Of a stretch of 64,000 bases of DNA, positions 1 through 64,000 are shown piece after piece. The position numbers were made by a program, and so were the translations under genes. The stretch is from Chelatococcus sp. YT9 (GTDB lineage Bacteria > Pseudomonadota > Alphaproteobacteria > Rhizobiales > Beijerinckiaceae), in NCBI RefSeq assembly GCF_018398315.1, contig NZ_JAHBRW010000001.1, positions 3,356,501-3,420,500 of the forward strand. Direction: 5' to 3'. The notes under the pieces were generated by a model. The model saw nothing but the letters and a program-made list of their open reading frames with translations. It had not been told where the DNA came from and ran no database searches. How positions within the stretch are numbered: the stretch's first letter is position 1; the number at the start of each line of letters is the position of its first letter.

Positions 1-1
1 C

Positions 2-808
2 GCCGATGATCGCAAGACGGCACCTATGGTCGCGCTGCTATCGCCGAACAAGCCGGCCCAGGTCCTATCGCGCCCAAGCGGACAAGCAGCAGCGGCCATG
101 ACGTCTGCAGGAACCCGGACCAACGCTGCTGCGCCTCTGCCGTCCCCGGCAGCTACGGGAGCACGGCCTCAACCGGCGGCGCCGACCGCTGCTGCCGCAC
201 CCGCCGCCGGCGCATCACGGAGCGGGGTTGTCGTGGACACAGTCGAGGCGGAGGACGGTCGGATGTTTGTCTCCGGCCGCGCCGCGCCGTCGGCCACTGT
301 CCGCCTTTATCTCAACGATAGCTACGTCGGCTCTGCCGTCACCGGGCCGGCCGGTCAGCTCTCCTTCACCATCGAGCGCGGGCTCGCGCCGGGCGAGTAC
401 CGCGTCCGACTGGACGATGTCGAGCCAACGAGCGGAGCCGTCAACTCCCGCGCGGAAGTCGCGTTCACGATGCCGGCACCGGCGGTCGTGGGAGCGGTCT
501 CGGCACCCGCACCGGGACTCGGGGGGCCGGTGGCAACGGCGCCGTCGGTCGCGGGCACAGCTCAGCCCTCGGCAGCAGGCGGGTCTGTTATCGCTAAGGC
601 TCCGGCAGAGAATGCGGCGTCATCGGCCGTCGTCATTCCCGAGGTAAATACGACGACAGTTGTGCGTGGTGACAACCTTTGGCGCATCAGTCGACGCGTT
701 TACGGGCGCGGGGCCCGCTATACGGTGATCTACGACGCCAATCACAACCAGATCCGCAATCATCACCTCATCTATCCCGGCCAGGTTTTCGTGCTGCCAC
801 GCGGTTGA
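2..808 (+). CDS. LysM domain protein (5' end outside window)
   Basis: The reading frame is open to the left edge of the window, and the residues before the first Met (ADDRKTAP) look coding, so this is the C-terminal part of a longer protein. It has an Ala/Pro-rich linker, then a beta-rich region with VSGRAAPSATVRLYLN, then a C-terminal LysM module (VVRGDNLWRISRRVYGRG...IYPGQVFVLP). LysM modules bind N-acetylglucosamine-containing glycans such as peptidoglycan. The overall shape is that of alphaproteobacterial envelope proteins with an Ig-like domain followed by LysM. The specific role is unknown. Confidence 0.85.
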   Translation, partial: ADDRKTAPMVALLSPNKPAQVLSRPSGQAAAAMTSAGTRTNAAAPLPSPAATGARPQPAAPTAAAAPAAGASRSGVVVDTVEAEDGRMFVSGRAAPSATVRLYLNDSYVGSAVTGPAGQLSFTIERGLAPGEYRVRLDDVEPTSGAVNSRAEVAFTMPAPAVVGAVSAPAPGLGGPVATAPSVAGTAQPSAAGGSVIAKAPAENAASSAVVIPEVNTTTVVRGDNLWRISRRVYGRGARYTVIYDANHNQIRNHHLIYPGQVFVLPRG

Positions 809-915
809 ACGGCGAAGACCAGCGGTGCGTGCGGCCCTCGTAGACGGCGCGCGCGTCTTCGGGGCTGCATAGGCGGCCCTTTGCGCCTATATAGGGGCCG
901 ACTTAAACTTTTGGA

Positions 916-2850
916 TTGTCGATCATGTTAGCGCCTACAGCCGGCGGGGCCGACCAGCAGCCCCAGTCGGGCAAACGTGCTTCCTCCGCCTTTGCGGCTA
1001 CCGCCCAGCGGCTCTGGCCCTATCTCTGGCCGCATGATCGCGCGGATCTGCGCGTCCGCATCTACCTAGCGGTCGGTCTGCTTGTGATCGCCAAGCTCGT
1101 CACCATCCTGATGCCTTACAGCTTCAAATGGGCGATCGATGCGCTGACGCTTGATGCGAAGGCTGTTGAGGCAGGTGAGGCGACCCCGCTGTGGGGCAGT
1201 GCGATCGCTCTCACCGTGCTTTATGGGGCCCTGCGCATCGCCATGGCGGTGCTGACCCAGGCGCGCGACGGGCTGTTCGCCTCTGTCGCGATGAATGCTG
1301 TGCGACGTCTTGCTCTGCAGACCTTCGAACACATGCACAGGCTGTCCCTGCGCTTTCACCTCGAGCGGAAGACGGGGGGCCTGACGCGTGTACTCGAACG
1401 TGGTCGCAACGGTATCGAGGAACTCGTTCGGCTAACGGTTCTGCAACTGCTGCCGACGATCCTCGAATTCGTGCTGGTTGTCGCCATTCTCTGGCTTCAG
1501 TTCGACTGGCGCTTCGCCGCCGTCGTCGTCGCGATGATCGCCTGTTATCTCTACTATACCTACAAGGCGACCCAGTGGCGCATCAGCATACGCCGCCGCA
1601 TGAACGACTCGGATTCGGACGCCAATACAAAGGCCATCGACTCCCTGCTCAACTATGAGACGGTGAAATATTTCGGCGCCGAGAAACGCGAGACTGCGCG
1701 CTACGACGTCTCCATGGAACGCTACGAGCACGCCAGCACGCAGACCTATACGTCGCTTGCCGTGCTCAATGCCGGGCAGGCCACCATTTTCACCATCGGT
1801 CTGACGCTCGTCATGGTGATGGCGGCCATCGACGTGAAGCAGGGACAGGCGACCATCGGCGATTTCGTGATGGTCAACGCCATGCTGATCCAGCTCTATA
1901 TGCCCCTCAACTTCATGGGCATGCTGTATCGCGAGATCAAACAGGCGCTGATCGATATCGCGGAGATCTTTGAGATTCTCTCCCGCAGCCCCGAGATTCA
2001 GGATGTGCCGGGCGCGCAGCCGCTCGTCGTCAAAAAAGGCGAGGTGACGTTCGAGGACGTGCATTTCGCCTATCATCCCGAGAGGCCAATCCTGCAGGGC
2101 GTGTCGTTCAGCATCCCCGCGGGGCATACCGTCGCGATCGTCGGCTCGTCGGGCGCGGGCAAGTCGACGTTGTCGCGCCTTCTGTTCCGCTTCTATGCAC
2201 CGTCTAAGGGGCGCATCCTCATCGATGGGCAGAACATAGCCGAGATCCAGCAGACGTCGCTCCGGGCGGCGATCGGCATGGTCCCGCAGGATACCGTGCT
2301 GTTCAACGACACCATCGGCTATAACATCCGCTACGGCCGCTGGGACGCCACGAAGGAGGAGCTCATCGCCGCCGCGCGCGACGCGCGGATCGACGGCTTC
2401 ATCAGCAGCTTGCCGGAAGGCTACGACACGCCTGTCGGCGAGCGCGGGCTGAAGCTCTCGGGCGGCGAGAAACAACGCGTGGCCATTGCACGAACCATCC
2501 TGAAGGCGCCGCCCATCCTGGTTCTCGACGAGGCGACATCGGCCCTCGACAGTTTCACAGAGCGTGATATCCAATCGGCCCTGGAACGCGTCAGCCGGGG
2601 CCGCGCGACGCTGGTCATCGCCCATCGCCTGTCCACTATAGTTGCGGCCGATGAGATCCTCGTGTTGGATCAAGGCCGTATTGTCGAACGCGGCCGACAT
2701 CTCGACCTGCTCGCCAGGAATGGCCTCTATGCCGCGCTGTGGAACCAGCAGCGCGAGGCCGAGGAAGCGCGCGAACGGCTGAAACGCGTCTCGGACGCTG
2801 AGGCGATGGAGGCGGCTGCCGCCGAAAGTCTGCCGGTGCCGCAGGCCTGA
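916..2850 (+). CDS. ABC exporter, ATM1/HMT type (fused permease and ATPase)
   Basis: A half-transporter of about 644 residues. The N-terminal half holds six hydrophobic membrane spans (ABC type 1 exporter fold). The C-terminal nucleotide-binding domain has Walker [10 protein letters not shown] near residue 410, signature LSGGEKQR near 513, Walker [12 protein letters not shown] near 534 and H-loop IAHRLST near 568. The motif [14 protein letters not shown] after the fourth span is characteristic of the ATM1 family. That family exports glutathione-linked sulfur or metal compounds in mitochondria and alphaproteobacteria. The start is TTG at 916 or ATG at 925. It stands alone and is followed by psd on the same strand after 140 bases. 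Confidence 0.93.
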
Positions 2851-2990
2851 CGGCGTTTCGGCTTCATACGTTTTGGATTGCGCTGCAATGCAGGTTTCGC
2901 CTGACAGGCGGCATGCTTAATGTGCGGCAAGGCCGTGAATTGCGGTTTTGCCTGACCAATGTGATAAAGCGCGCGAACTGGAGACATACC

Positions 2991-3689
2991 TTGTCCGTCT
3001 ACGATTCGATCCGCAGCGGGCTCGCGCCCATTCATAAGGAAGGTTATCCCTTCATCGCCATCGCGGCGGTCGCCTCCCTTGTTCTCGGGCATCTTTGGAC
3101 GCCCTTTGGGTGGATTGGCGCGTTGATCACGCTGTGGATCTGCTATTTCTTCAGAGATCCGGAGCGCGTGACCCCAGTCAGCCCAGGCCTAGTCATCGCG
3201 CCCGCGGACGGGCGTGTGAGTGCCATCGCCACTGTGCTGCCGCCGGCCGAGCTTGGGCTGTCGGAAGTTCCGATGACCCGTGTTTCGATCTTCATGAACG
3301 TCTTCGACTGCCACGTGAACCGCAGCCCCGTCGACGGACGCATCGAGCGCATCGTTTACACGCCGGGCATCTTCATCAACGCCGATCTCGACAAGGCGAG
3401 CGAGGATAACGAGCGCAACGGCCTCGTGATCTCGCACGGGGACCTGCGTATCGGCGTGGTGCAGATCGCGGGCCTTGTCGCGCGGCGGATCGTTTCCTTC
3501 GTGCGCGAGGGGGACACGCTGGCTGCGGGCGAGCGCTTCGGCCTCATCCGCTTCGGATCCCGGGTCGACGTCTATCTGCCGCAGACAGTCGCGCCGCTGG
3601 TCGGCGTCGGCCAGCGGTCCGTTGCCGGTGAGACTGTGATCGCCGACCTCGGCGTCCGTGGCGAGCCGCGCCTGTATCGCCAGAGCTGA
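2991..3689 (+). CDS. psd: Phosphatidylserine decarboxylase proenzyme
   Basis: Converts phosphatidylserine to phosphatidylethanolamine at the inner membrane. It has the short form of the family, about 232 residues, with the N-terminus [20 protein letters not shown] followed by two hydrophobic spans. The self-cleavage site that makes the pyruvoyl group is visible as RFGSRVD, with cleavage expected between Gly189 and Ser190. I chose the TTG at 2991, preceded by GGAGA at 2980-2984, because the family starts at this point; an ATG at 2913 would add 26 unusual residues. It lies 46 bases before pssA, the preceding enzyme of the same pathway. Confidence 0.93.
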
Positions 3690-3735
3690 ATGCCAGCGCC
3701 ATTTCCAGCCAACGCCGGGAGACCCTGGGAAGCCG

Positions 3736-4602
3736 ATGAGTGATCTGTTCCCGCCCTTCGCGCCGGATCCGGACGAGCCCAAGCGACGGCTGTTCAAGCC
3801 GATCCCGCTGCGTCTGCTCGTGCCGAACCTGATCACGCTGCTTGCGCTGTGCCTGGGGCTGACGGCAATCCGTCTCGCGATTGAGGAGCGCCTCGAGCTG
3901 GCGATCTTCGCCATTGCCGTTGCGGCCGTGCTCGACGGGCTGGATGGACGCATCGCGCGGCTGCTCAAGGGCACCTCGCGCTTCGGCGCCGAACTCGATT
4001 CCCTTTCGGATTTCGTGAACTTCGGCGTCGCGCCGCCGATGCTGCTCTACGTCTTCATCCTGCACGACATGCGCTCGCTCGGCTGGATCGCGGCACTCGT
4101 CTTCGCCATTGCGGCCGCCCTGAGGCTCGCGCGCTTCAACGTCATGCTCGACGATCCCAATCGTCCTGAATGGCAGAAGCAGTTCTTCGTTGGCATGGCC
4201 GCCCCCGCGGGCGCGGTCACGGTGATGCTGCCGCTCTATCTCAATTTCGTCGGCATTCCCGGCGGCGGGTTGCCGGCGCCGGTTGTCGGGGTCTACGTGA
4301 TCCTCATCGCTTTCCTGATGGTGAGCCGGATCCCGACGTTCTCCGGCAAGACATTCGGCAGTCGCGTGCCGCGCGAACTTGTGCTGCCGCTCTTCGTCTT
4401 GGTGGTCCTCTTCGCGGCCCTGTTCGTCAGCTTTACGTTCGAGGTGCTGGCGGTCTGTACGCTTGCCTATCTCGGCGCGCTACCCTTCGGATTCATGCGC
4501 TATCGGGCCCTTGAGAAGGCGGACAGGCTTGAGAAATCAGCGCTGCGTGCCGATGGCGTGAAAACGTCGTCGGGCCCTGATGGTGCACCGCCCGCCGTGT
4601 GA
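3736..4602 (+). CDS. pssA: CDP-diacylglycerol--serine O-phosphatidyltransferase
   Basis: Makes phosphatidylserine from CDP-diacylglycerol and serine, feeding Psd encoded just upstream. The CDP-alcohol phosphatidyltransferase signature D-x2-D-G-x2-A-R-x8-G-x3-D-x3-D is complete (DGLDGRIAR, then GAELDSLSD). Six to eight hydrophobic spans follow. The start is the ATG at 3736 behind GGGAAG; an in-frame codon at 3658 overlaps psd and adds no family-like sequence. The psd-pssA operon order is common in Rhizobiales. Confidence 0.94.
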   Translation: MSDLFPPFAPDPDEPKRRLFKPIPLRLLVPNLITLLALCLGLTAIRLAIEERLELAIFAIAVAAVLDGLDGRIARLLKGTSRFGAELDSLSDFVNFGVAPPMLLYVFILHDMRSLGWIAALVFAIAAALRLARFNVMLDDPNRPEWQKQFFVGMAAPAGAVTVMLPLYLNFVGIPGGGLPAPVVGVYVILIAFLMVSRIPTFSGKTFGSRVPRELVLPLFVLVVLFAALFVSFTFEVLAVCTLAYLGALPFGFMRYRALEKADRLEKSALRADGVKTSSGPDGAPPAV

Positions 4603-4825
4603 TCGCGTGGCCCCAGTCAGTGAGTTTTGCACGACCGAAGTGCGGCGGCGGTTGCATTCGTCGGCCGGGCGGTCCACTGAAAGATGATGTTGAGCTGACA
4701 AATATGTCGATTCGCGTTGAAATCGGCTATACCTCTGCGCTCAGCATCCCAGGTTCACAATATGTCGCGTATCGAGTAGGGTCCGCGCCGTCCCATTGTG
4801 ACCAATAGTGACCGCAAGGAATCGA

Positions 4826-5044
4826 ATGTCGAAAGAAGAGCTCCTCGAGTTCCCGGGAGTTGTGACGGAACTGCTCCCCAATGCGATGTTTCGCGTCAAG
4901 CTCGAGAACGACCATGAGATCGTGGCCCATACCGCCGGCAAGATGCGCAAGAACCGCATCCGCGTGCTGACGGGCGACCGCGTTCTCGTTGAGATGACGC
5001 CTTATGATCTGACCAAGGGCCGGATCACCTACCGTTTCAAATAG
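4826..5044 (+). CDS. infA: Translation initiation factor IF-1
   Basis: A 72-residue S1/OB-fold protein that binds the ribosomal A site during initiation. The sequence is nearly invariant relative to alphaproteobacterial IF-1: [11 protein letters not shown] at the start, [20 protein letters not shown] in the middle, [13 protein letters not shown] at the end. The start at 4826 gives the standard family length; an upstream GTG at 4808 would add six residues. It is followed by maf and yacG on the same strand, a conserved order in this group. Confidence 0.97.
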
Positions 5045-5088
5045 TTTATTGCCTGACTGCAGCGCATTTGGCCCGGGAGAGCTACGCC

Positions 5089-5742
5089 TTGGTTTCCACC
5101 CTCGACGCATCCTTGTCGGCGAGTTGGCGTCCTAAGCTCATATTGGCCTCGGCTTCGCCGCGCAGGCTGGCTCTTTTGCAGCAGGTCGGCGTCGAGCCGG
5201 ACGCGTTGATGCCCGCCGATGTCGACGAGACCCCGCTGCGCGGCGAGAAGCCGCGCGACGTCGCCCGCCGGCTGGCGCGCGACAAGGCGGAGGCCACCCG
5301 CCGCTTGGCAGAGCGGCAGCAGGAGCTTGCGAGCGCCTTCATCCTCGCGGCCGACACGGTCGTTGCCGTCGGCCGGCGTATTCTTCCCAAGGCTGAAACC
5401 GTTGAGGACGCCGCCCAGTGCCTGCGCATGGTGTCGGGGCGCGGACATCGCGTCTATTCTGCGGTGCACCTCATCACCCCGCAGGGCAAAAGCCGCCAGC
5501 GGATTGTGGAGACGCGCGTGCGCTTCAAGAACCTGTCACAGGACGAGATGGAGAGCTATCTCGCCTCGGGCGAATGGCGCGGCAAGGCGGGTGGCTACGC
5601 CATTCAGGGGCTCGCCGGTGCCTTTGCCGTGAAGCTCGTTGGCTCCTACACGGCCGTGGTCGGCCTGCCACTCTATGAAAGCGTCAACCTGCTGGCCGGC
5701 GAGGGGTATCCCGTTCGCCTGTCATGGCTGAACGCGGCGTGA
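5089..5742 (+). CDS. maf: Maf family nucleoside triphosphate pyrophosphatase
   Basis: Hydrolyses non-canonical or modified nucleoside triphosphates to monophosphates (house-cleaning). Family motifs seen are [10 protein letters not shown] near the N-terminus, ADTVVAVG with the catalytic Asp, and [14 protein letters not shown]. The length of about 217 residues is normal with the TTG start at 5089, which has GGGAGA eight bases upstream; another TTG at 5068 is possible. It lies 44 bases after infA, and yacG starts 5 bases after its stop, so the three genes probably share a transcript. Confidence 0.92.
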
Positions 5743-5746
5743 GGCA

Positions 5747-5992
5747 ATGGTGCCGATCGCTGACAACGACAATGCAAGCGGCGCGGACCACCCTGGCGGC
5801 AGCGGGGCTGACGATACCAAGCCCTGCCCGATTTGCGGGAAGGCCTCGACATTGCGGTGGCGGCCGTTCTGCTCCAAGCGCTGCGCAGATATCGATCTCA
5901 ACCGATGGTTGTCGGGGGGGTATGTGATCCCCGCGCGCGACGACGACCCCCTCGACGACGAGAGCGATGAAGGACCAACGACCGAACGTTGA
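5747..5992 (+). CDS. yacG: DNA gyrase inhibitor YacG (zinc-binding)
   Basis: An 81-residue protein with the YacG zinc finger: CPICGK followed by [22 protein letters not shown], giving two Cys pairs. In E. coli YacG binds GyrB and inhibits gyrase. A disordered acidic tail follows ([12 protein letters not shown]). It starts 5 bases after the maf stop codon, the usual arrangement in alphaproteobacteria. Confidence 0.93.
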
Positions 5993-6006
5993 GTCCGGTT
6001 ATCCCC

Positions 6007-6348
6007 TCAGGAGCTGATATAGCGCGGCACCTTCTTCATGAGCAGCGCGATCAACAGCGGGTCCATGAAGTCGTAGTGGTCGGGAATGTCGAGGCTCGCT
6101 ACGCGCTTGCCTTTGAGATGCTTGCCAAATCGCGCGGTCAGCTGGGCCTTATGCGCCCGCTCCATGACGAGAATCGTGTCCGCCCATTCAATATGCTCTG
6201 GCGACACTCTTTCGTCCGCGTCCGGACTGAGACCCGCTGAGGCTGTCTCGATGCCGGGCTTCTCTGCACTGGGCCAAGAGGCGAATATCTGCTCAGCGGT
6301 GGGGCTGCGCAGCCTGTTACGCCGACAGATGAAAAGTACGCGCTTCAT
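6007..6348 (-). CDS. Low molecular weight tyrosine phosphatase-like protein
   Basis: A 113-residue cytoplasmic protein beginning MKRVLFICRRNRLRSPTAEQ. The phosphate loop C-x5-R-S is present (CRRNRLRS), but the usual LMW-PTP residues CxGNxCRSP are not. A C-terminal IPDHYDFMDP may supply the general-acid Asp. Related short proteins are annotated as protein tyrosine phosphatases, but their substrates are unknown. The start at 6348 is chosen for the hydrophobic beta strand before the P-loop. It is convergent with yacG, 14 bases away. Confidence 0.75.
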   Translation of the reverse strand: MKRVLFICRRNRLRSPTAEQIFASWPSAEKPGIETASAGLSPDADERVSPEHIEWADTILVMERAHKAQLTARFGKHLKGKRVASLDIPDHYDFMDPLLIALLMKKVPRYISS

Positions 6349-6450
6349 AAGGGTCCGTTGGAGGGAATAGCGCCATCGATAGGCAGGCGTGAGCTTGGCT
6401 GATATAGACACCGTGCCTTCGGGATGGAACGTCTTTCGGAATGGAACGCT

Positions 6451-6804
6451 ATGGTCGACCCGCTGCCAATTTACGGCATCAAGAACTGCGACACGATGAA
6501 AAAAGCACGCTCCTGGCTTGAGGGCCACGGCATCGCTTATACCTTCCACGACTACAAGGCCGAAGGCATAGACGCAGGGCATCTTAAGGCCTGGGTTAAG
6601 GCGGTCGGTTGGGAAAAGCTCCTGAATCGGGCGGGTACGACATTCCGCAAGCTGCCAGACGGTGACCGCGCGGATCTCACGGAAGAAAAGGCCATAGCGC
6701 TGATGCTCGCTCAGCCGTCGATGATCAAGCGCCCGGTGCTGTTGGTCGGCGGGAGCCCGCTCGTCGGCTTCAAGCCCGAGGAATATGAGAAGCGGCTCCT
6801 ATAG
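6451..6804 (+). CDS. ArsC/Spx family reductase-like protein (YffB type)
   Basis: A thioredoxin-fold protein of 117 residues. The N-terminus IYGIKNCDTMKKARSWLEGHGI carries a single Cys in the NCDT motif. It also has GTTFRKLPDGDR and MIKRPVLLVGGSPLVGF, the pattern of YffB and arsenate reductase-like proteins. YffB probably acts on glutathione-linked substrates; a role in arsenate reduction should not be assumed. The start at 6451 matches YffB-type N-termini better than the in-frame ATG at 6424. Confidence 0.85.
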   Translation: MVDPLPIYGIKNCDTMKKARSWLEGHGIAYTFHDYKAEGIDAGHLKAWVKAVGWEKLLNRAGTTFRKLPDGDRADLTEEKAIALMLAQPSMIKRPVLLVGGSPLVGFKPEEYEKRLL

Positions 6805-6907
6805 GGCGGCTTCCATCGAATTCGCGGAGCGCCAGGATGATGCCCGACTTGCACCCGCTCGGTCTGCGATGGCTGGCCGGTGTTCCCGCATCAGCAGATC
6901 CTGTTTT

Positions 6908-7309
6908 TCACGGCTTCGGGGCGACGACGTTGATGTTGACGCCAAAAACATTCACGCGGTCCCCGGATGTCACCGTATAGCTCGCGCTATCGGTCGCGCC
7001 CACCCGGGCCGGTGCCTGATAAAGAACGATACGCGCGGGAAATTCCTTCCCGGCGCAGTTGCCGTTGCGTACCCGCACTTTCGCGTCGCGGACCGCCAGC
7101 GTGCCGGCGGATGGAATTTTGTCGACCCGGATGTCGACGAGGGGCTTGGGACTGCAATCCGGAAAGGCGCCGGAATGAACCGACAGCTGGCTGGTCTTGC
7201 CAGCCGGCACGTCGATTGTTCGCAGTGTCTGGTCCTGCGCGAGAGATGGCGTGCCCGTTGCTAAGCTGATGTACAGGGCGGCAGACAGGATCGGTATGCA
7301 AATCTTCAT
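6908..7309 (-). CDS. Secreted hypothetical protein
   Basis: A 133-residue protein with a clear signal peptide ([19 protein letters not shown], cleavage near PSLAQ) and a beta-rich mature part containing two Cys (FPDCSPKP and GNCAGKEF), possibly a periplasmic disulfide pair. The ATG at 7309 is preceded by GGAGGTACC on the minus strand. I do not recognise a family. It is convergent with the YffB-like gene and divergent from the phosphodiesterase gene. Confidence 0.75.
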
Positions 7310-7435
7310 GGCGGTACCTCCCGCATCGATCATAGCAAGTCTTGCGATTTCCGACAGGCGACCACCGCGGAAGGGCCGTTATCGCGCCGTCATATCCGCT
7401 GCCTAGGGTGCGCGGACGTCCTGGAGGATCCGTCC

Positions 7436-8587
7436 ATGCTGCGCCTGTCACTGCTCGCTGCTACCGCTATCGTTACCGCCTTTGCCACGCCCGCGCCATC
7501 GCTGGCGCAGGGTGCGGCCGCGACCGCCACCGTGATCGCGCATCGCGGTGCGAGCGGCTACCGGCCCGATCACACCATCGAAGGCTATAAGCTTGCGATC
7601 GAGCAGGGGGCGGATTTCATCGAGCCGGACGTGGTGTCGACCAAGGACGGCGTGCTCATCGTCCGCCATGAGCCCATGCTCTCGGGCACCACAGACGTTG
7701 CCGATCGTACGGAGTTCGCGAGCCGCAAAACGACGAAGAAGCTTGACGGCGTGGATGTCACGGACTGGTTCGTCGGCGATTTCACTCTCGCCGAGATCAA
7801 AACCCTCTTCGCGAAGCAGCCGATGGCCGGCCGCGACACGAGCTTCGACGGCAAGTTCCGCATTCCCACCCTCCAGGAGGTCATCGACCTCGCCAAGGCC
7901 GAGAGTACCCGCCTCGGGCGGCCGATCGGCATCGCGCCGGAAACCAAGCATCCTACCTTCCATCAGCAGGCTGGCCTTCCGCTGGAGGACAAGCTCCTCG
8001 CCATGTTGGCCGCCGCTGGATGGACATCGAAGGACGCGCCCGTCGTCATTCAGAGCTTCGAGGTCGGCAACCTCAAGTATCTGCGCGGCAAGACCAATGT
8101 CCGCCTCGCGCAGCTTGTCGATGCCGACAACGTCGGGCCGGACGGCGAGATCGTCCTCGCCGTGCCGCTGGCGCAGCCCTACAACTTCGTGGTCGCCGGC
8201 GACAAGCGCACCTTCAAGGATCTCGTCACCCCGGAAGGGCTGAAGGAGATCGCCACCTATGCCGATATCGTCGCGCCCTGGAAGCCTTACATCCTCTCGG
8301 CGAAATATTCGGACGTCAATGGCGACGGCAAGCCGGACGATCTCAACGGCGACGGCAAGCTCGACTGGGCCGACCGCACGCTCCTGCCGCCGACCGAAGT
8401 GGTGAAGAACGCCCATGCACAGGGCCTCAAGGTCTTCACCTGGACATTCCGCGCGGAGCCGCGCAACCTGGCCTCGAACTTCAAGGGCGATCCGGTCGCC
8501 GAAATCCGCGCCTATATCGACCTTGGTGTTGATGGCGTGTTCAGTGACTTCCCGGATGTGGCGGTGAAGGCCGCACGTGGCCACTAG
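7436..8587 (+). CDS. Periplasmic glycerophosphodiester phosphodiesterase
   Basis: Hydrolyses glycerophosphodiesters to sn-glycerol-3-phosphate and an alcohol. A signal peptide (about residues 1-24, ending PSLAQG) precedes the GDPD barrel. The first strand carries [12 protein letters not shown], then [12 protein letters not shown] and VRHEP give the metal-binding Glu/Asp and catalytic His. Length of 383 residues fits GlpQ-type periplasmic enzymes. Near residues 293-315 there are two back-to-back calcium-loop-like stretches ([10 protein letters not shown] and [12 protein letters not shown]), within an insertion typical of GlpQ. The RBS CTGGAGG precedes the ATG. The later glpD gene (54104-55678) could use the released glycerol-3-phosphate. 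Confidence 0.9.
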
Positions 8588-8784
8588 CCCGGTCGTTGCC
8601 GGCGCATCTGGTATTTTCCGGCGGCCTGCGCCGATGTGCGGGCCGGCCTTGCCTCCTGGTAACCATTGGCGATATGGCCCCTGAATGTCTCGCGCGATGC
8701 CGTGCGCGTCCGGGGCGCGCTGGGGTAGGCGTTGCGGCAACCGTCTGGTAGTATTTTTTATTACCATAGGGACCGGAGGCGACC

Positions 8785-9741
8785 GTGGTTGATTTCACCG
8801 AATATTTCAAGACATCTGCCCATGATGTGGTTGATATCGGCGTGCCGAACTCCATTACATACGGTTTGGGAGGGAATGATCGGCTGAAGGGTAATACAGA
8901 CGCGGTCTTCGTCGTAGCTGCGGGGGGCTGGGGAGACGATATCTACACGTCCGCCAAAGGTCTCATGGTTGTGGCCGACCACGGCGGGGGCTATGATAAG
9001 ATTGATCTCAGCGATTTCCTATCATCAGGTGATAATACGAAGGCCGGGACGATTGACGGCGGCAAGCACTTGATATTGATCAACGAAACTACAGTGTCTG
9101 CCGTTATCATCGCCAACTGGCGGGATGCGAACTACAAGGTCGAAGAGCTTCACGCTGCCGGACAGGTGACCTATATCGACCAGTTCATACAGATCGTCGA
9201 CCAAGATCCGACCATTTTCCCCGACATGAAGTTTTCCGACCTCGCGACCGCTTACGATGGGAAGTTTGCCGCAGTGGCTGACAAGGCCAAGTTCGAGTCG
9301 ATGCTCGGCCTCATAGAAAGCCATGACCTCGCGGCGACATTGCAGGCTGAGGCGCAGGGCGTCGGCCGCCTCTACGAGGCTGGTCTCAACCGGATGGCGG
9401 ATATCGGGGGGCTCAACTTCTGGTACGATGCCTACATGGAGTGGGGACGCGACAAGATAACACTTGCAAGGGCAATAATCGAAAGCGCTGAGTTCCAGCA
9501 GAATTTTGGGAATGCTTACACGCAATCCGCGGAAAGCTATATCAACGTGCTTTATCTGAACGTTCTCGGAAGAAAGAGCGATGCAGCTGGTGCCTTTTAC
9601 TGGACGGAGCTGTTGAATACGGGCGGCATTTCGCGAGAGGGCGTGCTGATGGCCTTTGCTGACAGTGCCGAGAACATGGCTCAGAGCACCTATCTCGCCG
9701 GCATCGTCGATGCGGGCGGCGGCGAATGGGCGTTTAGCTGA
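8785..9741 (+). CDS. DUF4214 domain protein, probably exported or surface-associated
   Basis: A 318-residue protein with no obvious N-terminal signal. The first 120 residues resemble RTX/hemolysin-type repeats (YGLGGNDRLKG, GGGWGDDI-like turns). The C-terminal half holds a DUF4214 domain with two repeats: LYEAGLNRMADIGGLNFWYD and LYLNVLGRKSDAAGAFYW. DUF4214 occurs in secreted, calcium-rich surface proteins of alphaproteobacteria, often type I substrates. The start is GTG at 8785 behind GGAGG at 8775-8779. Function unknown. Confidence 0.82.
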   Translation: MVDFTEYFKTSAHDVVDIGVPNSITYGLGGNDRLKGNTDAVFVVAAGGWGDDIYTSAKGLMVVADHGGGYDKIDLSDFLSSGDNTKAGTIDGGKHLILINETTVSAVIIANWRDANYKVEELHAAGQVTYIDQFIQIVDQDPTIFPDMKFSDLATAYDGKFAAVADKAKFESMLGLIESHDLAATLQAEAQGVGRLYEAGLNRMADIGGLNFWYDAYMEWGRDKITLARAIIESAEFQQNFGNAYTQSAESYINVLYLNVLGRKSDAAGAFYWTELLNTGGISREGVLMAFADSAENMAQSTYLAGIVDAGGGEWAFS

Positions 9742-9762
9742 CGCGTCGAGACGCTCGGGCGC

Positions 9763-11622
9763 TTATGGATGCGCTGGCGCCTTCGCCGTCGTCCGCACGG
9801 TGACGGGCTGGTTGCGGCCTCGGATCGGCACCTCGATGACTTCGGGAAAGTTGTCGATCGTGCCGCTTCGGCTTGCGGCCCGCACGATGTCGTCGGTGAC
9901 GACAGTCGTCACGTTGAGGCTCTTGGCGACCTCCTGCAGGCGGCTTGCCACATTGACCGTATCCCCCGTCGCCGTGACCTGCTGATGGCTATGTCCGCCG
10001 AGGCGCGAGACGATGACGGGTCCAAAATGCGCGGTGAGCCGGGCGAGAGGCTTCCCGCGCGCTTCGCTCGCGGTGGGCATGACCCATGTTCCGAGCTTCT
10101 CCCGGAGGTCGTCCAGCGCGCGCAAGGCCCGCGCTGCGTCATCGTCGTGACGCTCGGGAAACCCGAAAAGGATCATCGCGCCGTCACCCATGAAGGTTGC
10201 GACGAAGCCACCGTGGGAATCGACCACCTCATCGACAAGCATATGGAAGCTTTTCAGCACCTCCCGCGTGCGCTCGGCCCCCAAAGCTTCCGACAACCCG
10301 GTGTAGCCGGCCAGATCCACAAAGATCACTGCCGCATCCTGTGCTATGGGTTCGGCGAGGAAGGCTGGGTCCTGCGTCAGCCGTGCGGCTATCGGACGGG
10401 GCTGAAATGGCATCAGACGCTCCTCAACGCCGACGAGATAGCGCACGGTTCTGCGTTCCTGCCACAGCCGTAGTGCCCCATACGCCATGGCGACGGGCAG
10501 CATCGCGACCAGGGGCAGCGTTGTGCTGAGCCAATAGCCGTGGGCGAAGGCGGCAAGGGTGAGTGCTATCCAGGCGGCGGCCAGCAGCACGCAAAGCCCA
10601 AGACCCGCCACCGGCCGGCGCGTGCCCATGAGGATCACGGCCGCCACCGCAAGCATCACGGACATGGCCGCATCGAACCAGCGTATTGCCTGGCTGCGGA
10701 GCAGCCCATCGCCGGCGAGAAGGTTGCCGATTGCTGTCGCCAGCACCTCCACCCCAGGCACGACGGGTGAGAAAGGGGTTGGGAAAGTGTCACCACTGCC
10801 CGTCGCCGTCGTGCCCACGACCACGGTCCGGCCAGCGACGTCCGGCGGCGAAGAGCTCATGAATTTCGTGGCGCTTATGGTTGGTATCGTGCCGCGCGGC
10901 CCATAGAAGCGCAGCGTGAGATGCTGACCCAAATCGAGTGCAATGCTGTGAGCGCCGAGGTTCAGGCTTTCGCCTTCAAGGCGCGGCGTCGTGCTGGTCG
11001 CGAGGGCCGCGGCAAGCAGGACGAAGGAGGGGATCACGCCGTCTCGTCCGCGATAGATCATCGGCAGGTGGCGGGGCATGCCGCCGACATCCGTGGCGAC
11101 ATTGACGAGGCCGACCTCCGCCGCGTTTGCGAGCGGAGCGACGGGCCACATGATGCTGCGCGGGCGCGGGACGGGGGCCGTCACACTGCCGGTGAACGGC
11201 CGTTTCGCTTCTGCGGCATCGAACAAGGCTGCCGCAGCGATGACGGCGGGCACGCGGGCAAGTGCCTCTGCCAGAGCCTTGTCCTGTGCGGGGGTGCTGC
11301 TATCGACAAACAGGAGATCGACGGCAACTGCTTTCGGATTGCGCCGCGCAATTGCATCGATCAGGGAGGCAAGCTTTTCGCGGGGCAGGGGGTACGCCCC
11401 CATCTGCCTGACTGCCTCGTCGTCAATGGCGACGACGATCACCTCCGGGGGAGGGGCCTTGCCGGGTGTCATCAATGCACGGAGATCAAGCGTTACTGCC
11501 TCGATCCGGTCGAACACGCTGGCACGCCCGGCCACATGCCAGTGCACGACATATGCAGCCCAGCTGATCGCCAGCCCGATCGCGAGCGCGAAGGACAGCT
11601 GCGCGACGTGGCGGCGGCGCAT
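9763..11622 (-). CDS. CHASE2-domain adenylate/guanylate cyclase
   Basis: A membrane class III nucleotide cyclase of about 619 residues. It has an N-terminal membrane span, an extracytoplasmic CHASE2 sensor domain (VVAIDDEAVRQMGAYPLPRE, then KAVAVDLLFVDSSTPAQD), and two or three further spans around residues 330-400. The C-terminal catalytic domain shows metal-binding Asp residues in FVDLAGYTGL and FMGDGAMILFGFP. The product is probably cAMP, but I cannot exclude cGMP. The ATG at 11622 starts 4 bases after the stop of the FecR gene, so the two are translationally close and probably one operon. A Crp/Fnr regulator is divergent upstream. Confidence 0.9.
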   Translation of the reverse strand: MRRRHVAQLSFALAIGLAISWAAYVVHWHVAGRASVFDRIEAVTLDLRALMTPGKAPPPEVIVVAIDDEAVRQMGAYPLPREKLASLIDAIARRNPKAVAVDLLFVDSSTPAQDKALAEALARVPAVIAAAALFDAAEAKRPFTGSVTAPVPRPRSIMWPVAPLANAAEVGLVNVATDVGGMPRHLPMIYRGRDGVIPSFVLLAAALATSTTPRLEGESLNLGAHSIALDLGQHLTLRFYGPRGTIPTISATKFMSSSPPDVAGRTVVVGTTATGSGDTFPTPFSPVVPGVEVLATAIGNLLAGDGLLRSQAIRWFDAAMSVMLAVAAVILMGTRRPVAGLGLCVLLAAAWIALTLAAFAHGYWLSTTLPLVAMLPVAMAYGALRLWQERRTVRYLVGVEERLMPFQPRPIAARLTQDPAFLAEPIAQDAAVIFVDLAGYTGLSEALGAERTREVLKSFHMLVDEVVDSHGGFVATFMGDGAMILFGFPERHDDDAARALRALDDLREKLGTWVMPTASEARGKPLARLTAHFGPVIVSRLGGHSHQQVTATGDTVNVASRLQEVAKSLNVTTVVTDDIVRAASRSGTIDNFPEVIEVPIRGRNQPVTVRTTAKAPAHP

Positions 11623-11626
11623 GGCG

Positions 11627-12187
11627 TCAACGCCCGAAGCGTGCGAGCAAAGCAGCCACGCGGGCGGCACCCCAACGGTTGACGACGAGCGGCGCGCGGC
11701 CGGGGGCGACGTCGACACCTTCACCAGCGGTCAGAACCACGCCGCGCCCACCTCGGGCGCGTGTGACCCCGACGCGGCCCTCCTGTACGAAGACGGCACT
11801 TTGCGCAGGCGTGACATCGACAGCCCAGGTTGTGCCGCGCACCGATGCGACGGCATGCGGGGTCTGCACCTGGAAGCGCCTTTGGCCGGAACGTTGATAC
11901 ACGATATAGATCGCGCCAGCGCTGACTTCCACTGCATCGGGCTCATCATCGCCATTGTCGTCGACGAGCCCGGCGCTTGCGCCGCTGGCGACCTCGATGG
12001 TGACGCTGCGGCAGCGCAGGACGGTTTGGCCAGCGGAGCCGGCGCTCGTCGCGCAACCGGCCGACTGGGCGTGGACCGGGCCGGGACTCGCGATACCGAT
12101 GCAGGCGGCGAGCGATGCCCCGAGAAGCCCCGTTGCGCGCGTGATGCTCGCCGCTTGCCGCAAGGGGCCGTAGCGAAGGATAATCAT
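11627..12187 (-). CDS. FecR-domain periplasmic protein
   Basis: A 186-residue protein with a signal peptide (hydrophobic core near residues 16-33, cleavage near PVHAQSAG). A FecR-type beta domain follows, with FQVQTPHAVASVRGTTWAVD and FVQEGRVGV. FecR domains next to CHASE2 cyclases are common in alphaproteobacteria and here probably act in the periplasm as a ligand- or surface-sensing partner of the cyclase encoded 4 bases downstream. An acidic insert (DDNGDDEPDAVEV) precedes the FecR core. This is not a true FecR anti-sigma regulator: no sigma factor gene is nearby. Confidence 0.85.
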   Translation of the reverse strand: MIILRYGPLRQAASITRATGLLGASLAACIGIASPGPVHAQSAGCATSAGSAGQTVLRCRSVTIEVASGASAGLVDDNGDDEPDAVEVSAGAIYIVYQRSGQRRFQVQTPHAVASVRGTTWAVDVTPAQSAVFVQEGRVGVTRARGGRGVVLTAGEGVDVAPGRAPLVVNRWGAARVAALLARFGR

Positions 12188-12369
12188 TAACGCTACTCCA
12201 TGGCCGTCTGGAAAACCTCGACGGCCCGTTGTAAATCTTCGGCAGCCGCCTCACGCGCTGTGAACGGAGGTGCTGCGGAAGCATCATGATCTTCTCATGA
12301 AAAGGCTGGCCTTTCACGTATATCCGGCGAAAGCTGTAGTGTCTGGTACATTCCCCCTGTGGGTGAGCG

Positions 12370-13044
12370 ATGCAGAGAAACGATCATGATCGTTGGCTCG
12401 CTTCTTCTGCCATTTTCGGCGGGCTCGATGAGGCTTGCCTGACGCGGATCGCGCAGGAGGTGCAGGTGCTGCGCTTCCCCGCCGGGACTTGTCTGTTTCG
12501 GCAGGATGATGAAGCCGACGGCCTGTACATCCTCTCCGAGGGACTGGTGAGAATTCATATAGGCCATCGCGACGGACGCGAACTGACGTTAGCCTTGCTG
12601 GATCCCGGCGACGTAATCGGCGAGATCGCACTTCTGGACGGGCTACCCCGTACGGCGACGGCTACTGCACTCGCGCCGACGCGTACCGTCTTCGTCGGAC
12701 GGAAGGCTTTCCTCCGGCTGTTGGAGGAAATCCCTCAGATCGCGATCCACGTAATTCTGGTTCTGTGCGACCGGCTCCGGCAGAACACCGAGCAACTCAC
12801 GGCAAACGCATTTCTCGACCTGCGTCAGAGATTGCTGAAACTGTTGCATGATCTCGCGGTTGCCCACGGTCATATCGATGCGCAGCGCGCGACCGTTCCC
12901 ACACGCTTTACCCAGACGGATATCGCGCAGATGCTCGGTGTCACGCGAGAGGCGGTCAACAAGCAGTTCCGCGCCCTCTCGCGTGACGGCGTGATCGAGA
13001 TTTCTGCGGGGGCGATCGTCCTGGCTCGTGGCCGGGAGGGATAA
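12370..13044 (+). CDS. Crp/Fnr family transcription regulator
   Basis: 224 residues: an N-terminal cyclic-nucleotide-binding fold and a C-terminal winged helix (TQTDIAQMLGVTREAVNKQFRAL). The phosphate-binding cassette GEIALLDGLPRTATATA keeps the Glu and Arg used by cAMP-binding regulators, and no Fnr-type Cys cluster is present, so ligand control by a cyclic nucleotide is plausible. It is divergent from the FecR-cyclase operon across a 182-base region that should hold both promoters. Confidence 0.9.
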   Translation: MQRNDHDRWLASSAIFGGLDEACLTRIAQEVQVLRFPAGTCLFRQDDEADGLYILSEGLVRIHIGHRDGRELTLALLDPGDVIGEIALLDGLPRTATATALAPTRTVFVGRKAFLRLLEEIPQIAIHVILVLCDRLRQNTEQLTANAFLDLRQRLLKLLHDLAVAHGHIDAQRATVPTRFTQTDIAQMLGVTREAVNKQFRALSRDGVIEISAGAIVLARGREG

Positions 13045-13091
13045 GCCGCCCGAGCCCCGAATTGTGGACCATGTGCCCACTGCGGGCAACT

Positions 13092-14192
13092 TCAGGAAAC
13101 CCGGGCGATGAAATAGGCATTCATCGGATCATGCGGCAGGCGATGTACGACGATGTCGGAGAAGCCGGCCTCCCGGAGCATCTGCTCGGCGAGTTCCACG
13201 CCCCACATGGCGCCGAGGCCTGCCCCGCCTTGCCCAAGCGAAACCGCCATGCAGTGCATGCAGGAAATTGTGTAGAGGAAGGCTCCGAGCGGGCGCCCGC
13301 CGTTTCGTTCGAGGTGACTTGAACCATCGATGTCCTGCATCAGATAGATGCCTCCGGGCTTCAGCGCTCGCGCAAAACCGGACAACATGCCTGCGGGATC
13401 CTTCTGGTCATGAACCGCGTCGAAAGTCGTTATGAGATCGAAGCGTCCGGCCTCCTCATAGGCGGTCATATCCCGAACATCGAACCGGATGTTGTCGAGC
13501 CCCAGGGCTGCGGCCGCCGCGCGCCCGGCAGCCAGCGCATCGTCGTTGAGATCGTAACCGACGAAACGCGAACGGGGAAAGTGCTGGGCCATGGCCACAA
13601 GCGCGCGGCCGGAGCCACATCCGGCATCGAGTACGTCAATGCCCGCTTCGAGCCTCTCCGGGAGCTCAGGCGCGAGCGGCAGAATGTGCTCGAACAGCGG
13701 CGCCACGACGGTCTGCGCGCTCTCTTCCGCCATCAGGGCGTGAAAACCGGCATATTCGCAGTAACGGGTACCGCCGCCCCGCCGGAAGTGTTCAATGATG
13801 GCATCTTCCGAGCGCGACAGCATAGGGACCCATTGCGCGGACACAGCAAGATTGTTCGGGCTTGCCGCTCGTGTCAGCCAAGCCGCATGCTCAGGGGGAA
13901 GACTGTAAAGCTTCTTGAATGGATTATAGGCCGCTATTCCAGCAGTCACCATGGCGCCGAGCCATTCCCGGACATAGCGCTCGTCAAGGCCGGCTGCCGT
14001 GGCTATTGCGTTGGAGCTAGCCGGCTTCATCGATGCCATGACATCGAAGAGGCCGGTACGATGGCCGACCGATGTCATAAGTGTCACAGCTGCTTCGTTG
14101 ATGGTGTTCATCATCCGCTCGGCAAAGGCTTCCGAGCGGGCGCTGTCGAATGCTGCCCCCGCGGATTGTGCGGCGTTCTCTTGCATACTCAC
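13092..14192 (-). CDS. Class I SAM-dependent methyltransferase with winged-helix N-terminus (Rv2258c-like)
   Basis: 366 residues. An N-terminal winged-helix dimerisation part (LMTSVGHRTGLFDVMA, then LDERYVREWLGAMVTAGI) precedes a Rossmann methyltransferase domain with SAM motif VLDAGCGSGRALVAMA and a following acidic strand end (FVGYDLND). The architecture matches the Rv2258c-type methyltransferases. The substrate is unknown. It is convergent with the Crp/Fnr gene, 47 bases apart. Confidence 0.85.
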   Translation of the reverse strand: MSMQENAAQSAGAAFDSARSEAFAERMMNTINEAAVTLMTSVGHRTGLFDVMASMKPASSNAIATAAGLDERYVREWLGAMVTAGIAAYNPFKKLYSLPPEHAAWLTRAASPNNLAVSAQWVPMLSRSEDAIIEHFRRGGGTRYCEYAGFHALMAEESAQTVVAPLFEHILPLAPELPERLEAGIDVLDAGCGSGRALVAMAQHFPRSRFVGYDLNDDALAAGRAAAAALGLDNIRFDVRDMTAYEEAGRFDLITTFDAVHDQKDPAGMLSGFARALKPGGIYLMQDIDGSSHLERNGGRPLGAFLYTISCMHCMAVSLGQGGAGLGAMWGVELAEQMLREAGFSDIVVHRLPHDPMNAYFIARVS

Positions 14193-14512
14193 TGTCGCGC
14201 TCCCTATGCGTGAGCCGGCCGAGGACAGGCCGGCTGCTCGAAGGGAAAGCTACGCGGATCAGGCGGAATGCGCTGTGAACGCGTTCACGCCGAAGCGGCC
14301 CCAGCCACATGGTCGATCCTGGGGGGAGGGATCGTGCAGCTGGAGCCTACCCTCGGGGGAGGGTGTGCGAACCTAGCATGGCTTGCTGAATGCGACCTGA
14401 ATATGGTCGGGTTCAAGTTGTGAAAACCGGTCCCGCGGGACTGTCTTAGGAGGCGCGGCCCGAGAGCCAAATACCAGAGCAAATCGGCCGGCCGGGGCCT
14501 TCATACCGGCGC
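14193..14512. other. Intergenic region without a supported gene
   Basis: About 320 bases between the methyltransferase and a small possible ORF. The open frames here have no protein-like composition. It contains a short GC-rich hairpin, ACCCTC/GAGGGT at 14349-14364, of the kind seen repeatedly between genes in this window. Confidence 0.5.
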
Positions 14513-14722
14513 TCAGGATTTCAATGCGATGCTTGAGCCGGGGAACGACGGCGTCCCGGGTGCGCCCTGTTCCCGGGCATCATCCGAAACACGCTCGATA
14601 CTGCCGATCTGATCCAGCTTTCGCAGCGCGTGCACAAACAAATCATCAAGATCGGTATTGCATTGCAGGGCAATTCTTAGCGCATCGCCTGCGCCTTTTA
14701 AAATCGGGTCATCCATACGCAA
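14513..14722 (-). CDS. Small hypothetical protein
   Basis: A 69-residue frame starting MRMDDPILKGAGDALRIALQ. It has a plausible amphipathic helical composition (DLDDLFVHALRKLDQIGSIERV), but no family is recognised. The second Met at 14716 is an alternative start. It lies just downstream, on the same strand, of a degraded histidine kinase, so it could itself be a relic. Confidence 0.35.
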   Translation of the reverse strand: MRMDDPILKGAGDALRIALQCNTDLDDLFVHALRKLDQIGSIERVSDDAREQGAPGTPSFPGSSIALKS

Positions 14723-14826
14723 TAGGCTTTCGAATTTAAAAGGTTCGCTATCCTCCAGCTAGCTACAACTTCAAGCGCGCACATTTGTTCCGCGCGACAG
14801 GCCGGCCATGTGGAGTTTTCCGGCGG

Positions 14827-15615
14827 TTACTGCGGTGCCGTTTCGCTCACGTTCGCCATCTTGGTTGCAAGTTCATAGCGAAAACCCCCCGGTTCATACC
14901 GCAGCAGGACTTCACCTCCGAAGTCTTGCGCGACGATCCGCTCGAGGAGACGAGATCCGAAGCCGGTACGCCGGGGTGTCTCGACCGGAGAGCCATCCTC
15001 CTCAACCCATCGGAACATAATAGATCATCACTGCTCGGCCGCCCGATCTTCCACGACACATGGACGCGGCCATCGGGAACGGACAGGCGCCGGCATTGCG
15101 CTCGGCGAGTACGCGCGAGGTCGTTTCGATCACCGTATCCATGATGCCGGCAATATGACCCTGCTCATCCCGGAACGGGCTGTAGCAGAATGTGAACCAG
15201 GCTTGCTCAGGGTAGGCGTCGCGTTCAAGGACAAGTGGAAAATCCTCAACGAATATGGCTTCCCCCGCGTAGGCGTTGTCGATGAGGAGACCGATCTCCG
15301 ACCACGCTTCAGACCAGATGGCGCTGAGTGAGCGTCCGAGGCAATCGCCCTTGTCGCGGAGGTCGGGCGAAAGGCATCATTGAAGAGAGCGGTATAATCC
15401 GGTCTCGAGACGATGCATTTCGGGAAGCGCGAGTTCACCATCATACCAACGGCGGTTTTGAGGGCGGTCGGCCACCCTTGGATCGGGCCAGGCGACGTTG
15501 CGCTCCAGTCAAAGGAGCGGATCGCCTCGCCCACCTCGTCACCGCCGTTCAGAAATTTTGTTGGCAACAGCATCGCTCCCGATTGCAGTTCGCAATTAGG
15601 ATGAACGCCGGCCAT
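14827..15615 (-). pseudogene. HWE-family sensor histidine kinase, frameshifted with internal deletion
   Basis: Read on the minus strand, the frame starting at 15615 gives a PAS-type N-terminus typical of HWE kinases (VGEAIRSFDWSATSPGP, GWPTALKTAVGMMVNSRFP, ALFNDAF). Near 15355 the match moves to another frame, which continues DLRDKGDCLGRSLSAIWSEA, DAYPEQAWFTFCYSPFRDE and TTSRVLAERN. Near 15090 it jumps directly to the C-terminal ATPase end (PDGRVHVSWKIG), then after a second frame change near 15020 to RWVEEDGSPVETPRRTGFGSRLLERIVAQ. The phosphoacceptor His, N-box and most of the kinase core are missing. It cannot encode a working kinase. Confidence 0.8.
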
Positions 15616-15860
15616 ATGGAAGATTGAGCCTCAGGAGCGTCGCCGCACGCGAGTCTGATCCGCTGAACGCTGTGCTGACAGACCAATGTGCCCTCGACGG
15701 CGGATGCCAGAGAACATGACGATGTTGCCGGCGAGCGAACCAGCCTCGGCGTCACTCCGCGGTGTCTCGATGGTCATGGGCTCCTCGGTAGCGGCCTCAC
15801 CGGAAACGATCTCTCCGGGACCTCCGGCGGGGTCGCTTACCTCCCGTTCGAGGGGAGCGA

Positions 15861-16844
15861 TTAGCTGCTCAGCGTATCATCTTGGAGAAATCCCTCCTGA
15901 ACACCGACCTTAGCCACGGGGGCGCCACTAGCGGCGGGGTTAACCTCAAGCGTTAGCTGCGAGATCGGCACCTGCCTCGGTTCTAGCCAGCCTTCGAGCT
16001 GAAGCTCGACCGTTTCTGTGATGGGATCTGGTGCGGCGGACTGCAGCTTGCGGAGGTCTATGGTTTCGCCGCCCGCGAACTCAATCAGTTCGACGTTCGT
16101 GATCTTCTTGTGCTCCATAGACCCGGCGTCCAGCTGGCGCTTGATATGCCATTCGGCCGATCGACCATCTCCGGTTACCGTGTATTCCGCGCGGGTGAGT
16201 GGCAGCCTGATGGTGTCCACGTTACCGCCGCCGTCGAACTTGTCATCGCCTCCCTTCGCCACAAAGTAGTCCTTGCCCTCGTAGCCGCGGATCATGTCCG
16301 GGCCGTCGCTACCCAGAAAGGTATAGTTGTGGTCCTGATCGACCCCGTAGGGCGTCGCGTAGCCATTGAAGCGCGCGATCGTCGTTTTGACAGAGTGCTG
16401 GCCAGGCTCGGGATCATCCTCTCCATACTTCACAAACCCCAAGGTGTCGCCGACATCCGTGAGAAATGCGGCTCCGAGCATTCCCGAAGTCGAAATCTCT
16501 TGGCCGTTGAGGGTCTGTCCATCGTAATGCAGGACAGGCTGAAGAATCGCGATCGCCTTGTCTAGGACGTCGCCGAACGCTTTGCCCTGGGCGTCCGGGG
16601 AGGCGAGAAACTGCTCCTTGCTGGTAATGCCGTACTTGCCGGTCCAGCCGCTGCTGTAATCATTATCCGTAGCATCGTGGTCTGGACGGACCATTCCGAT
16701 CAGCTCGAGCCACAGCTCATCGAGCGCGAACCGGCCCAACCGGTTGGAGGCATCTACGGCCTTGTAATCGTTGGATGACCGATATTGGCCGATCGTATTG
16801 ATGAAGTCATTGAATTGCCCGCGGTTCATATGAATATAATCCAT
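15861..16844 (-). CDS. RTX-repeat (hemolysin-type calcium-binding) protein
   Basis: A 327-residue protein. Residues 1-170 are of unknown fold (LGRFALDELWLELIGMVRP). Nonapeptide-type repeats follow (GSDGPDMIRGYEGKDYFVAKGGDD, written here in parts: GYEGKDYF, GGDDKFDGGGNVDTI), then a segment YTVTGDGRSAEWHIKR...NVELIEFAGGETIDLRKL that usually follows RTX blocks. No N-terminal signal peptide is seen, as expected for type I secretion. Function unknown. A truncated copy of its C-terminal part lies upstream at 17254-17530. Confidence 0.78.
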   Translation of the reverse strand: MDYIHMNRGQFNDFINTIGQYRSSNDYKAVDASNRLGRFALDELWLELIGMVRPDHDATDNDYSSGWTGKYGITSKEQFLASPDAQGKAFGDVLDKAIAILQPVLHYDGQTLNGQEISTSGMLGAAFLTDVGDTLGFVKYGEDDPEPGQHSVKTTIARFNGYATPYGVDQDHNYTFLGSDGPDMIRGYEGKDYFVAKGGDDKFDGGGNVDTIRLPLTRAEYTVTGDGRSAEWHIKRQLDAGSMEHKKITNVELIEFAGGETIDLRKLQSAAPDPITETVELQLEGWLEPRQVPISQLTLEVNPAASGAPVAKVGVQEGFLQDDTLSS

Positions 16845-17253
16845 CTATGTAAAATACAAGTACAGATAATATTTATACGTTCCATAATATGCATCTCATA
16901 TTGTGCATTGTGTCGTGCGCTATCGGCGCGCGACTGGAGCGCGGTGAGAGCGATGCGCATGGGGGCTTTGCGCTCGCCGAGGGTGCCAGCGCCGGAAGGC
17001 AGGGTCTGATAGGCGGACTGTCAAATAGCGGCGTTCGTATCCCGGTCTGCGGCGCTGCGAGCACTCTGCGTGCATCGCGGGTTGCCGCCAGCGCACATAT
17101 CCCCGCGCGGAGGGAAACGGCAGAGGTCAGTCGCGCGCCTATTCTGATCGTTGGCCCGGATCCTCGGTCGCGGCTTGGCCGGAAGCGATCCCATCGGGGC
17201 TTCTGGCCGCTTACGAGATCTAGCCCCTAAAACGCCATGACGTTCACAGCGAT
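16845..17253. other. Intergenic region, no gene supported
   Basis: About 410 bases upstream of the RTX gene. The first 60 bases are AT-rich (16845-16905) and probably hold its promoter. The rest has only short frames without protein-like composition. Confidence 0.5.
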
Positions 17254-17530
17254 TCAGAGGCCGATAAACGGGTCCTCTTGTCCATCGCTGCTCCCGACGC
17301 CGACCGGTGTACCGCGCATGTCCCAGCCTCCAGATAGTATGGCGGGATGACCCGGGAGATCGCTTTTTGCTGCACGTTCCAATCGGCCTCGATGCTTATT
17401 TTTGGTAGTTGGCATGGAAGGCGGCAGTCCGCGCAAGTCGATGCTTTCAGGGAGCTCGAACGTAATCAATTCGACATTCCTGATAACCTTATGTTCCTTG
17501 AACGAATGCTCTGAGCCCTGTGAACGTCAG
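17254..17530 (-). pseudogene. Truncated relic of an RTX-type gene
   Basis: The minus-strand frame reads EHSFKEHKVIRNVELITF, then ELPESIDLRGLP, which parallels GSMEHKKITNVELIEF and GGETIDLRKL in the intact RTX protein at 15861-16844. An in-frame stop lies a few codons before this match and no repeat block is present, so only the post-repeat segment survives. The tail after it (IPFIGL end) is unrelated. It suggests a duplicated or replaced RTX gene next to the tRNA-Phe integration site. Confidence 0.6.
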
Positions 17531-17753
17531 CGTGACGGATTTCTGCGCGCAAAATTCTCGAAATGGCTGTATCTCAGGCTGGCCGCGGTAGCCCGCGTGC
17601 GACGGGAGGTGCCAAAGCGCTCTCTATCAACAGGGAATGCGCTTATCCGGAGAGACTTGTGTGAAGATCCAATTCTGCCTCTGGACAGAGCGGAAGAGCC
17701 TCTCTATAAGCCCCCCTACGTTCTGCGGTTCGATCCATTCGAACGGCAGCAGC

Positions 17754-17829
17754 GCCCGGGTAGCTCAGTTGGTAGAGCATGCGACTGAAAATCGCAGTGT
17801 CGGTGGTTCGATTCCGCCCCCGGGCACCA
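17754..17829 (+). tRNA. tRNA-Phe (GAA)
   Basis: A 76-base cloverleaf with encoded CCA. The acceptor stem is GCCCGGG/CCCGGGC, the D arm GCTCAGTTGGTAGAGC, the anticodon stem TGCGA/TCGCA with loop CTGAAAA (anticodon GAA), and the T arm GGTGG-TTCGATT-CCGCC. Its 3' end is the integration site of the element that follows; the gene is left intact. Confidence 0.97.
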
Positions 17830-17863
17830 CTTGCCCCTCCCCAGCTCGTTTCAGCCTAGCTCA
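17825..17863 (+). repeat. attL: left copy of the 39-bp direct repeat
   Basis: Begins in the last bases of tRNA-Phe (CACCA) and runs into the element. The copy at 39298-39336 differs at one position (CCCCTCCCC versus CCCCTTCCC). Integrase next to it and tRNA 3' end location mark it as the attachment-site junction. Confidence 0.85.
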
Positions 17864-17974
17864 ATTGGTGGCAACGCGCCCCTGAAACCCTTCCCGCGCA
17901 AAGGCTTTGCCGTCCCTAACGGTGTTCAGGTCGTTTCAGCCATGCCTAGCTGAAGGCAGCCCAGCTCACGCATT

Positions 17975-18026
17975 TGACGGTACTTTTCGACCAGAATACC
18001 GTCACCCTGATTTTCAAATACCGTCA
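17975..18026. repeat. Left cluster of TGACGGTA octamers (putative integrase arm sites)
   Basis: TGACGGTA at 17975-17982 and its reverse complement TACCGTCA at 17997-18004 and 18019-18026, all between attL and the integrase start. Two more copies lie just inside the right end at 39206 and 39218. The position at both ends suggests integrase arm-type or excisionase binding sites; this is inference. Confidence 0.6.
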
Positions 18027-18039
18027 GGGGGTCCATTCA

Positions 18040-19230
18040 ATGTCGTTGACAGACACCGCGGTTCGCAACGCCAAGCCAACCGGTAAGGCGATCAAGCTCA
18101 CGGACAGCGGCGGCCTCTACCTCTATGTCTCGCCAACCGGTGGCAGACTGTGGCGGATGGACTACCGTCACCTTGGCAAGCGCCAAACCGCATCGTTCGG
18201 CGCATATCCGGCGGTTGGACTGGCGGACGCGCGTCGGCGACGCGACGAACTCAAGCAGCAGCTTGAACAAGGGATTGATCCAGCCGCTGCGAAACGAGCG
18301 GCGGAGCTCGCAGAGCGACATTCCGCCGCTAACACCTTCGAGGTGATTGCCGACGAGTACCTGGCAAAGCTCGCCCGGGAAGGACGAGCCGACACCACCA
18401 TGAACAAGGTCACCTGGCTCCTTGATTTTGCGCGTCCGGCGCTGGGTCGGCGGCCGATCACCCAAATCAGCGCTGCGGAAGTCCTCGAGGTGCTCCGCAA
18501 GGTGGAAAGCCGTGGGCGTTTCGAGACGGCCAAGCGCCTGCGAAGCACCATTGGCAGCGTGTTTCGCTATGCGGTCGCGACATCGAGAGCCGATAACGAC
18601 CCAACGTTCGCGTTGCAAGGCGCCCTCGCCTCGCCTCCGCCGAAGCCGAGAGCCGCTGTCACAGATCCGAAGGCATTTGGCGGCCTGCTGCGCGCGATCG
18701 ATGCCTTTGACGGCCAGGCCACGACCCATGCAGCCCTGAAACTGATGGCAGTGCTGTTTCCTCGACCAGGCGAACTTCGCATGGCCGAATGGGCTGAGTT
18801 CGACCTGGCAAAGGCAATCTGGACCGTGCCGGAGAAGCGCATGAAAATGCGGCGACCTCATCGCGTTCCGTTGCCTACGCAAGCCGTGACAACACTGACC
18901 GAGCTGCAAAAAGCTACCGGCAACGGCAAGCTCCTCTTTCCGTCCGTCAGAACGGTCCGCCGCCCGATCTCCGAGAACACGCTCAACGCCGCTCTTCGGC
19001 GGCTTGGCTACGACAAGGATCAGGCGACAGCCCACGGCTTCCGCGCCACCGCGTCCACCCTGCTCAATGAGAGCGGACTTTGGAACCCGGACGCGATCGA
19101 GCGCCAGCTGGCGCATATCGAAAACAACGACGTGCGCCGCGCCTATGCGCGCGGCGAGCATTGGGACGAGCGGGTGAGAATGATGCAGTGGTGGGCCGAT
19201 CGTTTGGACGATCTGCGCGCTGCTGTTTAA
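18040..19230 (+). CDS. int: Tyrosine integrase (DUF4102/P4 type)
   Basis: 396 residues. An N-terminal DUF4102 arm-binding domain (SLTDTAVRNAKPTGKAIKLT, GGLYLYVSPTGGRLWRMDYR) is followed by a core-binding domain and a catalytic domain. Catalytic motifs visible are FPRPGELRMAEW (Arg I), HGFRATASTLLNE (His-x-x-Arg) and the nucleophile region RRAYARGEHWDERVRMMQWW. It should integrate and excise the element at tRNA-Phe. I chose the ATG at 18040, with CAGGGGG just upstream; an in-frame start at 17974 would run through the octamer cluster. Confidence 0.95.
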   Translation: MSLTDTAVRNAKPTGKAIKLTDSGGLYLYVSPTGGRLWRMDYRHLGKRQTASFGAYPAVGLADARRRRDELKQQLEQGIDPAAAKRAAELAERHSAANTFEVIADEYLAKLAREGRADTTMNKVTWLLDFARPALGRRPITQISAAEVLEVLRKVESRGRFETAKRLRSTIGSVFRYAVATSRADNDPTFALQGALASPPPKPRAAVTDPKAFGGLLRAIDAFDGQATTHAALKLMAVLFPRPGELRMAEWAEFDLAKAIWTVPEKRMKMRRPHRVPLPTQAVTTLTELQKATGNGKLLFPSVRTVRRPISENTLNAALRRLGYDKDQATAHGFRATASTLLNESGLWNPDAIERQLAHIENNDVRRAYARGEHWDERVRMMQWWADRLDDLRAAV

Positions 19231-19318
19231 GGTGGTGACGGGCGCAGGAACCCGATGTTCAAGACACAGCGTCCCAACTATGGGGCATCGCCGTCACCGC
19301 TGATAGGAGGATGGGCCG

Positions 19319-19618
19319 ATGCCCAAACGAAGGACCGAGAGCATCGAGGACCCCGACAATCCCGAATGGACCGACGCGATGTTCGCGCGCTCGAAGCCTG
19401 CGAGCGCGCTTCCGCCGGCGATCCGGAGCGCCTTTCCAAAGACCCTGCGTATGCGCCCTTTAAGCAAGAGGACGACAGAGACGGTCACGCTCGACCTCGA
19501 CAAAGAGCTCCTGGACTTCTACCGCTCCGGCGGAGAGGACTGGCAAACCCGGATCAATGACGCGCTTGTCGAGGTTATGCGCGCGGCGAGGAAGCGCGGA
19601 CGGCCTCCCAGGGAATAG
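19319..19618 (+). CDS. BrnA-type antitoxin
   Basis: 99 residues with the BrnA pattern: DPDNPEWTDAMFARSKPAS at the N-terminus and a ribbon-helix-helix-like C-terminus (TETVTLDLDKELLDFYRSGG, EDWQTRINDALVEVMR). BrnA normally neutralises the RNase toxin BrnT and represses the brnTA operon. Here only 88 bases separate it from the integrase, so no brnT fits in front of it. It has a strong RBS (AGGAGG at 19305-19310) and may be a solitary regulator, possibly of the integrase region. Confidence 0.78.
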   Translation: MPKRRTESIEDPDNPEWTDAMFARSKPASALPPAIRSAFPKTLRMRPLSKRTTETVTLDLDKELLDFYRSGGEDWQTRINDALVEVMRAARKRGRPPRE

Positions 19619-20040
19619 CGGTCGCTACCTCTCCCGCAACAGCCGCCTGCACGATCGGCTCCCGCTCATCCGGCGGCATCTGCGCCAGCGCGTCCAGCTC
19701 GACGCCCTTGTCGAGGCTCGTCCCGGCAATCCGCTGGAGGGTGTCGGGGCCGAGCGCCTTGCCGCGGCGCGCGGCTCGCTCGACCGTGTCACGGCTTTTC
19801 CCGGTAGCCCTTGCGGTGGACGTGGTGAACGCAGGTTTCAAATCCGCAATTTGCGGTTTTGATCTCCGGTCCCCACCAGCCCTTACCTCCGGATGCTCCT
19901 CCTCATACAGCCCCTTCCGGCGCGCCATGAGCCGCGCCTGGAGCGCGGGCATGAGCTTCCTGAGCGCTTGGTTCTCGTCGATCTCACTGTTTTCAGCCCA
20001 GCGACGAACGTCTGGTGGTCGGCGTTCTCTAATTGACTTT
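19575..20040 (-). pseudogene. ParB-like protein, C-terminal fragment
   Basis: On the minus strand the frame reads RRWAENSEIDENQAL, then ARRKGLYEEEHPEVRAGGDR, then RATGKSRDTVERAARRGKALG and GTSLDKGVELDALAQMPPDE. This is the central-to-C-terminal part of ParB-like proteins found in Rhizobiales phage elements. The N-terminal nuclease-like domain is missing: upstream of about 20040 the frame runs antisense to a lipoprotein gene and loses any similarity. It also overlaps the end of the brnA gene by 44 bases. I read it as a truncated relic. Confidence 0.65.
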
Positions 20041-20087
20041 GCCGTTGCCTCGCGATTGCCTCTGAGTGGGGTATCGGGGGGTAGCGC

Positions 20088-20804
20088 ATGCGTGCCGCAG
20101 CTATTGCAATCACAATCGCGATCACTATTGCCGGTTGCGGAGCCCAACAAAAACGCATCTCGACAACCGCGCCTCCCGTTCAGCCCGCGGCGGCAGTTGT
20201 TCAAACACCATCTCGTCCTTTAGGGCCTGCGGCGGGTGACATGTTCTCCGTCTCTTTCCAAAGCGGGGCGGCGAACTGCTATGGCTCCTATCAAACCCTG
20301 AACGGCGTCTCGGATCTTATCGCCCGCCTTGTCTGCGACGATGGCACTAGAGGCGTGGCAGTGGCATCGCCTCGGGGGGGCACCACAGCGCTCCTCTTCG
20401 TCGGAAATTCGACGGTGGAGGCCAAAGTGGATGGGCACCCAAGAGGGACGGGGTATATCACGTCGCTGGCGGGAGAGGATCTGGCGGATCTGGAGCGTGT
20501 CAATGCCGCCCTGGAAAGATCAAACTTGGCACCGACGTCAAGCTCTCCTCCAGTGCAGGGCGCGTCAGTCGCAGCGGCAGAACCTACTGTGATACCTGCG
20601 CCGGCAGCCGCTACGGCGGCGCCATCGACTTACGTTCCCCCTACGACCTACGGTAGCCGGCCCAGCTCGAGCAACGGCTGCGAAAGCCTTGGATGCTATG
20701 GCCAAATCAGTACCGTTACAGGTTTGCCTCGTACTAACTACGTAAGCGGGTACACAAGGAGAGACGGCACCTATGTGCGCCCGTACTATCGTTCAAGGCG
20801 ATAG
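20088..20804 (+). CDS. Putative lipoprotein
   Basis: 238 residues. The N-terminus MRAAAIAITIAITIAGCG has a short hydrophobic segment ending in a lipobox (IAGC), so it should be lipid-anchored. The middle (SFQSGAANCYGSYQTLNGVS, GTTALLFVGNSTVEAKVDGH) is beta-rich. A low-complexity Ala/Pro/Thr linker leads to a C-terminal GYTRRDGTYVRPYYRSRR, a tail seen in small bacterial envelope proteins. Function unknown; possibly phage- or element-encoded envelope modification. Confidence 0.72.
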   Translation: MRAAAIAITIAITIAGCGAQQKRISTTAPPVQPAAAVVQTPSRPLGPAAGDMFSVSFQSGAANCYGSYQTLNGVSDLIARLVCDDGTRGVAVASPRGGTTALLFVGNSTVEAKVDGHPRGTGYITSLAGEDLADLERVNAALERSNLAPTSSSPPVQGASVAAAEPTVIPAPAAATAAPSTYVPPTTYGSRPSSSNGCESLGCYGQISTVTGLPRTNYVSGYTRRDGTYVRPYYRSRR

Positions 20805-20987
20805 TGGGTTCTCGCATTCTTTTAGATGATGGATCCGGCATCTGATGGCGCCGTAAACGTGCGCTCGACCCAACTCTTCAGGGATTATCGATCGCTACCG
20901 GCTTTCAACAAGGCAAAAGCTTTCTTCGCTTGCGGATCGCGAAAGGTTGATGTTTTGCTGATGCATCTCTGAGATGGTGCCGGCCCA

Positions 20988-22490
20988 TTGCAAAAGCTCT
21001 TTCCGAATTTTCCTAAGTTTTTTCAGCGACGCTTGAAAGATGTTGGGTCCCAGTGGGGCGCGGCACCTGCCAAAATTCCATTGGACGAACTGACGGCGGC
21101 CTTCCTTCGCTTTTATCGACGGAGGCTAAAGAAGGGCGCAGTAAGTGGTGTTTATGCCAAAGTGGCGCGTGTTGGACGGAAAAGGTATGCACGCCGGAAA
21201 ACCCGCGAAATAGCAAAACGATTACGGCGCGGTGCGAGGGTACCACTGCCCAGGGCATTGCTCCTATCGAGATACAGACCTTCTCCACTGCTTACTGGAT
21301 TGTATCCCGATCGTGAGGCTAACTGGCGGCCGGTCACAAAGCGTCGTGGCAAATTAGGCTATCAAGATCTTTCGCTTAGTAATTTCTCATTGATTGACTA
21401 CCCGGCCGAGACCCTGAAAGCTATTAAGAAGCTAGCAGCCATCGAATGCGAAGCAGCGACCGCTCATCTGCACTTCGACGACGATCATTGCATAGACATT
21501 GCGCCGTATCTCGTCCTAGCGGAAATTTGGGACGATATGGCCCATGTTTTTCATGGGGGCCGTATGTCGATGCCGGTGCAGAAGGTCGTTGAAGCCGTCG
21601 GGCTGCGAAAGCCACTCGGGATGCGCCTCGAGCTTGCTAGCGACTTGAGCGACGTTTGGGCGTTTCCATTGCGGAGGAGGCGACCACCGCGGACATCCAA
21701 ATCCCCGGATCGCGATCTGGCTCCTCAGCCGAGGGAGAAGGTTTCGGACGATTTTTGCGACGCCATTGATGAGTGGCTGCTCGAGGCGGCCGAGCTTGGG
21801 CTAACCACGAGCGGCAAATCACAATTCTCAAACATTATCGGGGAACTGTTAGATAATGCTGAGCGACACAGTGATCCAGTTTCCAAGGATGGGAGCTGGT
21901 CTGTGGCCGCCTTTATGGCCAGAAGGCGCGAAGGTGGTGAAGAGGTCTTTCGTTGCCACATGGCATTCCTGTCAGTCGGAGCTTCGATTGCAGAAAGCTT
22001 GGACACGGCCGAGAAGAGAACTCAAGACGACATAGTTGCCTATGCGACGCGACATAAGCGCACCGGACAGTCAGCCGCAACTTTGGCCACATTGATCGCA
22101 TTGCAAGACGGCGTTACCCGTGACGCTGACGCCTCCGCTCATTCTAGGGGGGGCGTTGGATTTCAGGACGTTTTCGAATTTGTAAGTGGTCTTGGGGCTA
22201 CGACCGAGCCGAACAGGGAGCCGCGCATAACGATTGTGTCAGGCTCCTCTTGCATTCAGCTCCGCCCCCCGTACCTACTAGGAAGGCGAGGTGACGCGTT
22301 CAGGCCTCGTGTGTTATGGTGCAACGCGAACAATAGCCCGGATGAGCCGCCCGATCGCCAGTTCGTGTTCGACCTGGAAGATCGTTTCGCGGGGACCGTC
22401 ATTGGGGTGTCTTTTGTGCTGGATGTAGAGTTTTTGAAGGCGGCGGTCGATGTTGGAGATCAAGCTGAGCGAACTGACGGGCAACGGTGA
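20988..22490 (+). CDS. GHKL-type ATPase-domain protein (candidate defence or signalling system, gene 1)
   Basis: 500 residues. Residues 1-100 are very basic (RRLKKG, RKRYARRKTREIAKRLRRG), suggesting nucleic-acid contact. Residues 155-225 resemble a STAS-like or MlaB-like strand-helix pattern (AHLHFDDDHCIDIAPYLVLAEIWDDM). Residues 255-480 look like a HATPase domain: N-box IIGELLDNAERHSD near 283-296, a degenerate G1-like segment FLSVGASIAESL, a G2-like SRGGVGFQDVF, and FAGTVIGVSFVLD at the end. No phosphoacceptor His domain or receiver is present, so it is not an ordinary sensor kinase. The start is TTG at 20988, following an in-frame stop at 20970. It overlaps the next gene by 41 bases. Base composition is AT-richer than the chromosome. 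Confidence 0.72.
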   Translation: MQKLFPNFPKFFQRRLKDVGSQWGAAPAKIPLDELTAAFLRFYRRRLKKGAVSGVYAKVARVGRKRYARRKTREIAKRLRRGARVPLPRALLLSRYRPSPLLTGLYPDREANWRPVTKRRGKLGYQDLSLSNFSLIDYPAETLKAIKKLAAIECEAATAHLHFDDDHCIDIAPYLVLAEIWDDMAHVFHGGRMSMPVQKVVEAVGLRKPLGMRLELASDLSDVWAFPLRRRRPPRTSKSPDRDLAPQPREKVSDDFCDAIDEWLLEAAELGLTTSGKSQFSNIIGELLDNAERHSDPVSKDGSWSVAAFMARRREGGEEVFRCHMAFLSVGASIAESLDTAEKRTQDDIVAYATRHKRTGQSAATLATLIALQDGVTRDADASAHSRGGVGFQDVFEFVSGLGATTEPNREPRITIVSGSSCIQLRPPYLLGRRGDAFRPRVLWCNANNSPDEPPDRQFVFDLEDRFAGTVIGVSFVLDVEFLKAAVDVGDQAERTDGQR

Positions 22491-22779
22491 GGTTCGGAAC
22501 CTATCGGGTCACGAGCGCGGTCTCGCTGCGCGCAAAAAGTTTCAGCTCGAGGCAGCAGACGAGCGTGGTGAAGAGGTGCTCGTAGTCGTACCCCATGAGG
22601 TCTATACGCTTACCCCCTCCTTCTTCCAGGGTATGTTTGCTGAGAGCGTGCGCCGTGCTGCATCTCGTGAAAAATTTTTAGCTCGATATCGCTTTGATGC
22701 CGATCCTGTTGTCTTGCGGCAAGTCGAGAGCGGCATAAGTGCGTCGCTGATGCGTAGAGGCTCCATTCTAGCTGCATGA
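22450..22779 (+). CDS. STAS-like DUF4325 protein (cassette gene 2)
   Basis: 109 residues. The C-terminal part has the DUF4325 pattern: VVVPHEVYTLTPSFFQGMFAE followed by a charged helix and a predicted strand. DUF4325 has a STAS-like fold and is often encoded beside a HATPase-domain protein, reminiscent of anti-sigma/anti-anti-sigma partner switching. The gene starts inside the ATPase gene (41-base overlap) and its stop overlaps the next start by 4 bases, so the three proteins are very probably translated as a coupled unit. Confidence 0.75.
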   Translation: MLEIKLSELTGNGEVRNLSGHERGLAARKKFQLEAADERGEEVLVVVPHEVYTLTPSFFQGMFAESVRRAASREKFLARYRFDADPVVLRQVESGISASLMRRGSILAA

Positions 22780-23321
22780 CGTCCGGCGCCCCTGAAACTC
22801 ACTCGCTCTGGTTGCAAGCTATCCCTTGGGCGGCGACATGGCTTGGATTGATTGTTACGTTCATTTTCAACGTAATAAATTACAGGCGGACGAGTAAAAT
22901 CAGGGACGATAGCGTTAAGCTTGATGAGTTCAAGAGGATGCGAACGCCAGTGGACTTGGCACTCGGCCTGCTCGGTGAGTGCCGCCTAACACTTCGGAGC
23001 CTTGAGGCCTCCGGAGCGCTAGTAGATGCTGTAAGAGACACAGCTGGTGATATCAATCGAGAGGTTTCAGTCGCATATAACCGCCTGGAACATGCCTTCA
23101 CAAGATTTGATGAAAGCGAATTCGCCCTAGGATGCGATTGGGTACAGTCTCTCCAAGATCCTTGGGAAGCTTTTGTAGCTGAAATGGATCGGGTATATGC
23201 CCCTCACAAATCTCTTGATCAAACTAAGGAAGTTATCCGAAAGGCGGCTGATCAGCTCGGCGTATTTATTTCCACCGTCAATAACCGTCTAGACAAAGAG
23301 CTGAAGAGATATACTGGTTAG
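22776..23321 (+). CDS. Single-pass membrane protein (cassette gene 3)
   Basis: 181 residues. One N-terminal membrane span (WAATWLGLIVTFIFNVIN, about residues 17-34) is followed by RRTSKIRDDSVKLDEFKRMR and a long helical cytoplasmic part (EASGALVDAVRDTAGDINRE, DQTKEVIRKAADQLGVFIST). No enzymatic motif is seen. ATGA overlap with the DUF4325 gene. A membrane-anchored effector or sensor for the ATPase/STAS pair is an inference from gene order. One stretch inside it (22861-22920) has only 24 G/C in 60 bases, well below the surroundings. Confidence 0.7.
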   Translation: MTSGAPETHSLWLQAIPWAATWLGLIVTFIFNVINYRRTSKIRDDSVKLDEFKRMRTPVDLALGLLGECRLTLRSLEASGALVDAVRDTAGDINREVSVAYNRLEHAFTRFDESEFALGCDWVQSLQDPWEAFVAEMDRVYAPHKSLDQTKEVIRKAADQLGVFISTVNNRLDKELKRYTG

Positions 23322-23499
23322 TAGGTCGTTCCGGCCCGTTTCTTCTAAGCCGTTTCACACCCCACTGGGCCTCGGCTGGCGGTGGCGCTCGGTCGCTAGG
23401 CCATGGTAGGCAGCATTATGAGCCGCCATTTCAGTCCCGAAGCTTGAGCATGATCCGCGCCATCCCCGCCAGCATGGACCCCGCGACCGTCGCGCTGAT
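23322..23499. other. Spacer after the cassette, no gene
   Basis: No supported coding frame. It joins the AT-richer cassette to a degraded ParB-like fragment and likely marks a rearrangement junction. Confidence 0.4.
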
Positions 23500-23850
23500 C
23501 TAGGACGATCTGCGCGAGAAGCCGGGCGGTCTAATAGGCAGATAGCCGGTGAACTCGGCGTCGACGATAAGACCGTAGGTAGCGCCAGGGCGCGGCTACA
23601 AGGACGTGCGGAAATTCCGCACGTCGCGACCGTCACCGACACCAAAGGCAGGAGGCAGCCGGCGCGAAAACCCAAGCCTCCGGCTCCTCCGACCAACGTC
23701 ACCGCATTCCCCGCGCGCAGCTCGGGCGAGCGCCCGATAGAGGAGAGAGCGCCGCGTCATGACAAACGGCTCGACGATGGTAATATCCCGCCGTCCTCGC
23801 TCCCCCGAGGGCAGGCCCCGGCCGCGAGATCGCTTCCCCGATCAAGCTAG
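23500..23850 (+). pseudogene. ParB-like protein fragment, frameshifted
   Basis: A plus-strand frame reads DDLREKPGG up to about 23530, then in another frame RQIAGELGVDDKTVGSARAR, LQGRAEIPHVATVTDTKGRR and QPARKPKPPAPPTNV. The pattern of helix-turn-helix, then a short basic linker with GR and ARKP, matches the part of Rhizobiales ParB-like element proteins that follows the partition domain. There is a stop at 23502-23504 and a frame change, and no start, so it is a relic. Confidence 0.55.
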
Positions 23851-23897
23851 AAGGCCGGGGCCATCCTTTTGCAAAGCCAATCCGACAGGAGGAGGAG

Positions 23898-24158
23898 CTA
23901 CCTAAAGCGCTCAATTACGCGCACATGCGTGAGCCGTCGTCGATCCACGACGAATTCCTGCTCATGCGAACCAGCCCAATGATCATCGCGGGCGTAGAGG
24001 ATGGCTTCCGGTTCGGCGAGTTCCTGTAGGACCACAGAACCGGAACCTGCGCGGATCCTACGCGTATCCAACGCAAAGGCTCGAGCCACGTCGAGGCTCA
24101 AACCTAAGCTGGCGCGAGCAACGGCACAGCCCTTCCAGTATGGATCGCCACTGCGCAC
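23898..24158 (-). CDS. Small hypothetical protein downstream of the serine recombinase
   Basis: 86 residues on the minus strand, 51 bases after the recombinase stop. The C-terminal half (LQELAEPEAILYARDDHW, EQEFVVDRRRLTHVRVIERF) alternates hydrophobic strands and charged turns as a real small protein would; the N-terminal third is less convincing. Family not recognised. It may be co-transcribed with the recombinase. Confidence 0.4.
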   Translation of the reverse strand: MRSGDPYWKGCAVARASLGLSLDVARAFALDTRRIRAGSGSVVLQELAEPEAILYARDDHWAGSHEQEFVVDRRRLTHVRVIERFR

Positions 24159-24209
24159 ATTGTTTCAGGCGCGCCGCGCGAAGCAGTTTTGCACAGCGCG
24201 CCGCGTCCC

Positions 24210-25772
24210 TCACTCCATATATCTGGCCAGGCTGCCTTTGACCTCGATGCGGTAGGGCTGGTACGCGACCGTCCTGTGGACGATCACGGACCCGACGAGA
24301 TCGCGTATCCTTTGGACAATCACTTCATTGACCGTCCCTGGAGCGTGGATGAGCTGATCGAGAGATCTGAGGCTTTCCGCATACCTTTGCTGGGTCGGAT
24401 CCGTCGCCGGCGGCTTCATGGTCGCCGCGCCAGAACCTCGCTTTGATTTCGCGGCCTCCGCGCTGGCGCGGCGGCGGCGCAGGTCGGCCATCTCTGCCGC
24501 CACGTCCTCGTCCGACATGGCACCGGCCGCCACCACCTTGACCAACCGCGCGATCGCAGCCTTGATGTCTGCTATCTCGCGATCGAGCTCAGCCTCGGCA
24601 CGCTTGGGCGCAAAGCCCACACGCCGGTATTCTGCCGCATAGGCAGCCTCGAACGTTGGACCGAGCGCAAGATCGAACAAGGCTGCGCGCAGCGCATCGA
24701 GCACAGGGCGTTCGATCTTCTCGATATAGTAGCGACGGCTGTTCGTGCAGGTCCGGCTCTCCTTGTGGGTGGAACAGAAGACGCGCGGGCCGCCACGGTC
24801 GGGACCGGCTGCGGCCAACCCGCCGCCGCACTCCGCGCAGCGGAGCAGCCCAGAGAGGAAGCGGGCGTTCTTGGGCGTCGGCTGCCCATGAGCCCAGCCA
24901 CGCTTTTTCTTCCGATCGGTGGCAACGGCCGCGGTTGCCTCATCCACGATCCGCAGATGCGGCACGTCAGCGGTCTGCCATTCAGCCTCGGGATTGACCC
25001 GGGAGACGCGCCTGCCCGTCTCCGGGTCGCGGACCATGCGGACGCGGTTCCAGATCAGGCGCCCCTGATAGATCGGGTTCTGAATGATCCCATTCCCGCG
25101 CTTCGTGTTGCCGTTGATCGTGGACGAGTTCCACCGGGCGCCGCGTGGCGGTGGTACGTCCTCGTCATTGAGCATGCCGGCGATCGCGCGCGGCGAGATC
25201 CCATCTCGATACAGAGCAAAGATCCGCCGGATGACCTCGGCTTCCTCCTCGACGATCTGGAGCTCTCCGGGCTTTCCCGAAACAGGCCGATATCCGTATG
25301 ACCTGCCGCCGGCGTTTCGGCCGTCCCGGATCACGCCGGACATGCCGCGGCGCACCTTGCGCGCGTTGTCCTCACGATAGAGCTGGCCGACAAGGCCGCG
25401 CAGGCCGACGGTTACGGTATCGGCGCGACCGTCATGGACCGCGAGGATATCCACACCGGCGAATGTCAGCCGCTTGTGGATGGCAGAGAGGTCTTCCATA
25501 TCGCGAGAGATGCGGTCCAGGGCTTCGACGACCAGCACGTCGAACTGGCCAGCTCTCGCCGCCTCCATCATCGCGAACAGGCCGTCCCGGCCGATGACAG
25601 ATCCGCCAGATCGAGCGCGGTCGGCGTATTCGGCCACGACCGTGAGACCGTTTTTCGAAGCGTACTCTCGACAAAGCGCCTGCTGATCCTCAATCGACCT
25701 TTCGGTCTGAAGCTCGGTCGAGAACCGGCTGTACGTCACCGCGCGGGCGTGGGTCGTCGTAGTTCCTGTCAC
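24210..25772 (-). CDS. Large serine recombinase
   Basis: 520 residues. The N-terminal resolvase domain has YSRFSTELQTERSIEDQ with the catalytic Ser near residue 17, and LVVEALDRISRDMEDL. A recombinase domain follows (GGRSYGYRPVSGKPGEL, ISPRAIAGMLNDE, NPIYQGRLIWNR), then a zinc ribbon (LLRCAECGGGL with later Cys) and a coiled coil. This is the full architecture of phage-type large serine recombinases. Its role beside the tyrosine integrase is unclear: it may belong to a second, nested or former element. It overlaps the small gene at 25690-25881. Confidence 0.93.
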   Translation of the reverse strand: MTGTTTTHARAVTYSRFSTELQTERSIEDQQALCREYASKNGLTVVAEYADRARSGGSVIGRDGLFAMMEAARAGQFDVLVVEALDRISRDMEDLSAIHKRLTFAGVDILAVHDGRADTVTVGLRGLVGQLYREDNARKVRRGMSGVIRDGRNAGGRSYGYRPVSGKPGELQIVEEEAEVIRRIFALYRDGISPRAIAGMLNDEDVPPPRGARWNSSTINGNTKRGNGIIQNPIYQGRLIWNRVRMVRDPETGRRVSRVNPEAEWQTADVPHLRIVDEATAAVATDRKKKRGWAHGQPTPKNARFLSGLLRCAECGGGLAAAGPDRGGPRVFCSTHKESRTCTNSRRYYIEKIERPVLDALRAALFDLALGPTFEAAYAAEYRRVGFAPKRAEAELDREIADIKAAIARLVKVVAAGAMSDEDVAAEMADLRRRRASAEAAKSKRGSGAATMKPPATDPTQQRYAESLRSLDQLIHAPGTVNEVIVQRIRDLVGSVIVHRTVAYQPYRIEVKGSLARYME

Positions 25773-25881
25773 TGGGTACCTCCATTCCGGCCGTTCTTGC
25801 GTCGATGCGCGCCTGCCTACGGGCGAGCGCTTCCACCAATTCGGCGAAAGCAGGAGGTGGCTTTTCTCGTTCCAGGGTCAT
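25690..25881 (-). CDS. Small protein overlapping the recombinase start
   Basis: 63 residues starting MTLEREKPPPAFAELVEALA at an ATG (25881) behind GGAGAC. The N-terminal half is a plausible amphipathic helix (AFAELVEALARRQARIDAR). It ends 83 bases inside the recombinase gene in another frame. Similar short leader genes occur upstream of serine recombinases, possibly acting in translational coupling, but I do not recognise a named family. Confidence 0.5.
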   Translation of the reverse strand: MTLEREKPPPAFAELVEALARRQARIDARTAGMEVPSDRNYDDPRPRGDVQPVLDRASDRKVD

Positions 25882-25965
25882 GTCGTCTCCAGTCCATAAG
25901 AAATGGACCGGAACCTTCCCAGCCGCCGACAATCTGTCCAGCCCGGGCGCGATTGCACGGCGCGC

Positions 25966-26002
25966 AAAAAAAAGGGCCCGGCCGCCATAGCGGACCGGGC
26001 CC
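25966..26002 (-). terminator. Rho-independent terminator
   Basis: On the minus strand: GGGCCCGG stem, 13-base loop, CCGGGCCC stem (25974-25981 with 25995-26002), then eight T residues (25966-25973). It lies directly after the stop of the 26051-26494 gene. Confidence 0.85.
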
Positions 26003-26050
26003 ATCACAGGATCGCTGGAAGAGACAGCGGCAGGGTCGCCGCTGGGCGCG

Positions 26051-26494
26051 CTACGTCAGTGCGGCGGACGGCTGGCGCCGCTCCTCTTCCCTCAACCGCG
26101 CCGCATCGCGAGCCGCGCTCTCGATTAGGCGGAAGTCGCGCTGGTCAACCCATTCACCGCCCAGGAGATCGATGGCGTGGATCAATTTCTCTGCCAGTTC
26201 ATCGACCGACACCGCCGGCGTGGCGACTAGCCGGTCGATGACCGCTCCTTTCCGATCGGCGATCATACGAAACACGGGGCTCTCTTGATCCCGTTGCGCT
26301 GCCTTGGCAATCGGCTCGTCGAAGGCCGCATCGTCCCAATACGCGTAGCGATCCAGAAGCGCGGCCACGGTCGTTTCATCGGCGACAGCTGGGGGCAGCA
26401 GGCGCGCGGCAAGCGCGGCCTGCTCGGACCGTGAGAGCGACGGAAGGTCGAATGGATCGGACGGCGGTTCGTTGGGGGGAAGCGATATCGACAT
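26051..26494 (-). CDS. Hypothetical protein
   Basis: 147 residues, acidic and helical: LSRSEQAALAARLLPPAVAD, a repeated AYWDDAAFDEPIAKAAQRD, and SVDELAEKLIHAIDLLGGEW. No membrane span or recognised domain. It is followed by a strong terminator and is divergent from the XRE-hicAB locus across about 175 bases that should contain promoters for both sides. Confidence 0.6.
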   Translation of the reverse strand: MSISLPPNEPPSDPFDLPSLSRSEQAALAARLLPPAVADETTVAALLDRYAYWDDAAFDEPIAKAAQRDQESPVFRMIADRKGAVIDRLVATPAVSVDELAEKLIHAIDLLGGEWVDQRDFRLIESAARDAARLREEERRQPSAALT

Positions 26495-26669
26495 GGAAGG
26501 CCTCGGTCATCAGGGCGAGCGAAAGCGTTTGCCGCGCACAGGGGTCGCGGCAGCGGTGAAGGCAAGCAACGTTTTCCGTTGTTTCTAAAAGTTAACCACG
26601 AAGCTGATCGCGGTCCATCTTTTTTCGTTGGTTCTGGCTACTATTTCGCAATGCGCATATTGTGCGCGC

Positions 26670-26954
26670 ATGATGACAGCATCCCAATGCCGCGCCGCCA
26701 GGGCGCTCCTCAATTGGTCGCAGGTCGACCTCGCAAACACCGCGCAGGTCGGCATCTCGACCGTGCGGACCTTCGAGGCCGATACGGCGATCCCCCGGCG
26801 GGCGACGCTCGCCATGATGGTGCAAGCGTTCGAGAAGCACGGCATCGTCTTTCTCGCAGCCGGCGACCCGGCGCTTGGCGAAGGCGTCAGCCTGCGCCAG
26901 AGTGCCGATGAGGGACTGAAGCCTGAACAGCTCAACGCTGAGAACGACGGGTGA
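26670..26954 (+). CDS. XRE-family helix-turn-helix regulator
   Basis: About 94 residues starting MMTASQCRAARALLNWSQVD. The HTH runs from ARALLNWSQVDLANTAQVGI to STVRTFEADTAIPRRATLAM, followed by a short C-terminal arm (FEKHGIVFLAAGDP). This compact XRE type is frequent in Rhizobiales. Its stop codon overlaps the hicA start by 4 bases, so it probably regulates or is co-produced with the HicAB locus. An upstream in-frame start at 26628 is less likely. Confidence 0.85.
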   Translation: MMTASQCRAARALLNWSQVDLANTAQVGISTVRTFEADTAIPRRATLAMMVQAFEKHGIVFLAAGDPALGEGVSLRQSADEGLKPEQLNAENDG

Positions 26955-27194
26955 GCAAGCGCCTGGAGCAGATGCGCCGCAACCCGCAATCCGACTGGTC
27001 GATCGCCGATGTCGAGGCGGTCTGCCGGGAGCATGGTATAATCTGTGCGCCATCGCGATCAGGCAGCTCTCACTACAAGGTGACGCATGATGCGATGCCG
27101 GAGATCCTGACCGTGCCTTTCAAGCGACCAATCAAGCCGGTATATATATGAAAGCTCCGTCGCATTCATCGACGCGGTAAGGAGGTCCCAATGA
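26951..27194 (+). pseudogene. hicA: HicA toxin, frame broken at a TA tract
   Basis: The GTG at 26951 opens a HicA protein: SKRLEQMRRNPQSDWSIADV, CREHGIICAPSRSGSSHYKV (catalytic His in SSHYKV), FKRPIKPVYI, then a stop at 27149-27151. The missing HicA C-terminus is present one frame over: ESSVAFIDAVRRSQ, ending in a TGA at 27192-27194 that overlaps the hicB ATG. The two frames meet at TATATATA (27141-27148): one extra TA would restore full length. HicA is an mRNA interferase with a double-stranded-RNA-binding fold. As read, the toxin lacks its last helix and may be inactive; slippage or a +1 ribosomal shift could restore it. Confidence 0.75.
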
Positions 27195-27412
27195 CCCGTC
27201 TTGAATACCCGGTCGTTGTCGAGCCACTTTCCGCTGAGGACGGTGGGGGCTTCGCGGCGATCGTCCCGGATCTGCCAGGCTGCATGAGCGATGGTGAGAC
27301 GCCGGAAGAGGCGATCGTCAACGTGCAGGACGCAATCCTGACCTGGATCGAAGCTGCACGCGGCATGGGCAGACCTATTCCCCGGCCATCGCGGCATCTG
27401 GCGATAGCCTGA
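27191..27412 (+). CDS. hicB: HicB family antitoxin
   Basis: 73 residues: EYPVVVEPLSAEDGGGFAAI, VPDLPGCMSDGETPEEAIVN and VQDAILTWIEAARGMGRPIP are the standard HicB RNase-H-like partial fold. There is no C-terminal DNA-binding domain beyond PSRHLAIA, so repression may be left to the XRE protein. A strong RBS AAGGAGG sits 5 bases upstream. The start overlaps the ancestral hicA stop. Confidence 0.9.
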   Translation: MTRLEYPVVVEPLSAEDGGGFAAIVPDLPGCMSDGETPEEAIVNVQDAILTWIEAARGMGRPIPRPSRHLAIA

Positions 27413-27435
27413 TCCCCTCGATCCGATCTCTTGAG

Positions 27436-27462
27436 CAGCGCCCCGCCCAAGGCGAGGCGCTG
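27436..27462. terminator. Hairpin between convergent genes
   Basis: CAGCGCCCCGCC (27436-27447) and GGCGAGGCGCTG (27451-27462) pair with one mismatch around a 3-base loop, between hicB and a convergent gene. No T-run follows, so terminator function is likely but not certain. Confidence 0.5.
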
Positions 27463-27472
27463 TGGGGACTTG

Positions 27473-27823
27473 TTAGGCTGCGTCGTCGATGATGTTGTCG
27501 AACAGAACCGGGTCCGCGATACACGCCCGCAGCACCGCCGTCGCCAATTGCTCAGGCGACACGTCGCGGCGGTCGGCAGCCGTTTCCAGGGCTGACAGCT
27601 CCCGTCGCCGGAGCACGAGCGGCAGCGGCCGATCGTCAGCGGTGGACGGCATCGCCAGTCCGGCCTTGCGCAGCATGGCGCGCACTTTATGGCTGCTTGT
27701 CCCGCCCAGCGCCGTCGCGATCTCTGTGCCCGAGCGGCCGGCGCCGGCCATGAAGGCAGCGCGCATTTTTTCAGGGCCGTAGTAAAGCCGGCGCGGCGTC
27801 GAGCGACGCGTTTTCTTTTCCAT
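27473..27823 (-). CDS. Hypothetical protein, possibly DNA-binding
   Basis: 116 residues, basic N-terminus (EKKTRRSTPRRLYYG), then a helix-turn-helix-like stretch (AGAGRSGTEIATALGGTSSH, KVRAMLRKAGLAM). The C-terminal half (LRRRELSALETAADRRDVSP, EQLATAVLRACIADP) resembles ribbon-helix-helix type packing. Family not recognised. It lies just downstream of the S49 protease gene on the same strand (11-base gap), so it probably belongs to that operon. Confidence 0.6.
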   Translation of the reverse strand: MEKKTRRSTPRRLYYGPEKMRAAFMAGAGRSGTEIATALGGTSSHKVRAMLRKAGLAMPSTADDRPLPLVLRRRELSALETAADRRDVSPEQLATAVLRACIADPVLFDNIIDDAA

Positions 27824-27834
27824 GCCTCTCCTCC

Positions 27835-29136
27835 TTAAAGAATGGCCCTGCCGCGGTGGGCACGGTCAGCGCGAGCTTGCGCCAGCGTGACGAGCGGCGA
27901 TTTCCCAACCTGTCCGTCAGAGCCCTGCCGGGTTGCGGCGGCTGCGGCGCTGGAGCGCGCCAGGGTCACGATGGCGGCCTCACCGGTCTTCGCTCCGTTG
28001 GCGAGCCCGGTTGCGGCAAGCCTGGCGCGAAGATCGGCGGCGGATGCGCCGGCGCGAACCTCCGCTTCGATGTCAATTCCGGCGGCAACCGCCGCCGGCG
28101 TCATGGCAATGAATTCGTGGGCTTCAGAAACAGAAATGGTGTCGGAAGTCATCGTCGATCCCCGGGTTGATGAGATTGATGTGGAGCGGACGCTGGCACG
28201 GCCCAACCGGCTGGGCTTCGCGTCGATGACCTCCTCTAGTGTCCCGAGATCGTCGGCAAGACCGCGCCGAACGGCCTCGCGACCGAGAAAGGTCTCCGCC
28301 TCCGTTGAGCGGATGGCGGCGGCTGACAGGCCCTTGCGGCCAGCCGCGACGCACTGGACGAACAGGGAATAGAAGGCGTCAATGTCTTTCTGGAACCTCG
28401 CGCGAACAGCATCAGGCAGCCGCCCGTAAGGGTTCCCATCCACCTTGTGCGCGCCAGCGAAGATGAGGGTGGGCTTGACGCCTTCGGCCGCGAGATATTC
28501 CGAGATATCGATGTGCAGCATGATGACGCCGATCGAGCCAGCGAGACCCGTCGGGATGCTGATGATCCGCGAGGCGCCGGAGGCGATGGCATAGGCGGCC
28601 GATGCCGCCATGCCATTCACCATCGCGATGACGGGCTTTTCCTCGCGCACCTTGCGGACGAGAGCGGCCGTCTCGAAAGCGCCGCCAGCCTCGCCGCCCG
28701 GGCTTTCCAGATCGAGCAGGATCGCGCTGACTTGCGGATCGCGAGCGGCGGTGCGCAGCGAATGCGACAGGCCTTCGTAGGATACGAGGCCCGAGCTTGC
28801 CCCGACCCAGGCGCCGCGGTTCACCAGCTCGCGAATAATCGAAATGATTGCGGTACCGTCCGCCGTTACACGATAGGGCGTCGGGCGGCCATCAGGACCG
28901 GTGCGGTAATCGCCGATAAAGCGGCTGGCTCGCGGAGAATGGTATTCCACGCTGCCATCAGGCTTCTGCTGCGCATTGAACGCCTGCCGCGTCGTGCCGG
29001 CGTCGTCGTCGCCGCCCGCACCGCGGCGCATCTCAAAGCGCGAGAGAAGGAACGAGCTGATTGTCCGGGCGGAAACCTCTGTGAGAAGCAGCGGCCGGTT
29101 AAAGAACTGGCCGGCGATGCGGTGGGGCGCGATCAC
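27835..29136 (-). CDS. S49 family peptidase (phage prohead protease type)
   Basis: 433 residues, SppA/protein C-like. Motifs: SAILLDLESPGGEAGGAFET, the nucleophile Ser in MVNGMAASAAYAIAS, TGLAGSIGVIMLHID and the Lys-containing AGAHKVDGNPYGRLPDA. In lambda-like and related phages this enzyme cleaves scaffold and capsid proteins during head maturation. No capsid or portal gene accompanies it here. Start and end overlap neighbours: its start overlaps the 29133-29507 stop by 4 bases. Confidence 0.88.
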   Translation of the reverse strand: MIAPHRIAGQFFNRPLLLTEVSARTISSFLLSRFEMRRGAGGDDDAGTTRQAFNAQQKPDGSVEYHSPRASRFIGDYRTGPDGRPTPYRVTADGTAIISIIRELVNRGAWVGASSGLVSYEGLSHSLRTAARDPQVSAILLDLESPGGEAGGAFETAALVRKVREEKPVIAMVNGMAASAAYAIASGASRIISIPTGLAGSIGVIMLHIDISEYLAAEGVKPTLIFAGAHKVDGNPYGRLPDAVRARFQKDIDAFYSLFVQCVAAGRKGLSAAAIRSTEAETFLGREAVRRGLADDLGTLEEVIDAKPSRLGRASVRSTSISSTRGSTMTSDTISVSEAHEFIAMTPAAVAAGIDIEAEVRAGASAADLRARLAATGLANGAKTGEAAIVTLARSSAAAAATRQGSDGQVGKSPLVTLAQARADRAHRGRAIL

Positions 29137-29507
29137 CGGTCAGAGCTCCCAGCATCGGCTGAGCGGCGAGCCATCTCCACGAGCGCGGAGCGCTTGGGTC
29201 TAGGCGGACCGGCGGCGAGGGCTGGCGCTTCGGGCGGGGCGGCGACGACGACGGTGGCGTCGCTCCGCGCTGCGGCGGCGTCTAGGACCGCCAATTGGAG
29301 GCCACGCGGGTCAATCCCCAACTCGAGGGCAGCGGCAACATCAATGGAGATGCCGAGACGCCGGGCCTGCGCGCCCACGCTATGGATCTCGACAGCGCGG
29401 CGACGTTCCGCCGCCGCATCCGCCGGCTTGGGAAGTCTCGCCAGGGCGGCAATATCGATTGCGCCAACCGGAAGCTCGGTCGTGTCAGGTTGGTCGTAGT
29501 TGTGCAT
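29133..29507 (-). CDS. Hypothetical protein upstream of the S49 peptidase
   Basis: 124 residues, Ala-rich: IDIAALARLPKPADAAAERR, a helix AQARRLGISIDVAAALELGI and LQLAVLDAAAARSDATVVVA. This helical pattern resembles the C-terminal scaffold-like part of some S49 prohead proteases, which would make it a detached or duplicated piece, but that is an inference. It overlaps the protease gene by 4 bases (ATGA). Confidence 0.6.
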   Translation of the reverse strand: MHNYDQPDTTELPVGAIDIAALARLPKPADAAAERRRAVEIHSVGAQARRLGISIDVAAALELGIDPRGLQLAVLDAAAARSDATVVVAAPPEAPALAAGPPRPKRSALVEMARRSADAGSSDR

Positions 29508-29530
29508 AGGAATTCCTCCTCTGACTTCCG

Positions 29531-32335
29531 TCAGCGCGCCTCAATTCCGATATCTGCGTGAATGCCGCGGATTTTCTGAGCGAGCCTGTCTTGAGCAGCG
29601 CGGCCGACTGACTGCGCCAAAGCCCCTGTCCGGCTCAGCTCCGAGTTAATCTGACGGGCGAGGTCCAGCGTCTTTGTCAGGTCGGAGGTATCCACCTTCG
29701 GCTTCGCGGTCACGTCGAGGGCCGACTTTATGCCGGCGCCGGTCTCCTGCGCTTCCGCCTTCGCGGCGCCAAGCGCCGAGGTGTCGACCTGCGCCTTCAC
29801 ATTGGGACCGCCAAGCCGAATATGGTCCGGGCTCAGCTCGGGCTGGCGGACTTCATCGGGACGCGGGGCATTCAGGCCCGTCGGGACCTGCGCCACGCGC
29901 CGCGTGTCCCAGTCCGACAGGTAGCCTTGGTTCGACCTAGGCTGGCTCTTGCCAATGCGGCTGAGCCCATTCGACCCAAGCGTGAAGTCGCGCGCATTCA
30001 TTTCGGTGCTGGGCGGCACCTTAAAGACCTGCGACTTCTTCGACTTCAGCTTTTCCCGATCCTCAAGGAGGCGACGGACGTAGTCAGCGTCGTTCTCATC
30101 CTCACTGTCGAGTGACCGGCGCGCATACCAAGGCTGATACCTTTTGCGGGCCTCTGCCAGCGTCGCGTCGCCATGCTCACGCCGAACGTCCTGGCTGGTC
30201 TTCTTCGCTCGCTGAAGGCGCTCGTTCTCATCAGGAGTTGTCGTATTCGCCAATTCCACGGCAGCCAGCATCGGCGCTGAGCTGAGCAGGGTTCGCCAGA
30301 GAGCAGCCACGACACCGAGCTTCTCTGCGCCCGCATTCTTCGGCAGGTCCGCGAGAGTTTCGCCTTTGGACCCAGCGAGGACAGCGGCGGCGCGCGTCAG
30401 CGCGACCGCGGAACCATCTAGTTTTAAGGCTGAGCCCTTGAGCGCGATGTCGGATCCACCGAGACCGAGGACGCCACCGAGAAGCTTGGCACCTTTCCAC
30501 ATCGCCGCAAGGGTCGCCGTGCTGACGACGAGCACACCAAGGGCAGATGCGGCCTGAAGGGCCTTGCTGTCCATTTCGGAGATGCCGTCGAACATGTTCC
30601 CGAGTTTGTCCATCGAGAACTTGAGGACCCCTTCGTTGGCCTTGCCAATCGACAGCGTCAGATTTTCGACGGACCCCTTCAGGTTCTCGAGAGAGCCACC
30701 GAGACCGGACATGATATTCGTGGCCATGTTCTTGGCCATGTCCTCGTCATCGCCGGCATTCTTGATCTGAAGCCACATCGCCTTGAAGTCATCCCAGCCG
30801 GCCTGCGTGATCGCGCCGCGGCCGCCCTGACGATCCGTGAAGATCGCGTTGAGCTGGGCCAGCGTCATGCTCGATGACATGATGGCATCGAGCAGGCGCT
30901 CAGCATCGACCGTCTGCGCCGACAGCGCATGAAAGGTGTTCGCGACCTTGGCGATGTTCTGCCGGTCCGCCGGACGCATCGTTCCCTTTTTGGTCGTCGG
31001 AAACTGCTGCTCCACCGCGCCGGTGACCTCTTCGACGAACCGGGCGCGGTCCTTGATGATGTCCTTGTCGGACATGATCTTGCTCAGGCGCCGCTTCGAC
31101 GCGTCCGTGAGCTTGACGCCCATGTTCTGCTTAAATTGGCCTTCCAGACGGTCCGTGCTGAGCGTGTCAGGCATGCCGACGTAGTCGGAATAGTTGATGC
31201 CGCCGGCATTAAGCGCCGCCAGGCCCTTCTTTGTGGGAGAGGCGAGCTTGGCGGATGCGGACCTGATGAAGACGCCGGCCTCGTCGCCGCGCAGTCCGCT
31301 GCGCCTGGCGAGCGCGCCCATTGCCATGGTCGTATTCGTCGAAAGCCCTAGAGCGGTCGCCGCAGCCGCGCCATACTTGAAGAACTGCTGGACATCTTCA
31401 TCGTCCATGCCGCCCAGCTTCGCCATTTTGACGATCTGGTTGACGGCTTTACCGGCCTCGTGAAGCGCCTTTTCCTTCGTGGAAATATCCTTGCGCGTCG
31501 CAAGCAAATAGGAGCGGACGGCCTCAGCAGATGTCTCGAGATCGGCCTCCATGATGAGCGCGTAATTCTTGACATGCTCCATCAAGCCTTGGGCAATCTC
31601 AGCTCGCATTCCTGGTGAGATGGGCCCTAGCCCCTGCATAGCCTTTGTTTGCGCGCGGACAACATCGAGGTTCGTAAATGGCGTTTCTTGACCGATTTTC
31701 TTTGCCTGCGCGATGAGCGGTGCCTGCTCCTCATCCGAAAGGTGCTGAAAGTTCTGCTGATATTTGATGCCGAGATCGAACTCAGCGGCGCTCACGATCG
31801 CCTTCTGGCCGAAACGCCGCGCCTGGTAGCCCATGTAAAGCGCGCCGGCAGCTCCCATGCCGCCAAGGCCGCGAAGCGCGTCCGCGCGCTGCGCGCGGCG
31901 CTGGAGCGCAGCATTCGTGCGATCTATCGCGTTGCGGAGCTTTGCCTCTTCGCCGGCCAGTCGGCGAACCGATCCACCTGACTGCTCAAGGGCGGTGCGC
32001 GCCTGGCGCGCAGCCTGCCCCTGATCCATGAACGCCTTCTTGGCACTCGCCGCCGCACGCTCGGCTGCCTTCAGCGCGCTCTGCAATTTCCGCGATGGGC
32101 TGTCCGTCCCAGCGAGCTCGGTCTTTAGCCGCCGGACTTGTTCCTGCGCGTTCTTGAAGGCGGCCGACGCGTCCTTCATGGAGCGCATTGCCTCGCGGAA
32201 GGCGTTTATCTTCCCGAGCTTCTCGAGATCCTTTGTCGCGGAGGCGAGACCCTTGAGCGAGCCGGCCGCACCCTTCGCCGGCCCACTCATCTGGTCGACA
32301 AGCTTCAAAATCAGGGAGGAAGTTACCGTCGCCAT
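29531..32335 (-). CDS. Phage tail tape measure protein
   Basis: 934 residues. A long N-terminal coiled-coil region (LKLVDQMSGPAKGAAGSLKG, ASAAFKNAQEQVRRLKTELA) is followed by the tape measure core (YQQNFQHLSDEEQAPLIAQA, TPFTNLDVVRAQTKAMQGLG, GLSTNTTMAMGALARRSGLR) and a hydrophobic segment near residues 590-640. It sets tail length in long-tailed phages. No tail tube, sheath, baseplate or fibre genes are present around it, so the tail module is incomplete. Confidence 0.9.
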   Translation of the reverse strand: MATVTSSLILKLVDQMSGPAKGAAGSLKGLASATKDLEKLGKINAFREAMRSMKDASAAFKNAQEQVRRLKTELAGTDSPSRKLQSALKAAERAAASAKKAFMDQGQAARQARTALEQSGGSVRRLAGEEAKLRNAIDRTNAALQRRAQRADALRGLGGMGAAGALYMGYQARRFGQKAIVSAAEFDLGIKYQQNFQHLSDEEQAPLIAQAKKIGQETPFTNLDVVRAQTKAMQGLGPISPGMRAEIAQGLMEHVKNYALIMEADLETSAEAVRSYLLATRKDISTKEKALHEAGKAVNQIVKMAKLGGMDDEDVQQFFKYGAAAATALGLSTNTTMAMGALARRSGLRGDEAGVFIRSASAKLASPTKKGLAALNAGGINYSDYVGMPDTLSTDRLEGQFKQNMGVKLTDASKRRLSKIMSDKDIIKDRARFVEEVTGAVEQQFPTTKKGTMRPADRQNIAKVANTFHALSAQTVDAERLLDAIMSSSMTLAQLNAIFTDRQGGRGAITQAGWDDFKAMWLQIKNAGDDEDMAKNMATNIMSGLGGSLENLKGSVENLTLSIGKANEGVLKFSMDKLGNMFDGISEMDSKALQAASALGVLVVSTATLAAMWKGAKLLGGVLGLGGSDIALKGSALKLDGSAVALTRAAAVLAGSKGETLADLPKNAGAEKLGVVAALWRTLLSSAPMLAAVELANTTTPDENERLQRAKKTSQDVRREHGDATLAEARKRYQPWYARRSLDSEDENDADYVRRLLEDREKLKSKKSQVFKVPPSTEMNARDFTLGSNGLSRIGKSQPRSNQGYLSDWDTRRVAQVPTGLNAPRPDEVRQPELSPDHIRLGGPNVKAQVDTSALGAAKAEAQETGAGIKSALDVTAKPKVDTSDLTKTLDLARQINSELSRTGALAQSVGRAAQDRLAQKIRGIHADIGIEAR

Positions 32336-32342
32336 GGAGGCC

Positions 32343-32723
32343 TCAGTTCAATTGGCCTGATCGGCCAGCTTCGATCCGCTCGTCAATGGCGTGAGCCAGC
32401 CCGTTCATCTCAGCGGCACTCTCGTTGAGCGCGCGAGCGAGCGCATCGCGCATGCGGTCGAGGGTGGATACGTCCCCGCCCACCTCGGCGGGGACCCGGA
32501 TGAGCCTCAGCGCCAGGCGCTCGACCAGACCCTGAAAATTTGCACCGACCATTGCCACGGCCATGGCCGTCTCCGCAGAGGCGGCCGGTGGTGCAGCGTG
32601 GGCGAGAATTTCCAGCGCTCGACGGCTGAAGTCTCCCTCTGCCTCACCGACATGAGGCTCGATCGTAACGCCATACTGCCGGCCTAGGGCCGCAATGCGC
32701 GCACCAAACTCGGGGTCGATCAT
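32343..32723 (-). CDS. Hypothetical phage-module protein
   Basis: 126 residues starting MIDPEFGARIAALGRQYGVT. Mostly helical (FSRRALEILAHAAPPAASAE, NFQGLVERLALRLIRVPAEV). By position directly before the tape measure gene it could be a tail assembly chaperone, but I see no diagnostic motif. The start at 32723 is chosen because it gives a 4-base overlap with the upstream gene stop; a longer frame to 32831 has no coding character. Confidence 0.6.
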   Translation of the reverse strand: MIDPEFGARIAALGRQYGVTIEPHVGEAEGDFSRRALEILAHAAPPAASAETAMAVAMVGANFQGLVERLALRLIRVPAEVGGDVSTLDRMRDALARALNESAAEMNGLAHAIDERIEAGRSGQLN

Positions 32724-33739
32724 TCGGACGCTCCGATCGAGGTAAGATATCGCCGGACCTCCGTCCACACAGGCTGCGGTGGCGATGCGCAATTGATGGG
32801 GTCCGCCTTGGCCGCCTCCGCTGCGATCCAATCCAGATGTTGCAGGACGCTATCCGGCGAGGCGTGCAGTTCATGCAACGGCTTCCAGGCGGCCGGCTCC
32901 CCGTAGGCGTGGCGAACGGGTGGCAGTGCGATCGACGACGCCAGGGGCGTCGGCGTGTACGCAGCCTTCTCGTTGGCGAACTCAATGACCTCGTACACAT
33001 CGGTCAGCACAAATTTTTGGACCGCAGTGTTGAAACCGTGACTGAAATCCGAATTGGGCGCTGGCTCGAAAGAATACGGGCGAGGCGAATTGAAGTTCAA
33101 CTTACGACCCGACCCGGACACATACCCAATTGTGGGGTCATCGGGATCGACTTGGAGGCCAGGAACCTCCCTCCCTCGGACGTGGCCGCTGCTAACTTCC
33201 ACCCACGCTTTCACTTTGCGGCGCTCAGATCTGAAGGGCTTCTCCAGTACGGACCTGCCGCGGAGCTCCACCCCAGTGAGGTATCCTGCACCATCGGGAA
33301 GGTCGGCGTTCACGGCGTCGACCGCGCGCTGGGCGGTCGCGACGTCGCGCAATAGCGCTTGAGTTTCCCGGGCAATCTTCGCGAGCCGACCGTCGATCGA
33401 CGCGGCGATCTCGTTGGCGCGGGCATCAGCTTCGGCATACCGACGCTTGCGTTCTACGGTTGCCTCGGCGGCTTGAGCGTCGGCAAGACGCTCCTGCAAC
33501 TCCGCAATCACACGGTCGAAGCGCAGCACTTCCCTTTCAGCATCCGCAATCGCCGCCCCGTTCGCCTTCCACTTGCTGTCATCAAGTGCAACTTCGGCAT
33601 CGGCGTCGCGGAGGCTTTCTAACCGCCGGCGGGCGGCGTCGCGTTCGGACGCGGCCTGCGCGATCAACTTACCCAATTCCACTGATGGCGTCGGCGTTTT
33701 GCTCGCCAATGCCCGTTTCAAGCTCTGAAATACGTTCAT
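32720..33739 (-). CDS. Coiled-coil hypothetical protein of the phage module
   Basis: 339 residues. Residues 15-150 form a charged coiled coil (ASERDAARRRLESLRDADAE, ERLADAQAAEATVERKRRYA). The C-terminal half is globular with VSSGHVRGREVPGLQVDPDD and RPYSFEPAPNSDFSHGFNTA. It is the first gene of a minus-strand series running through the tape measure to 27473, with 4-base overlaps or short gaps. Function unknown. Confidence 0.65.
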   Translation of the reverse strand: MNVFQSLKRALASKTPTPSVELGKLIAQAASERDAARRRLESLRDADAEVALDDSKWKANGAAIADAEREVLRFDRVIAELQERLADAQAAEATVERKRRYAEADARANEIAASIDGRLAKIARETQALLRDVATAQRAVDAVNADLPDGAGYLTGVELRGRSVLEKPFRSERRKVKAWVEVSSGHVRGREVPGLQVDPDDPTIGYVSGSGRKLNFNSPRPYSFEPAPNSDFSHGFNTAVQKFVLTDVYEVIEFANEKAAYTPTPLASSIALPPVRHAYGEPAAWKPLHELHASPDSVLQHLDWIAAEAAKADPINCASPPQPVWTEVRRYLTSIGASE

Positions 33740-33980
33740 GATGTCCCGTCAGGAATGGCGGCCGCCGATGGGAGCGACGGCCGCCGGCGCTGGGCTCAGT
33801 CCGGCAGGAGCGGGCGGACGGCAGGTCAAAGGTAGTCCTAAAAGGCGCCTCGCACAATAAAAAAAGTTTCACTACAAATACATAGTCCGCAGTTGCTCGT
33901 AGTTGCTCAAGCGTAGACGCAGTTAGTCGCAGTATGAATGCGCGCGAGTGGCGTCGAATACAATTGTCCAGGAAAGATAA
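33740..33980. other. Intergenic region with AT-rich promoter-like stretch
   Basis: About 240 bases between divergent units. The part 33850-33930 is AT-rich with direct GTAGTTGCTC-type repeats (GCAGTTGCTCGTAGTTGCTC) and probably contains the promoter of the minus-strand phage-module operon. Confidence 0.4.
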
Positions 33981-34625
33981 GCGGCCATCGGCGTCAACGC
34001 AGCGCACGGCCTGCGCCGGACCAATGACGACAAACGTCGTGCCGTGATGCGGCTCCTTGAGGATGCCGAATGGTCAACTTGGAGCGATCAGGAAATTTCC
34101 CGACGCTGCGCGGTCAGCCCCACGACGGTAGGAACCATCCGGAAGTCACTATCCAATTTGGATAGTGAGCCTCGATCGTTCCGCACCAAGCACGGCACCA
34201 TCGCCACGATGGATACCAAGCGGATCGGCCGGCGGCCGGATCCGCCGCCATCTCCGGAGCCTGTCTCTACCTCTCAGCGGCCGGGCATCATCTGCACGTT
34301 TGAGGCAGGCCAGTCGGCCCCTTCATCGGGCTTTCTGGGGGTGGATTTCGGCATGAGGCGATCCCAAAACAAAACGGCGATTGCGAATTTTCAAAAACGT
34401 TCATTTTTAGCGCTGGCACCGCAGCGCGGCACCCGCCCCGGCACAGGAGAACCTAGTGCCGGGGGCCAGCCCGCCCGCACATCCTCGCGGATGCCCCATA
34501 GGATGCCCAGGGAAGGCCCAGGAGCGGCCTCGGCTCAGTTCCGCTTGTCCGGCGTTGATAAATCGCTCGTGCGTCTCTACGGCCTCGTAAGAGGCTTACG
34601 GCATGAGGCGCGTTATGCGGCGTAG
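33981..34625 (+). pseudogene. ParB-like protein, C-terminal fragment
   Basis: The plus-strand frame opens after a stop at 33978 with VNAAHGLRRTNDDKRRAVMR, LLEDAEWSTWSDQEISRRCA, VSPTTVGTIRKSLSNLDSEP and RTKHGTIATMDTKRIGRRPD. This is the KorB/ParB-like helix-turn-helix and linker region that usually follows a nuclease-like N-terminal domain. That domain and a start codon are absent, and the tail after about 34380 is not family-like. A GTG at 34044 could start a short protein, but truncation is the simpler reading. Confidence 0.65.
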
Positions 34626-34695
34626 AATAGACGGCTCGACGATGGTCTGGACGGACTTACCGAACACGTCCGGGCGATTGTCGGCTGGGATGCAC

Positions 34696-35256
34696 TCAAC
34701 CATCAGCCTCATCCACGATGAGTGGCGCGGACTTCGCGTACTCCTGAAACCGAGCACGGGTGGACACGGTGGCCAGGTCCCACGCCGCGGTCAGCGTGGC
34801 CAGGATTTCGGCCTGGGACGCATGCAACGATGCCGCCCTATCATCGCCGTCAGCTTGCGGTTTCCTCGCCGGCGCCGGCCGCTCCTGCGCAGGCGCATCC
34901 GGCTTGCGCTCGTCCTTCACGCCCCTGGCGCGAGCGATCGCCTGGTTGACGCGGCGCTTCGATACGCCGAGCGCCTTCGCAGTCTCGGTCGCGGTACCCT
35001 TTGGCTGTCCGCGACCTTTACGAATAGTGGGAACAGCTTTCCCACTATTCGCCTCCCGCTCCGCCAGCGCCTCGGCATACGCGACGATCAGTCGGTCACG
35101 GTCGTCCTGGCTCAAGTGCTTTCGGTGCAGGTTCTCCGCGAGCTCCGCCAGAGCCGGACGCGCAACGGCGCGCCGGCCCTTGGAATGCTGGACCTCGGCC
35201 AGGAGCCATGCGCCGGGATGGTATGAGCGGCACTGCCTGGCGCTAGCGCGAACGGG
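34696..35256 (-). pseudogene. ParB-like protein fragment
   Basis: The minus-strand frame is open from 35256 and reads AWLLAEVQHSKGRRAVARPA, LAELAENLHRKHLSQDDRDR, LIVAYAEALAEREANSGKAV, a helix-turn-helix (TATETAKALGVSKRRVNQAI) and DLATVSTRARFQEYAKSAPL. AENLHR-K/R is the ParB-like box after the nuclease domain. No ATG, GTG or TTG is found upstream of that box, so the first part is lost. A TTG at 35115 could give a 139-residue product. It resembles the 37452-38180 gene. Confidence 0.6.
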
Positions 35257-35405
35257 CTAGAGGCGCCGAGATGATGACGATCTCACCGACTGGCCAGGCC
35301 GGGCCGCGCTCCGCGCGCGGACCGGCTAGCTTAGGAGCAGGAGAGCGCTGACCTGCGGCGCCATGCTCAAAAAGGGTAATTTATATAATGGGGGGTCTGG
35401 GGGGC
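35257..35405. other. Intergenic, no gene
   Basis: No supported coding frame between the ParB-like fragment and the phased repeats. Confidence 0.4.
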
Positions 35406-35542
35406 GTTGGATGACCGTTGTCCGCCACCCGTTGGAAGGGTTGGAAAGGGGTTGGCGGATGGTTGGAATGGGCGTTGGAATGCGGTTGGACGTCGCTGCC
35501 CGGACTTTTTACGTGCGTTGGAAGCAGGTTGGAAGCGTTGGA
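35406..35542. repeat. Iteron-like phased repeats, possible origin of replication
   Basis: GTTGGA occurs at 35406, 35431, 35440, 35462, 35474, 35485, 35517, 35528 and 35537, and GTTGGC at 35451. Most intervals are 9-12 bases and one is 32 bases, close to whole DNA turns. The interval is not a multiple of three, so it is not a coding repeat. It sits right after the end of a RepA-like ATPase gene. Confidence 0.6.
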
Positions 35543-35544
35543 AG

Positions 35545-36648
35545 TCAAGCGATGACCAAACTCCTGCGGGGTTTGGAGCTCGAGCCGACTTTGCGCATGA
35601 CTACATCCCCCGCTCCGATAAGCCGCTTCATCGCCTTCTCAAGGGGCAGTTTACCTATGTGTTCTGCATCTGGCTCTCTCGCAAAAACGGCCGGAGCATA
35701 GTTTTTGGATGGTGTGTCAGACACGACCTGACCTATCGCGTTGAATTTTTTGAGCATCCGCAGAAATACCGCGTCGGCTTCGGCGTCATAGCTGTTATCG
35801 GGCATTCTTGATGTTGCCTCGTCATCGCGCTCGAACGTCCCATCATCCCAGAAGATCCTAATTGCCCGTCCTTTGCGCGAGTAGTTTGCCTTCGGGACAG
35901 TGAGGATGCGGACATCATCACTGTCGTCCTTCCTTCCGGCCTGTAGGTGCAGCCGCGACCGAACAGAGTTGTTCCATGCCGTCGATCCCGAGATACCCGA
36001 ACCATTCATCTTTCCGGCATTCGACGGATGCGTGAGCAGAACAACAGCGAGATCATTCTCGATCGCCAGGGTCCGAAAGATCGATATGAAGCTTCGGACC
36101 TGCACACGATCGATTTCATTTCCGCCAAAGATGTCGGCCAGAGCATCGAGGACGAGAAGTTTCGGCCGAAAGGTGTCACAAAAGGCCTTCAGCTCCTCGA
36201 AAAGTGGCGTCGGTTTGAGCTCGCCACGATCTGGGATCGCCAAGACTGAACTTCCGGAAGATTGATCAAGTATGTGTAACCCAGAAAGGTCATCCCGCTC
36301 GATTTTGTGCCTCCGACTGATGCAATCCAAGCGCCTTCGGATTTCGTCAATTGGATCTTCCGCAGAAAGATACAGTGCAGGGCCTGCCGCCACCTCCATA
36401 CCGAGCCACGGCCGCCCCGTCGCTACCGCGACAGCAAGCTGAAGGGCGATCTGGCTCTTGCCAAGTCCGCCGTCCCCACCGATCGACGACACGGTTCGGT
36501 CTGGGATCAGCTCCGGAACGATCCAAGACCGAGGTAGAGCGGCGCGGTTCATGATGTCGGCACCGCAGTAAAGTTGCTTGAGGGGAGCGAGAACCGCGGG
36601 CTTCTTTATACCTGTGTTTTGCCGGACGGCGAGGCGCTCAGCGCTCAT
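35545..36648 (-). CDS. RepA-like AAA/RecA-fold ATPase (helicase type)
   Basis: 367 residues. Walker A SSIGGDGGLGKSQIALQLA near residue 55-73, then LYLSAEDPIDEIRRRLD, Walker B KLLVLDALADIFGGNE, and a conserved VLLTHPSNAG. This is the hexameric RSF1010 RepA/DnaB-like ATPase group found in plasmids and integrated elements, presumably opening the element's replication origin. The C-terminal part (MLKKFNAIGQVVSDTPSKNY, LPLEKAMKRLIGAG) resembles a winged-helix. It overlaps the next upstream gene by one base and is followed by the phased repeats. Confidence 0.85.
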   Translation of the reverse strand: MSAERLAVRQNTGIKKPAVLAPLKQLYCGADIMNRAALPRSWIVPELIPDRTVSSIGGDGGLGKSQIALQLAVAVATGRPWLGMEVAAGPALYLSAEDPIDEIRRRLDCISRRHKIERDDLSGLHILDQSSGSSVLAIPDRGELKPTPLFEELKAFCDTFRPKLLVLDALADIFGGNEIDRVQVRSFISIFRTLAIENDLAVVLLTHPSNAGKMNGSGISGSTAWNNSVRSRLHLQAGRKDDSDDVRILTVPKANYSRKGRAIRIFWDDGTFERDDEATSRMPDNSYDAEADAVFLRMLKKFNAIGQVVSDTPSKNYAPAVFAREPDAEHIGKLPLEKAMKRLIGAGDVVMRKVGSSSKPRRSLVIA

Positions 36649-36890
36649 CAGGCGATCCTCTCAAAGACGGAACGCCACAGCTCAGCCCTAATCGCACCTT
36701 CCAGCGCCGCGCCTTCCGCTGCTGCGATCCGTGGTTCAATTCCGAAGGCCGTCAGGGCGTTTATGTGGCCCCTGCACGTTTGCGCGATCGAGCGGTTTGC
36801 CGCCTGGGTCGGTAAGTCGGTTGCTCGCCTGACGTTTTGACGGATTATGCCGATGAGGCTCGTCGCGGGGAATGGAACAACATGCGCCAT
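36648..36890 (-). CDS. DUF6074-like small protein
   Basis: 80 residues: VPFPATSLIGIIRQNVRRAT, then INALTAFGIEPRIAAAEGAA and LEGAIRAELWRSVFERIA. The pattern of a short basic helix and a terminal E-x-A-I-R-A-E-L-W-R is the DUF6074 type commonly encoded in Rhizobiales mobile elements. Stop overlaps the RepA-like gene start by one base, so they are one operon. Function unknown. Confidence 0.6.
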   Translation of the reverse strand: MAHVVPFPATSLIGIIRQNVRRATDLPTQAANRSIAQTCRGHINALTAFGIEPRIAAAEGAALEGAIRAELWRSVFERIA

Positions 36891-36902
36891 AAGATACCTC
36901 CA

Positions 36903-37130
36903 TCAAGTTGATTGCCGAGTGTGCTCAATAAGCCACCGAGTAACGTCCTCGTCGCGGTATCGGACCCGCGAGCCAACCTTCACGAACCTCGGGCCTCGTC
37001 CCTTGCTCCGCCACGAATTGAGCGTCGAGATGGACAACCCGAGCCGGGTGCCGACTTCGGAGACGGTTCGAAGGTCGCTCGCGTCACGAAGGTCCTGCTC
37101 AGGAAGTTGCGAGGATGCAATATTACTCAC
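36903..37130 (-). CDS. AlpA/excisionase-like HTH protein
   Basis: 75 residues with a MerR-type winged helix: LRTVSEVGTRLGLSISTLNS, WRSKGRGPRFVKVGSRVRYR and DEDVTRWLIEH. Proteins of this type act as excisionases or operon regulators in integrative elements. It overlaps the following AlpA-like gene by 8 bases and precedes the replication operon. Confidence 0.8.
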   Translation of the reverse strand: MSNIASSQLPEQDLRDASDLRTVSEVGTRLGLSISTLNSWRSKGRGPRFVKVGSRVRYRDEDVTRWLIEHTRQST

Positions 37131-37374
37131 TGGCGTCCTCCTGTTTGCCGTCGCGTTCAGCGACGCGCGCGTCGATGTATTTGGCCAGATCTTCGCGGCG
37201 CCAGCGCCGCGTCTGAGCCGACAGCGCGATGGGCCGCGGAAACACGCCGTCTCGCACCAATCGCCAAAGCGATGATCTCGAAATACCTAGAACTCGACAC
37301 ACCTCCGCTCCGTCAATAAGTTCACTAGCAGTAACCAAGCCTTGTTCCGACACGTAGTTGCTCGCAGTGAGCAT
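37123..37374 (-). CDS. AlpA family HTH regulator
   Basis: 83 residues: LIDGAEVCRVLGISRSSLWR, LVRDGVFPRPIALSAQTRRW and RREDLAKYIDARVAERD, a canonical AlpA arrangement. AlpA proteins activate integrase genes or promote excision. It is the first gene of the AlpA-AlpA-DUF6074-RepA series on the minus strand; the AT-rich 37375-37450 stretch should hold its promoter. Confidence 0.85.
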   Translation of the reverse strand: MLTASNYVSEQGLVTASELIDGAEVCRVLGISRSSLWRLVRDGVFPRPIALSAQTRRWRREDLAKYIDARVAERDGKQEDASE

Positions 37375-37451
37375 GAAACGCTCCTGTTTAAAATAGACAT
37401 CGATTTTGGGGCACAGCAGCGCTCCGTAGTCGGGCGCAATAAATTCAATGG

Positions 37452-38180
37452 TTAACAGGACTTGAAAGTCAAGACCGTTTCGACGAGTTGGGCGTATTTG
37501 CGCCCCGCAGCAACGCGTAGAGCAGAAAAAGCGTCAGAACGTGTACGTTTTTCCAACTCTACCTGCCGCAAGAACTCCTGCCGGGTAGCCTCATCAGCCT
37601 TCGCCCAGGCGTCGAGCAGCATCTGGAGTATCGAGGGCGTCTCAGCCGGCGGCGGAGCGATCCGCTCCTCGGTACCGCGGCGGATCGCGGACACCTGCAA
37701 TTCCGGCGTAGGCTCTCTGGCGGCGGCGAGAAGTACCGTCTGATTACCGGCCACCCCGCGCTTCCGCGCCTCGGCTTTCGCCTCCGGCGCAAGCGCGGCG
37801 ACCTTGACGGCGCGTTCGACGGTTTGCCGGGTCATGCCGAGATCTTTGGCGGCTGCTCTGATGCCCTTATTGCGCGGTTGCTTCCCGCCAGGAGGTGGCC
37901 CAACTTGGGCCACCTTATCCGCCAGCGTCCGTTTGCGCTCATCACGCAACGCGATCCATGATGCGATCAGCTCCCCGCGTTCGATATCATCGATCTGCCG
38001 GCGGTGCAGGTTCTCGGCGATCTCGGCGAGCTTGCCGATGGTCGATGCGTCGGGCGCATCGCCATCCAGCGGCGGCAAGAGTATAGCCGGGATCTCAGGC
38101 CATCCCAGCTCAATCGCTGCCCATAGGCGCCTTTCTTCCGGTCACAGGTGCCGTCAGGCTGCCGCACTGGATCTAGCGCT
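37452..38180 (-). pseudogene. ParB-like protein, 5'-truncated and frameshifted
   Basis: The main frame reads PEERRLWAAIELGWPEIPAI, LLPPLDGDAPDASTIGKLAE, IAENLHRRQIDDIERGELIA, a helix-turn-helix (GIRAAAKDLGMTRQTVERAV) and a helical tail. A stop precedes PEERR, but another frame just upstream reads KALDPVRQPDGT, which is the strand before the ParB nuclease box (PDGT...GERRL). So the gene is frameshifted near 38150 and its first domain is replaced by the DUF4238 gene on the other strand. A TTG at 38078 could still give 208 residues carrying the HTH. Confidence 0.65.
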
Positions 38181-38223
38181 TTTATGGCCCGCAGGTATGC
38201 TGGTGGGTAGGGGGAAAGCGCAC

Positions 38224-39150
38224 ATGACGGCAATCGAGCCATTGCCCTGGAGGCATCATTTCGTACCGGCGTTCTATTTGCGACGCTGGGCCAATAAGGA
38301 CGGAAAGCTCGTTGAGTTCAGCAAGCCCTATGGCGATCAAGTTAAAGCCAAAAGACGACATCCTGAAGAGACCGGCTTTGATGCGCACGTCTACAATGTC
38401 CGCACCGATAGCGGCGATATCGTGCTTTGCCTTGAGAATGATTTTTTCAAAGAACTGGATACTCTCGCCAGCGACGCTCTTCGTCTCATTGAAGATGACT
38501 TCCATAAAACAAGCAGCAACTATAAACTTAGAAGCGCTTGGTCGAGATTTATATTGTCGATGATATCGCGACACCCCGAAGATGTTACAGAGATGGGCAA
38601 TCGCTGGCTGGACCGCATGCTAGATGTTTCCGATAAGTTTCAGATTGAATACAGCGCAGAGAGATCACCCACGGATCCTGGCGAGTTTCGCGAGTGGATT
38701 GCAGGCTTGGAGAAAAGCGAACACGCTCGGCACGCGCTTGAGTTGCAGGCAGAGATGATCGACAGCCCTGTACTCGGCACGATCCTCAATGACATGGAAT
38801 GGTCGGTCATCGAGACCACCGGAGCCGCACACCCCCTTCTGACAAGCGATCGGCCGGTCTCTCGCGTAGGCGCTCTTACCAGCCGAGACGCCTTGATCGT
38901 ATTGCCCATTGGCCCCAGCAGGTTCTTCGTAGCAACTAATGATGCTCGCCACGGACGTTCTATCCGGCAGCTGGGAGCATCAGGCAAAGTTAGGGACTTA
39001 AATCGAGAGACAGTGCAGCGAGCGGTTCGGTTTGTGTATGGCCCCGATGACGCACAACTCGTTTTTGTGCAAAGGCACATGGGGACCTTTCAGCTGCCGT
39101 CACGCTTCGTAGGAGCGCCAAGTCACGCGAGCCGGCGAAGCGCTCGCTAG
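38224..39150 (+). CDS. DUF4238 protein
   Basis: 308 residues. DUF4238 start PWRHHFVPAFYLRRWANKDG, with the conserved HH-VP-YLR-W pattern, then RHPEETGFDAHVYNV and later LLTSDRPVSRV and VLPIGPSRFF. DUF4238 proteins are of unknown biochemistry and frequently sit on mobile islands. The gene is AT-richer than the neighbouring chromosome and is the last gene before the right end, a usual cargo position. It starts about 45 bases from the truncated end of the ParB-like relic. Confidence 0.8.
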   Translation: MTAIEPLPWRHHFVPAFYLRRWANKDGKLVEFSKPYGDQVKAKRRHPEETGFDAHVYNVRTDSGDIVLCLENDFFKELDTLASDALRLIEDDFHKTSSNYKLRSAWSRFILSMISRHPEDVTEMGNRWLDRMLDVSDKFQIEYSAERSPTDPGEFREWIAGLEKSEHARHALELQAEMIDSPVLGTILNDMEWSVIETTGAAHPLLTSDRPVSRVGALTSRDALIVLPIGPSRFFVATNDARHGRSIRQLGASGKVRDLNRETVQRAVRFVYGPDDAQLVFVQRHMGTFQLPSRFVGAPSHASRRSAR

Positions 39151-39205
39151 ACCATGGACTTATCAACAGCAAGCGCCTAGCGTCCTAAAACCAAGGGCCA
39201 GGCCG

Positions 39206-39225
39206 TGACGGTATTTCTGACGGTA
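39206..39225 (+). repeat. Right pair of TGACGGTA octamers
   Basis: TGACGGTA at 39206-39213 and 39218-39225, 12 bases apart, about 75 bases inside attR. Same octamer as the three copies beside the integrase, so they form the right arm of a two-ended site set. Confidence 0.6.
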
Positions 39226-39297
39226 TCCGCCCAAATCGTTGTGATAATTCTCTTTTTAAATCAGCATGATAGGACGCGAATTAGACGCCGCCCCCGG

Positions 39298-39336
39298 CAC
39301 CACTTGCCCCTTCCCAGCTCGTTTCAGCCTAGCTCA
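39298..39336 (+). repeat. attR: right copy of the 39-bp direct repeat
   Basis: One mismatch to 17825-17863. Just upstream it also matches the tRNA 3' end (GCCCCCGG-CACCA) with one G missing. Weaker similarity continues to about 39449, with an identical GCTCACGCATTTGACG at 39434-39449 corresponding to 17965-17979. Confidence 0.85.
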
Positions 39337-39728
39337 GTTTGGCGCAATGCGCCTTTAAAGCCTTTGCGCGCAAGGCCTTTTGGATCTTGATGTGTTCAGG
39401 CTGTTCCCGCGATGACAATCCTGAGGAAGTCAAGCTCACGCATTTGACGAGGCCCCGGGAAGCTCCTGCTTTCGCTCGTGGACAAGCCTCTCCGCAATCA
39501 ACGCCGCCGATCGTTCGATATTTCGACACGCGTTCCGGATGGTTGCGTCGCGGCTCGCATTTGGATTACCCGGATTGAGGGGGCGCGGACTTGGCGAGAA
39601 ATCTTGAGGTAAGCTTGGTCCCTGCTTTTTTTACCCGGCTTGAGGGATCCGATCGCGCCCCCGCGCATTAACTATCCATGGTGAACACACCGGGGGTGTC
39701 GCGCGTTCAGCGCCGGGAAACTCATGCC
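39337..39728. other. Right flank of the element, no gene
   Basis: The first 110 bases are an imperfect copy of the sequence beside attL. The remainder up to the glycosyltransferase start has no supported coding frame. Confidence 0.5.
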
Positions 39729-40901
39729 ATGAGCACAGCGATAGACGGTTCCACGCCAACATTTCTGCCTCGTCCTGTCCACAATGCATTTTCCACCGCG
39801 AGCAAGCCTCTCAGAATTGCCCAGATCGCTCCCCTTGCCGAATGTTGTCCGCCACGTCTCTATGGCGGCACCGAGCGGATCGTGTCGTTTCTGACCGAGG
39901 AACTGGTGCGATTGGGGCACGATGTCACACTGTTCGCCAGTGGGGACTCCCGCACGAAGGCGAAGCTCGTGCCTTGCGCTGAGATGGCGCTGCGGTTGAA
40001 TCCCGCGGTACGCGACCCCATCCCATATCATATGATCATGCTCGATCAGGTGCGGCGCCGGGCCGAAGAGTTCGACGTCCTTCATTTCCATGTGGATCTC
40101 CTGCATGCGCCCCTGATCAATGGTATCGCCAAACGCACGCTTACTACGCTGCATGGGCGGCTCGACCTTCCGGATCTGGAGCCTTTCTATCGGGCTTTCC
40201 CGGAGATCCCGCTTGTGTCTATTTCCGATAATCAGCGCCGGCCGATGCCTCCGGTGAATTGGGTCGGGACGGTGCCGCATGGGTTGCCTGCCGATTTGTT
40301 GCCATTCGTGTCTGAACCACAGGGCGACTATCTCGCCTTCCTGGGGCGCATATCCCCGGAAAAACGGCCCGATCGCGCTATCGCTATCGCCGCGCGCTCG
40401 GGAATGCCGCTCAAGATCGCAGCCAAGGTCGACAAAGTTGACCAGGCCTACTGGGATGAAGTGATCTCGCCGTTGATAGCATCGCATCCCAACGTGACCT
40501 TCATCGGTGAAATCAACGACGCGCAGAAGCCGGCGTTCCTGGGCAATGCCCGGGCGCTACTCTTTCCCATCGATTGGCCAGAGCCCTTCGGTCTAGTGAT
40601 GATCGAGGCGATGGCTTGTGGCACGCCCGTCATTGCTTTTGGCAGCGGCTCCGTGCCGGAGGTGATTGACGATGGTGTCAGTGGGTTTATCGTGCATGAT
40701 GTGGATGAGGCCGTTGAAGCGGTCAGCCGCATCGATGACCTGAGCCGACGCCGGGTTCGGGAGACCTTCATGCGCCGCTTCACGGTGGAACAAATGGCCC
40801 GTGCCTATCTGGCAATCTACCGGGATCTGGTGGAAAGCCGCTCCGGCGAGGCGGAGCGGTCCTTGCCATCCAGGGATGTCCCGTTGCAGGTGGTTGCCTG
40901 A
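39729..40901 (+). CDS. Family 4 glycosyltransferase
   Basis: 390 residues, GT-B fold. N-terminal domain: RIAQIAPLAECCPPRLYGGT, ERIVSFLTEELVRLGHDVTL. C-terminal donor domain: YLAFLGRISPEKRPDRAIAI, LFPIDWPEPFGLVMIEAMAC with the E-x7-E type motif, then GTPVIAFGSGSVPEVIDDGV. It transfers a sugar from a nucleotide donor; acceptor unknown. The ATG at 39729 is preferred, 39678 is possible. It precedes the amylo-alpha-1,6-glucosidase-like gene, and the pair is commonly found together. Confidence 0.88.
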   Translation: MSTAIDGSTPTFLPRPVHNAFSTASKPLRIAQIAPLAECCPPRLYGGTERIVSFLTEELVRLGHDVTLFASGDSRTKAKLVPCAEMALRLNPAVRDPIPYHMIMLDQVRRRAEEFDVLHFHVDLLHAPLINGIAKRTLTTLHGRLDLPDLEPFYRAFPEIPLVSISDNQRRPMPPVNWVGTVPHGLPADLLPFVSEPQGDYLAFLGRISPEKRPDRAIAIAARSGMPLKIAAKVDKVDQAYWDEVISPLIASHPNVTFIGEINDAQKPAFLGNARALLFPIDWPEPFGLVMIEAMACGTPVIAFGSGSVPEVIDDGVSGFIVHDVDEAVEAVSRIDDLSRRRVRETFMRRFTVEQMARAYLAIYRDLVESRSGEAERSLPSRDVPLQVVA

Positions 40902-40997
40902 CCGTGGCAGTGCCACGAGATCCTCGTCGTGCTGCTGCATCAGCTATGCCGACGCAGGCACTGGCCTCAGGATGGATGACGACAGCGGACTGACACG

Positions 40998-43232
40998 ATG
41001 CAGACACGGACGGCTGAGGCTGCGGCGCATGCGCCTGCGCCGCTGAATGTGGGCGATGCGCCACTTGCCCAGTTCTTCATCCCAGCGGCCGCGTCGCTCC
41101 AGGAGCGACGGCCGCGAACGTTGAAGCATGGCGATACTTTTGCCGTTTTCGATCACAATGGCGATGCGCTCGCGGGTCCGGGCAGTCCGGAAGGCATCTA
41201 TCATCGCGATACGCGCCACCTGTCCCATTTCTTTCTGACTGTGGGCGGCGTCAGGCCGATGCTTTTGTCGTCGACCTTGCGTGACGACAATGCTTCGCTG
41301 ACCTGCGATCTCACAAACCCGGATCTCTATGACGACACTGGCAAGCTCGTGTTGGGCCATGACCTTGTCCATATCAGGCGGTCGCGCTTTCTATGGAATG
41401 GTGCATGCTTCGAGCGTCTCTCCGTTCGCAATTTCGACGAGCGCCATCGCAAGGTGCGTATCGAGATCGCATTCGCGGCGGATTTCGCGGATATTTTCGA
41501 AGTGCGGGGGACCCGCCGCGAGAGGCGCGGCCGTGATCACGCGGCGGAGATCACACCGCATTCCGTAACGCTTGCATATACCGGCCTTGATGCCCAAAGG
41601 CGCGAGACCTGCCTCCATTTCGATCCCGCCCCCGCCGAACTCACGCCTTCGGAAGCCGTGTTCGAATTTTCGCTGGCGCCACGCGAGGCTCAGCTCGCCT
41701 TCGTCGAGATCCGTTGCGACGCCGGTGGCCGCAGGGAGCCGTCGGCCCGTCATCATGATACTCGCCGCGCCTTCTTCGTTGCCTTGCGCGATTCGCGGCG
41801 GGCTCTCAGGGCTTCATCGTCCCGAGCCGCCACGGTCGCGACTTCCAACGAGATCTGCAACGAGGCGGTGCGTCGCAGCGTCTCCGATCTCTATATGCTT
41901 GTAACCGACACGCCGGAGGGGCCCTATCCCTATGCGGGCATCCCCTGGTTCAGCACTGTATTCGGGCGTGATGCGCTGATCACGGCACTCGAGATGCTCT
42001 GGCTCGATCCTAATATCGCCCGCGGGGTGCTCTGCCATCTGGCTGCCAACCAGGCGACGCGACACGATCCCGTCGCGGATGCCGAGCCGGGCAAGATCCT
42101 GCATGAACTGCGTCAGGGCGAGATGGCAGAGCTCGGCGAGGTCCCGTTCCGGCGCTATTATGGCAGCGTTGATTCCACGCCGCTTTTCGTGATGCTCGCC
42201 GGCGCTTATTTCGAGCGAACGGGTGATCTCGGTATCATGACGAAGCTGTGGCCGCATATCGACGCGGCGCTCAAGTGGATCGAGACCGACGGTGATCGCG
42301 ACGGGGACGGTTTCGTCGAATATGGTCGTCGCACCGCGGATGGGCTGATCAATCAGGGCTGGAAGGACAGCCATGATTCCGTCTTCCACGCCGATGGCAC
42401 ATTGGCCGCGGGGCCTATCGCGCTGGTGGAGGTGCAAGCTTATGTCTACGGCGCCTGGCAGGCTGCCGCGGGCGTCGCGCGCGCTCTGGGATACGGGCGT
42501 CGCGCGCAGGAGTTCAACGACAAGGCGCGTATGCTGCGCAAGCGGTTTGACGAGGCCTTCTTCGACGAGGAGCTCTCGACCTATGTCCTTGCGCTCGACG
42601 GGCACAAGAAGCCTTGCCGTATCCGCGCTTCCAATGCTGGCCATGCGCTGTTCACAGGCATTGCCTTTCCCGAGCGGGCACCCGTCGTCGTCGAGACCCT
42701 GATGGCGCGTTCGTCATTTTCCGGCTGGGGGGTGCGCACCATCGCTTCCACCGAGGCGCGCTACAATCCCATGAGCTACCACAATGGCTCTGTCTGGCCC
42801 CATGACAATGCGATCATCGCGGCTGGATTTGCCCGTTATGGCTTCCGCACGCAGGCTGCTCGTATTTTCGAGGGGCTCTTTTCCACCTCGCTGTACATCG
42901 ATCACCGTCGACTGCCCGAATTGTTCTGCGGCTTCCCGCGTCAACGCAGCCGCGGACCCACATTCTACCCCGTGGCCTGTATTCCCCAAGCCTGGGCCGC
43001 AGCCGCGCCTTTGTCGCTGATCCAGTCCTGTCTCGGGCTCGGCTTCAACATGGCCGAGCGCGAGACGGTCTTTAATGAGCCAGCGTTGCCTGACTTTCTC
43101 GACGAGGTCACGTTGCGCCGGCTGGCGGTCGGCGACGGGTCCGTAGATGTCGCCTTGCGCCGGGCCGGCCATCAGGTGGTGGTCAATGTGCTCTCGCGGC
43201 GGGGAGACGTTCGGGTGCTGACGCGCAACTGA
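40998..43232 (+). CDS. Amylo-alpha-1,6-glucosidase-like glycoside hydrolase
   Basis: 744 residues. N-terminal glycogen-debranching-enzyme-like domain (FAVFDHNGDALAGPGSPEGI, YHRDTRHLSHFFLTVGGVRP) and a C-terminal (alpha/alpha)6 barrel (YAGIPWFSTVFGRDALITAL, EYGRRTADGLINQGWKDSHD, SYHNGSVWPHDNAIIAAGFA). The family is annotated as a debranching enzyme acting on alpha-1,6 or related glucans, but substrate range is not proven. It lies 96 bases after the glycosyltransferase gene, probably one operon. Confidence 0.88.
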   Translation: MQTRTAEAAAHAPAPLNVGDAPLAQFFIPAAASLQERRPRTLKHGDTFAVFDHNGDALAGPGSPEGIYHRDTRHLSHFFLTVGGVRPMLLSSTLRDDNASLTCDLTNPDLYDDTGKLVLGHDLVHIRRSRFLWNGACFERLSVRNFDERHRKVRIEIAFAADFADIFEVRGTRRERRGRDHAAEITPHSVTLAYTGLDAQRRETCLHFDPAPAELTPSEAVFEFSLAPREAQLAFVEIRCDAGGRREPSARHHDTRRAFFVALRDSRRALRASSSRAATVATSNEICNEAVRRSVSDLYMLVTDTPEGPYPYAGIPWFSTVFGRDALITALEMLWLDPNIARGVLCHLAANQATRHDPVADAEPGKILHELRQGEMAELGEVPFRRYYGSVDSTPLFVMLAGAYFERTGDLGIMTKLWPHIDAALKWIETDGDRDGDGFVEYGRRTADGLINQGWKDSHDSVFHADGTLAAGPIALVEVQAYVYGAWQAAAGVARALGYGRRAQEFNDKARMLRKRFDEAFFDEELSTYVLALDGHKKPCRIRASNAGHALFTGIAFPERAPVVVETLMARSSFSGWGVRTIASTEARYNPMSYHNGSVWPHDNAIIAAGFARYGFRTQAARIFEGLFSTSLYIDHRRLPELFCGFPRQRSRGPTFYPVACIPQAWAAAAPLSLIQSCLGLGFNMAERETVFNEPALPDFLDEVTLRRLAVGDGSVDVALRRAGHQVVVNVLSRRGDVRVLTRN

Positions 43233-43390
43233 GAGCTCGACGTCTTTGGGCCTCCACAACGAAAGATCTGCGGCGATGGTAGCAAATCACCCCGCGTGCC
43301 CAAGATGAGCCCGCGTGAAACCGTTGCGCTCTCCGCTATACAGTCGAAATCATGACCGTTTGCGTGCAATTGCCGCAGTGATGCTACTAG

Positions 43391-45007
<1,617 letters not shown>

Positions 45008-45043
45008 GGAGGCCTCGCCGGGCCCGGGGTTCGCCGTGGCTTA

Positions 45044-45090
45044 CCCCACCCCTTCCCCCTCCCCGCATGGGGGAGGCGGAAGGGGTGGGG
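45044..45090. repeat. Long GC-rich inverted repeat
   Basis: Arms of 21 bases (45044-45064 and 45070-45090) pair with one mismatch around a 5-base loop. The unit (CCCTCCCC-type arms) resembles shorter hairpins at 14349 and 56357. It lies 36 bases after the CoA-transferase stop and may also stop transcription. Confidence 0.7.
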
Positions 45091-45121
45091 GCGAACACTC
45101 ACCACAGGACAGGCAAATAAA

Positions 45122-45144
45122 AAGGCCCGGGCGAGCCGGGCCTT
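45122..45144 (-). terminator. Rho-independent terminator of ftsK
   Basis: AAGGCCCGG (45122-45130) pairs with CCGGGCCTT (45136-45144); on the minus strand the hairpin is followed by TTTATTT. It lies 23 bases after the ftsK stop. Confidence 0.8.
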
Positions 45145-45167
45145 CGCATGCGCCTGGCGGGAGCCGC

Positions 45168-47990
45168 TCATATCTCCTTCAGGATCTCGCGCTTGCCGGC
45201 GTGGTTCGCCGGCCCTACGATGCCCTCGTTCTCCATGCGCTCCATGATTGAGGCGGCGCGGTTGTAGCCGATCTGCAGACGGCGCTGGATATAGGAGGTC
45301 GAGGCCTTCTTGTCCCTCAGCACGATCATGACGGCCTGGTCGTAGAGGTCGCCGCCCTCCTCGCCGAACGAACCCATGCCGGTTTTGTCGAAGACCGCGC
45401 CGTCCTCGCCGTCGCCGGCTGCCTCGGGCGCGGGCTGCTCGTCGTCGTCGCTCGTCGTCACGGCATCGAGATAGTCGGGCCGGCCCTGCAGCTTGAGGTG
45501 ATCGACGACCTTCTCGACCTCGCGGTCGGAGACGAAGGGGCCGTGCACGCGGGTGAGGCGGCCGCCGCCGGCCATATAGAGCATGTCGCCCTGGCCGAGG
45601 AGCTGTTCGGCCCCCTGTTCTCCCAGGATGGTGCGGCTGTCGATCTTCGATGTCACCTGGAAGGAGATGCGGGTCGGGAAGTTGGCCTTGATCGTGCCGG
45701 TGATGACATCGACCGACGGGCGCTGCGTTGCCATGATCAGGTGGATGCCGGCGGCGCGCGCCATCTGGGCGAGGCGCTGGATGGCGCCTTCGATGTCCTT
45801 GCCCGCGACCATCATCAGGTCGGCCATCTCATCGACCACCACCACGATATAGGGCAGGGGGGTCATGTCGATGGGCTCGCCGTCGCTGTCGAGGAAGTCG
45901 TCCTGGGTGCCCTGGGCGCGCGCCTCGACGGCGCGGGCGTTGAAGCCGTCGATGTTGCGCACACCGAGCTTCGACATCTTCTTGTAGCGGTCCTCCATCT
46001 CGCGCACCGCCCATTTCAGGGCGACGACCGCCTTGCGCGGGTCGGTCACGACAGGCGTCAGGAGATGCGGGATGCCCTCGTAGATGGAGAGTTCCAGCAT
46101 CTTCGGATCGATCATGATGAGCCGGCAGGCTTCCGGAGAATGCCGGTAGAGCAGGCTCAGGATCATGGTGTTGATGGCGACCGACTTGCCCGAGCCGGTG
46201 GTGCCGGCGACGAGGAGGTGCGGCATGCGCGCGAGATCGACGATGATCGGCTCGCCGCCGATGGTCTTGCCGAGGCACAGGCCGAGCTTCATCTGCGCCG
46301 TCTCGAAATCACGGCTCGACAGAAGCTCCCTCAGCCACACGGTCTCGCGCGTCTTGTTCGGCAGCTCGATGCCGATGACGTTGCGGCCCGGCACCACGGC
46401 GACGCGGGCCGAGATCGCGCTCATGGAACGGGCGATGTCGTCGGCGAGCCCGATGACGCGGGAGGACTTGGTGCCGGGCGCGGGCTCCAGCTCGTAGAGC
46501 GTCACCACCGGGCCGGGGTTGGCGTCGATGATTTCGCCGCGGATGCCGAAGTCATGCAGGATCTGCTGTAGGCCAACCGAGTTCTTCTCGAGCAGTTCTT
46601 CCGAATGCTCGAGATTGGGCTCGCTCGCCGATGGTTCCGTGAGCAACTCGAGCGAAGGCAGCTCGAAGCCGGCGCCGAGAAGGCGCGGCGCCGGGCTCGG
46701 TTCCGGCGCCTGCTCGGTTTCAGCCGCGGAGACGGAAACTTCGGCTTTCGTCTCGGTTGGCGCCCTGCCGGTCATGGACATGGCGGAGGCCGCGTCCTCG
46801 GCAGCCTCGGTGACAACAGGCTCGACGACGCTCTCTTCGTCTGCCGTCGCCACGGGTGCAACGTCCGTCGCCGTATCCGTGCCTGGTTCCAGAGCAGGTC
46901 CCATGGCGGGCGGCAGCCATCCGAAGGACACGTGGACCGAGACGGAGGGTGTCAGCGGAGCTGGGGCTGCAGCGACGGGGGCTGTTGGCATTTCAGTTGG
47001 CTGCTGCCGCACCGCCTTTTGACGAGCGATCAGCGGCGGCGGACGGTGTGCGGGCGCCTCGCTAGAACCGGGCAACGGTTCGGCCGGCACGGGCGCGCTG
47101 TCGGCGGCGAGAGCCGCCGGGGGCTCGGCGCGCTGCCTAGCCGCCGGATCATTGTCCTGCAGTGCATCCCCGCGTGGCAGGGACGTGAGGCCGATCTGGA
47201 TGATTTCGGCGAGACTCTGCAGCCGCGAGACACGGCCGGGCGCAACCGAGGCATCGGTCTCCTCGCCATCGTCCACAATGACCTGGAAGGGATCTGCGTC
47301 CGGCCATTCCTGTTCGGACATGTCCCAGACGCCATCTGGCCAAGGCCCGCCGGCATCTTCTGCAACCCCGCCGCTTTGGAAGTCTCCGGTCTGCGGCTTC
47401 TCGTCCATTCCATCAGCCTCATAGGCTTCATGAGCGGCGGTAAAGTTGGAGACAGGTGACGAAAGATCCGCGATAGGGGGCGTCTGCTGCGCGGGTTGTT
47501 CCGACGCGGGCGGTGCGCTCGCACTCAGCTGCCGTGGCGCCTCTCGCCAGACATATTGCTTGTCCGCGGTCGGGGCGGCCGGGCTTGACACGGCATGGGG
47601 CGGCATCAACGACGGTGGAGGAAGCGTCGTTGGCGGCAGCCGCGTTTCCATGGCGGCACGGTCTTCCCGGTAGAGCGCGTCGGCGATGTCACTGGCTGCC
47701 GGCATGAGCCGCTCACTGTCGCTCGCATCGGCCGCCGAATCATAGTCGGTGCGCAGCAGGTAATCCGGTGTACGGGTGAAACGGGCGTTGGAGCCCATGG
47801 CGAAGAACTGCAGCCAGCTCGGTGCAGGCGGGCCATCCAGTGGATCAGGCCTGAGCCCTGCAGGTGCATAGCTTGCCCGCTCATGGGCATCCGAAGCCGT
47901 AGCTGGTCTATGCCCACGCTCCCCGCCCTTGGCGAGGTAGGAATCACCACGCGAGTTGTTCAGTTTCGGAGGCTGTGCCGGAGATTGCAT
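45168..47990 (-). CDS. ftsK: DNA translocase FtsK/SpoIIIE family without N-terminal membrane domain
   Basis: 940 residues. The first 450 are low-complexity Pro/Ala/Glu-rich with no membrane span. The motor domain then has [20 protein letters not shown], Walker [17 protein letters not shown] near residue 595, Walker [17 protein letters not shown] and [17 protein letters not shown]. The winged-helix gamma domain ends the protein ([39 protein letters not shown]). FtsK pumps DNA toward KOPS and activates XerCD at dif. Several Rhizobiales carry two such genes, one without the four membrane spans; this one is of that kind, so septum anchoring must come from elsewhere. Confidence 0.93.
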
Positions 47991-48186
47991 GTGCCGTCGA
48001 CTACCCTGTTACGCCTACGCTCAACGCTCTGAGCGGTGACCTTGGCAGGGAATATGAATTACATCCTTAACGAAGGATGGGTTTGTCGCGCTATTCTGTG
48101 CGTACATGCACCGCATCGTACTCTCGCAGGCTTCCAGCGCCTGCCTGTGTGCCGGCGCCGCAAGTCTCGGAAAGGGGAAAACGGAC

Positions 48187-48960
48187 ATGCTCGTGGATCT
48201 GAACGCCGATATGGGCGAGGGCTTCGGTCCTTGGAGCATGGGGGATGATTCGGCGATGCTCGACATCATCACGTCGGCCAACCTCGCTTGCGGTTTCCAT
48301 GCGGGGGACCCGCTTATTATGGCGAATGTTGCACGTGAGGCACAGGCCAAGGGCGTCTCCATCGGTGCCCACCCCGGATTCAACGACCTCTGGGGCTTCG
48401 GCCGACGGGCGATAAGGGGTGATCGCCCGTCCGACACGGCGATGATGGTCGCTTATCAGGTCGGCGCCTTCCAGGCCGTGGCAGCACTCGTGGGCCATAA
48501 GGTGACCCACGTGAAGCTCCACGGCGCGCTTTCCAATATCGCGGCCGAGGACGACGAGCTCGCACGCGCCCTGGCTGCCGCAATCCGCGCGGTCGATCGG
48601 GATCTGGTCTTCCTCGTCATGCCTGGCACGGCTCTGGAACGGGCGGGAGAAGCTGTTGGCCTGCCGCTGGCGAGAGAAATTTTTGCCGACCGGACCTACG
48701 ACGACAGTTTCAATCTCACCAGCCGCAAGGTCGCTGGGGCGGTCCTGCACCAGCCTGAGGCGATCGTCGCTCATGTCATGCGCATGGTGGAGGAGGGAGC
48801 CATCATCACCACCTCGGGCAAGCGCCTGAAGGTGGGGATCGATTCCATCTGCGTGCATGGTGACAATCCCCAGGCCGTTGCAGCGGCCGCCGCGGTGCGT
48901 GCCGCGTTGACGAAGGCTGGCATCGCGGTGAGGCCCTTCGCGTCCGGCGAAACTCGCTGA
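48187..48960 (+). CDS. pxpA: 5-oxoprolinase subunit A (LamB/YcsF family)
   Basis: 257 residues with the LamB/YcsF signature: DLNADMGEGFGPWSMGDDSA, ACGFHAGDP, GAHPGFNDLWGFGRR and VKLHGALSN. PxpA works with PxpB and PxpC to open ATP-dependently the ring of 5-oxoproline. No pxpB or pxpC gene is next to it in this window. The start at 48187 follows GGGGAAAA. Divergent from ftsK. Confidence 0.9.
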   Translation: MLVDLNADMGEGFGPWSMGDDSAMLDIITSANLACGFHAGDPLIMANVAREAQAKGVSIGAHPGFNDLWGFGRRAIRGDRPSDTAMMVAYQVGAFQAVAALVGHKVTHVKLHGALSNIAAEDDELARALAAAIRAVDRDLVFLVMPGTALERAGEAVGLPLAREIFADRTYDDSFNLTSRKVAGAVLHQPEAIVAHVMRMVEEGAIITTSGKRLKVGIDSICVHGDNPQAVAAAAAVRAALTKAGIAVRPFASGETR

Positions 48961-49117
48961 GACGTCAACCGACTCTGCCAAAAAATTGCCGCTGCCCCCA
49001 TCCTGGTCATGGCCGTCGGGCGGGTATCACTTTAGAGTGGTTCAACCGGACCGCTGCGAAGCCGTGCTTTTCAGGAGGTAAGGGATAATCAAAACGGAAT
49101 GCGGTGAGGACACGGAT

Positions 49118-50824
49118 ATGGCCCGCGGGCTGCGCAAGGGTTTGACCAGCTACGGCGACGACGGATTTTCGCTGTTTCTCCGCAAAGCCTTCATCAAGGC
49201 CATGGGCTATTCCGACGATGCCCTCGATCGCCCGATCGTCGGTATCACCAATACCTATAGCGACTATAACCCGTGCCACGGCAACGTGCCGCAACTGGTT
49301 GAGGCCGTGAAGCGCGGCGTCATGCTGGCGGGTGCCATGCCGATGGTGTTCCCGACCATCTCCATCCACGAGAGCTTCGCGCATCCAACATCCATGTTCC
49401 TGCGCAATCTTATGGCGATGGACACCGAGGAGATGATCCGCGCTCAGCCCATGGACGCCGTCGTGGTCATAGGAGGCTGCGACAAGACGCTGCCCGCGCA
49501 GATCATGGCGGCGGCCAGCGTCAATCTGCCGACGGTGGTCGTACCGGTGGGCCCGATGGTCGTCGGCCACCACAAGGGCGAGGTGCTCGGGGCCTGTACC
49601 GATTGCCGACGCCTGTGGAGCGCCCATCGCGCTGGCGAGATGGACGCAGCCGAGATCGAGGTGGTGAACGGACGCCTCGCGCCGTCAGTGGGCACCTGCA
49701 TGGTGATGGGCACCGCCAGTACCATGGCCTGCGTAACCGAGGCCATGGGGCTCGCCTTACCGATGAGCGGCACCATTCCCGCGCCTCACGCGGAACGTGT
49801 GCGCCTCGCCGAAGCCAGCGGACGACGCGCGGCCGAAATCGCGGTGGCTGGCGGACCTAAGCCGAGCGATCTGCTGACGCCGGCCGCCTTCCGCAACGCA
49901 GCAGTCGTCCTACAGGCCATCGGCGGGTCGACTAATGGCGTCGTTCACCTCGCGGCGATCGCCAACCGAACACCGCATGCTTTCTCATTGGACGAACTCG
50001 ACGAGATTGGCCGGGAAGCACCGGTTCTGGTCGATCTCAAGCCGTCGGGCCAGCATTACATGGAGCATTTCCATCATGCCGGCGGCGTCCCCAAGCTCCT
50101 CGCCAATCTCGGCGATCTCATCGATCTCGACGCCGCGACGGTCGCGGGTGGCACATTGCGCGACGTCGTGGCCGCGGCGGAGGACGTGCCCGGCCAGGAT
50201 GTCATCCGGGCGCGCGACAAGCCGATCAAGGATGTCGGCTCCATGGCGGTTCTCTATGGTAATCTCGCGCCTCGTGGTGCCATCATCAAGCAGGCGGCGG
50301 CAAGCCCGGCTTTGCTGAAGCATACTGGCCGCGCCGTTGTGTTCGAGAATGTCGCCGACATGGGCGCCCGCATCGACGACCCGGACCTCGACGTCAGCGC
50401 GGACGATGTCCTCGTGCTGCGCAACACCGGCCCGAAGGGTGCCCCGGGCATGCCTGAGGCCGGCTATCTGCCAATTCCAAAGAAGCTCGGCCGCCAGGGC
50501 GTCAAGGACATGGTGCGCATCTCCGATGCGCGCATGAGCGGCACGGCCTTCGGTACCATCGTGCTGCATATCACCCCGGAATCAGCGGTCGGCGGCCCCC
50601 TGGCCCTCGTGCGAACGGGCGATCGCATCCGTCTCGACGTCGGCGCCCGGCGCATCGATCTCCTCATCGACGAGGCCGAGATGGCCGCGCGGAAGGCGGC
50701 ACTCGCGGCCGAGCCGCCGCAACCCGTCCCGGAGCGGGGCTACGCCAGGCTCTACCATGACAGCGTGACCCAGGCCGACGAGGGCTGCGATTTCGACTTC
50801 ATGGCACGGTCGCCAGGGAAATAA
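49118..50824 (+). CDS. IlvD/Edd family dehydratase (sugar-acid dehydratase type)
   Basis: 568 residues. Iron-sulfur ligands are visible in GGCDKTLPAQ and in ACTDCRRLW/GTCMVMGTAST. The length and the GGCDKTLPA motif match the arabinonate/xylonate dehydratase branch better than biosynthetic IlvD, which also has a different ending. It would dehydrate an aldonic acid to a 2-keto-3-deoxy acid. The adjacent HpcH-type aldolase gene could cleave such a product. ATG at 49118 behind GAGGA. Confidence 0.87.
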   Translation: MARGLRKGLTSYGDDGFSLFLRKAFIKAMGYSDDALDRPIVGITNTYSDYNPCHGNVPQLVEAVKRGVMLAGAMPMVFPTISIHESFAHPTSMFLRNLMAMDTEEMIRAQPMDAVVVIGGCDKTLPAQIMAAASVNLPTVVVPVGPMVVGHHKGEVLGACTDCRRLWSAHRAGEMDAAEIEVVNGRLAPSVGTCMVMGTASTMACVTEAMGLALPMSGTIPAPHAERVRLAEASGRRAAEIAVAGGPKPSDLLTPAAFRNAAVVLQAIGGSTNGVVHLAAIANRTPHAFSLDELDEIGREAPVLVDLKPSGQHYMEHFHHAGGVPKLLANLGDLIDLDAATVAGGTLRDVVAAAEDVPGQDVIRARDKPIKDVGSMAVLYGNLAPRGAIIKQAAASPALLKHTGRAVVFENVADMGARIDDPDLDVSADDVLVLRNTGPKGAPGMPEAGYLPIPKKLGRQGVKDMVRISDARMSGTAFGTIVLHITPESAVGGPLALVRTGDRIRLDVGARRIDLLIDEAEMAARKAALAAEPPQPVPERGYARLYHDSVTQADEGCDFDFMARSPGK

Positions 50825-50931
50825 GGCTGCCTTCGTGGCTGTGGATGCGTGCCGCGGCGCGTCCCCGTCCCTTGGCCGGCAGGCGGGGGTAAGGGATGGA
50901 GGAACGCGAGATTGGATCAGCTGCCCAATGT

Positions 50932-51705
50932 TCAACCCTTGTAGGTCTTGACGAGCGCGTCCGTCTGCCGTGCCAGTATCCCGGCATCGATGCCGACGGC
51001 AACGAAGGTGAAGCCGGCGGCGATGACATCGCGGCAGTCAGCCTCCGAGGCCGAGAGGAAGCCAGCCGCTTTTCCGGCTGCCTTGATGCGTCGGCCGCCC
51101 TCGATGATCGCGCTCCAGATCTCCGGTTCACGCCATTTGCCGGCTTTCCCGAAATCGGCGGAAAGGTCGGCCGGACCGATGAAGAGGCCATCGACCCCAT
51201 CGATCGCAGCGATGTCCTCGATGGCGTCGAGGCCCCGGCGGGTCTCGACCTGCACCAGAACGCAGATCTCGTCGGCCGCTCGCCCGAAGTAGTCGGGAAC
51301 ACGACCGTAACGGTTGGCGCGGCTGAGGCCGCTCAGTCCGCGTATCCCGTGCGGGGGGTAGCGGGTGGCGGCGACTGCCTGTCGCGCTTCTTCCGCCGAT
51401 TGCACATAGGGAAAGAGCAGCGTGCGCGCACCCAGATCGAGCAGACGTTTCACCAGGACCGGCTCGTTCCACGGCACCCGGACGATCGGTTCAGCGACAC
51501 CGCCTTCCGCGGCGCGCAAATGATGGCCGATATCCGGCAGCTCGTTCGGCGAATGCTCCATGTCAATGAGCAGCCAATCGAAGCCTGCACCGGCAGCGAT
51601 CTCCGTCGACGTCGGGCTTGCCGTCGTCAGCCAGAAGCCGATCAACGGGTTGCCCGCCTGTAGTCTGGACTTGAAGGAATTGGCGGGGAGATCGGTTCGC
51701 ATCAC
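50932..51705 (-). CDS. HpcH/HpaI class II aldolase
   Basis: 257 residues. Motifs: NPLIGFWLTTASPTSTEIAA, FDWLLIDMEHSPNELPDIGH, VPWNEPVLVKRLLDLGARTL, QVETRRGLDAIEDIAA and GLFIGPADLSADFG. These are the metal-dependent 2-keto-3-deoxy-acid aldolases (RhmA, GarL, HpaI). The exact substrate cannot be read from sequence; a 2-keto-3-deoxy sugar acid is favoured by the neighbouring dehydratase. Convergent with that gene. Confidence 0.88.
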   Translation of the reverse strand: MMRTDLPANSFKSRLQAGNPLIGFWLTTASPTSTEIAAGAGFDWLLIDMEHSPNELPDIGHHLRAAEGGVAEPIVRVPWNEPVLVKRLLDLGARTLLFPYVQSAEEARQAVAATRYPPHGIRGLSGLSRANRYGRVPDYFGRAADEICVLVQVETRRGLDAIEDIAAIDGVDGLFIGPADLSADFGKAGKWREPEIWSAIIEGGRRIKAAGKAAGFLSASEADCRDVIAAGFTFVAVGIDAGILARQTDALVKTYKG

Positions 51706-51829
51706 GCTGTCCTGTTCGTTGTGTCGTCACAGTGGCGCGCAGGATCAACCTAAAGGTCGGCCGGGGCAAGGGTCTTGCTGGACGCCTCGCCTCGGCCGTC
51801 TGGCTCGTCATGTCAGCCCGGCAGGTCTG

Positions 51830-52768
51830 CTAAATGTTCGTCTTCACCGGGCGATGCGGCAGGCAGTAGTCGCGGAGATGATTGGCCAGCAACAGATAGT
51901 CGCCGCGCCGGGCGGCGCCCGTACGCCAGACGAGCGCGAGGCTTCGCTTGGCGCGTGTGTTCGCATAAGGCAAAAGCTGAAGGCGCGCCCCCCGCGTCGC
52001 GCCAGCTTCCACTGCAATGTCGGGCAACAGCGTCACGCCCATGCCGAACTCGACCATTTGCACGAGAGTCATGATGCTGGCCGCGCGGACATCCTCTGCC
52101 TCGGGCAAATCGTCGAGGCCTATGGCTGCAATGACATGCTCGCGCAGACAGTGCCCGGCCTCGAGCAGCAAAAGCCGTTCGCCTCTGAGTTCTCCGAACT
52201 CCACGGTCTCGCGATTGGCAAAGGGGTGGTCGAGCGGCACCGCGAGGTGGAACAGATCGTCACCCAGTATTTCGCAGTCCAGTCCCTCGATGGCGTATGG
52301 CGTAGCGATGAGCGCGGCATCGAGGCCGCCATTGCGTAAGGCTTCGAGAAGCGAGCGGGTGAGCCCTTCGCGGACAAAGAGATGCAGCTCCGGATAGGCG
52401 TCTCGCAAGCTGGGAACGACCTTCGGCAGGATGAAGGGTGCTACTGATGGAATGACCCCCAGGCGCAATGGCGTGGTTAGCGGGCGCAACGCTCCCGCCA
52501 CATGGTCCGGCAATTCTTCCACGAGGCCGATGATCGACTTGGCTCGCCTCGTAATGGCCTCACCGGCCGGCAGAAGCTGGATGGCCCTGGCGGAGCGGTC
52601 GACAAGTTCGGTGCCGAGCTCGGCTTCAAGTGCGCGTATGGCGGCGCTCAGGGTCGATTGCGTCACTCCGACCCGTTCTGCGGCGCGCGAGAAGGACATG
52701 GTTTCGGCCAGCGCCACAAGATAGTGCAACTGGCGAAAGCTGACGTTCAACACGCTTGACCCAATCAC
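51830..52768 (-). CDS. oxyR: LysR-type peroxide regulator, OxyR-like
   Basis: About 312 residues. HTH: SFRQLHYLVALAETMSFSRA, AERVGVTQSTLSAAIRALEA. The effector domain has the OxyR peroxidatic region LLLLEAGHCLREHVIAAIGL, with Cys equivalent to E. coli Cys199. The resolving Cys208 position (9 residues later) is Ile, so a classical Cys199-Cys208 disulfide cannot form. The start is ambiguous between GTG 52768, GTG 52753 and TTG 52750. It is divergent from the ahpC-ahpD genes, the usual target. Confidence 0.85.
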   Translation of the reverse strand: MIGSSVLNVSFRQLHYLVALAETMSFSRAAERVGVTQSTLSAAIRALEAELGTELVDRSARAIQLLPAGEAITRRAKSIIGLVEELPDHVAGALRPLTTPLRLGVIPSVAPFILPKVVPSLRDAYPELHLFVREGLTRSLLEALRNGGLDAALIATPYAIEGLDCEILGDDLFHLAVPLDHPFANRETVEFGELRGERLLLLEAGHCLREHVIAAIGLDDLPEAEDVRAASIMTLVQMVEFGMGVTLLPDIAVEAGATRGARLQLLPYANTRAKRSLALVWRTGAARRGDYLLLANHLRDYCLPHRPVKTNI

Positions 52769-52817
52769 AATTCAGGTTCGCCAGCATGCTCAAGGCCGGC
52801 GTCGAGGAAACTAACAC

Positions 52818-52836
52818 CTATCGATATTGCCGATAG
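52818..52836. promoter_or_regulatory. LysR-type operator candidate between oxyR and ahpC
   Basis: CTATCG-N7-CGATAG inverted repeat; it includes a T-N11-A LysR box (ATC-N9-GAT). It lies about 50 bases upstream of oxyR and 130 bases before the ahpC start, consistent with OxyR binding. It is not an exact E. coli OxyR consensus. Confidence 0.55.
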
Positions 52837-52967
52837 TTCGCATTTGCACAATCGGTTTGATTGCGCTGCACCTAAGGGGCTATGCCAAAGCCCACAGGGA
52901 ATCATGTCTAGGCATTTCGGGCCTGCGACATGAACCCGCATCAATCTTTGGCACGAGGATTCCCAAC

Positions 52968-53522
52968 ATGCTCGGTATCGGCGAAAAGCTGCCCACATTC
53001 CAGGTCACCGGCGTGAAGCCGGGGTTCAACAACCACGAGGAAGGCGGGGTTTCGGCCTTCGAGGCGATCACCGAGGCAAGCTTCCCGGGCAAGTGGAAGA
53101 TCATCTTCTTCTATCCGAAGGACTTCACCTTCGTCTGCCCCACCGAGATCGCCGAGTTTGCCAGGCTTGCCGATGACTTTTCCGACCGCGACGCGGTCGT
53201 TCTCGGTGGCTCGACGGACAACGAGTTCGTCAAGCTCGCATGGCGCCGCGACCACAAGGATCTGAACAAGCTGCCGATCTGGTCCTTCGCCGATACCAAC
53301 GGATCACTTGTCGACGGCCTCGGCGTGCGTTCCCCGGATGGCGTCGCCTATCGCTACACCTTCATCGTCGATCCCGACAACGTCATCCAGCACGTCTACG
53401 CGACCAATCTCAACGTCGGCCGCGCCCCCAAGGACACGCTGCGTGTACTCGACGCGCTGCAGACGGACGAACTCTGCCCCTGCAACCGCGAGGTTGGCGG
53501 CGAGACGCTGAAGGCGGCGTGA
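52968..53522 (+). CDS. ahpC: Peroxiredoxin (AhpC type)
   Basis: 184 residues. Peroxidatic Cys in DFTFVCPTEIAEF near residue 56 and a resolving Cys in ELCPCNREVGG near the C-terminus. WSFADTNGSLVDGLGV and AYRYTFIVDPDNVIQHVY match the AhpE/AhpC-like 2-Cys group paired with AhpD. It reduces hydrogen peroxide, organic hydroperoxides or peroxynitrite, with AhpD as likely electron donor. ATG at 52968 with GAGG upstream; longer in-frame starts have no family-like sequence. Confidence 0.93.
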   Translation: MLGIGEKLPTFQVTGVKPGFNNHEEGGVSAFEAITEASFPGKWKIIFFYPKDFTFVCPTEIAEFARLADDFSDRDAVVLGGSTDNEFVKLAWRRDHKDLNKLPIWSFADTNGSLVDGLGVRSPDGVAYRYTFIVDPDNVIQHVYATNLNVGRAPKDTLRVLDALQTDELCPCNREVGGETLKAA

Positions 53523-53546
53523 TCTTCTTTCCAATGTAAAGCCATT

Positions 53547-53570
53547 GGCGGGCTCCCCCAAGGGCCCGCC
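53547..53570. terminator. Hairpin between ahpC and ahpD
   Basis: GGCGGGC (53547-53553) pairs with GCCCGCC (53564-53570) with a 10-base loop, 24 bases after the ahpC stop. The following T content is low (ACTTGTCTG), so it may attenuate rather than end transcription into ahpD. Confidence 0.5.
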
Positions 53571-53618
53571 ACTTGTCTGTCCCGGCCGCGTCGCCGGTTT
53601 TTTGCGTCGAGGATGCCG

Positions 53619-54146
53619 ATGTCGATTGATACGCTCAAGTCCCAGATCCCGGATTTCGCCAAGGATGTTCGCCTCAACCTCTCGTCCATGGGGAGCGACG
53701 AAAGCCTGACACCGGCACAGAAATACGGGCTCTTCGTTGCCTGCGGCATCGCATCGCGGAATGAGGTCGTACGCAAGGCCCTCGTCGCCGAGGCTGCGGC
53801 GCATATCGACGCGGCGACCCTGGGAGCAGCAAAGGCCGCCGCCGCGATCATGGGCATGAACAACGTCTACTATCGCTTCGTGCATCTGGCGGCGAACAAG
53901 GATTACAAGACACTTCCGGCGAAGCTGCGCATGAACGTCATCGGCAATCCGGGCGTGCCGAAGTTGGACTTCGAGCTGTGGTCGCTCGCTGTTTCGGCCA
54001 TCAACGGCTGCGGCATGTGCATCGACGCCCACGAGGACGTTCTGCGCAAGGGCGGCGTGACGACGGAAGCGATCCAGACGGCTGTGCGCTTCGCCGCGAT
54101 CATTCAGTCCGCGGCGATCGCGGTGGAAGCCGCCGACGTCGGCTGA
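53619..54146 (+). CDS. ahpD: AhpD-type alkylhydroperoxidase (CMD family)
   Basis: 175 residues with the AhpD active site [19 protein letters not shown]: the CxxC pair near residue 131, plus His and Glu. AhpD passes electrons from a lipoamide/dihydrolipoyl system to AhpC. The ATG at 53619 is preferred over 53613 because GAGG ends at 53612. Its last 43 bases overlap the end of the convergent glpD gene. Confidence 0.92.
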
Positions 54147-55678
54147 CGTCCTGCGAACCAGCGGCCGAGATTGTCTTTAAGCGCCGCATCCGCTTCAAGC
54201 ACGAGCTTGGTGCGGCGTTCAAGAATATCGTCCGGGCTCCGTGCCCATTCATGAGCCACGAGGTAGTCGGCCTCGCGGGCATAAAGCCCGGAGCCGAAAT
54301 GCTCGCCCAGATCGGCCAGAGATCGCGCGTCGCCGACCAGCGTTGCCGCCAGCGTCCCGTAGCTATGGACATAGCGGGATGCGAGATCGGCGGGCAGCCA
54401 AGCATGGCGTGCGGCGAAATCACGGGCGAAGCTCTCGATACTGACCTGGCCGAGGTCGCCCCCGGGTAGGGGGGCGGCTTTTGTCCACCCCGTGACCGGT
54501 GCGTCGAGGAACGGCGCCAGCTTTTCGAGCGCATGCTCGGCGAGCCTGCGGTAGGTCGTGAGCTTGCCGCCGAAGACCGACAGCAACGGCGCTGTTCCAT
54601 CACCCCCGCCGGAGACATCAAACACGTAATCGCGCGTGACCGTCGAGGGATTGTCGGATGACGTGTTTTGAGCGGCATCGTCATAGAGCGGCCGCACGCC
54701 GGAATAGCTCCACACCACATCGTCGGGTTCTACTTGGCGTGCGAAGTAGCGACTGACCGATGCGCAGAGATAGAGGGTCTCGGCGGGTGAGATCGCCGCG
54801 ACGGCGGGATCGCCGTCATAAGGCACGTCCGTGGTCCCGATAAGCGTATAAGCGTCGTGATAGGGTATGACGAAGACGATGCGCTCGTCCGGGTTCTGCA
54901 GGATATAGGCGTGGTCGCCTTCATAGAGGCGCGGCACGACGATATGGCTGCCCTGGACAAGCCTCAGATGATCCCTGGAATTGGCGTGCAGGACATGCTG
55001 GAGCACATCGGTCACCCAGGGCCCCGCCGCGTTCACCAGCGCGCGCGCCTTTATGTGCCGGGTGCGGCCATCTTCGCCCGCCAGCGTCGCGCGCCATAGC
55101 GCTCCCTCGCGCCGCGCATCGGTACAGGCGGTGCGGGTCAAGATTTCTGCGCCGCGTTGGGCTGCATCCATGGCGTTCAGCACCACGAGGCGGGAATCAT
55201 CGACGGCGCAGTCCGAATAGACGAACCCTTTTGTCAGCTCCTTCTTCAGCGGTGCCCCTTCCGCGCCTTGCCGCAGGTTGACCCCACGGGAGCCTGGCAG
55301 GCGTGAGCGCTTGGCGAGGTGATCGTAGAGAAAAAGGCCGACACGGATCATCCAAGCTGGCCGTAGCGTGGCATTATGTGGCAGCACAAAACGCAACGGC
55401 CGTACGATGTGGGGCGCGATGCCGAGCAGCACTTCCCGCTCGGCCAGTGCCTCGCGCACCAGCCGGAATTCATATTGCTCGAGATAGCGCAAGCCGCCGT
55501 GGATGAGCTTGCTGGAGGCTGACGACGTTGCGGAGGCGAGGTCGTCACGTTCGCAGAGGATGACTTTCAGGCCGCGGCCGACAGCGTCCCGGGCGATGCC
55601 AACACCGTTGACGCCGCCCCCGATAACCAGCAGGTCGAAGACTTCGCCAGGCTGATCTGTTGCTTGCTGCTGGACCAC
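54104..55678 (-). CDS. glpD: Glycerol-3-phosphate dehydrogenase (FAD-dependent)
   Basis: 524 residues. FAD-binding GxGxxG in [18 protein letters not shown] near residues 15-32, then [40 protein letters not shown] and the C-terminal domain with [16 protein letters not shown] and ERRTKL. It oxidises sn-glycerol-3-phosphate to dihydroxyacetone phosphate at the membrane and feeds electrons to quinone. A C-terminal tail of about 13 residues overlaps ahpD. No glpK or glpR is adjacent in this window. Confidence 0.94.
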
Positions 55679-55768
55679 CGCGTCTCCAGGCCATCATCAG
55701 TGCGTGCCGGCACGCTAGGATGCGCGCCGACGGATATCAAACGGAAAAGTGACAGCTTGGCAGAAGGT

Positions 55769-56248
55769 TCAATCGGCGACGACCTCGATCGGCGCGGGGA
55801 GATCGAAGAAGAGGTTGTCGCGACCGTCGCCCGTCTGCGCCATGACCACCGCGAACTGCGACGGGGCTTCGAGGGCGGTGACACTCCGGTGCCAGACGTT
55901 GCGCTTGTAGGTGATGCCTTCGCGCTTCTCGCTGATGAACGCCTTCGTCGATGCAATATCTGGCGAACCGTCGGTGGCCGTATCACAGACGATGATCAGG
56001 CAGCGTCCACCTTCTGTTGGGATGAAGCTCTGCGCCGAGAACGGATGCCGCTCAAGCCGATCGATCACCACCGGTAACGCGTTGGCCGCGTCGATGCGCA
56101 GCAGCGCCAGCGACGGCACAGGGGCGTCATCGGTGCGGTCAAATGCGCCAGGCACGGGCTGCTGCTTGGTCTCGCCCTTATGCGCGAGCACTTCTCCGTA
56201 GGGTGCAAAGGCTTCAGCGGTCAGCGGTACGGCTTTGAAACGTTGCAT
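55769..56248 (-). CDS. Ureidoglycolate lyase-like protein
   Basis: 159 residues starting MQRFKAVPLTAEAFAPYGEV. Family motifs: VIDRLERHPFSAQSFIPTEG, CLIIVCDTATDGSPD and RNVWHRSVTALEAPSQFAVV. AllA converts ureidoglycolate to glyoxylate and urea in purine/allantoin breakdown. No other allantoin genes are nearby; in this position, after an SDR and an enolase-superfamily enzyme, it may act on a related hydroxy acid. The ATG at 56248 is behind GGAG. Confidence 0.82.
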   Translation of the reverse strand: MQRFKAVPLTAEAFAPYGEVLAHKGETKQQPVPGAFDRTDDAPVPSLALLRIDAANALPVVIDRLERHPFSAQSFIPTEGGRCLIIVCDTATDGSPDIASTKAFISEKREGITYKRNVWHRSVTALEAPSQFAVVMAQTGDGRDNLFFDLPAPIEVVAD

Positions 56249-56356
56249 GGGAGCTCCAAGAGGTAAGACGCGCTCTTTTAGACCCGTCAGGCCCCCGCGA
56301 ACAGAGGACGATCTGCGGCTTTTCGGATGACCGCGATGCGCGCTGCATGTGGCGCG

Positions 56357-56382
56357 GATCCCTCCCCTGAAGGAGAGGGATC
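56357..56382. repeat. GC-rich inverted repeat
   Basis: Arms of 12 bases (GATCCCTCCCCT and AGGAGAGGGATC) with one mismatch and a 2-base loop, in the 215-base gap between the SDR and the lyase gene. Same CCCTCCCC theme as 45044. Confidence 0.55.
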
Positions 56383-56463
56383 TCGGGGAGAAGTTGTGAA
56401 GCTGCTTGACACGACTGATCCAAAGCGCCGGGGTGGTATCCAAATCGCGCGTGCTGTTCCGCC

Positions 56464-57231
56464 CTAGAGGACGGATGCCATGCCTCCGTCCACGAAAATC
56501 AGCTGGCCATTGACATAGCTTGATGCCGGCGCGGCGAGATAGACGACGGTGCTGATCAGCTCCTCGGGGCGTCCCCAGCGCCGGGCCGGGGTACGAGCCT
56601 TGACCCAGGCATCGAATGCCGGATTGTCGATGAGCGCCTGGTTCATGTCGGTGATCATGTAGCCCGGCCCGATGGCATTGGCCTGGATGCCGTGCTCTCC
56701 CCATTCGGCGGCCATGCCGCGCGTCAGCATCTTGATGCCGCCCTTGGCGACCGTGTAGGGGGTCACGGTGGCGCGGGCGAGTTCGCTCGTCAGGGAGCCA
56801 ATATTGATGACCTTGCCGCGGCCGCGGGGGATCATGCGTTTAGCCGCCTCCCGGCCGATGATGAAGGCGCTGGTGAGGTTCGTCTCGATGACCTTCCGCC
56901 ATTCGTCGCTTGCGAGCTCCACCATCGGCTTCCGCAGCTGGATGCCGGCGTTGTTGACGAGGATGTCGACGCCGACCCCTTGGGCATCCAGCTTGGCGAA
57001 GGCGGCCTTGATGGCTTCTTCGTCGGTGACGTCGAAGGGGGCTTCATGCACGGTGAAGCCTTCACTGCGCATCTCGTCAGCCGCTGTTTTGAGGCGCGCC
57101 GGGTCGACGCCGTTGAGCACAATCGCGGCGCCCGCTTCGGCGAGTCCCTGCGCCATGGCGCGGCCGAGACCGCGCGAGGAGCCGGTGACGAGGGCGGTCT
57201 GGCCGGTGAGATCGAACAGGTTCTTGGCCAT
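56464..57231 (-). CDS. Short-chain dehydrogenase, gluconate 5-dehydrogenase-like
   Basis: 255 residues: TALVTGSSRGLGRAMAQGLA (cofactor G-x3-G-x-G), DILVNNAGIQLRKP and the catalytic Tyr-x3-Lys in TPYTVAKGGIKML, with the Ser in NIGSLTSEL. SDR enzymes of this subgroup oxidise sugar acids such as gluconate. It starts behind GAGGAG, 12 bases after the stop of the enolase-superfamily gene on the same strand. Confidence 0.87.
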   Translation of the reverse strand: MAKNLFDLTGQTALVTGSSRGLGRAMAQGLAEAGAAIVLNGVDPARLKTAADEMRSEGFTVHEAPFDVTDEEAIKAAFAKLDAQGVGVDILVNNAGIQLRKPMVELASDEWRKVIETNLTSAFIIGREAAKRMIPRGRGKVINIGSLTSELARATVTPYTVAKGGIKMLTRGMAAEWGEHGIQANAIGPGYMITDMNQALIDNPAFDAWVKARTPARRWGRPEELISTVVYLAAPASSYVNGQLIFVDGGMASVL

Positions 57232-57242
57232 GGACGGGCTCC

Positions 57243-58448
57243 TCAAACGGCCGAGCGGCGGACAATCAGGTCGGTACGGTCGAATACGGCAGGCAGAAGG
57301 TCAAGGCCGAGGCCTGGCCCCTCCATGGGATAGACATAACCATCCTTGATGGTCGGTGTCACGGTGACAAGCTCCTTGTACCAGCCGGTATAGAACGCGC
57401 GCACCGATTCCTGGATCAGCGTGTTGGGCTGGCTGAAGGAGGTGTGCACGGCCGCCGCGAAACCGACGGGGCCGATGCAGTCATGCGGCGCGAACGGGCG
57501 ATGCCAGGTTTCCGCGAGTGCGGCGATCTTGCGCCCTTCAGTGAGACCGCCCGACCAGCACAGATCCACCATCACGACATGTGTGGCGTCGCGATCGAGC
57601 ATGTCCTTATACGGCCAGCGCGAGCCGAGCGTCTCGCTGGCACAGACCCAGACGTCAGTCGAGCGGGCATATTCCCCAAGAGCCTGCGGCGAATTCATGC
57701 GGATCGGGTCCTCGAACCACATGGGCTTGTAGGGCTCCAGCGCCTTCGCGATCTGCTTGGCGGTGGGCAGGTTCCACAGGGAGTGGAACTCCACCATGAT
57801 GTCGATCTTGTCGCCAACCGCTTTGCGAATCTTCTCGAAGGGCTCGATAGCCTTCTTGAGCTGGGCTGCGGTGATGTAAAGGCCCTGGTTCTCGATGGCG
57901 GGGGGATCGAACGGCCAGATCTTCATGGCCGTGATGCCATTCTCGAGCAGGTTCTCGGCGAGCGCGCCGGCGTCCGTCATGAAGGCTTCGAGGTCCTCAT
58001 AGGGACCGGCGGCTTCGCTCTGGCCGAAATTCCAGTTCGAGACCGGCCTGATGTTGTTGGAGCGCACATAGCCGTAGCCGGCGCAGGTGTTGTAGATGCG
58101 CAGCTTGTCACGGCACAATCCGCCGAGCATCTGGTGGACGGGCAGATCGCAGACCTTGCCGAACAGATCCCAGAGCGCGATGTCGATGGCGGATGCGGAG
58201 CGGTACTCGACACCGGTCGACGACTGCGCCATCGGCAGGTTCACCATGTCGCGATGGATGGCCTCGATATGCAGGGGATCGCGGCCGAGGAGGCGGCCCG
58301 CGAGCGTGTCATGGATATGAGCCTCGACCGCGCCGGCGCCATAGAAGGTCTCGCCAAGGCCGATCAAGCCCGAATCGGTGTGGACGCGCACCCAGAGAAC
58401 GTTGGCGAATTCCTCTGTGCGCAGGGTCTCGATGGACGTGATCTTCAT
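57243..58448 (-). CDS. Mandelate racemase/muconate-lactonizing (enolase superfamily) dehydratase
   Basis: 401 residues. N-terminal capping domain EFANVLWVRVHTDSGLIGLG, then the barrel with AMKIWPFDPPA (acid/base Lys), metal ligands in DIMVEFHSLW, MWFEDPIRMNS and CASETLGSR, and HD in FAPHDCIGP. Probably dehydrates a sugar acid. With the SDR, it is the minus-strand half of a catabolic cluster whose other half encodes an ABC transporter. Confidence 0.87.
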   Translation of the reverse strand: MKITSIETLRTEEFANVLWVRVHTDSGLIGLGETFYGAGAVEAHIHDTLAGRLLGRDPLHIEAIHRDMVNLPMAQSSTGVEYRSASAIDIALWDLFGKVCDLPVHQMLGGLCRDKLRIYNTCAGYGYVRSNNIRPVSNWNFGQSEAAGPYEDLEAFMTDAGALAENLLENGITAMKIWPFDPPAIENQGLYITAAQLKKAIEPFEKIRKAVGDKIDIMVEFHSLWNLPTAKQIAKALEPYKPMWFEDPIRMNSPQALGEYARSTDVWVCASETLGSRWPYKDMLDRDATHVVMVDLCWSGGLTEGRKIAALAETWHRPFAPHDCIGPVGFAAAVHTSFSQPNTLIQESVRAFYTGWYKELVTVTPTIKDGYVYPMEGPGLGLDLLPAVFDRTDLIVRRSAV

Positions 58449-59010
58449 CGGTTGGTTTCCTCCTGAAACATTTTGTCCCCGCTGAATCGTTCCAGTCGTT
58501 TCTTGACGGAGACGAACCTCGTCGTCTGGCTACGTGCGTGCCAGTCGGGCAAAAGTCGTGACGGCGCGCCATCGGATGGATGTCTTGCCGCGGATCGTAA
58601 GGATGTTGCTGGGCGGCATTCCTCGCAGAACACGCGCGGCGCTGCCGTAGTCCATGCTGACAGGATCAGCCATGGCGCCCATGGCGCTCCGGCCCTTGTG
58701 CTCGGATGTGAAGGGGCTGCATTGAGAACGCATAGACAACATTGCCGATGATCACGTCATGCCGTCGCTGTTGCCCGAGTCCTCAAAGGCTGAAGCCATA
58801 GCCGCAACAGCCCCGCTCCCGATCGAACCGCGTTGATGCTGGTTATATTCTGTTTGTAAAATATTACAACATGTTTTAAAATGCAGTTGCAACGGGGACG
58901 AATAACGCCCGTCACGACTGCTGCTGTTGTTGCACCGGCAAGCAGTCGCGCAAAGCTCAGCTGGGATTCCGGCCGCTTTTCCGCGGCGGGGAGGGACGAG
59001 GGAACGCTTG
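58449..59010. promoter_or_regulatory. Divergent promoter region of the catabolic cluster
   Basis: No supported gene in 560 bases. An AT-rich part at 58840-58890 holds the inverted repeat TTGTAA-N4-TTACAA (58854-58869), a likely operator for the GntR regulator encoded to the right. A TTTTAAAA palindrome follows within 20 bases. Confidence 0.6.
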
Positions 59011-59790
59011 ATGACGCAGACACGCAGCCGGTCGATGCTGACGGCAGATGACGCTGCCGAGCCTGCTGCGCCGCGCCGCCGCAACCGCGTCAATCTCTTC
59101 GACCTTGCTTATGAGCGGCTTGAAGACCTCATCATTAATTGCGAACTCAAGCCTGGACGTTTTCTGGCTATCCAGGACCTGCAGGATGTCAGTGGCTTCG
59201 GGCGCACGCCGGTGCACCAGGCGGTCAGTCGGCTGGCGGCGGACACACTGGTTATCGTGCGACCGCGTCACGGCGTGCAGATCGCCCCGATCGATCTCGC
59301 CCGGGAACGTGTGCTGCTGAGGTTGCGTCGGGATCTCGAGCGCTTCGTCATCAGGCTCGCCACCGAGAAATCGGGACCTTCCCATCGCAACCAGCTACTG
59401 CATCTCGCACGCGCGCTACGGGAGCATCGTGAGACCCTGACGCTCAGCGAATTCAACACTTTCGACCGCCGCATCGACCAGTTGATTCTCACGGCAGCGG
59501 GTGAGCCATTCCTCGAACATACGCTGCGCCCGCTGCACACGCTATTCAGGCGGATCGGCTGGATCTTCCATAATGTGATCGCCTCGGACGAGAACCTCAA
59601 CGCGACGATCGATAGCCATCTCGCCATTCTGGATGCGGTGGCAAGCCGGCAGGTCGAGGCGGCGGTCGCCGCCTCGGATGCCCTGATGGATTTCGTCGAC
59701 AGCATGTTCGACATCATGGAGCGGGAGGTTGATCCCTCTCTGCTCGATTGCAACCTCACGCCCTTCGTGGCCTCTCATTCAACCCGATAA
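59011..59790 (+). CDS. GntR-family transcription regulator
   Basis: 259 residues. Winged helix: LFDLAYERLEDLIINCELKP, GRFLAIQDLQDVSGFGRTPV, HQAVSRLAADTLVIVRP. C-terminal all-helical FCD-type ligand domain (RLRRDLERFVIRLATEK, TIDSHLAILDAVASRQVEAA). FCD regulators respond to carboxylic acids. Likely controls both halves of the cluster through the 58854 repeat. ATG at 59011 after GAGGGA. Confidence 0.85.
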   Translation: MTQTRSRSMLTADDAAEPAAPRRRNRVNLFDLAYERLEDLIINCELKPGRFLAIQDLQDVSGFGRTPVHQAVSRLAADTLVIVRPRHGVQIAPIDLARERVLLRLRRDLERFVIRLATEKSGPSHRNQLLHLARALREHRETLTLSEFNTFDRRIDQLILTAAGEPFLEHTLRPLHTLFRRIGWIFHNVIASDENLNATIDSHLAILDAVASRQVEAAVAASDALMDFVDSMFDIMEREVDPSLLDCNLTPFVASHSTR

Positions 59791-59846
59791 ACCCACAACA
59801 GGGCAGGGCGCGTCATCTTCGCCTGCCTGAAGTTCGGATCTTCGTC

Positions 59847-60827
59847 ATGCGCATTGTCTTTCATGGTGAGAACGCCGCGTCCTTCAGCCACGGTTTCGCT
59901 GATCTTGTCGGGCCGGCAGACATCGCTGTCCTGCCCGATGTCCTCGCGAGTGAGGCTGACCGTGCTACCTATGCGGCTGCGGACGTTGTGGTGGGTACAC
60001 GCTACAACAGTTCGCTGCCGCGCCCTGAAGGCTTGAAGCTATTCCATGTGCCAGGCGCGGGCTATGATGCTGTCGATCTAACGCTGTTGCCGGCATCAGC
60101 CACCGTCTGCAATTGCTTCGGCCATGAGCAGGCCATTGCCGAATATGTGATGGCGGGAATCCTGGCCCGTCATGTTCCGCTCGCCGACGCAGATGCTAAG
60201 CTTCGCAATAAGGACTGGTCCTATTGGGCGGGAGCGCCGGAGCGTGTCCACGACGAACTGGCGGAAAAGACGATCGGCCTCCTCGGTTTCGGCCATATCG
60301 GCAAGGCTATTGCCGCGCGCGCGAAGGCCTTCGAAATGAAGGTTCATGTCGCCAATCGCTCACCTGTGCCGACCTCGGCGCTGGTGGACAGGTCTTTCCC
60401 CCTTGATCGGCTGGATGAATTCTGGGGATCAGCCGACTTCATCGTGGTGTCAGTGCCGCTGACCGACGAAACCACAGGAATTGTCAGCGATGATGCCTTC
60501 GATGCGATGCGCCCGTCTGCCGTCGTCTTCAATGTTGGGCGCGGGCCGACCATAGACGAGCGGGCGCTATACGAGGCTTTGCGGGACAACAAGATCGCGG
60601 GTGCGGTGATCGATACATGGTACGTCTATCCCTCGCCGGATAAGTCGGCCGTGCTGCCGTCAATTCTACCTTTTCATGAATTGCCCAATATCGTGATGAC
60701 CCCGCATATGTCCGGCTGGACGAGCGGGACCATTCGCCGGAGACAAAAGACCATTGCCGACAACGTTCTGAGCCGGGCCGCCGGGCGGCCCTGCACAAAC
60801 GTCGTTCGTGAGGGAGGGGAGAGCTGA
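59847..60827 (+). CDS. D-2-hydroxyacid dehydrogenase
   Basis: 326 residues. Rossmann motif TIGLLGFGHIGKAIAARAKA, an Arg in VVFNVGRGPTIDERAL and the catalytic His in IVMTPHMSGWT. It interconverts a 2-keto acid and a D-2-hydroxy acid with NAD(P)H. The N-terminal substrate domain begins MRIVFHGENAASFSHGF. It lies 56 bases after the GntR gene and 89 bases before the transporter. Confidence 0.87.
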   Translation: MRIVFHGENAASFSHGFADLVGPADIAVLPDVLASEADRATYAAADVVVGTRYNSSLPRPEGLKLFHVPGAGYDAVDLTLLPASATVCNCFGHEQAIAEYVMAGILARHVPLADADAKLRNKDWSYWAGAPERVHDELAEKTIGLLGFGHIGKAIAARAKAFEMKVHVANRSPVPTSALVDRSFPLDRLDEFWGSADFIVVSVPLTDETTGIVSDDAFDAMRPSAVVFNVGRGPTIDERALYEALRDNKIAGAVIDTWYVYPSPDKSAVLPSILPFHELPNIVMTPHMSGWTSGTIRRRQKTIADNVLSRAAGRPCTNVVREGGES

Positions 60828-60916
60828 TCGACAGGTGCGAGACGCATCCCCGGGATCCAACGAAGAACCCCAGGTTGACGAACGAAGCGGATCATCCGCG
60901 CATAGGGAGAGAGTCT

Positions 60917-61723
60917 ATGGTGTCTTTCAAAGCCTTCAAATATGCGATCGCGGCGCTCGCGCTAGGCGTGGCGGCCGTTGGCGCAACGAGCCAAGCCTCT
61001 GCGCAAACGGTGCAGGACATCGTCAAGCGCGGCAAGGCCCGCATCGGCGTTCTCATCGGCGCTCCGCCCTACGGTTCCGTCGATGCCCAGGGCAATGCGG
61101 TTGGCTACGACGCTGACGTAACCGCGCTCGTCGGCAAGTATCTCGGGGTGCCGGTCGAGATCGTGCAACTCACCCCGCCTTCACGTATCCCGGCACTCGA
61201 ATCCGGCAAGGTGGACTTTCTCATCGCCACGCTCGCCCCGACGCCCGAGCGCGCCAAGTCCGTGCTCTTCACGATTCCCTACAGCATGTTCCAGCCGGGC
61301 ATCTACGCTCACAAGGACGCCAATATCACCAAGTGGGAAGACCTCAAGGGCAAGAAGGTCGGCGTCAACCGCGGCTCGAGCGTCGAGCATGAGCTGACGA
61401 GCCGTGAGAAGGACCTCAACCTCCAGATCATGCGCTTCGAGGACGATGCGACCGTCATGATGGCGCTGTTCACCGGCCAGGTCGACGCCATTGCCGGCCC
61501 GGATGCCCAGGCCAACGCTGCCATGAAGGCGCGCAACGTGACGGACTACGAGCAGAAGTTCATCTTCGCCCGGCAGCCGAACTCGATGACCGTGCGCAAG
61601 GACCAGACCGACCTGCGCGACTGGCTCAACAACGTCATCTACTACATCAAGCTGAACGGCGAGCTTGATGCGGTCTCCCGCAAGTGGGTCGGCACGCCGC
61701 TGCCCGAGTTGCCGGTGTTCTAA
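60917..61723 (+). CDS. ABC transporter substrate-binding protein (polar amino-acid type)
   Basis: 268 residues. Signal peptide MVSFKAFKYAIAALALGVAA to about TSQASAQ. SBP_bac_3 fold: RIGVLIGAPPYGSVDAQGNA, GYDADVTALVGKYLGVPVEI, and DDATVMMALFTGQVDAIAGP. Ligand unknown; given the cluster it may be an organic acid rather than an amino acid. ATG at 60917 behind GGAGAGA. Confidence 0.9.
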   Translation: MVSFKAFKYAIAALALGVAAVGATSQASAQTVQDIVKRGKARIGVLIGAPPYGSVDAQGNAVGYDADVTALVGKYLGVPVEIVQLTPPSRIPALESGKVDFLIATLAPTPERAKSVLFTIPYSMFQPGIYAHKDANITKWEDLKGKKVGVNRGSSVEHELTSREKDLNLQIMRFEDDATVMMALFTGQVDAIAGPDAQANAAMKARNVTDYEQKFIFARQPNSMTVRKDQTDLRDWLNNVIYYIKLNGELDAVSRKWVGTPLPELPVF

Positions 61724-61848
61724 CACCGCTGCCATCGACTTCCCGGAGCTGCTTCAGTTCCAGGAGGCACTCCAGTCGACAGGCGTCCGAAATGGCCGCC
61801 TGTCGCCCGCACTGCGCGCGTTGATGACGAGAGGCCAGTGGCGAAACG

Positions 61849-62550
61849 ATGCAGTATCAATTCCAATTCAACAGCGTTCTGGCCGAATCCGGCTTCATCC
61901 TGCAGGGCATCCTGCTGACGATCTATTTGTCGGTCGGCGCCATAGTCCTCGGGTCGATCCTTGCGATCCTCTTCTCGGCGGCGCGGAGCAACGGCCCCCG
62001 CTGGATGGGCATCGTCGTCGATGTCTACGTTGAGCTTCTGCGCAATACCCCCTTTCTTGTGCAGCTTTTCATCATCTTCTTCGGCCTGCCGGCCATGGGC
62101 GTGCGCCTTACAGCAACCCAAGCGGCCCTGCTGGCCATGACACTTAACTTGGCAGCCTACTCGACCGAGATCATCCGGGCGGGCATCGACTCGATTCACC
62201 GTTCTCAAATCGAGGCGGGCTTGTCGCTCGCCATGACCAAACGGCAGATTTTCCAGCACGTCATCATCGTGCCAGCCATTGCCAAGGTGTGGCCGGCGCT
62301 TTCCAGCCAGTTCGTGCTCATGCTGCTTGCCTCCTCGATCTGCTCCTTCATCTCGGTGCAGGAACTCTCTGGCGTGACCGCCATCATCGAGCAGCGCACC
62401 TTCCGCAGTTTCGAGAGCTATATCGTCGCGACGCTTCTATACCTCGTGCTCGCGCTAACCCTGAAAGTGGGCCTCCTCGGCCTTGGGCGGCTCATCTTCC
62501 CGCGTGTATCCGGGCTCTCCCGCGTGCAGGTGAAGGGAGAAGCGGCATGA
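61849..62550 (+). CDS. ABC transporter permease 1
   Basis: 233 residues, four to five membrane spans. His/Glu/Gln-type permease motif with RNTPFLVQLFIIFFGLPAMG and the EAA loop STEIIRAGIDSIHRSQIEAG, LSLAMTKRQIFQHVIIVPAI. Overlaps permease 2 by 4 bases. Confidence 0.92.
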   Translation: MQYQFQFNSVLAESGFILQGILLTIYLSVGAIVLGSILAILFSAARSNGPRWMGIVVDVYVELLRNTPFLVQLFIIFFGLPAMGVRLTATQAALLAMTLNLAAYSTEIIRAGIDSIHRSQIEAGLSLAMTKRQIFQHVIIVPAIAKVWPALSSQFVLMLLASSICSFISVQELSGVTAIIEQRTFRSFESYIVATLLYLVLALTLKVGLLGLGRLIFPRVSGLSRVQVKGEAA

Positions 62551-63203
62551 TCGAGTCCTTCGGCTGGCCCGAATTCATGTTCCTTGTCCGGGCGACCGGC
62601 TGGACATTGGTGCTCACGGTCATCGCCTTCGCTTTCGGCGGCATCGTCGGCGGCGCCTTTGCCATCATGCGCTTGTCGCAGAGCAGCCTTCTGCGCCGGA
62701 TCGCATCGGTCTATATCCTGGTGATCCAGTCCGTGCCCGTACTGATGGTGCTGTTCCTGTCCTACTACGGACTGTCGCTGGCCGGCTTCGATATTCCTCC
62801 GCTGATCGCCGCTTCGCTCTCGCTCGGAATTTATGTGAGCGCCTATCTCGCAGAGATCTGGCGCGGATCCATAGAGGCCGTGCCTTTCCAGCAATGGGAA
62901 GCCTCCTCCTCGCTCGCGATGACGCGAGGCCAGCAGTATCGTTACGTAATCCTGCCCCAAGCGCTCCGGATCTCGGTGCCGCCAACGGTCGGCTTCCTCG
63001 TGCAGCTGGTCAAGAATACATCGATCGTGTCGGTGGTCGGCTTCGTCGATCTGGCCCGTGCCGGCCAGCTCATCAACAATGCGACGTTCCAGCCGTTTCA
63101 GGTCTTTGGCTCGGTAGCGGTGATCTACTTCCTGATCTGCTTCCCGCTGTCGCGTCTCAGCAAACATCTTGAGAAGGTGCTCCATGTCGGCCGTACAAAT
63201 TGA
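62547..63203 (+). CDS. ABC transporter permease 2
   Basis: 218 residues. Same family as permease 1: IQSVPVLMVLFLSYYGLSLA, the EAA loop YLAEIWRGSIEAVPFQQWEA, SSLAMTRGQQYRYVILPQAL. Forms the membrane heterodimer. Start at the 4-base overlap (ATGA); the ATP-binding gene starts 20 bases before its stop. Confidence 0.92.
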   Translation: MIESFGWPEFMFLVRATGWTLVLTVIAFAFGGIVGGAFAIMRLSQSSLLRRIASVYILVIQSVPVLMVLFLSYYGLSLAGFDIPPLIAASLSLGIYVSAYLAEIWRGSIEAVPFQQWEASSSLAMTRGQQYRYVILPQALRISVPPTVGFLVQLVKNTSIVSVVGFVDLARAGQLINNATFQPFQVFGSVAVIYFLICFPLSRLSKHLEKVLHVGRTN

Positions 63204-63915
63204 AAACGTCCATAAGAGCTTCGGGAAACTCGAGGTCCTGAAGGGAGTTTCTCTGGCGGTCGAGGCGGGGCAGGTCGTGGCCATCATCGGCCGCAGCGGA
63301 TCTGGCAAGTCGACGCTGCTGCGCTGCATCAACGGCCTGGAGACGATTCAGTCGGGGCGGATCGAGGTGGTTGGCCACACCGTGACCTATACCGACGAGA
63401 AGCTGCGCGAACTCCGCAAGGACGTCGGCATCGTCTTCCAGAGCTACAATCTTTTCCCCCATCTCACGGTGGGCCAGAACATCATGCTCGCGCCCCGCAT
63501 CACGAAGGGCGTGGCGAAGGACGCGGCCAGGGCGCAGGCTGAGAAAGTGCTTGCGCAGGTCGGCCTGTCGGAGAAATTCGACGTGTATCCTGACAATCTG
63601 TCCGGCGGCCAGCAGCAGCGCGTCGCGATCGCCCGATCGCTCGCCATGCAGCCAAAGGTCATGCTGTTCGACGAGGTAACCTCCGCGCTTGATCCAGAGC
63701 TCACCGGCGAAGTGCTGCTCGTCATGGAGGAGCTTGCCCGAGGCGGCATGACCATGCTGCTCGTGACGCATGAAATGAACTTCGCGCGGAGCGTCGCCGA
63801 CATCACGGTCTTCATGCATCAGGGCAAAGTGTGGGAGATGGGCCCCTCGGAAGAGCTATTCGCGTCTCCCAAGACCCCTGAGCTTGCCGCCTTCGTCAAG
63901 AGCAGCCTCAAGTAA
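63184..63915 (+). CDS. ABC transporter ATP-binding protein (polar amino-acid type)
   Basis: 243 residues. Walker A IIGRSGSGKSTLLRCINGLE, Q-loop VGIVFQSYNLFPHLTVGQNI, signature NLSGGQQQRVAIARSLAMQP, Walker B VMLFDEVTSALDPELTGE, H-loop LLVTHEMNFARSVADI. Completes the four-gene transporter. Confidence 0.94.
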   Translation: MSAVQIENVHKSFGKLEVLKGVSLAVEAGQVVAIIGRSGSGKSTLLRCINGLETIQSGRIEVVGHTVTYTDEKLRELRKDVGIVFQSYNLFPHLTVGQNIMLAPRITKGVAKDAARAQAEKVLAQVGLSEKFDVYPDNLSGGQQQRVAIARSLAMQPKVMLFDEVTSALDPELTGEVLLVMEELARGGMTMLLVTHEMNFARSVADITVFMHQGKVWEMGPSEELFASPKTPELAAFVKSSLK

Positions 63916-63950
63916 ACTAACCCGCGCCGCCGGCGTGCGACGTCTGACGC

Positions 63951-63983
63951 AAGCCCGCCATGGAGCCCGTGGCGGGCTTTGCC
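63951..63983 (+). terminator. Terminator after the ABC transporter operon
   Basis: AAGCCCGCCA (63951-63960) pairs perfectly with TGGCGGGCTT (63970-63979), loop of 9 bases, followed by TGCC. 35 bases after the last stop codon of the cluster. The T-run is short. Confidence 0.7.
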
Positions 63984-64000
63984 GTCTGCGACGCATGAAG

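Follow-up and report, generated by a model that had tools for sequence, protein, structure and literature searches.

The cassette and its genomic setting

Three genes on the + strand form a compact cassette in the window, the whole stretch of 64,000 nucleotides from Chelatococcus sp. YT9 that was analysed here. Gene 1 and gene 2 overlap by 41 bases and gene 2 and gene 3 by 4, an arrangement that the initial annotation of the locus had recognised and that the coordinates of the open reading frames (ORFs) confirm. The genes (K, S and M for short) and their neighbours are:

17754..17829, + strand: tRNA-Phe, where the element presumably integrated
17974..19230, + strand: tyrosine integrase of the element (Pfam Phage_integrase)
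19319-19618, + strand: BrnA antitoxin gene (Pfam), 5' of the cassette
19575-20204, - strand: ParB-like fragment (PHROGs, E 2e-8), before the cassette
20088..20804, + strand: signal-peptide-like ORF (by eye), directly 5' of the cassette, with no Pfam family
20988..22490, + strand: gene 1 (K), TTG start, 500 aa
22450..22779, + strand: gene 2 (S), 109 aa
22776..23321, + strand: gene 3 (M), 181 aa
24210-25772, - strand: large serine recombinase (PHROGs integrase, E 2e-84), just 3' of the cassette

The cassette had been called AT-richer than its surroundings, and its GC content of 0.539, against 0.621 for the window, is indeed the lowest in the window for a stretch of that length (0 of 617 segments of 2,334 bp, taken in steps of 100 bases, are as low). 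It had further been placed as cargo in a tRNA-Phe element, between the element's own genes and a decayed ParB-like fragment; the tRNA, the integrase and the fragment are all present, but the fragment lies before the cassette. A possible second ParB-like remnant, a single open frame picked out by eye, follows it at about 23500-23850 (+ strand). No second copy of the tRNA end, which would mark the far attachment site, was found within the window, so the far end of the element is not fixed. The genes 3' of the cassette are those of a prophage, with matches in PHROGs to a large serine recombinase, a head maturation protease, a tail tape measure protein and a replication-type helicase, and the recombinase together with the head protease and tape measure genes probably represents a second element or prophage abutting the tRNA-Phe element.

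Other features of the region deserve mention in their own right. A HicA-like gene (below cut-off) and a HicB-like one occupy 26951-27412 (+ strand), and on the far side of the prophage region lies a gene for a DUF4238 protein (37804-39150, + strand; Pfam E 1e-32) for which PADLOC had no match at E 0.01; among the genes of the P2 hotspot, one for a DUF4238 protein resists T7, according to the available part of Rousset et al. (2022, PMC9122126). Secreted or lipoprotein-like ORFs, again recognised by eye, also precede the cassette at three related loci (L012 4372-5103, L014 6823-7290 and L015 6299-7141), their likeness to that of the window being one of position and type only; of these four ORFs, the three that were scanned belong to no Pfam family, and L016 has no such ORF.

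Domains of the three proteins

Gene 1 had been credited with the N-box and G2-like box of a GHKL ATPase and a strongly basic N-terminus, and with neither a His-phosphotransfer nor a receiver domain, and each of these points was borne out. The N-box reads E-L-L-D-N-A-E-R-H and the G2-like stretch HSRGGVGFQD, and residues E286, L288-A291 and H294 do not vary in alignments A4 and A6. The basic N-terminus extends over residues ~1-110 (net charge +25 in residues 1-100) and is followed at ~122-205 by a STAS-like alpha/beta region of low confidence, in which the predicted model has beta-alpha repeats at 126-203 and which is spanned by homology to the kinases of a second, short-kinase branch described below. 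Residues ~222-479 form a SpoIIAB-like GHKL domain whose top structural match is SpoIIAB itself. Pfam gave no HisKA, receiver or HATPase match, NCBIfam no phospho-acceptor His domain, and the sequence profile no relative in the PDB; when genes 1 and 3 of the cassette were compared with PHROGs, gene 1 drew one weak match, phrog_3364 (E 0.0008), a family of unknown function. A two-component sensor histidine kinase can be set aside on the missing HisKA and receiver domains, the SpoIIAB-like fold and the DUF4325-like partner.

SpoIIAB and SpoIIAA, like RsbW and RsbV, are anti-sigma serine kinases and their antagonists. The likeness to such partner switches that had been drawn from the window gains from the structural match of gene 1 and from an invariant serine in gene 2. 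Differences from SpoIIAB and RsbW are the additional basic and STAS-like part of gene 1, a membrane protein as third partner, and the want of any annotated sigma factor gene in the record regions read, where DNA-binding genes (ParB, LytTR, response regulator) are present.

The DUF4325 pattern ascribed to gene 2 did not stand by sequence and did stand by fold. Pfam DUF4325 (PF14213) failed to match the protein, a six-frame search of the genome likewise gave none at E 0.001, and the top Pfam row, GATase_7 (a model of glutamine amidotransferases, E 0.0036), stayed below cut-off. The fold of gene 2 (model pLDDT 92.1, pTM 0.83), by contrast, is matched by structures predicted for viral DUF4325 proteins at E 1.3e-5 and 2.6e-4 with TM 0.79 and 0.82. 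Profile comparison with the DUF4325 proteins of the short branch gave a weak match (E 0.00045, probability 33) that is nearly full-length and lines up the serines; with a wider alignment it was weaker still (E 0.025, probability 2). By sequence profile gene 2 has no relative in the PDB, where DUF4325 proteins find a weak STAS row at most (E 0.57); by fold nothing stands out there, an uninformative comparison in which an absent STAS row is not counter-evidence to a STAS fold. In the predicted structure Ser57, the candidate phosphoacceptor, sits at the N-terminal end of the helix 56-70.

Gene 3 consists of a hydrophobic stretch and a helical protein. The single hydrophobic stretch, at residues ~13-34 (placed at 13-31 by one measure, and with its peak at 16-34 by another), is followed by basic residues and then by ~150 more, in agreement with the single-pass topology first proposed. 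Judged by sequence, gene 3 is the most divergent of the three genes: identity to L012, the nearest relative found, is 51% for gene 1, 61% for gene 2 and 31% for gene 3.

A sparse but far-flung cassette

The three genes, proposed as a system from the window, do occur together in other genomes, and there too in cargo positions. A tblastn search of plasmids with gene 1 returned 6 records in four genera, and in each of the four regions opened two further genes come after the match, the first of them small; all are annotated as 'hypothetical' save the gene 1 of Providencia, which was unannotated. Among IMG/VR sequences, 8 loci were found by a profile of the plasmid relatives and 21 by a wider alignment, 22 together. 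Genome samples, which overlap each other, yielded little beyond the genome of the window itself: 2 of 398 at the level of the phylum, one of them with a fragment of gene 1 only, and 5 of 385 at the level of the class, three of window type and two of the short branch. Searched with a single sequence, 297 genomes of the order yielded the window's own genome and two matches (L003, L004) that contain internal stops, overlap other ORFs and are probably due to chance, as probably is L002, the only match of a single-protein search of genome contigs, which lies inside a restriction-type-helicase-like ORF. No match was found for the gene 1 of the window or of Pantoea in GenBank phages by tblastn, or for L016 in E. 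coli genomes. A plasmid of Spirosoma (Bacteroidota) carries the cassette, and 33 of 5,426 complete E. coli genomes match that of L022, 31 of them over at least 80% of the query, with identities of 99% or more in 21 and of 60-80% in 12. The cassette is sparse but far-flung, as cargo is.

All 27 distinct window-type loci have gene 1, gene 2 and gene 3 in this order on one strand, at spacings of -41 to +28 bases, and in all 27 gene 2 contains x-S-[FY], the serine corresponding to Ser57 of the window. Loci with genes 1 and 2 identical to those of another were left out of this count (L023, L024 and L025, identical to L022; L027, to L026; L029, to L028), as was L045/L011, where no more of gene 1 is present than its last 73 residues. 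Since the three-gene order recurs in every one of these loci, the cassette is more than chance. By a crude test of hydropathy (a 19-residue stretch with a mean of at least 1.5), 26 of the 27 third genes encode a hydrophobic stretch, compared with 40 of 146 ORFs of like length in the flanks, a control that includes spurious ORFs. In a few loci hydropathy does not peak in the N-terminal helix: the peak falls at residue 91 in L013 and 161 in L015, at or near the start in L005, L021, L032 and L043, and reaches only 1.36 in L042.

A second branch, with shorter kinases, was found in two genomes of the class sample, three plasmids and two phage records, where a small second gene comes after a kinase of 276-377 aa (the range of the seven in alignment A10). 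A profile of this branch matched 11 of the 398 genomes; of the 8 inspected, 7 have a third gene, and none was found in the available stretch of L058. The cassettes counted are L038, L039 and L046-L057, 14 loci in all, with L058 (K and S, third gene not found) left out and L059-L061 outside the inspection; 13 of their third genes encode a hydrophobic stretch and all 14 second genes keep the serine. The branch resembles the window cassette in its K-S-M order, its DUF4325 protein, its small membrane protein and its homologous kinase (E 1.3e-12), and differs in that the kinase is shorter, gene 2 passes Pfam DUF4325 (2 of 2 scanned: L038, E 4e-14; L039, E 1.5e-14) and gene 3 cannot be aligned, the profile comparison of gene 3 between branches being not significant. 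The kinases of L038 and L039 match HATPase models just below cut-off, and a sequence search of the PDB with the short-branch kinase profile brings up RsbW at E 0.0023 and SpoIIAB at about 0.013. Its two matches in GenBank phages include Marinobacter phage AS1 (L049 4567-6493), in which the cassette lies near a Cro/CI-type regulator gene and its three genes are annotated as hypothetical; as a sequenced phage, AS1 offers a natural test object for the cassette.

Comparison with known systems

The cassette is real, conserved and absent from the libraries scanned. For the three window proteins Pfam and NCBIfam returned nothing above their curated cut-offs, and PADLOC-DB 2.0.0 gave no match at E 10. 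PADLOC found none at E 1 for L014 and two short-branch loci, and nine proteins of L022, L028 and L032, which lie in the P2 hotspot discussed below, drew two weak PDC matches from version 2.0.0 (E 0.031 and 0.013), none convincing. The titles and abstract starts consulted, all of open-licence papers and so no proof of absence, contain no description of a K-S-M cassette; the GHKL protein of PMC12137116 is, in the part of that paper available, a Shedu nuclease. The initial description as an undescribed system holds with respect to Pfam, NCBIfam and PADLOC, but the kinase-substrate logic has been published as VapKSC, with another third gene, and the hotspot in which the E. coli relatives lie has been surveyed by Rousset et al.

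VapKSC, as presented in the accessible part of Chambers et al. (EMBO J 2026, PMC13373217), is a three-gene, toxin-antitoxin-like anti-phage operon of kinase, STAS protein and effector, in which a phosphomimic of VapS releases the PIN toxin and which protects E. coli against one phage. The same part of the paper describes CapK as activated by ssDNA and as phosphorylating a serine in the STAS protein CapS, proposes the same for VapK, for which an in vitro test was not possible, and links CapK-CapS, a DNA-damage-responsive transcription switch, to immune operons (PMC13373217). The accessions given for VapK, VapS and CapK are WP_135559716, WP_135559717 and WP_001567866. Set side by side by description, VapKSC and the window cassette share their order and the GHKL domain of the kinase. 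A STAS part ahead of that domain, of low confidence in the window, may be a further likeness, and so may a second protein that is small, of STAS type and conserved at a Ser/Thr, gene 2 of the window keeping its serine and being 'STAS-like' by its DUF4325 fold. They part at the third gene, which is a PIN-domain RNase in VapKSC and a single-pass membrane protein in the window, where Pfam PIN matched neither this gene 3 nor those of L005, L006 and L008. By analogy and domain homology, the first two roles would be those of VapKSC; the logic of kinase, STAS protein and effector is already known from it, and a membrane protein in third place sets the window cassette apart.

The likeness to CapK-CapS, also a GHKL kinase with a STAS substrate (the phospho-serine being that of CapS), raises the alternative that the cassette serves regulation by the mobile element, with a SpoIIAB/SpoIIAA-like pair controlling lysogeny or host transcription and gene 3 as its anchor. 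CapS is a transcriptional repressor with a winged helix, whereas gene 2 has, after its core, a single helix (86-108 of 109 residues in the model) and no room for a winged helix; nor does an annotated immune operon directly follow gene 3 in the regions read, although an HNH endonuclease gene lies 264 bases downstream in L008. We regard such a regulatory module as quite improbable.

Cargo positions and the P2 hotspot

In 10 of the 22 IMG/VR loci (L020-L025, L028, L030, L032 and L033, of which L022-L025 are near-identical) the cassette lies between the P2 portal gene Q and the replication gene A, and in L029 Q is visible before the sequence ends. The naming of Q and A rests on the E. coli annotations 'phage portal protein' and 'replication endonuclease'; in the single E. 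coli region opened, part of a P2-type prophage, portal, three hypothetical proteins and replication endonuclease follow one another. The K-S-M proteins of E. coli, of the strain H9Ecoli type, are WP_000723541, WP_000781351 and WP_000484450. In L014 and L018 the cassette stands between repressor-like and integrase-like genes (by eye) that are homologous between the two loci, and the remaining IMG/VR loci have other contexts or contexts outside those read. The Q-A region is a hotspot of anti-phage systems that also houses partition systems and a toxin, and one of its unnamed systems, of three genes with 'no clear predicted domain', protects against P1 (Rousset et al. 2022, PMC9122126, in the part available). 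This is presumably the Rst_3HP of DefenseFinder, which occurs mostly on prophages in the part of PMC9090908 consulted. The three-gene system of Rousset et al. and K-S-M have been likened by description, both having three genes without recognised domains in the same hotspot; were they the same, defence would already have been demonstrated and the mechanism would be the new part.

These positions bear on whether the cassette merely serves its carriers, as a toxin-antitoxin-type addiction module that keeps plasmids and prophages and has no real anti-phage role. The cassette is found on several plasmids, lies near ParA/ParB-type genes in two of the first four regions opened (L006, L008), and has a toxin-antitoxin-like counterpart in VapKSC (PMC13373217, as excerpted). 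A sensing kinase exceeds the needs of plain addiction, however, and the P2 Q-A hotspot favours cargo directed against other phages, though plasmid-partition cargo occurs there too; selfish stabilisation therefore appears unlikely, if somewhat less so than a purely regulatory role.

Gene 3 as output or input

The strongest rival to an effector role makes gene 3 the input: a membrane sensor that would perceive a change in the envelope (phage adsorption, superinfection or DNA injection) and pass it through gene 2 to gene 1, with the output on transcription or a host target. Classical partner switches commonly take membrane or stressosome input, which speaks for this reading, as does the build of gene 3 in many IMG/VR prophages and plasmids of gammaproteobacteria, where a signal-peptide-like start and a variable stretch leave room before a helix beginning at residue 48-163. 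There is no such room for an outer domain where the helix begins by residue 16, as in the window and L044, or by residue 18, as in 11 of the 14 short-branch loci (it starts at 31-53 in the other three). The third position is moreover that of the toxin in VapKSC, and no sigma factor gene is annotated in the regions read, though DNA-binding genes are there. We consider a sensor role for gene 3 unlikely, while giving it more weight than either of the two preceding alternatives.

A putative partner switch acting at the membrane

It seems to us an even call whether the cassette is a partner-switching module, probably anti-phage or toxin-antitoxin-like, carried by prophages and plasmids, in which the kinase phosphorylates gene 2 and thereby frees gene 3. 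In the resting state, the small STAS-like protein of gene 2 would keep the membrane protein of gene 3 inactive. Upon infection, a signal, most likely a nucleic acid such as ssDNA, may bind to gene 1 at its basic N-terminus and STAS-like part and switch on its SpoIIAB-like kinase domain; such a signal is suggested by the basic N-terminus and the precedent of CapK, ssDNA activation being a feature of CapK that has been proposed for VapK and is extended here by analogy. By the example of its relatives, the kinase would act on gene 2 with Ser57 as acceptor, upon which the partners would separate. Gene 3, released from the restraint that we infer for gene 2, could then act at the inner membrane through depolarisation, permeabilisation or growth arrest, and membrane damage of this kind would stop the phage at the expense of the infected cell.

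Protection of bacteria, or of their mobile elements, against viruses is probably the role of the cassette, putative as it is and well motivated. Slightly less assured than the module itself is the wider proposal that K-S-M constitutes an unnamed, far-flung anti-phage class, spread over Pseudomonadota, Bacteroidota and P2-type E. coli prophages, in which a SpoIIAB-like kinase that senses infection would set free a single-pass membrane effector by phosphorylating a DUF4325 protein. If this is true, DUF4325 proteins would acquire a role, the partner-switching logic of sporulation would extend to membrane-acting defence or toxin modules and, together with VapKSC, kinase/STAS partner switching would emerge as a general layer of control in bacterial immunity, with interchangeable effectors.
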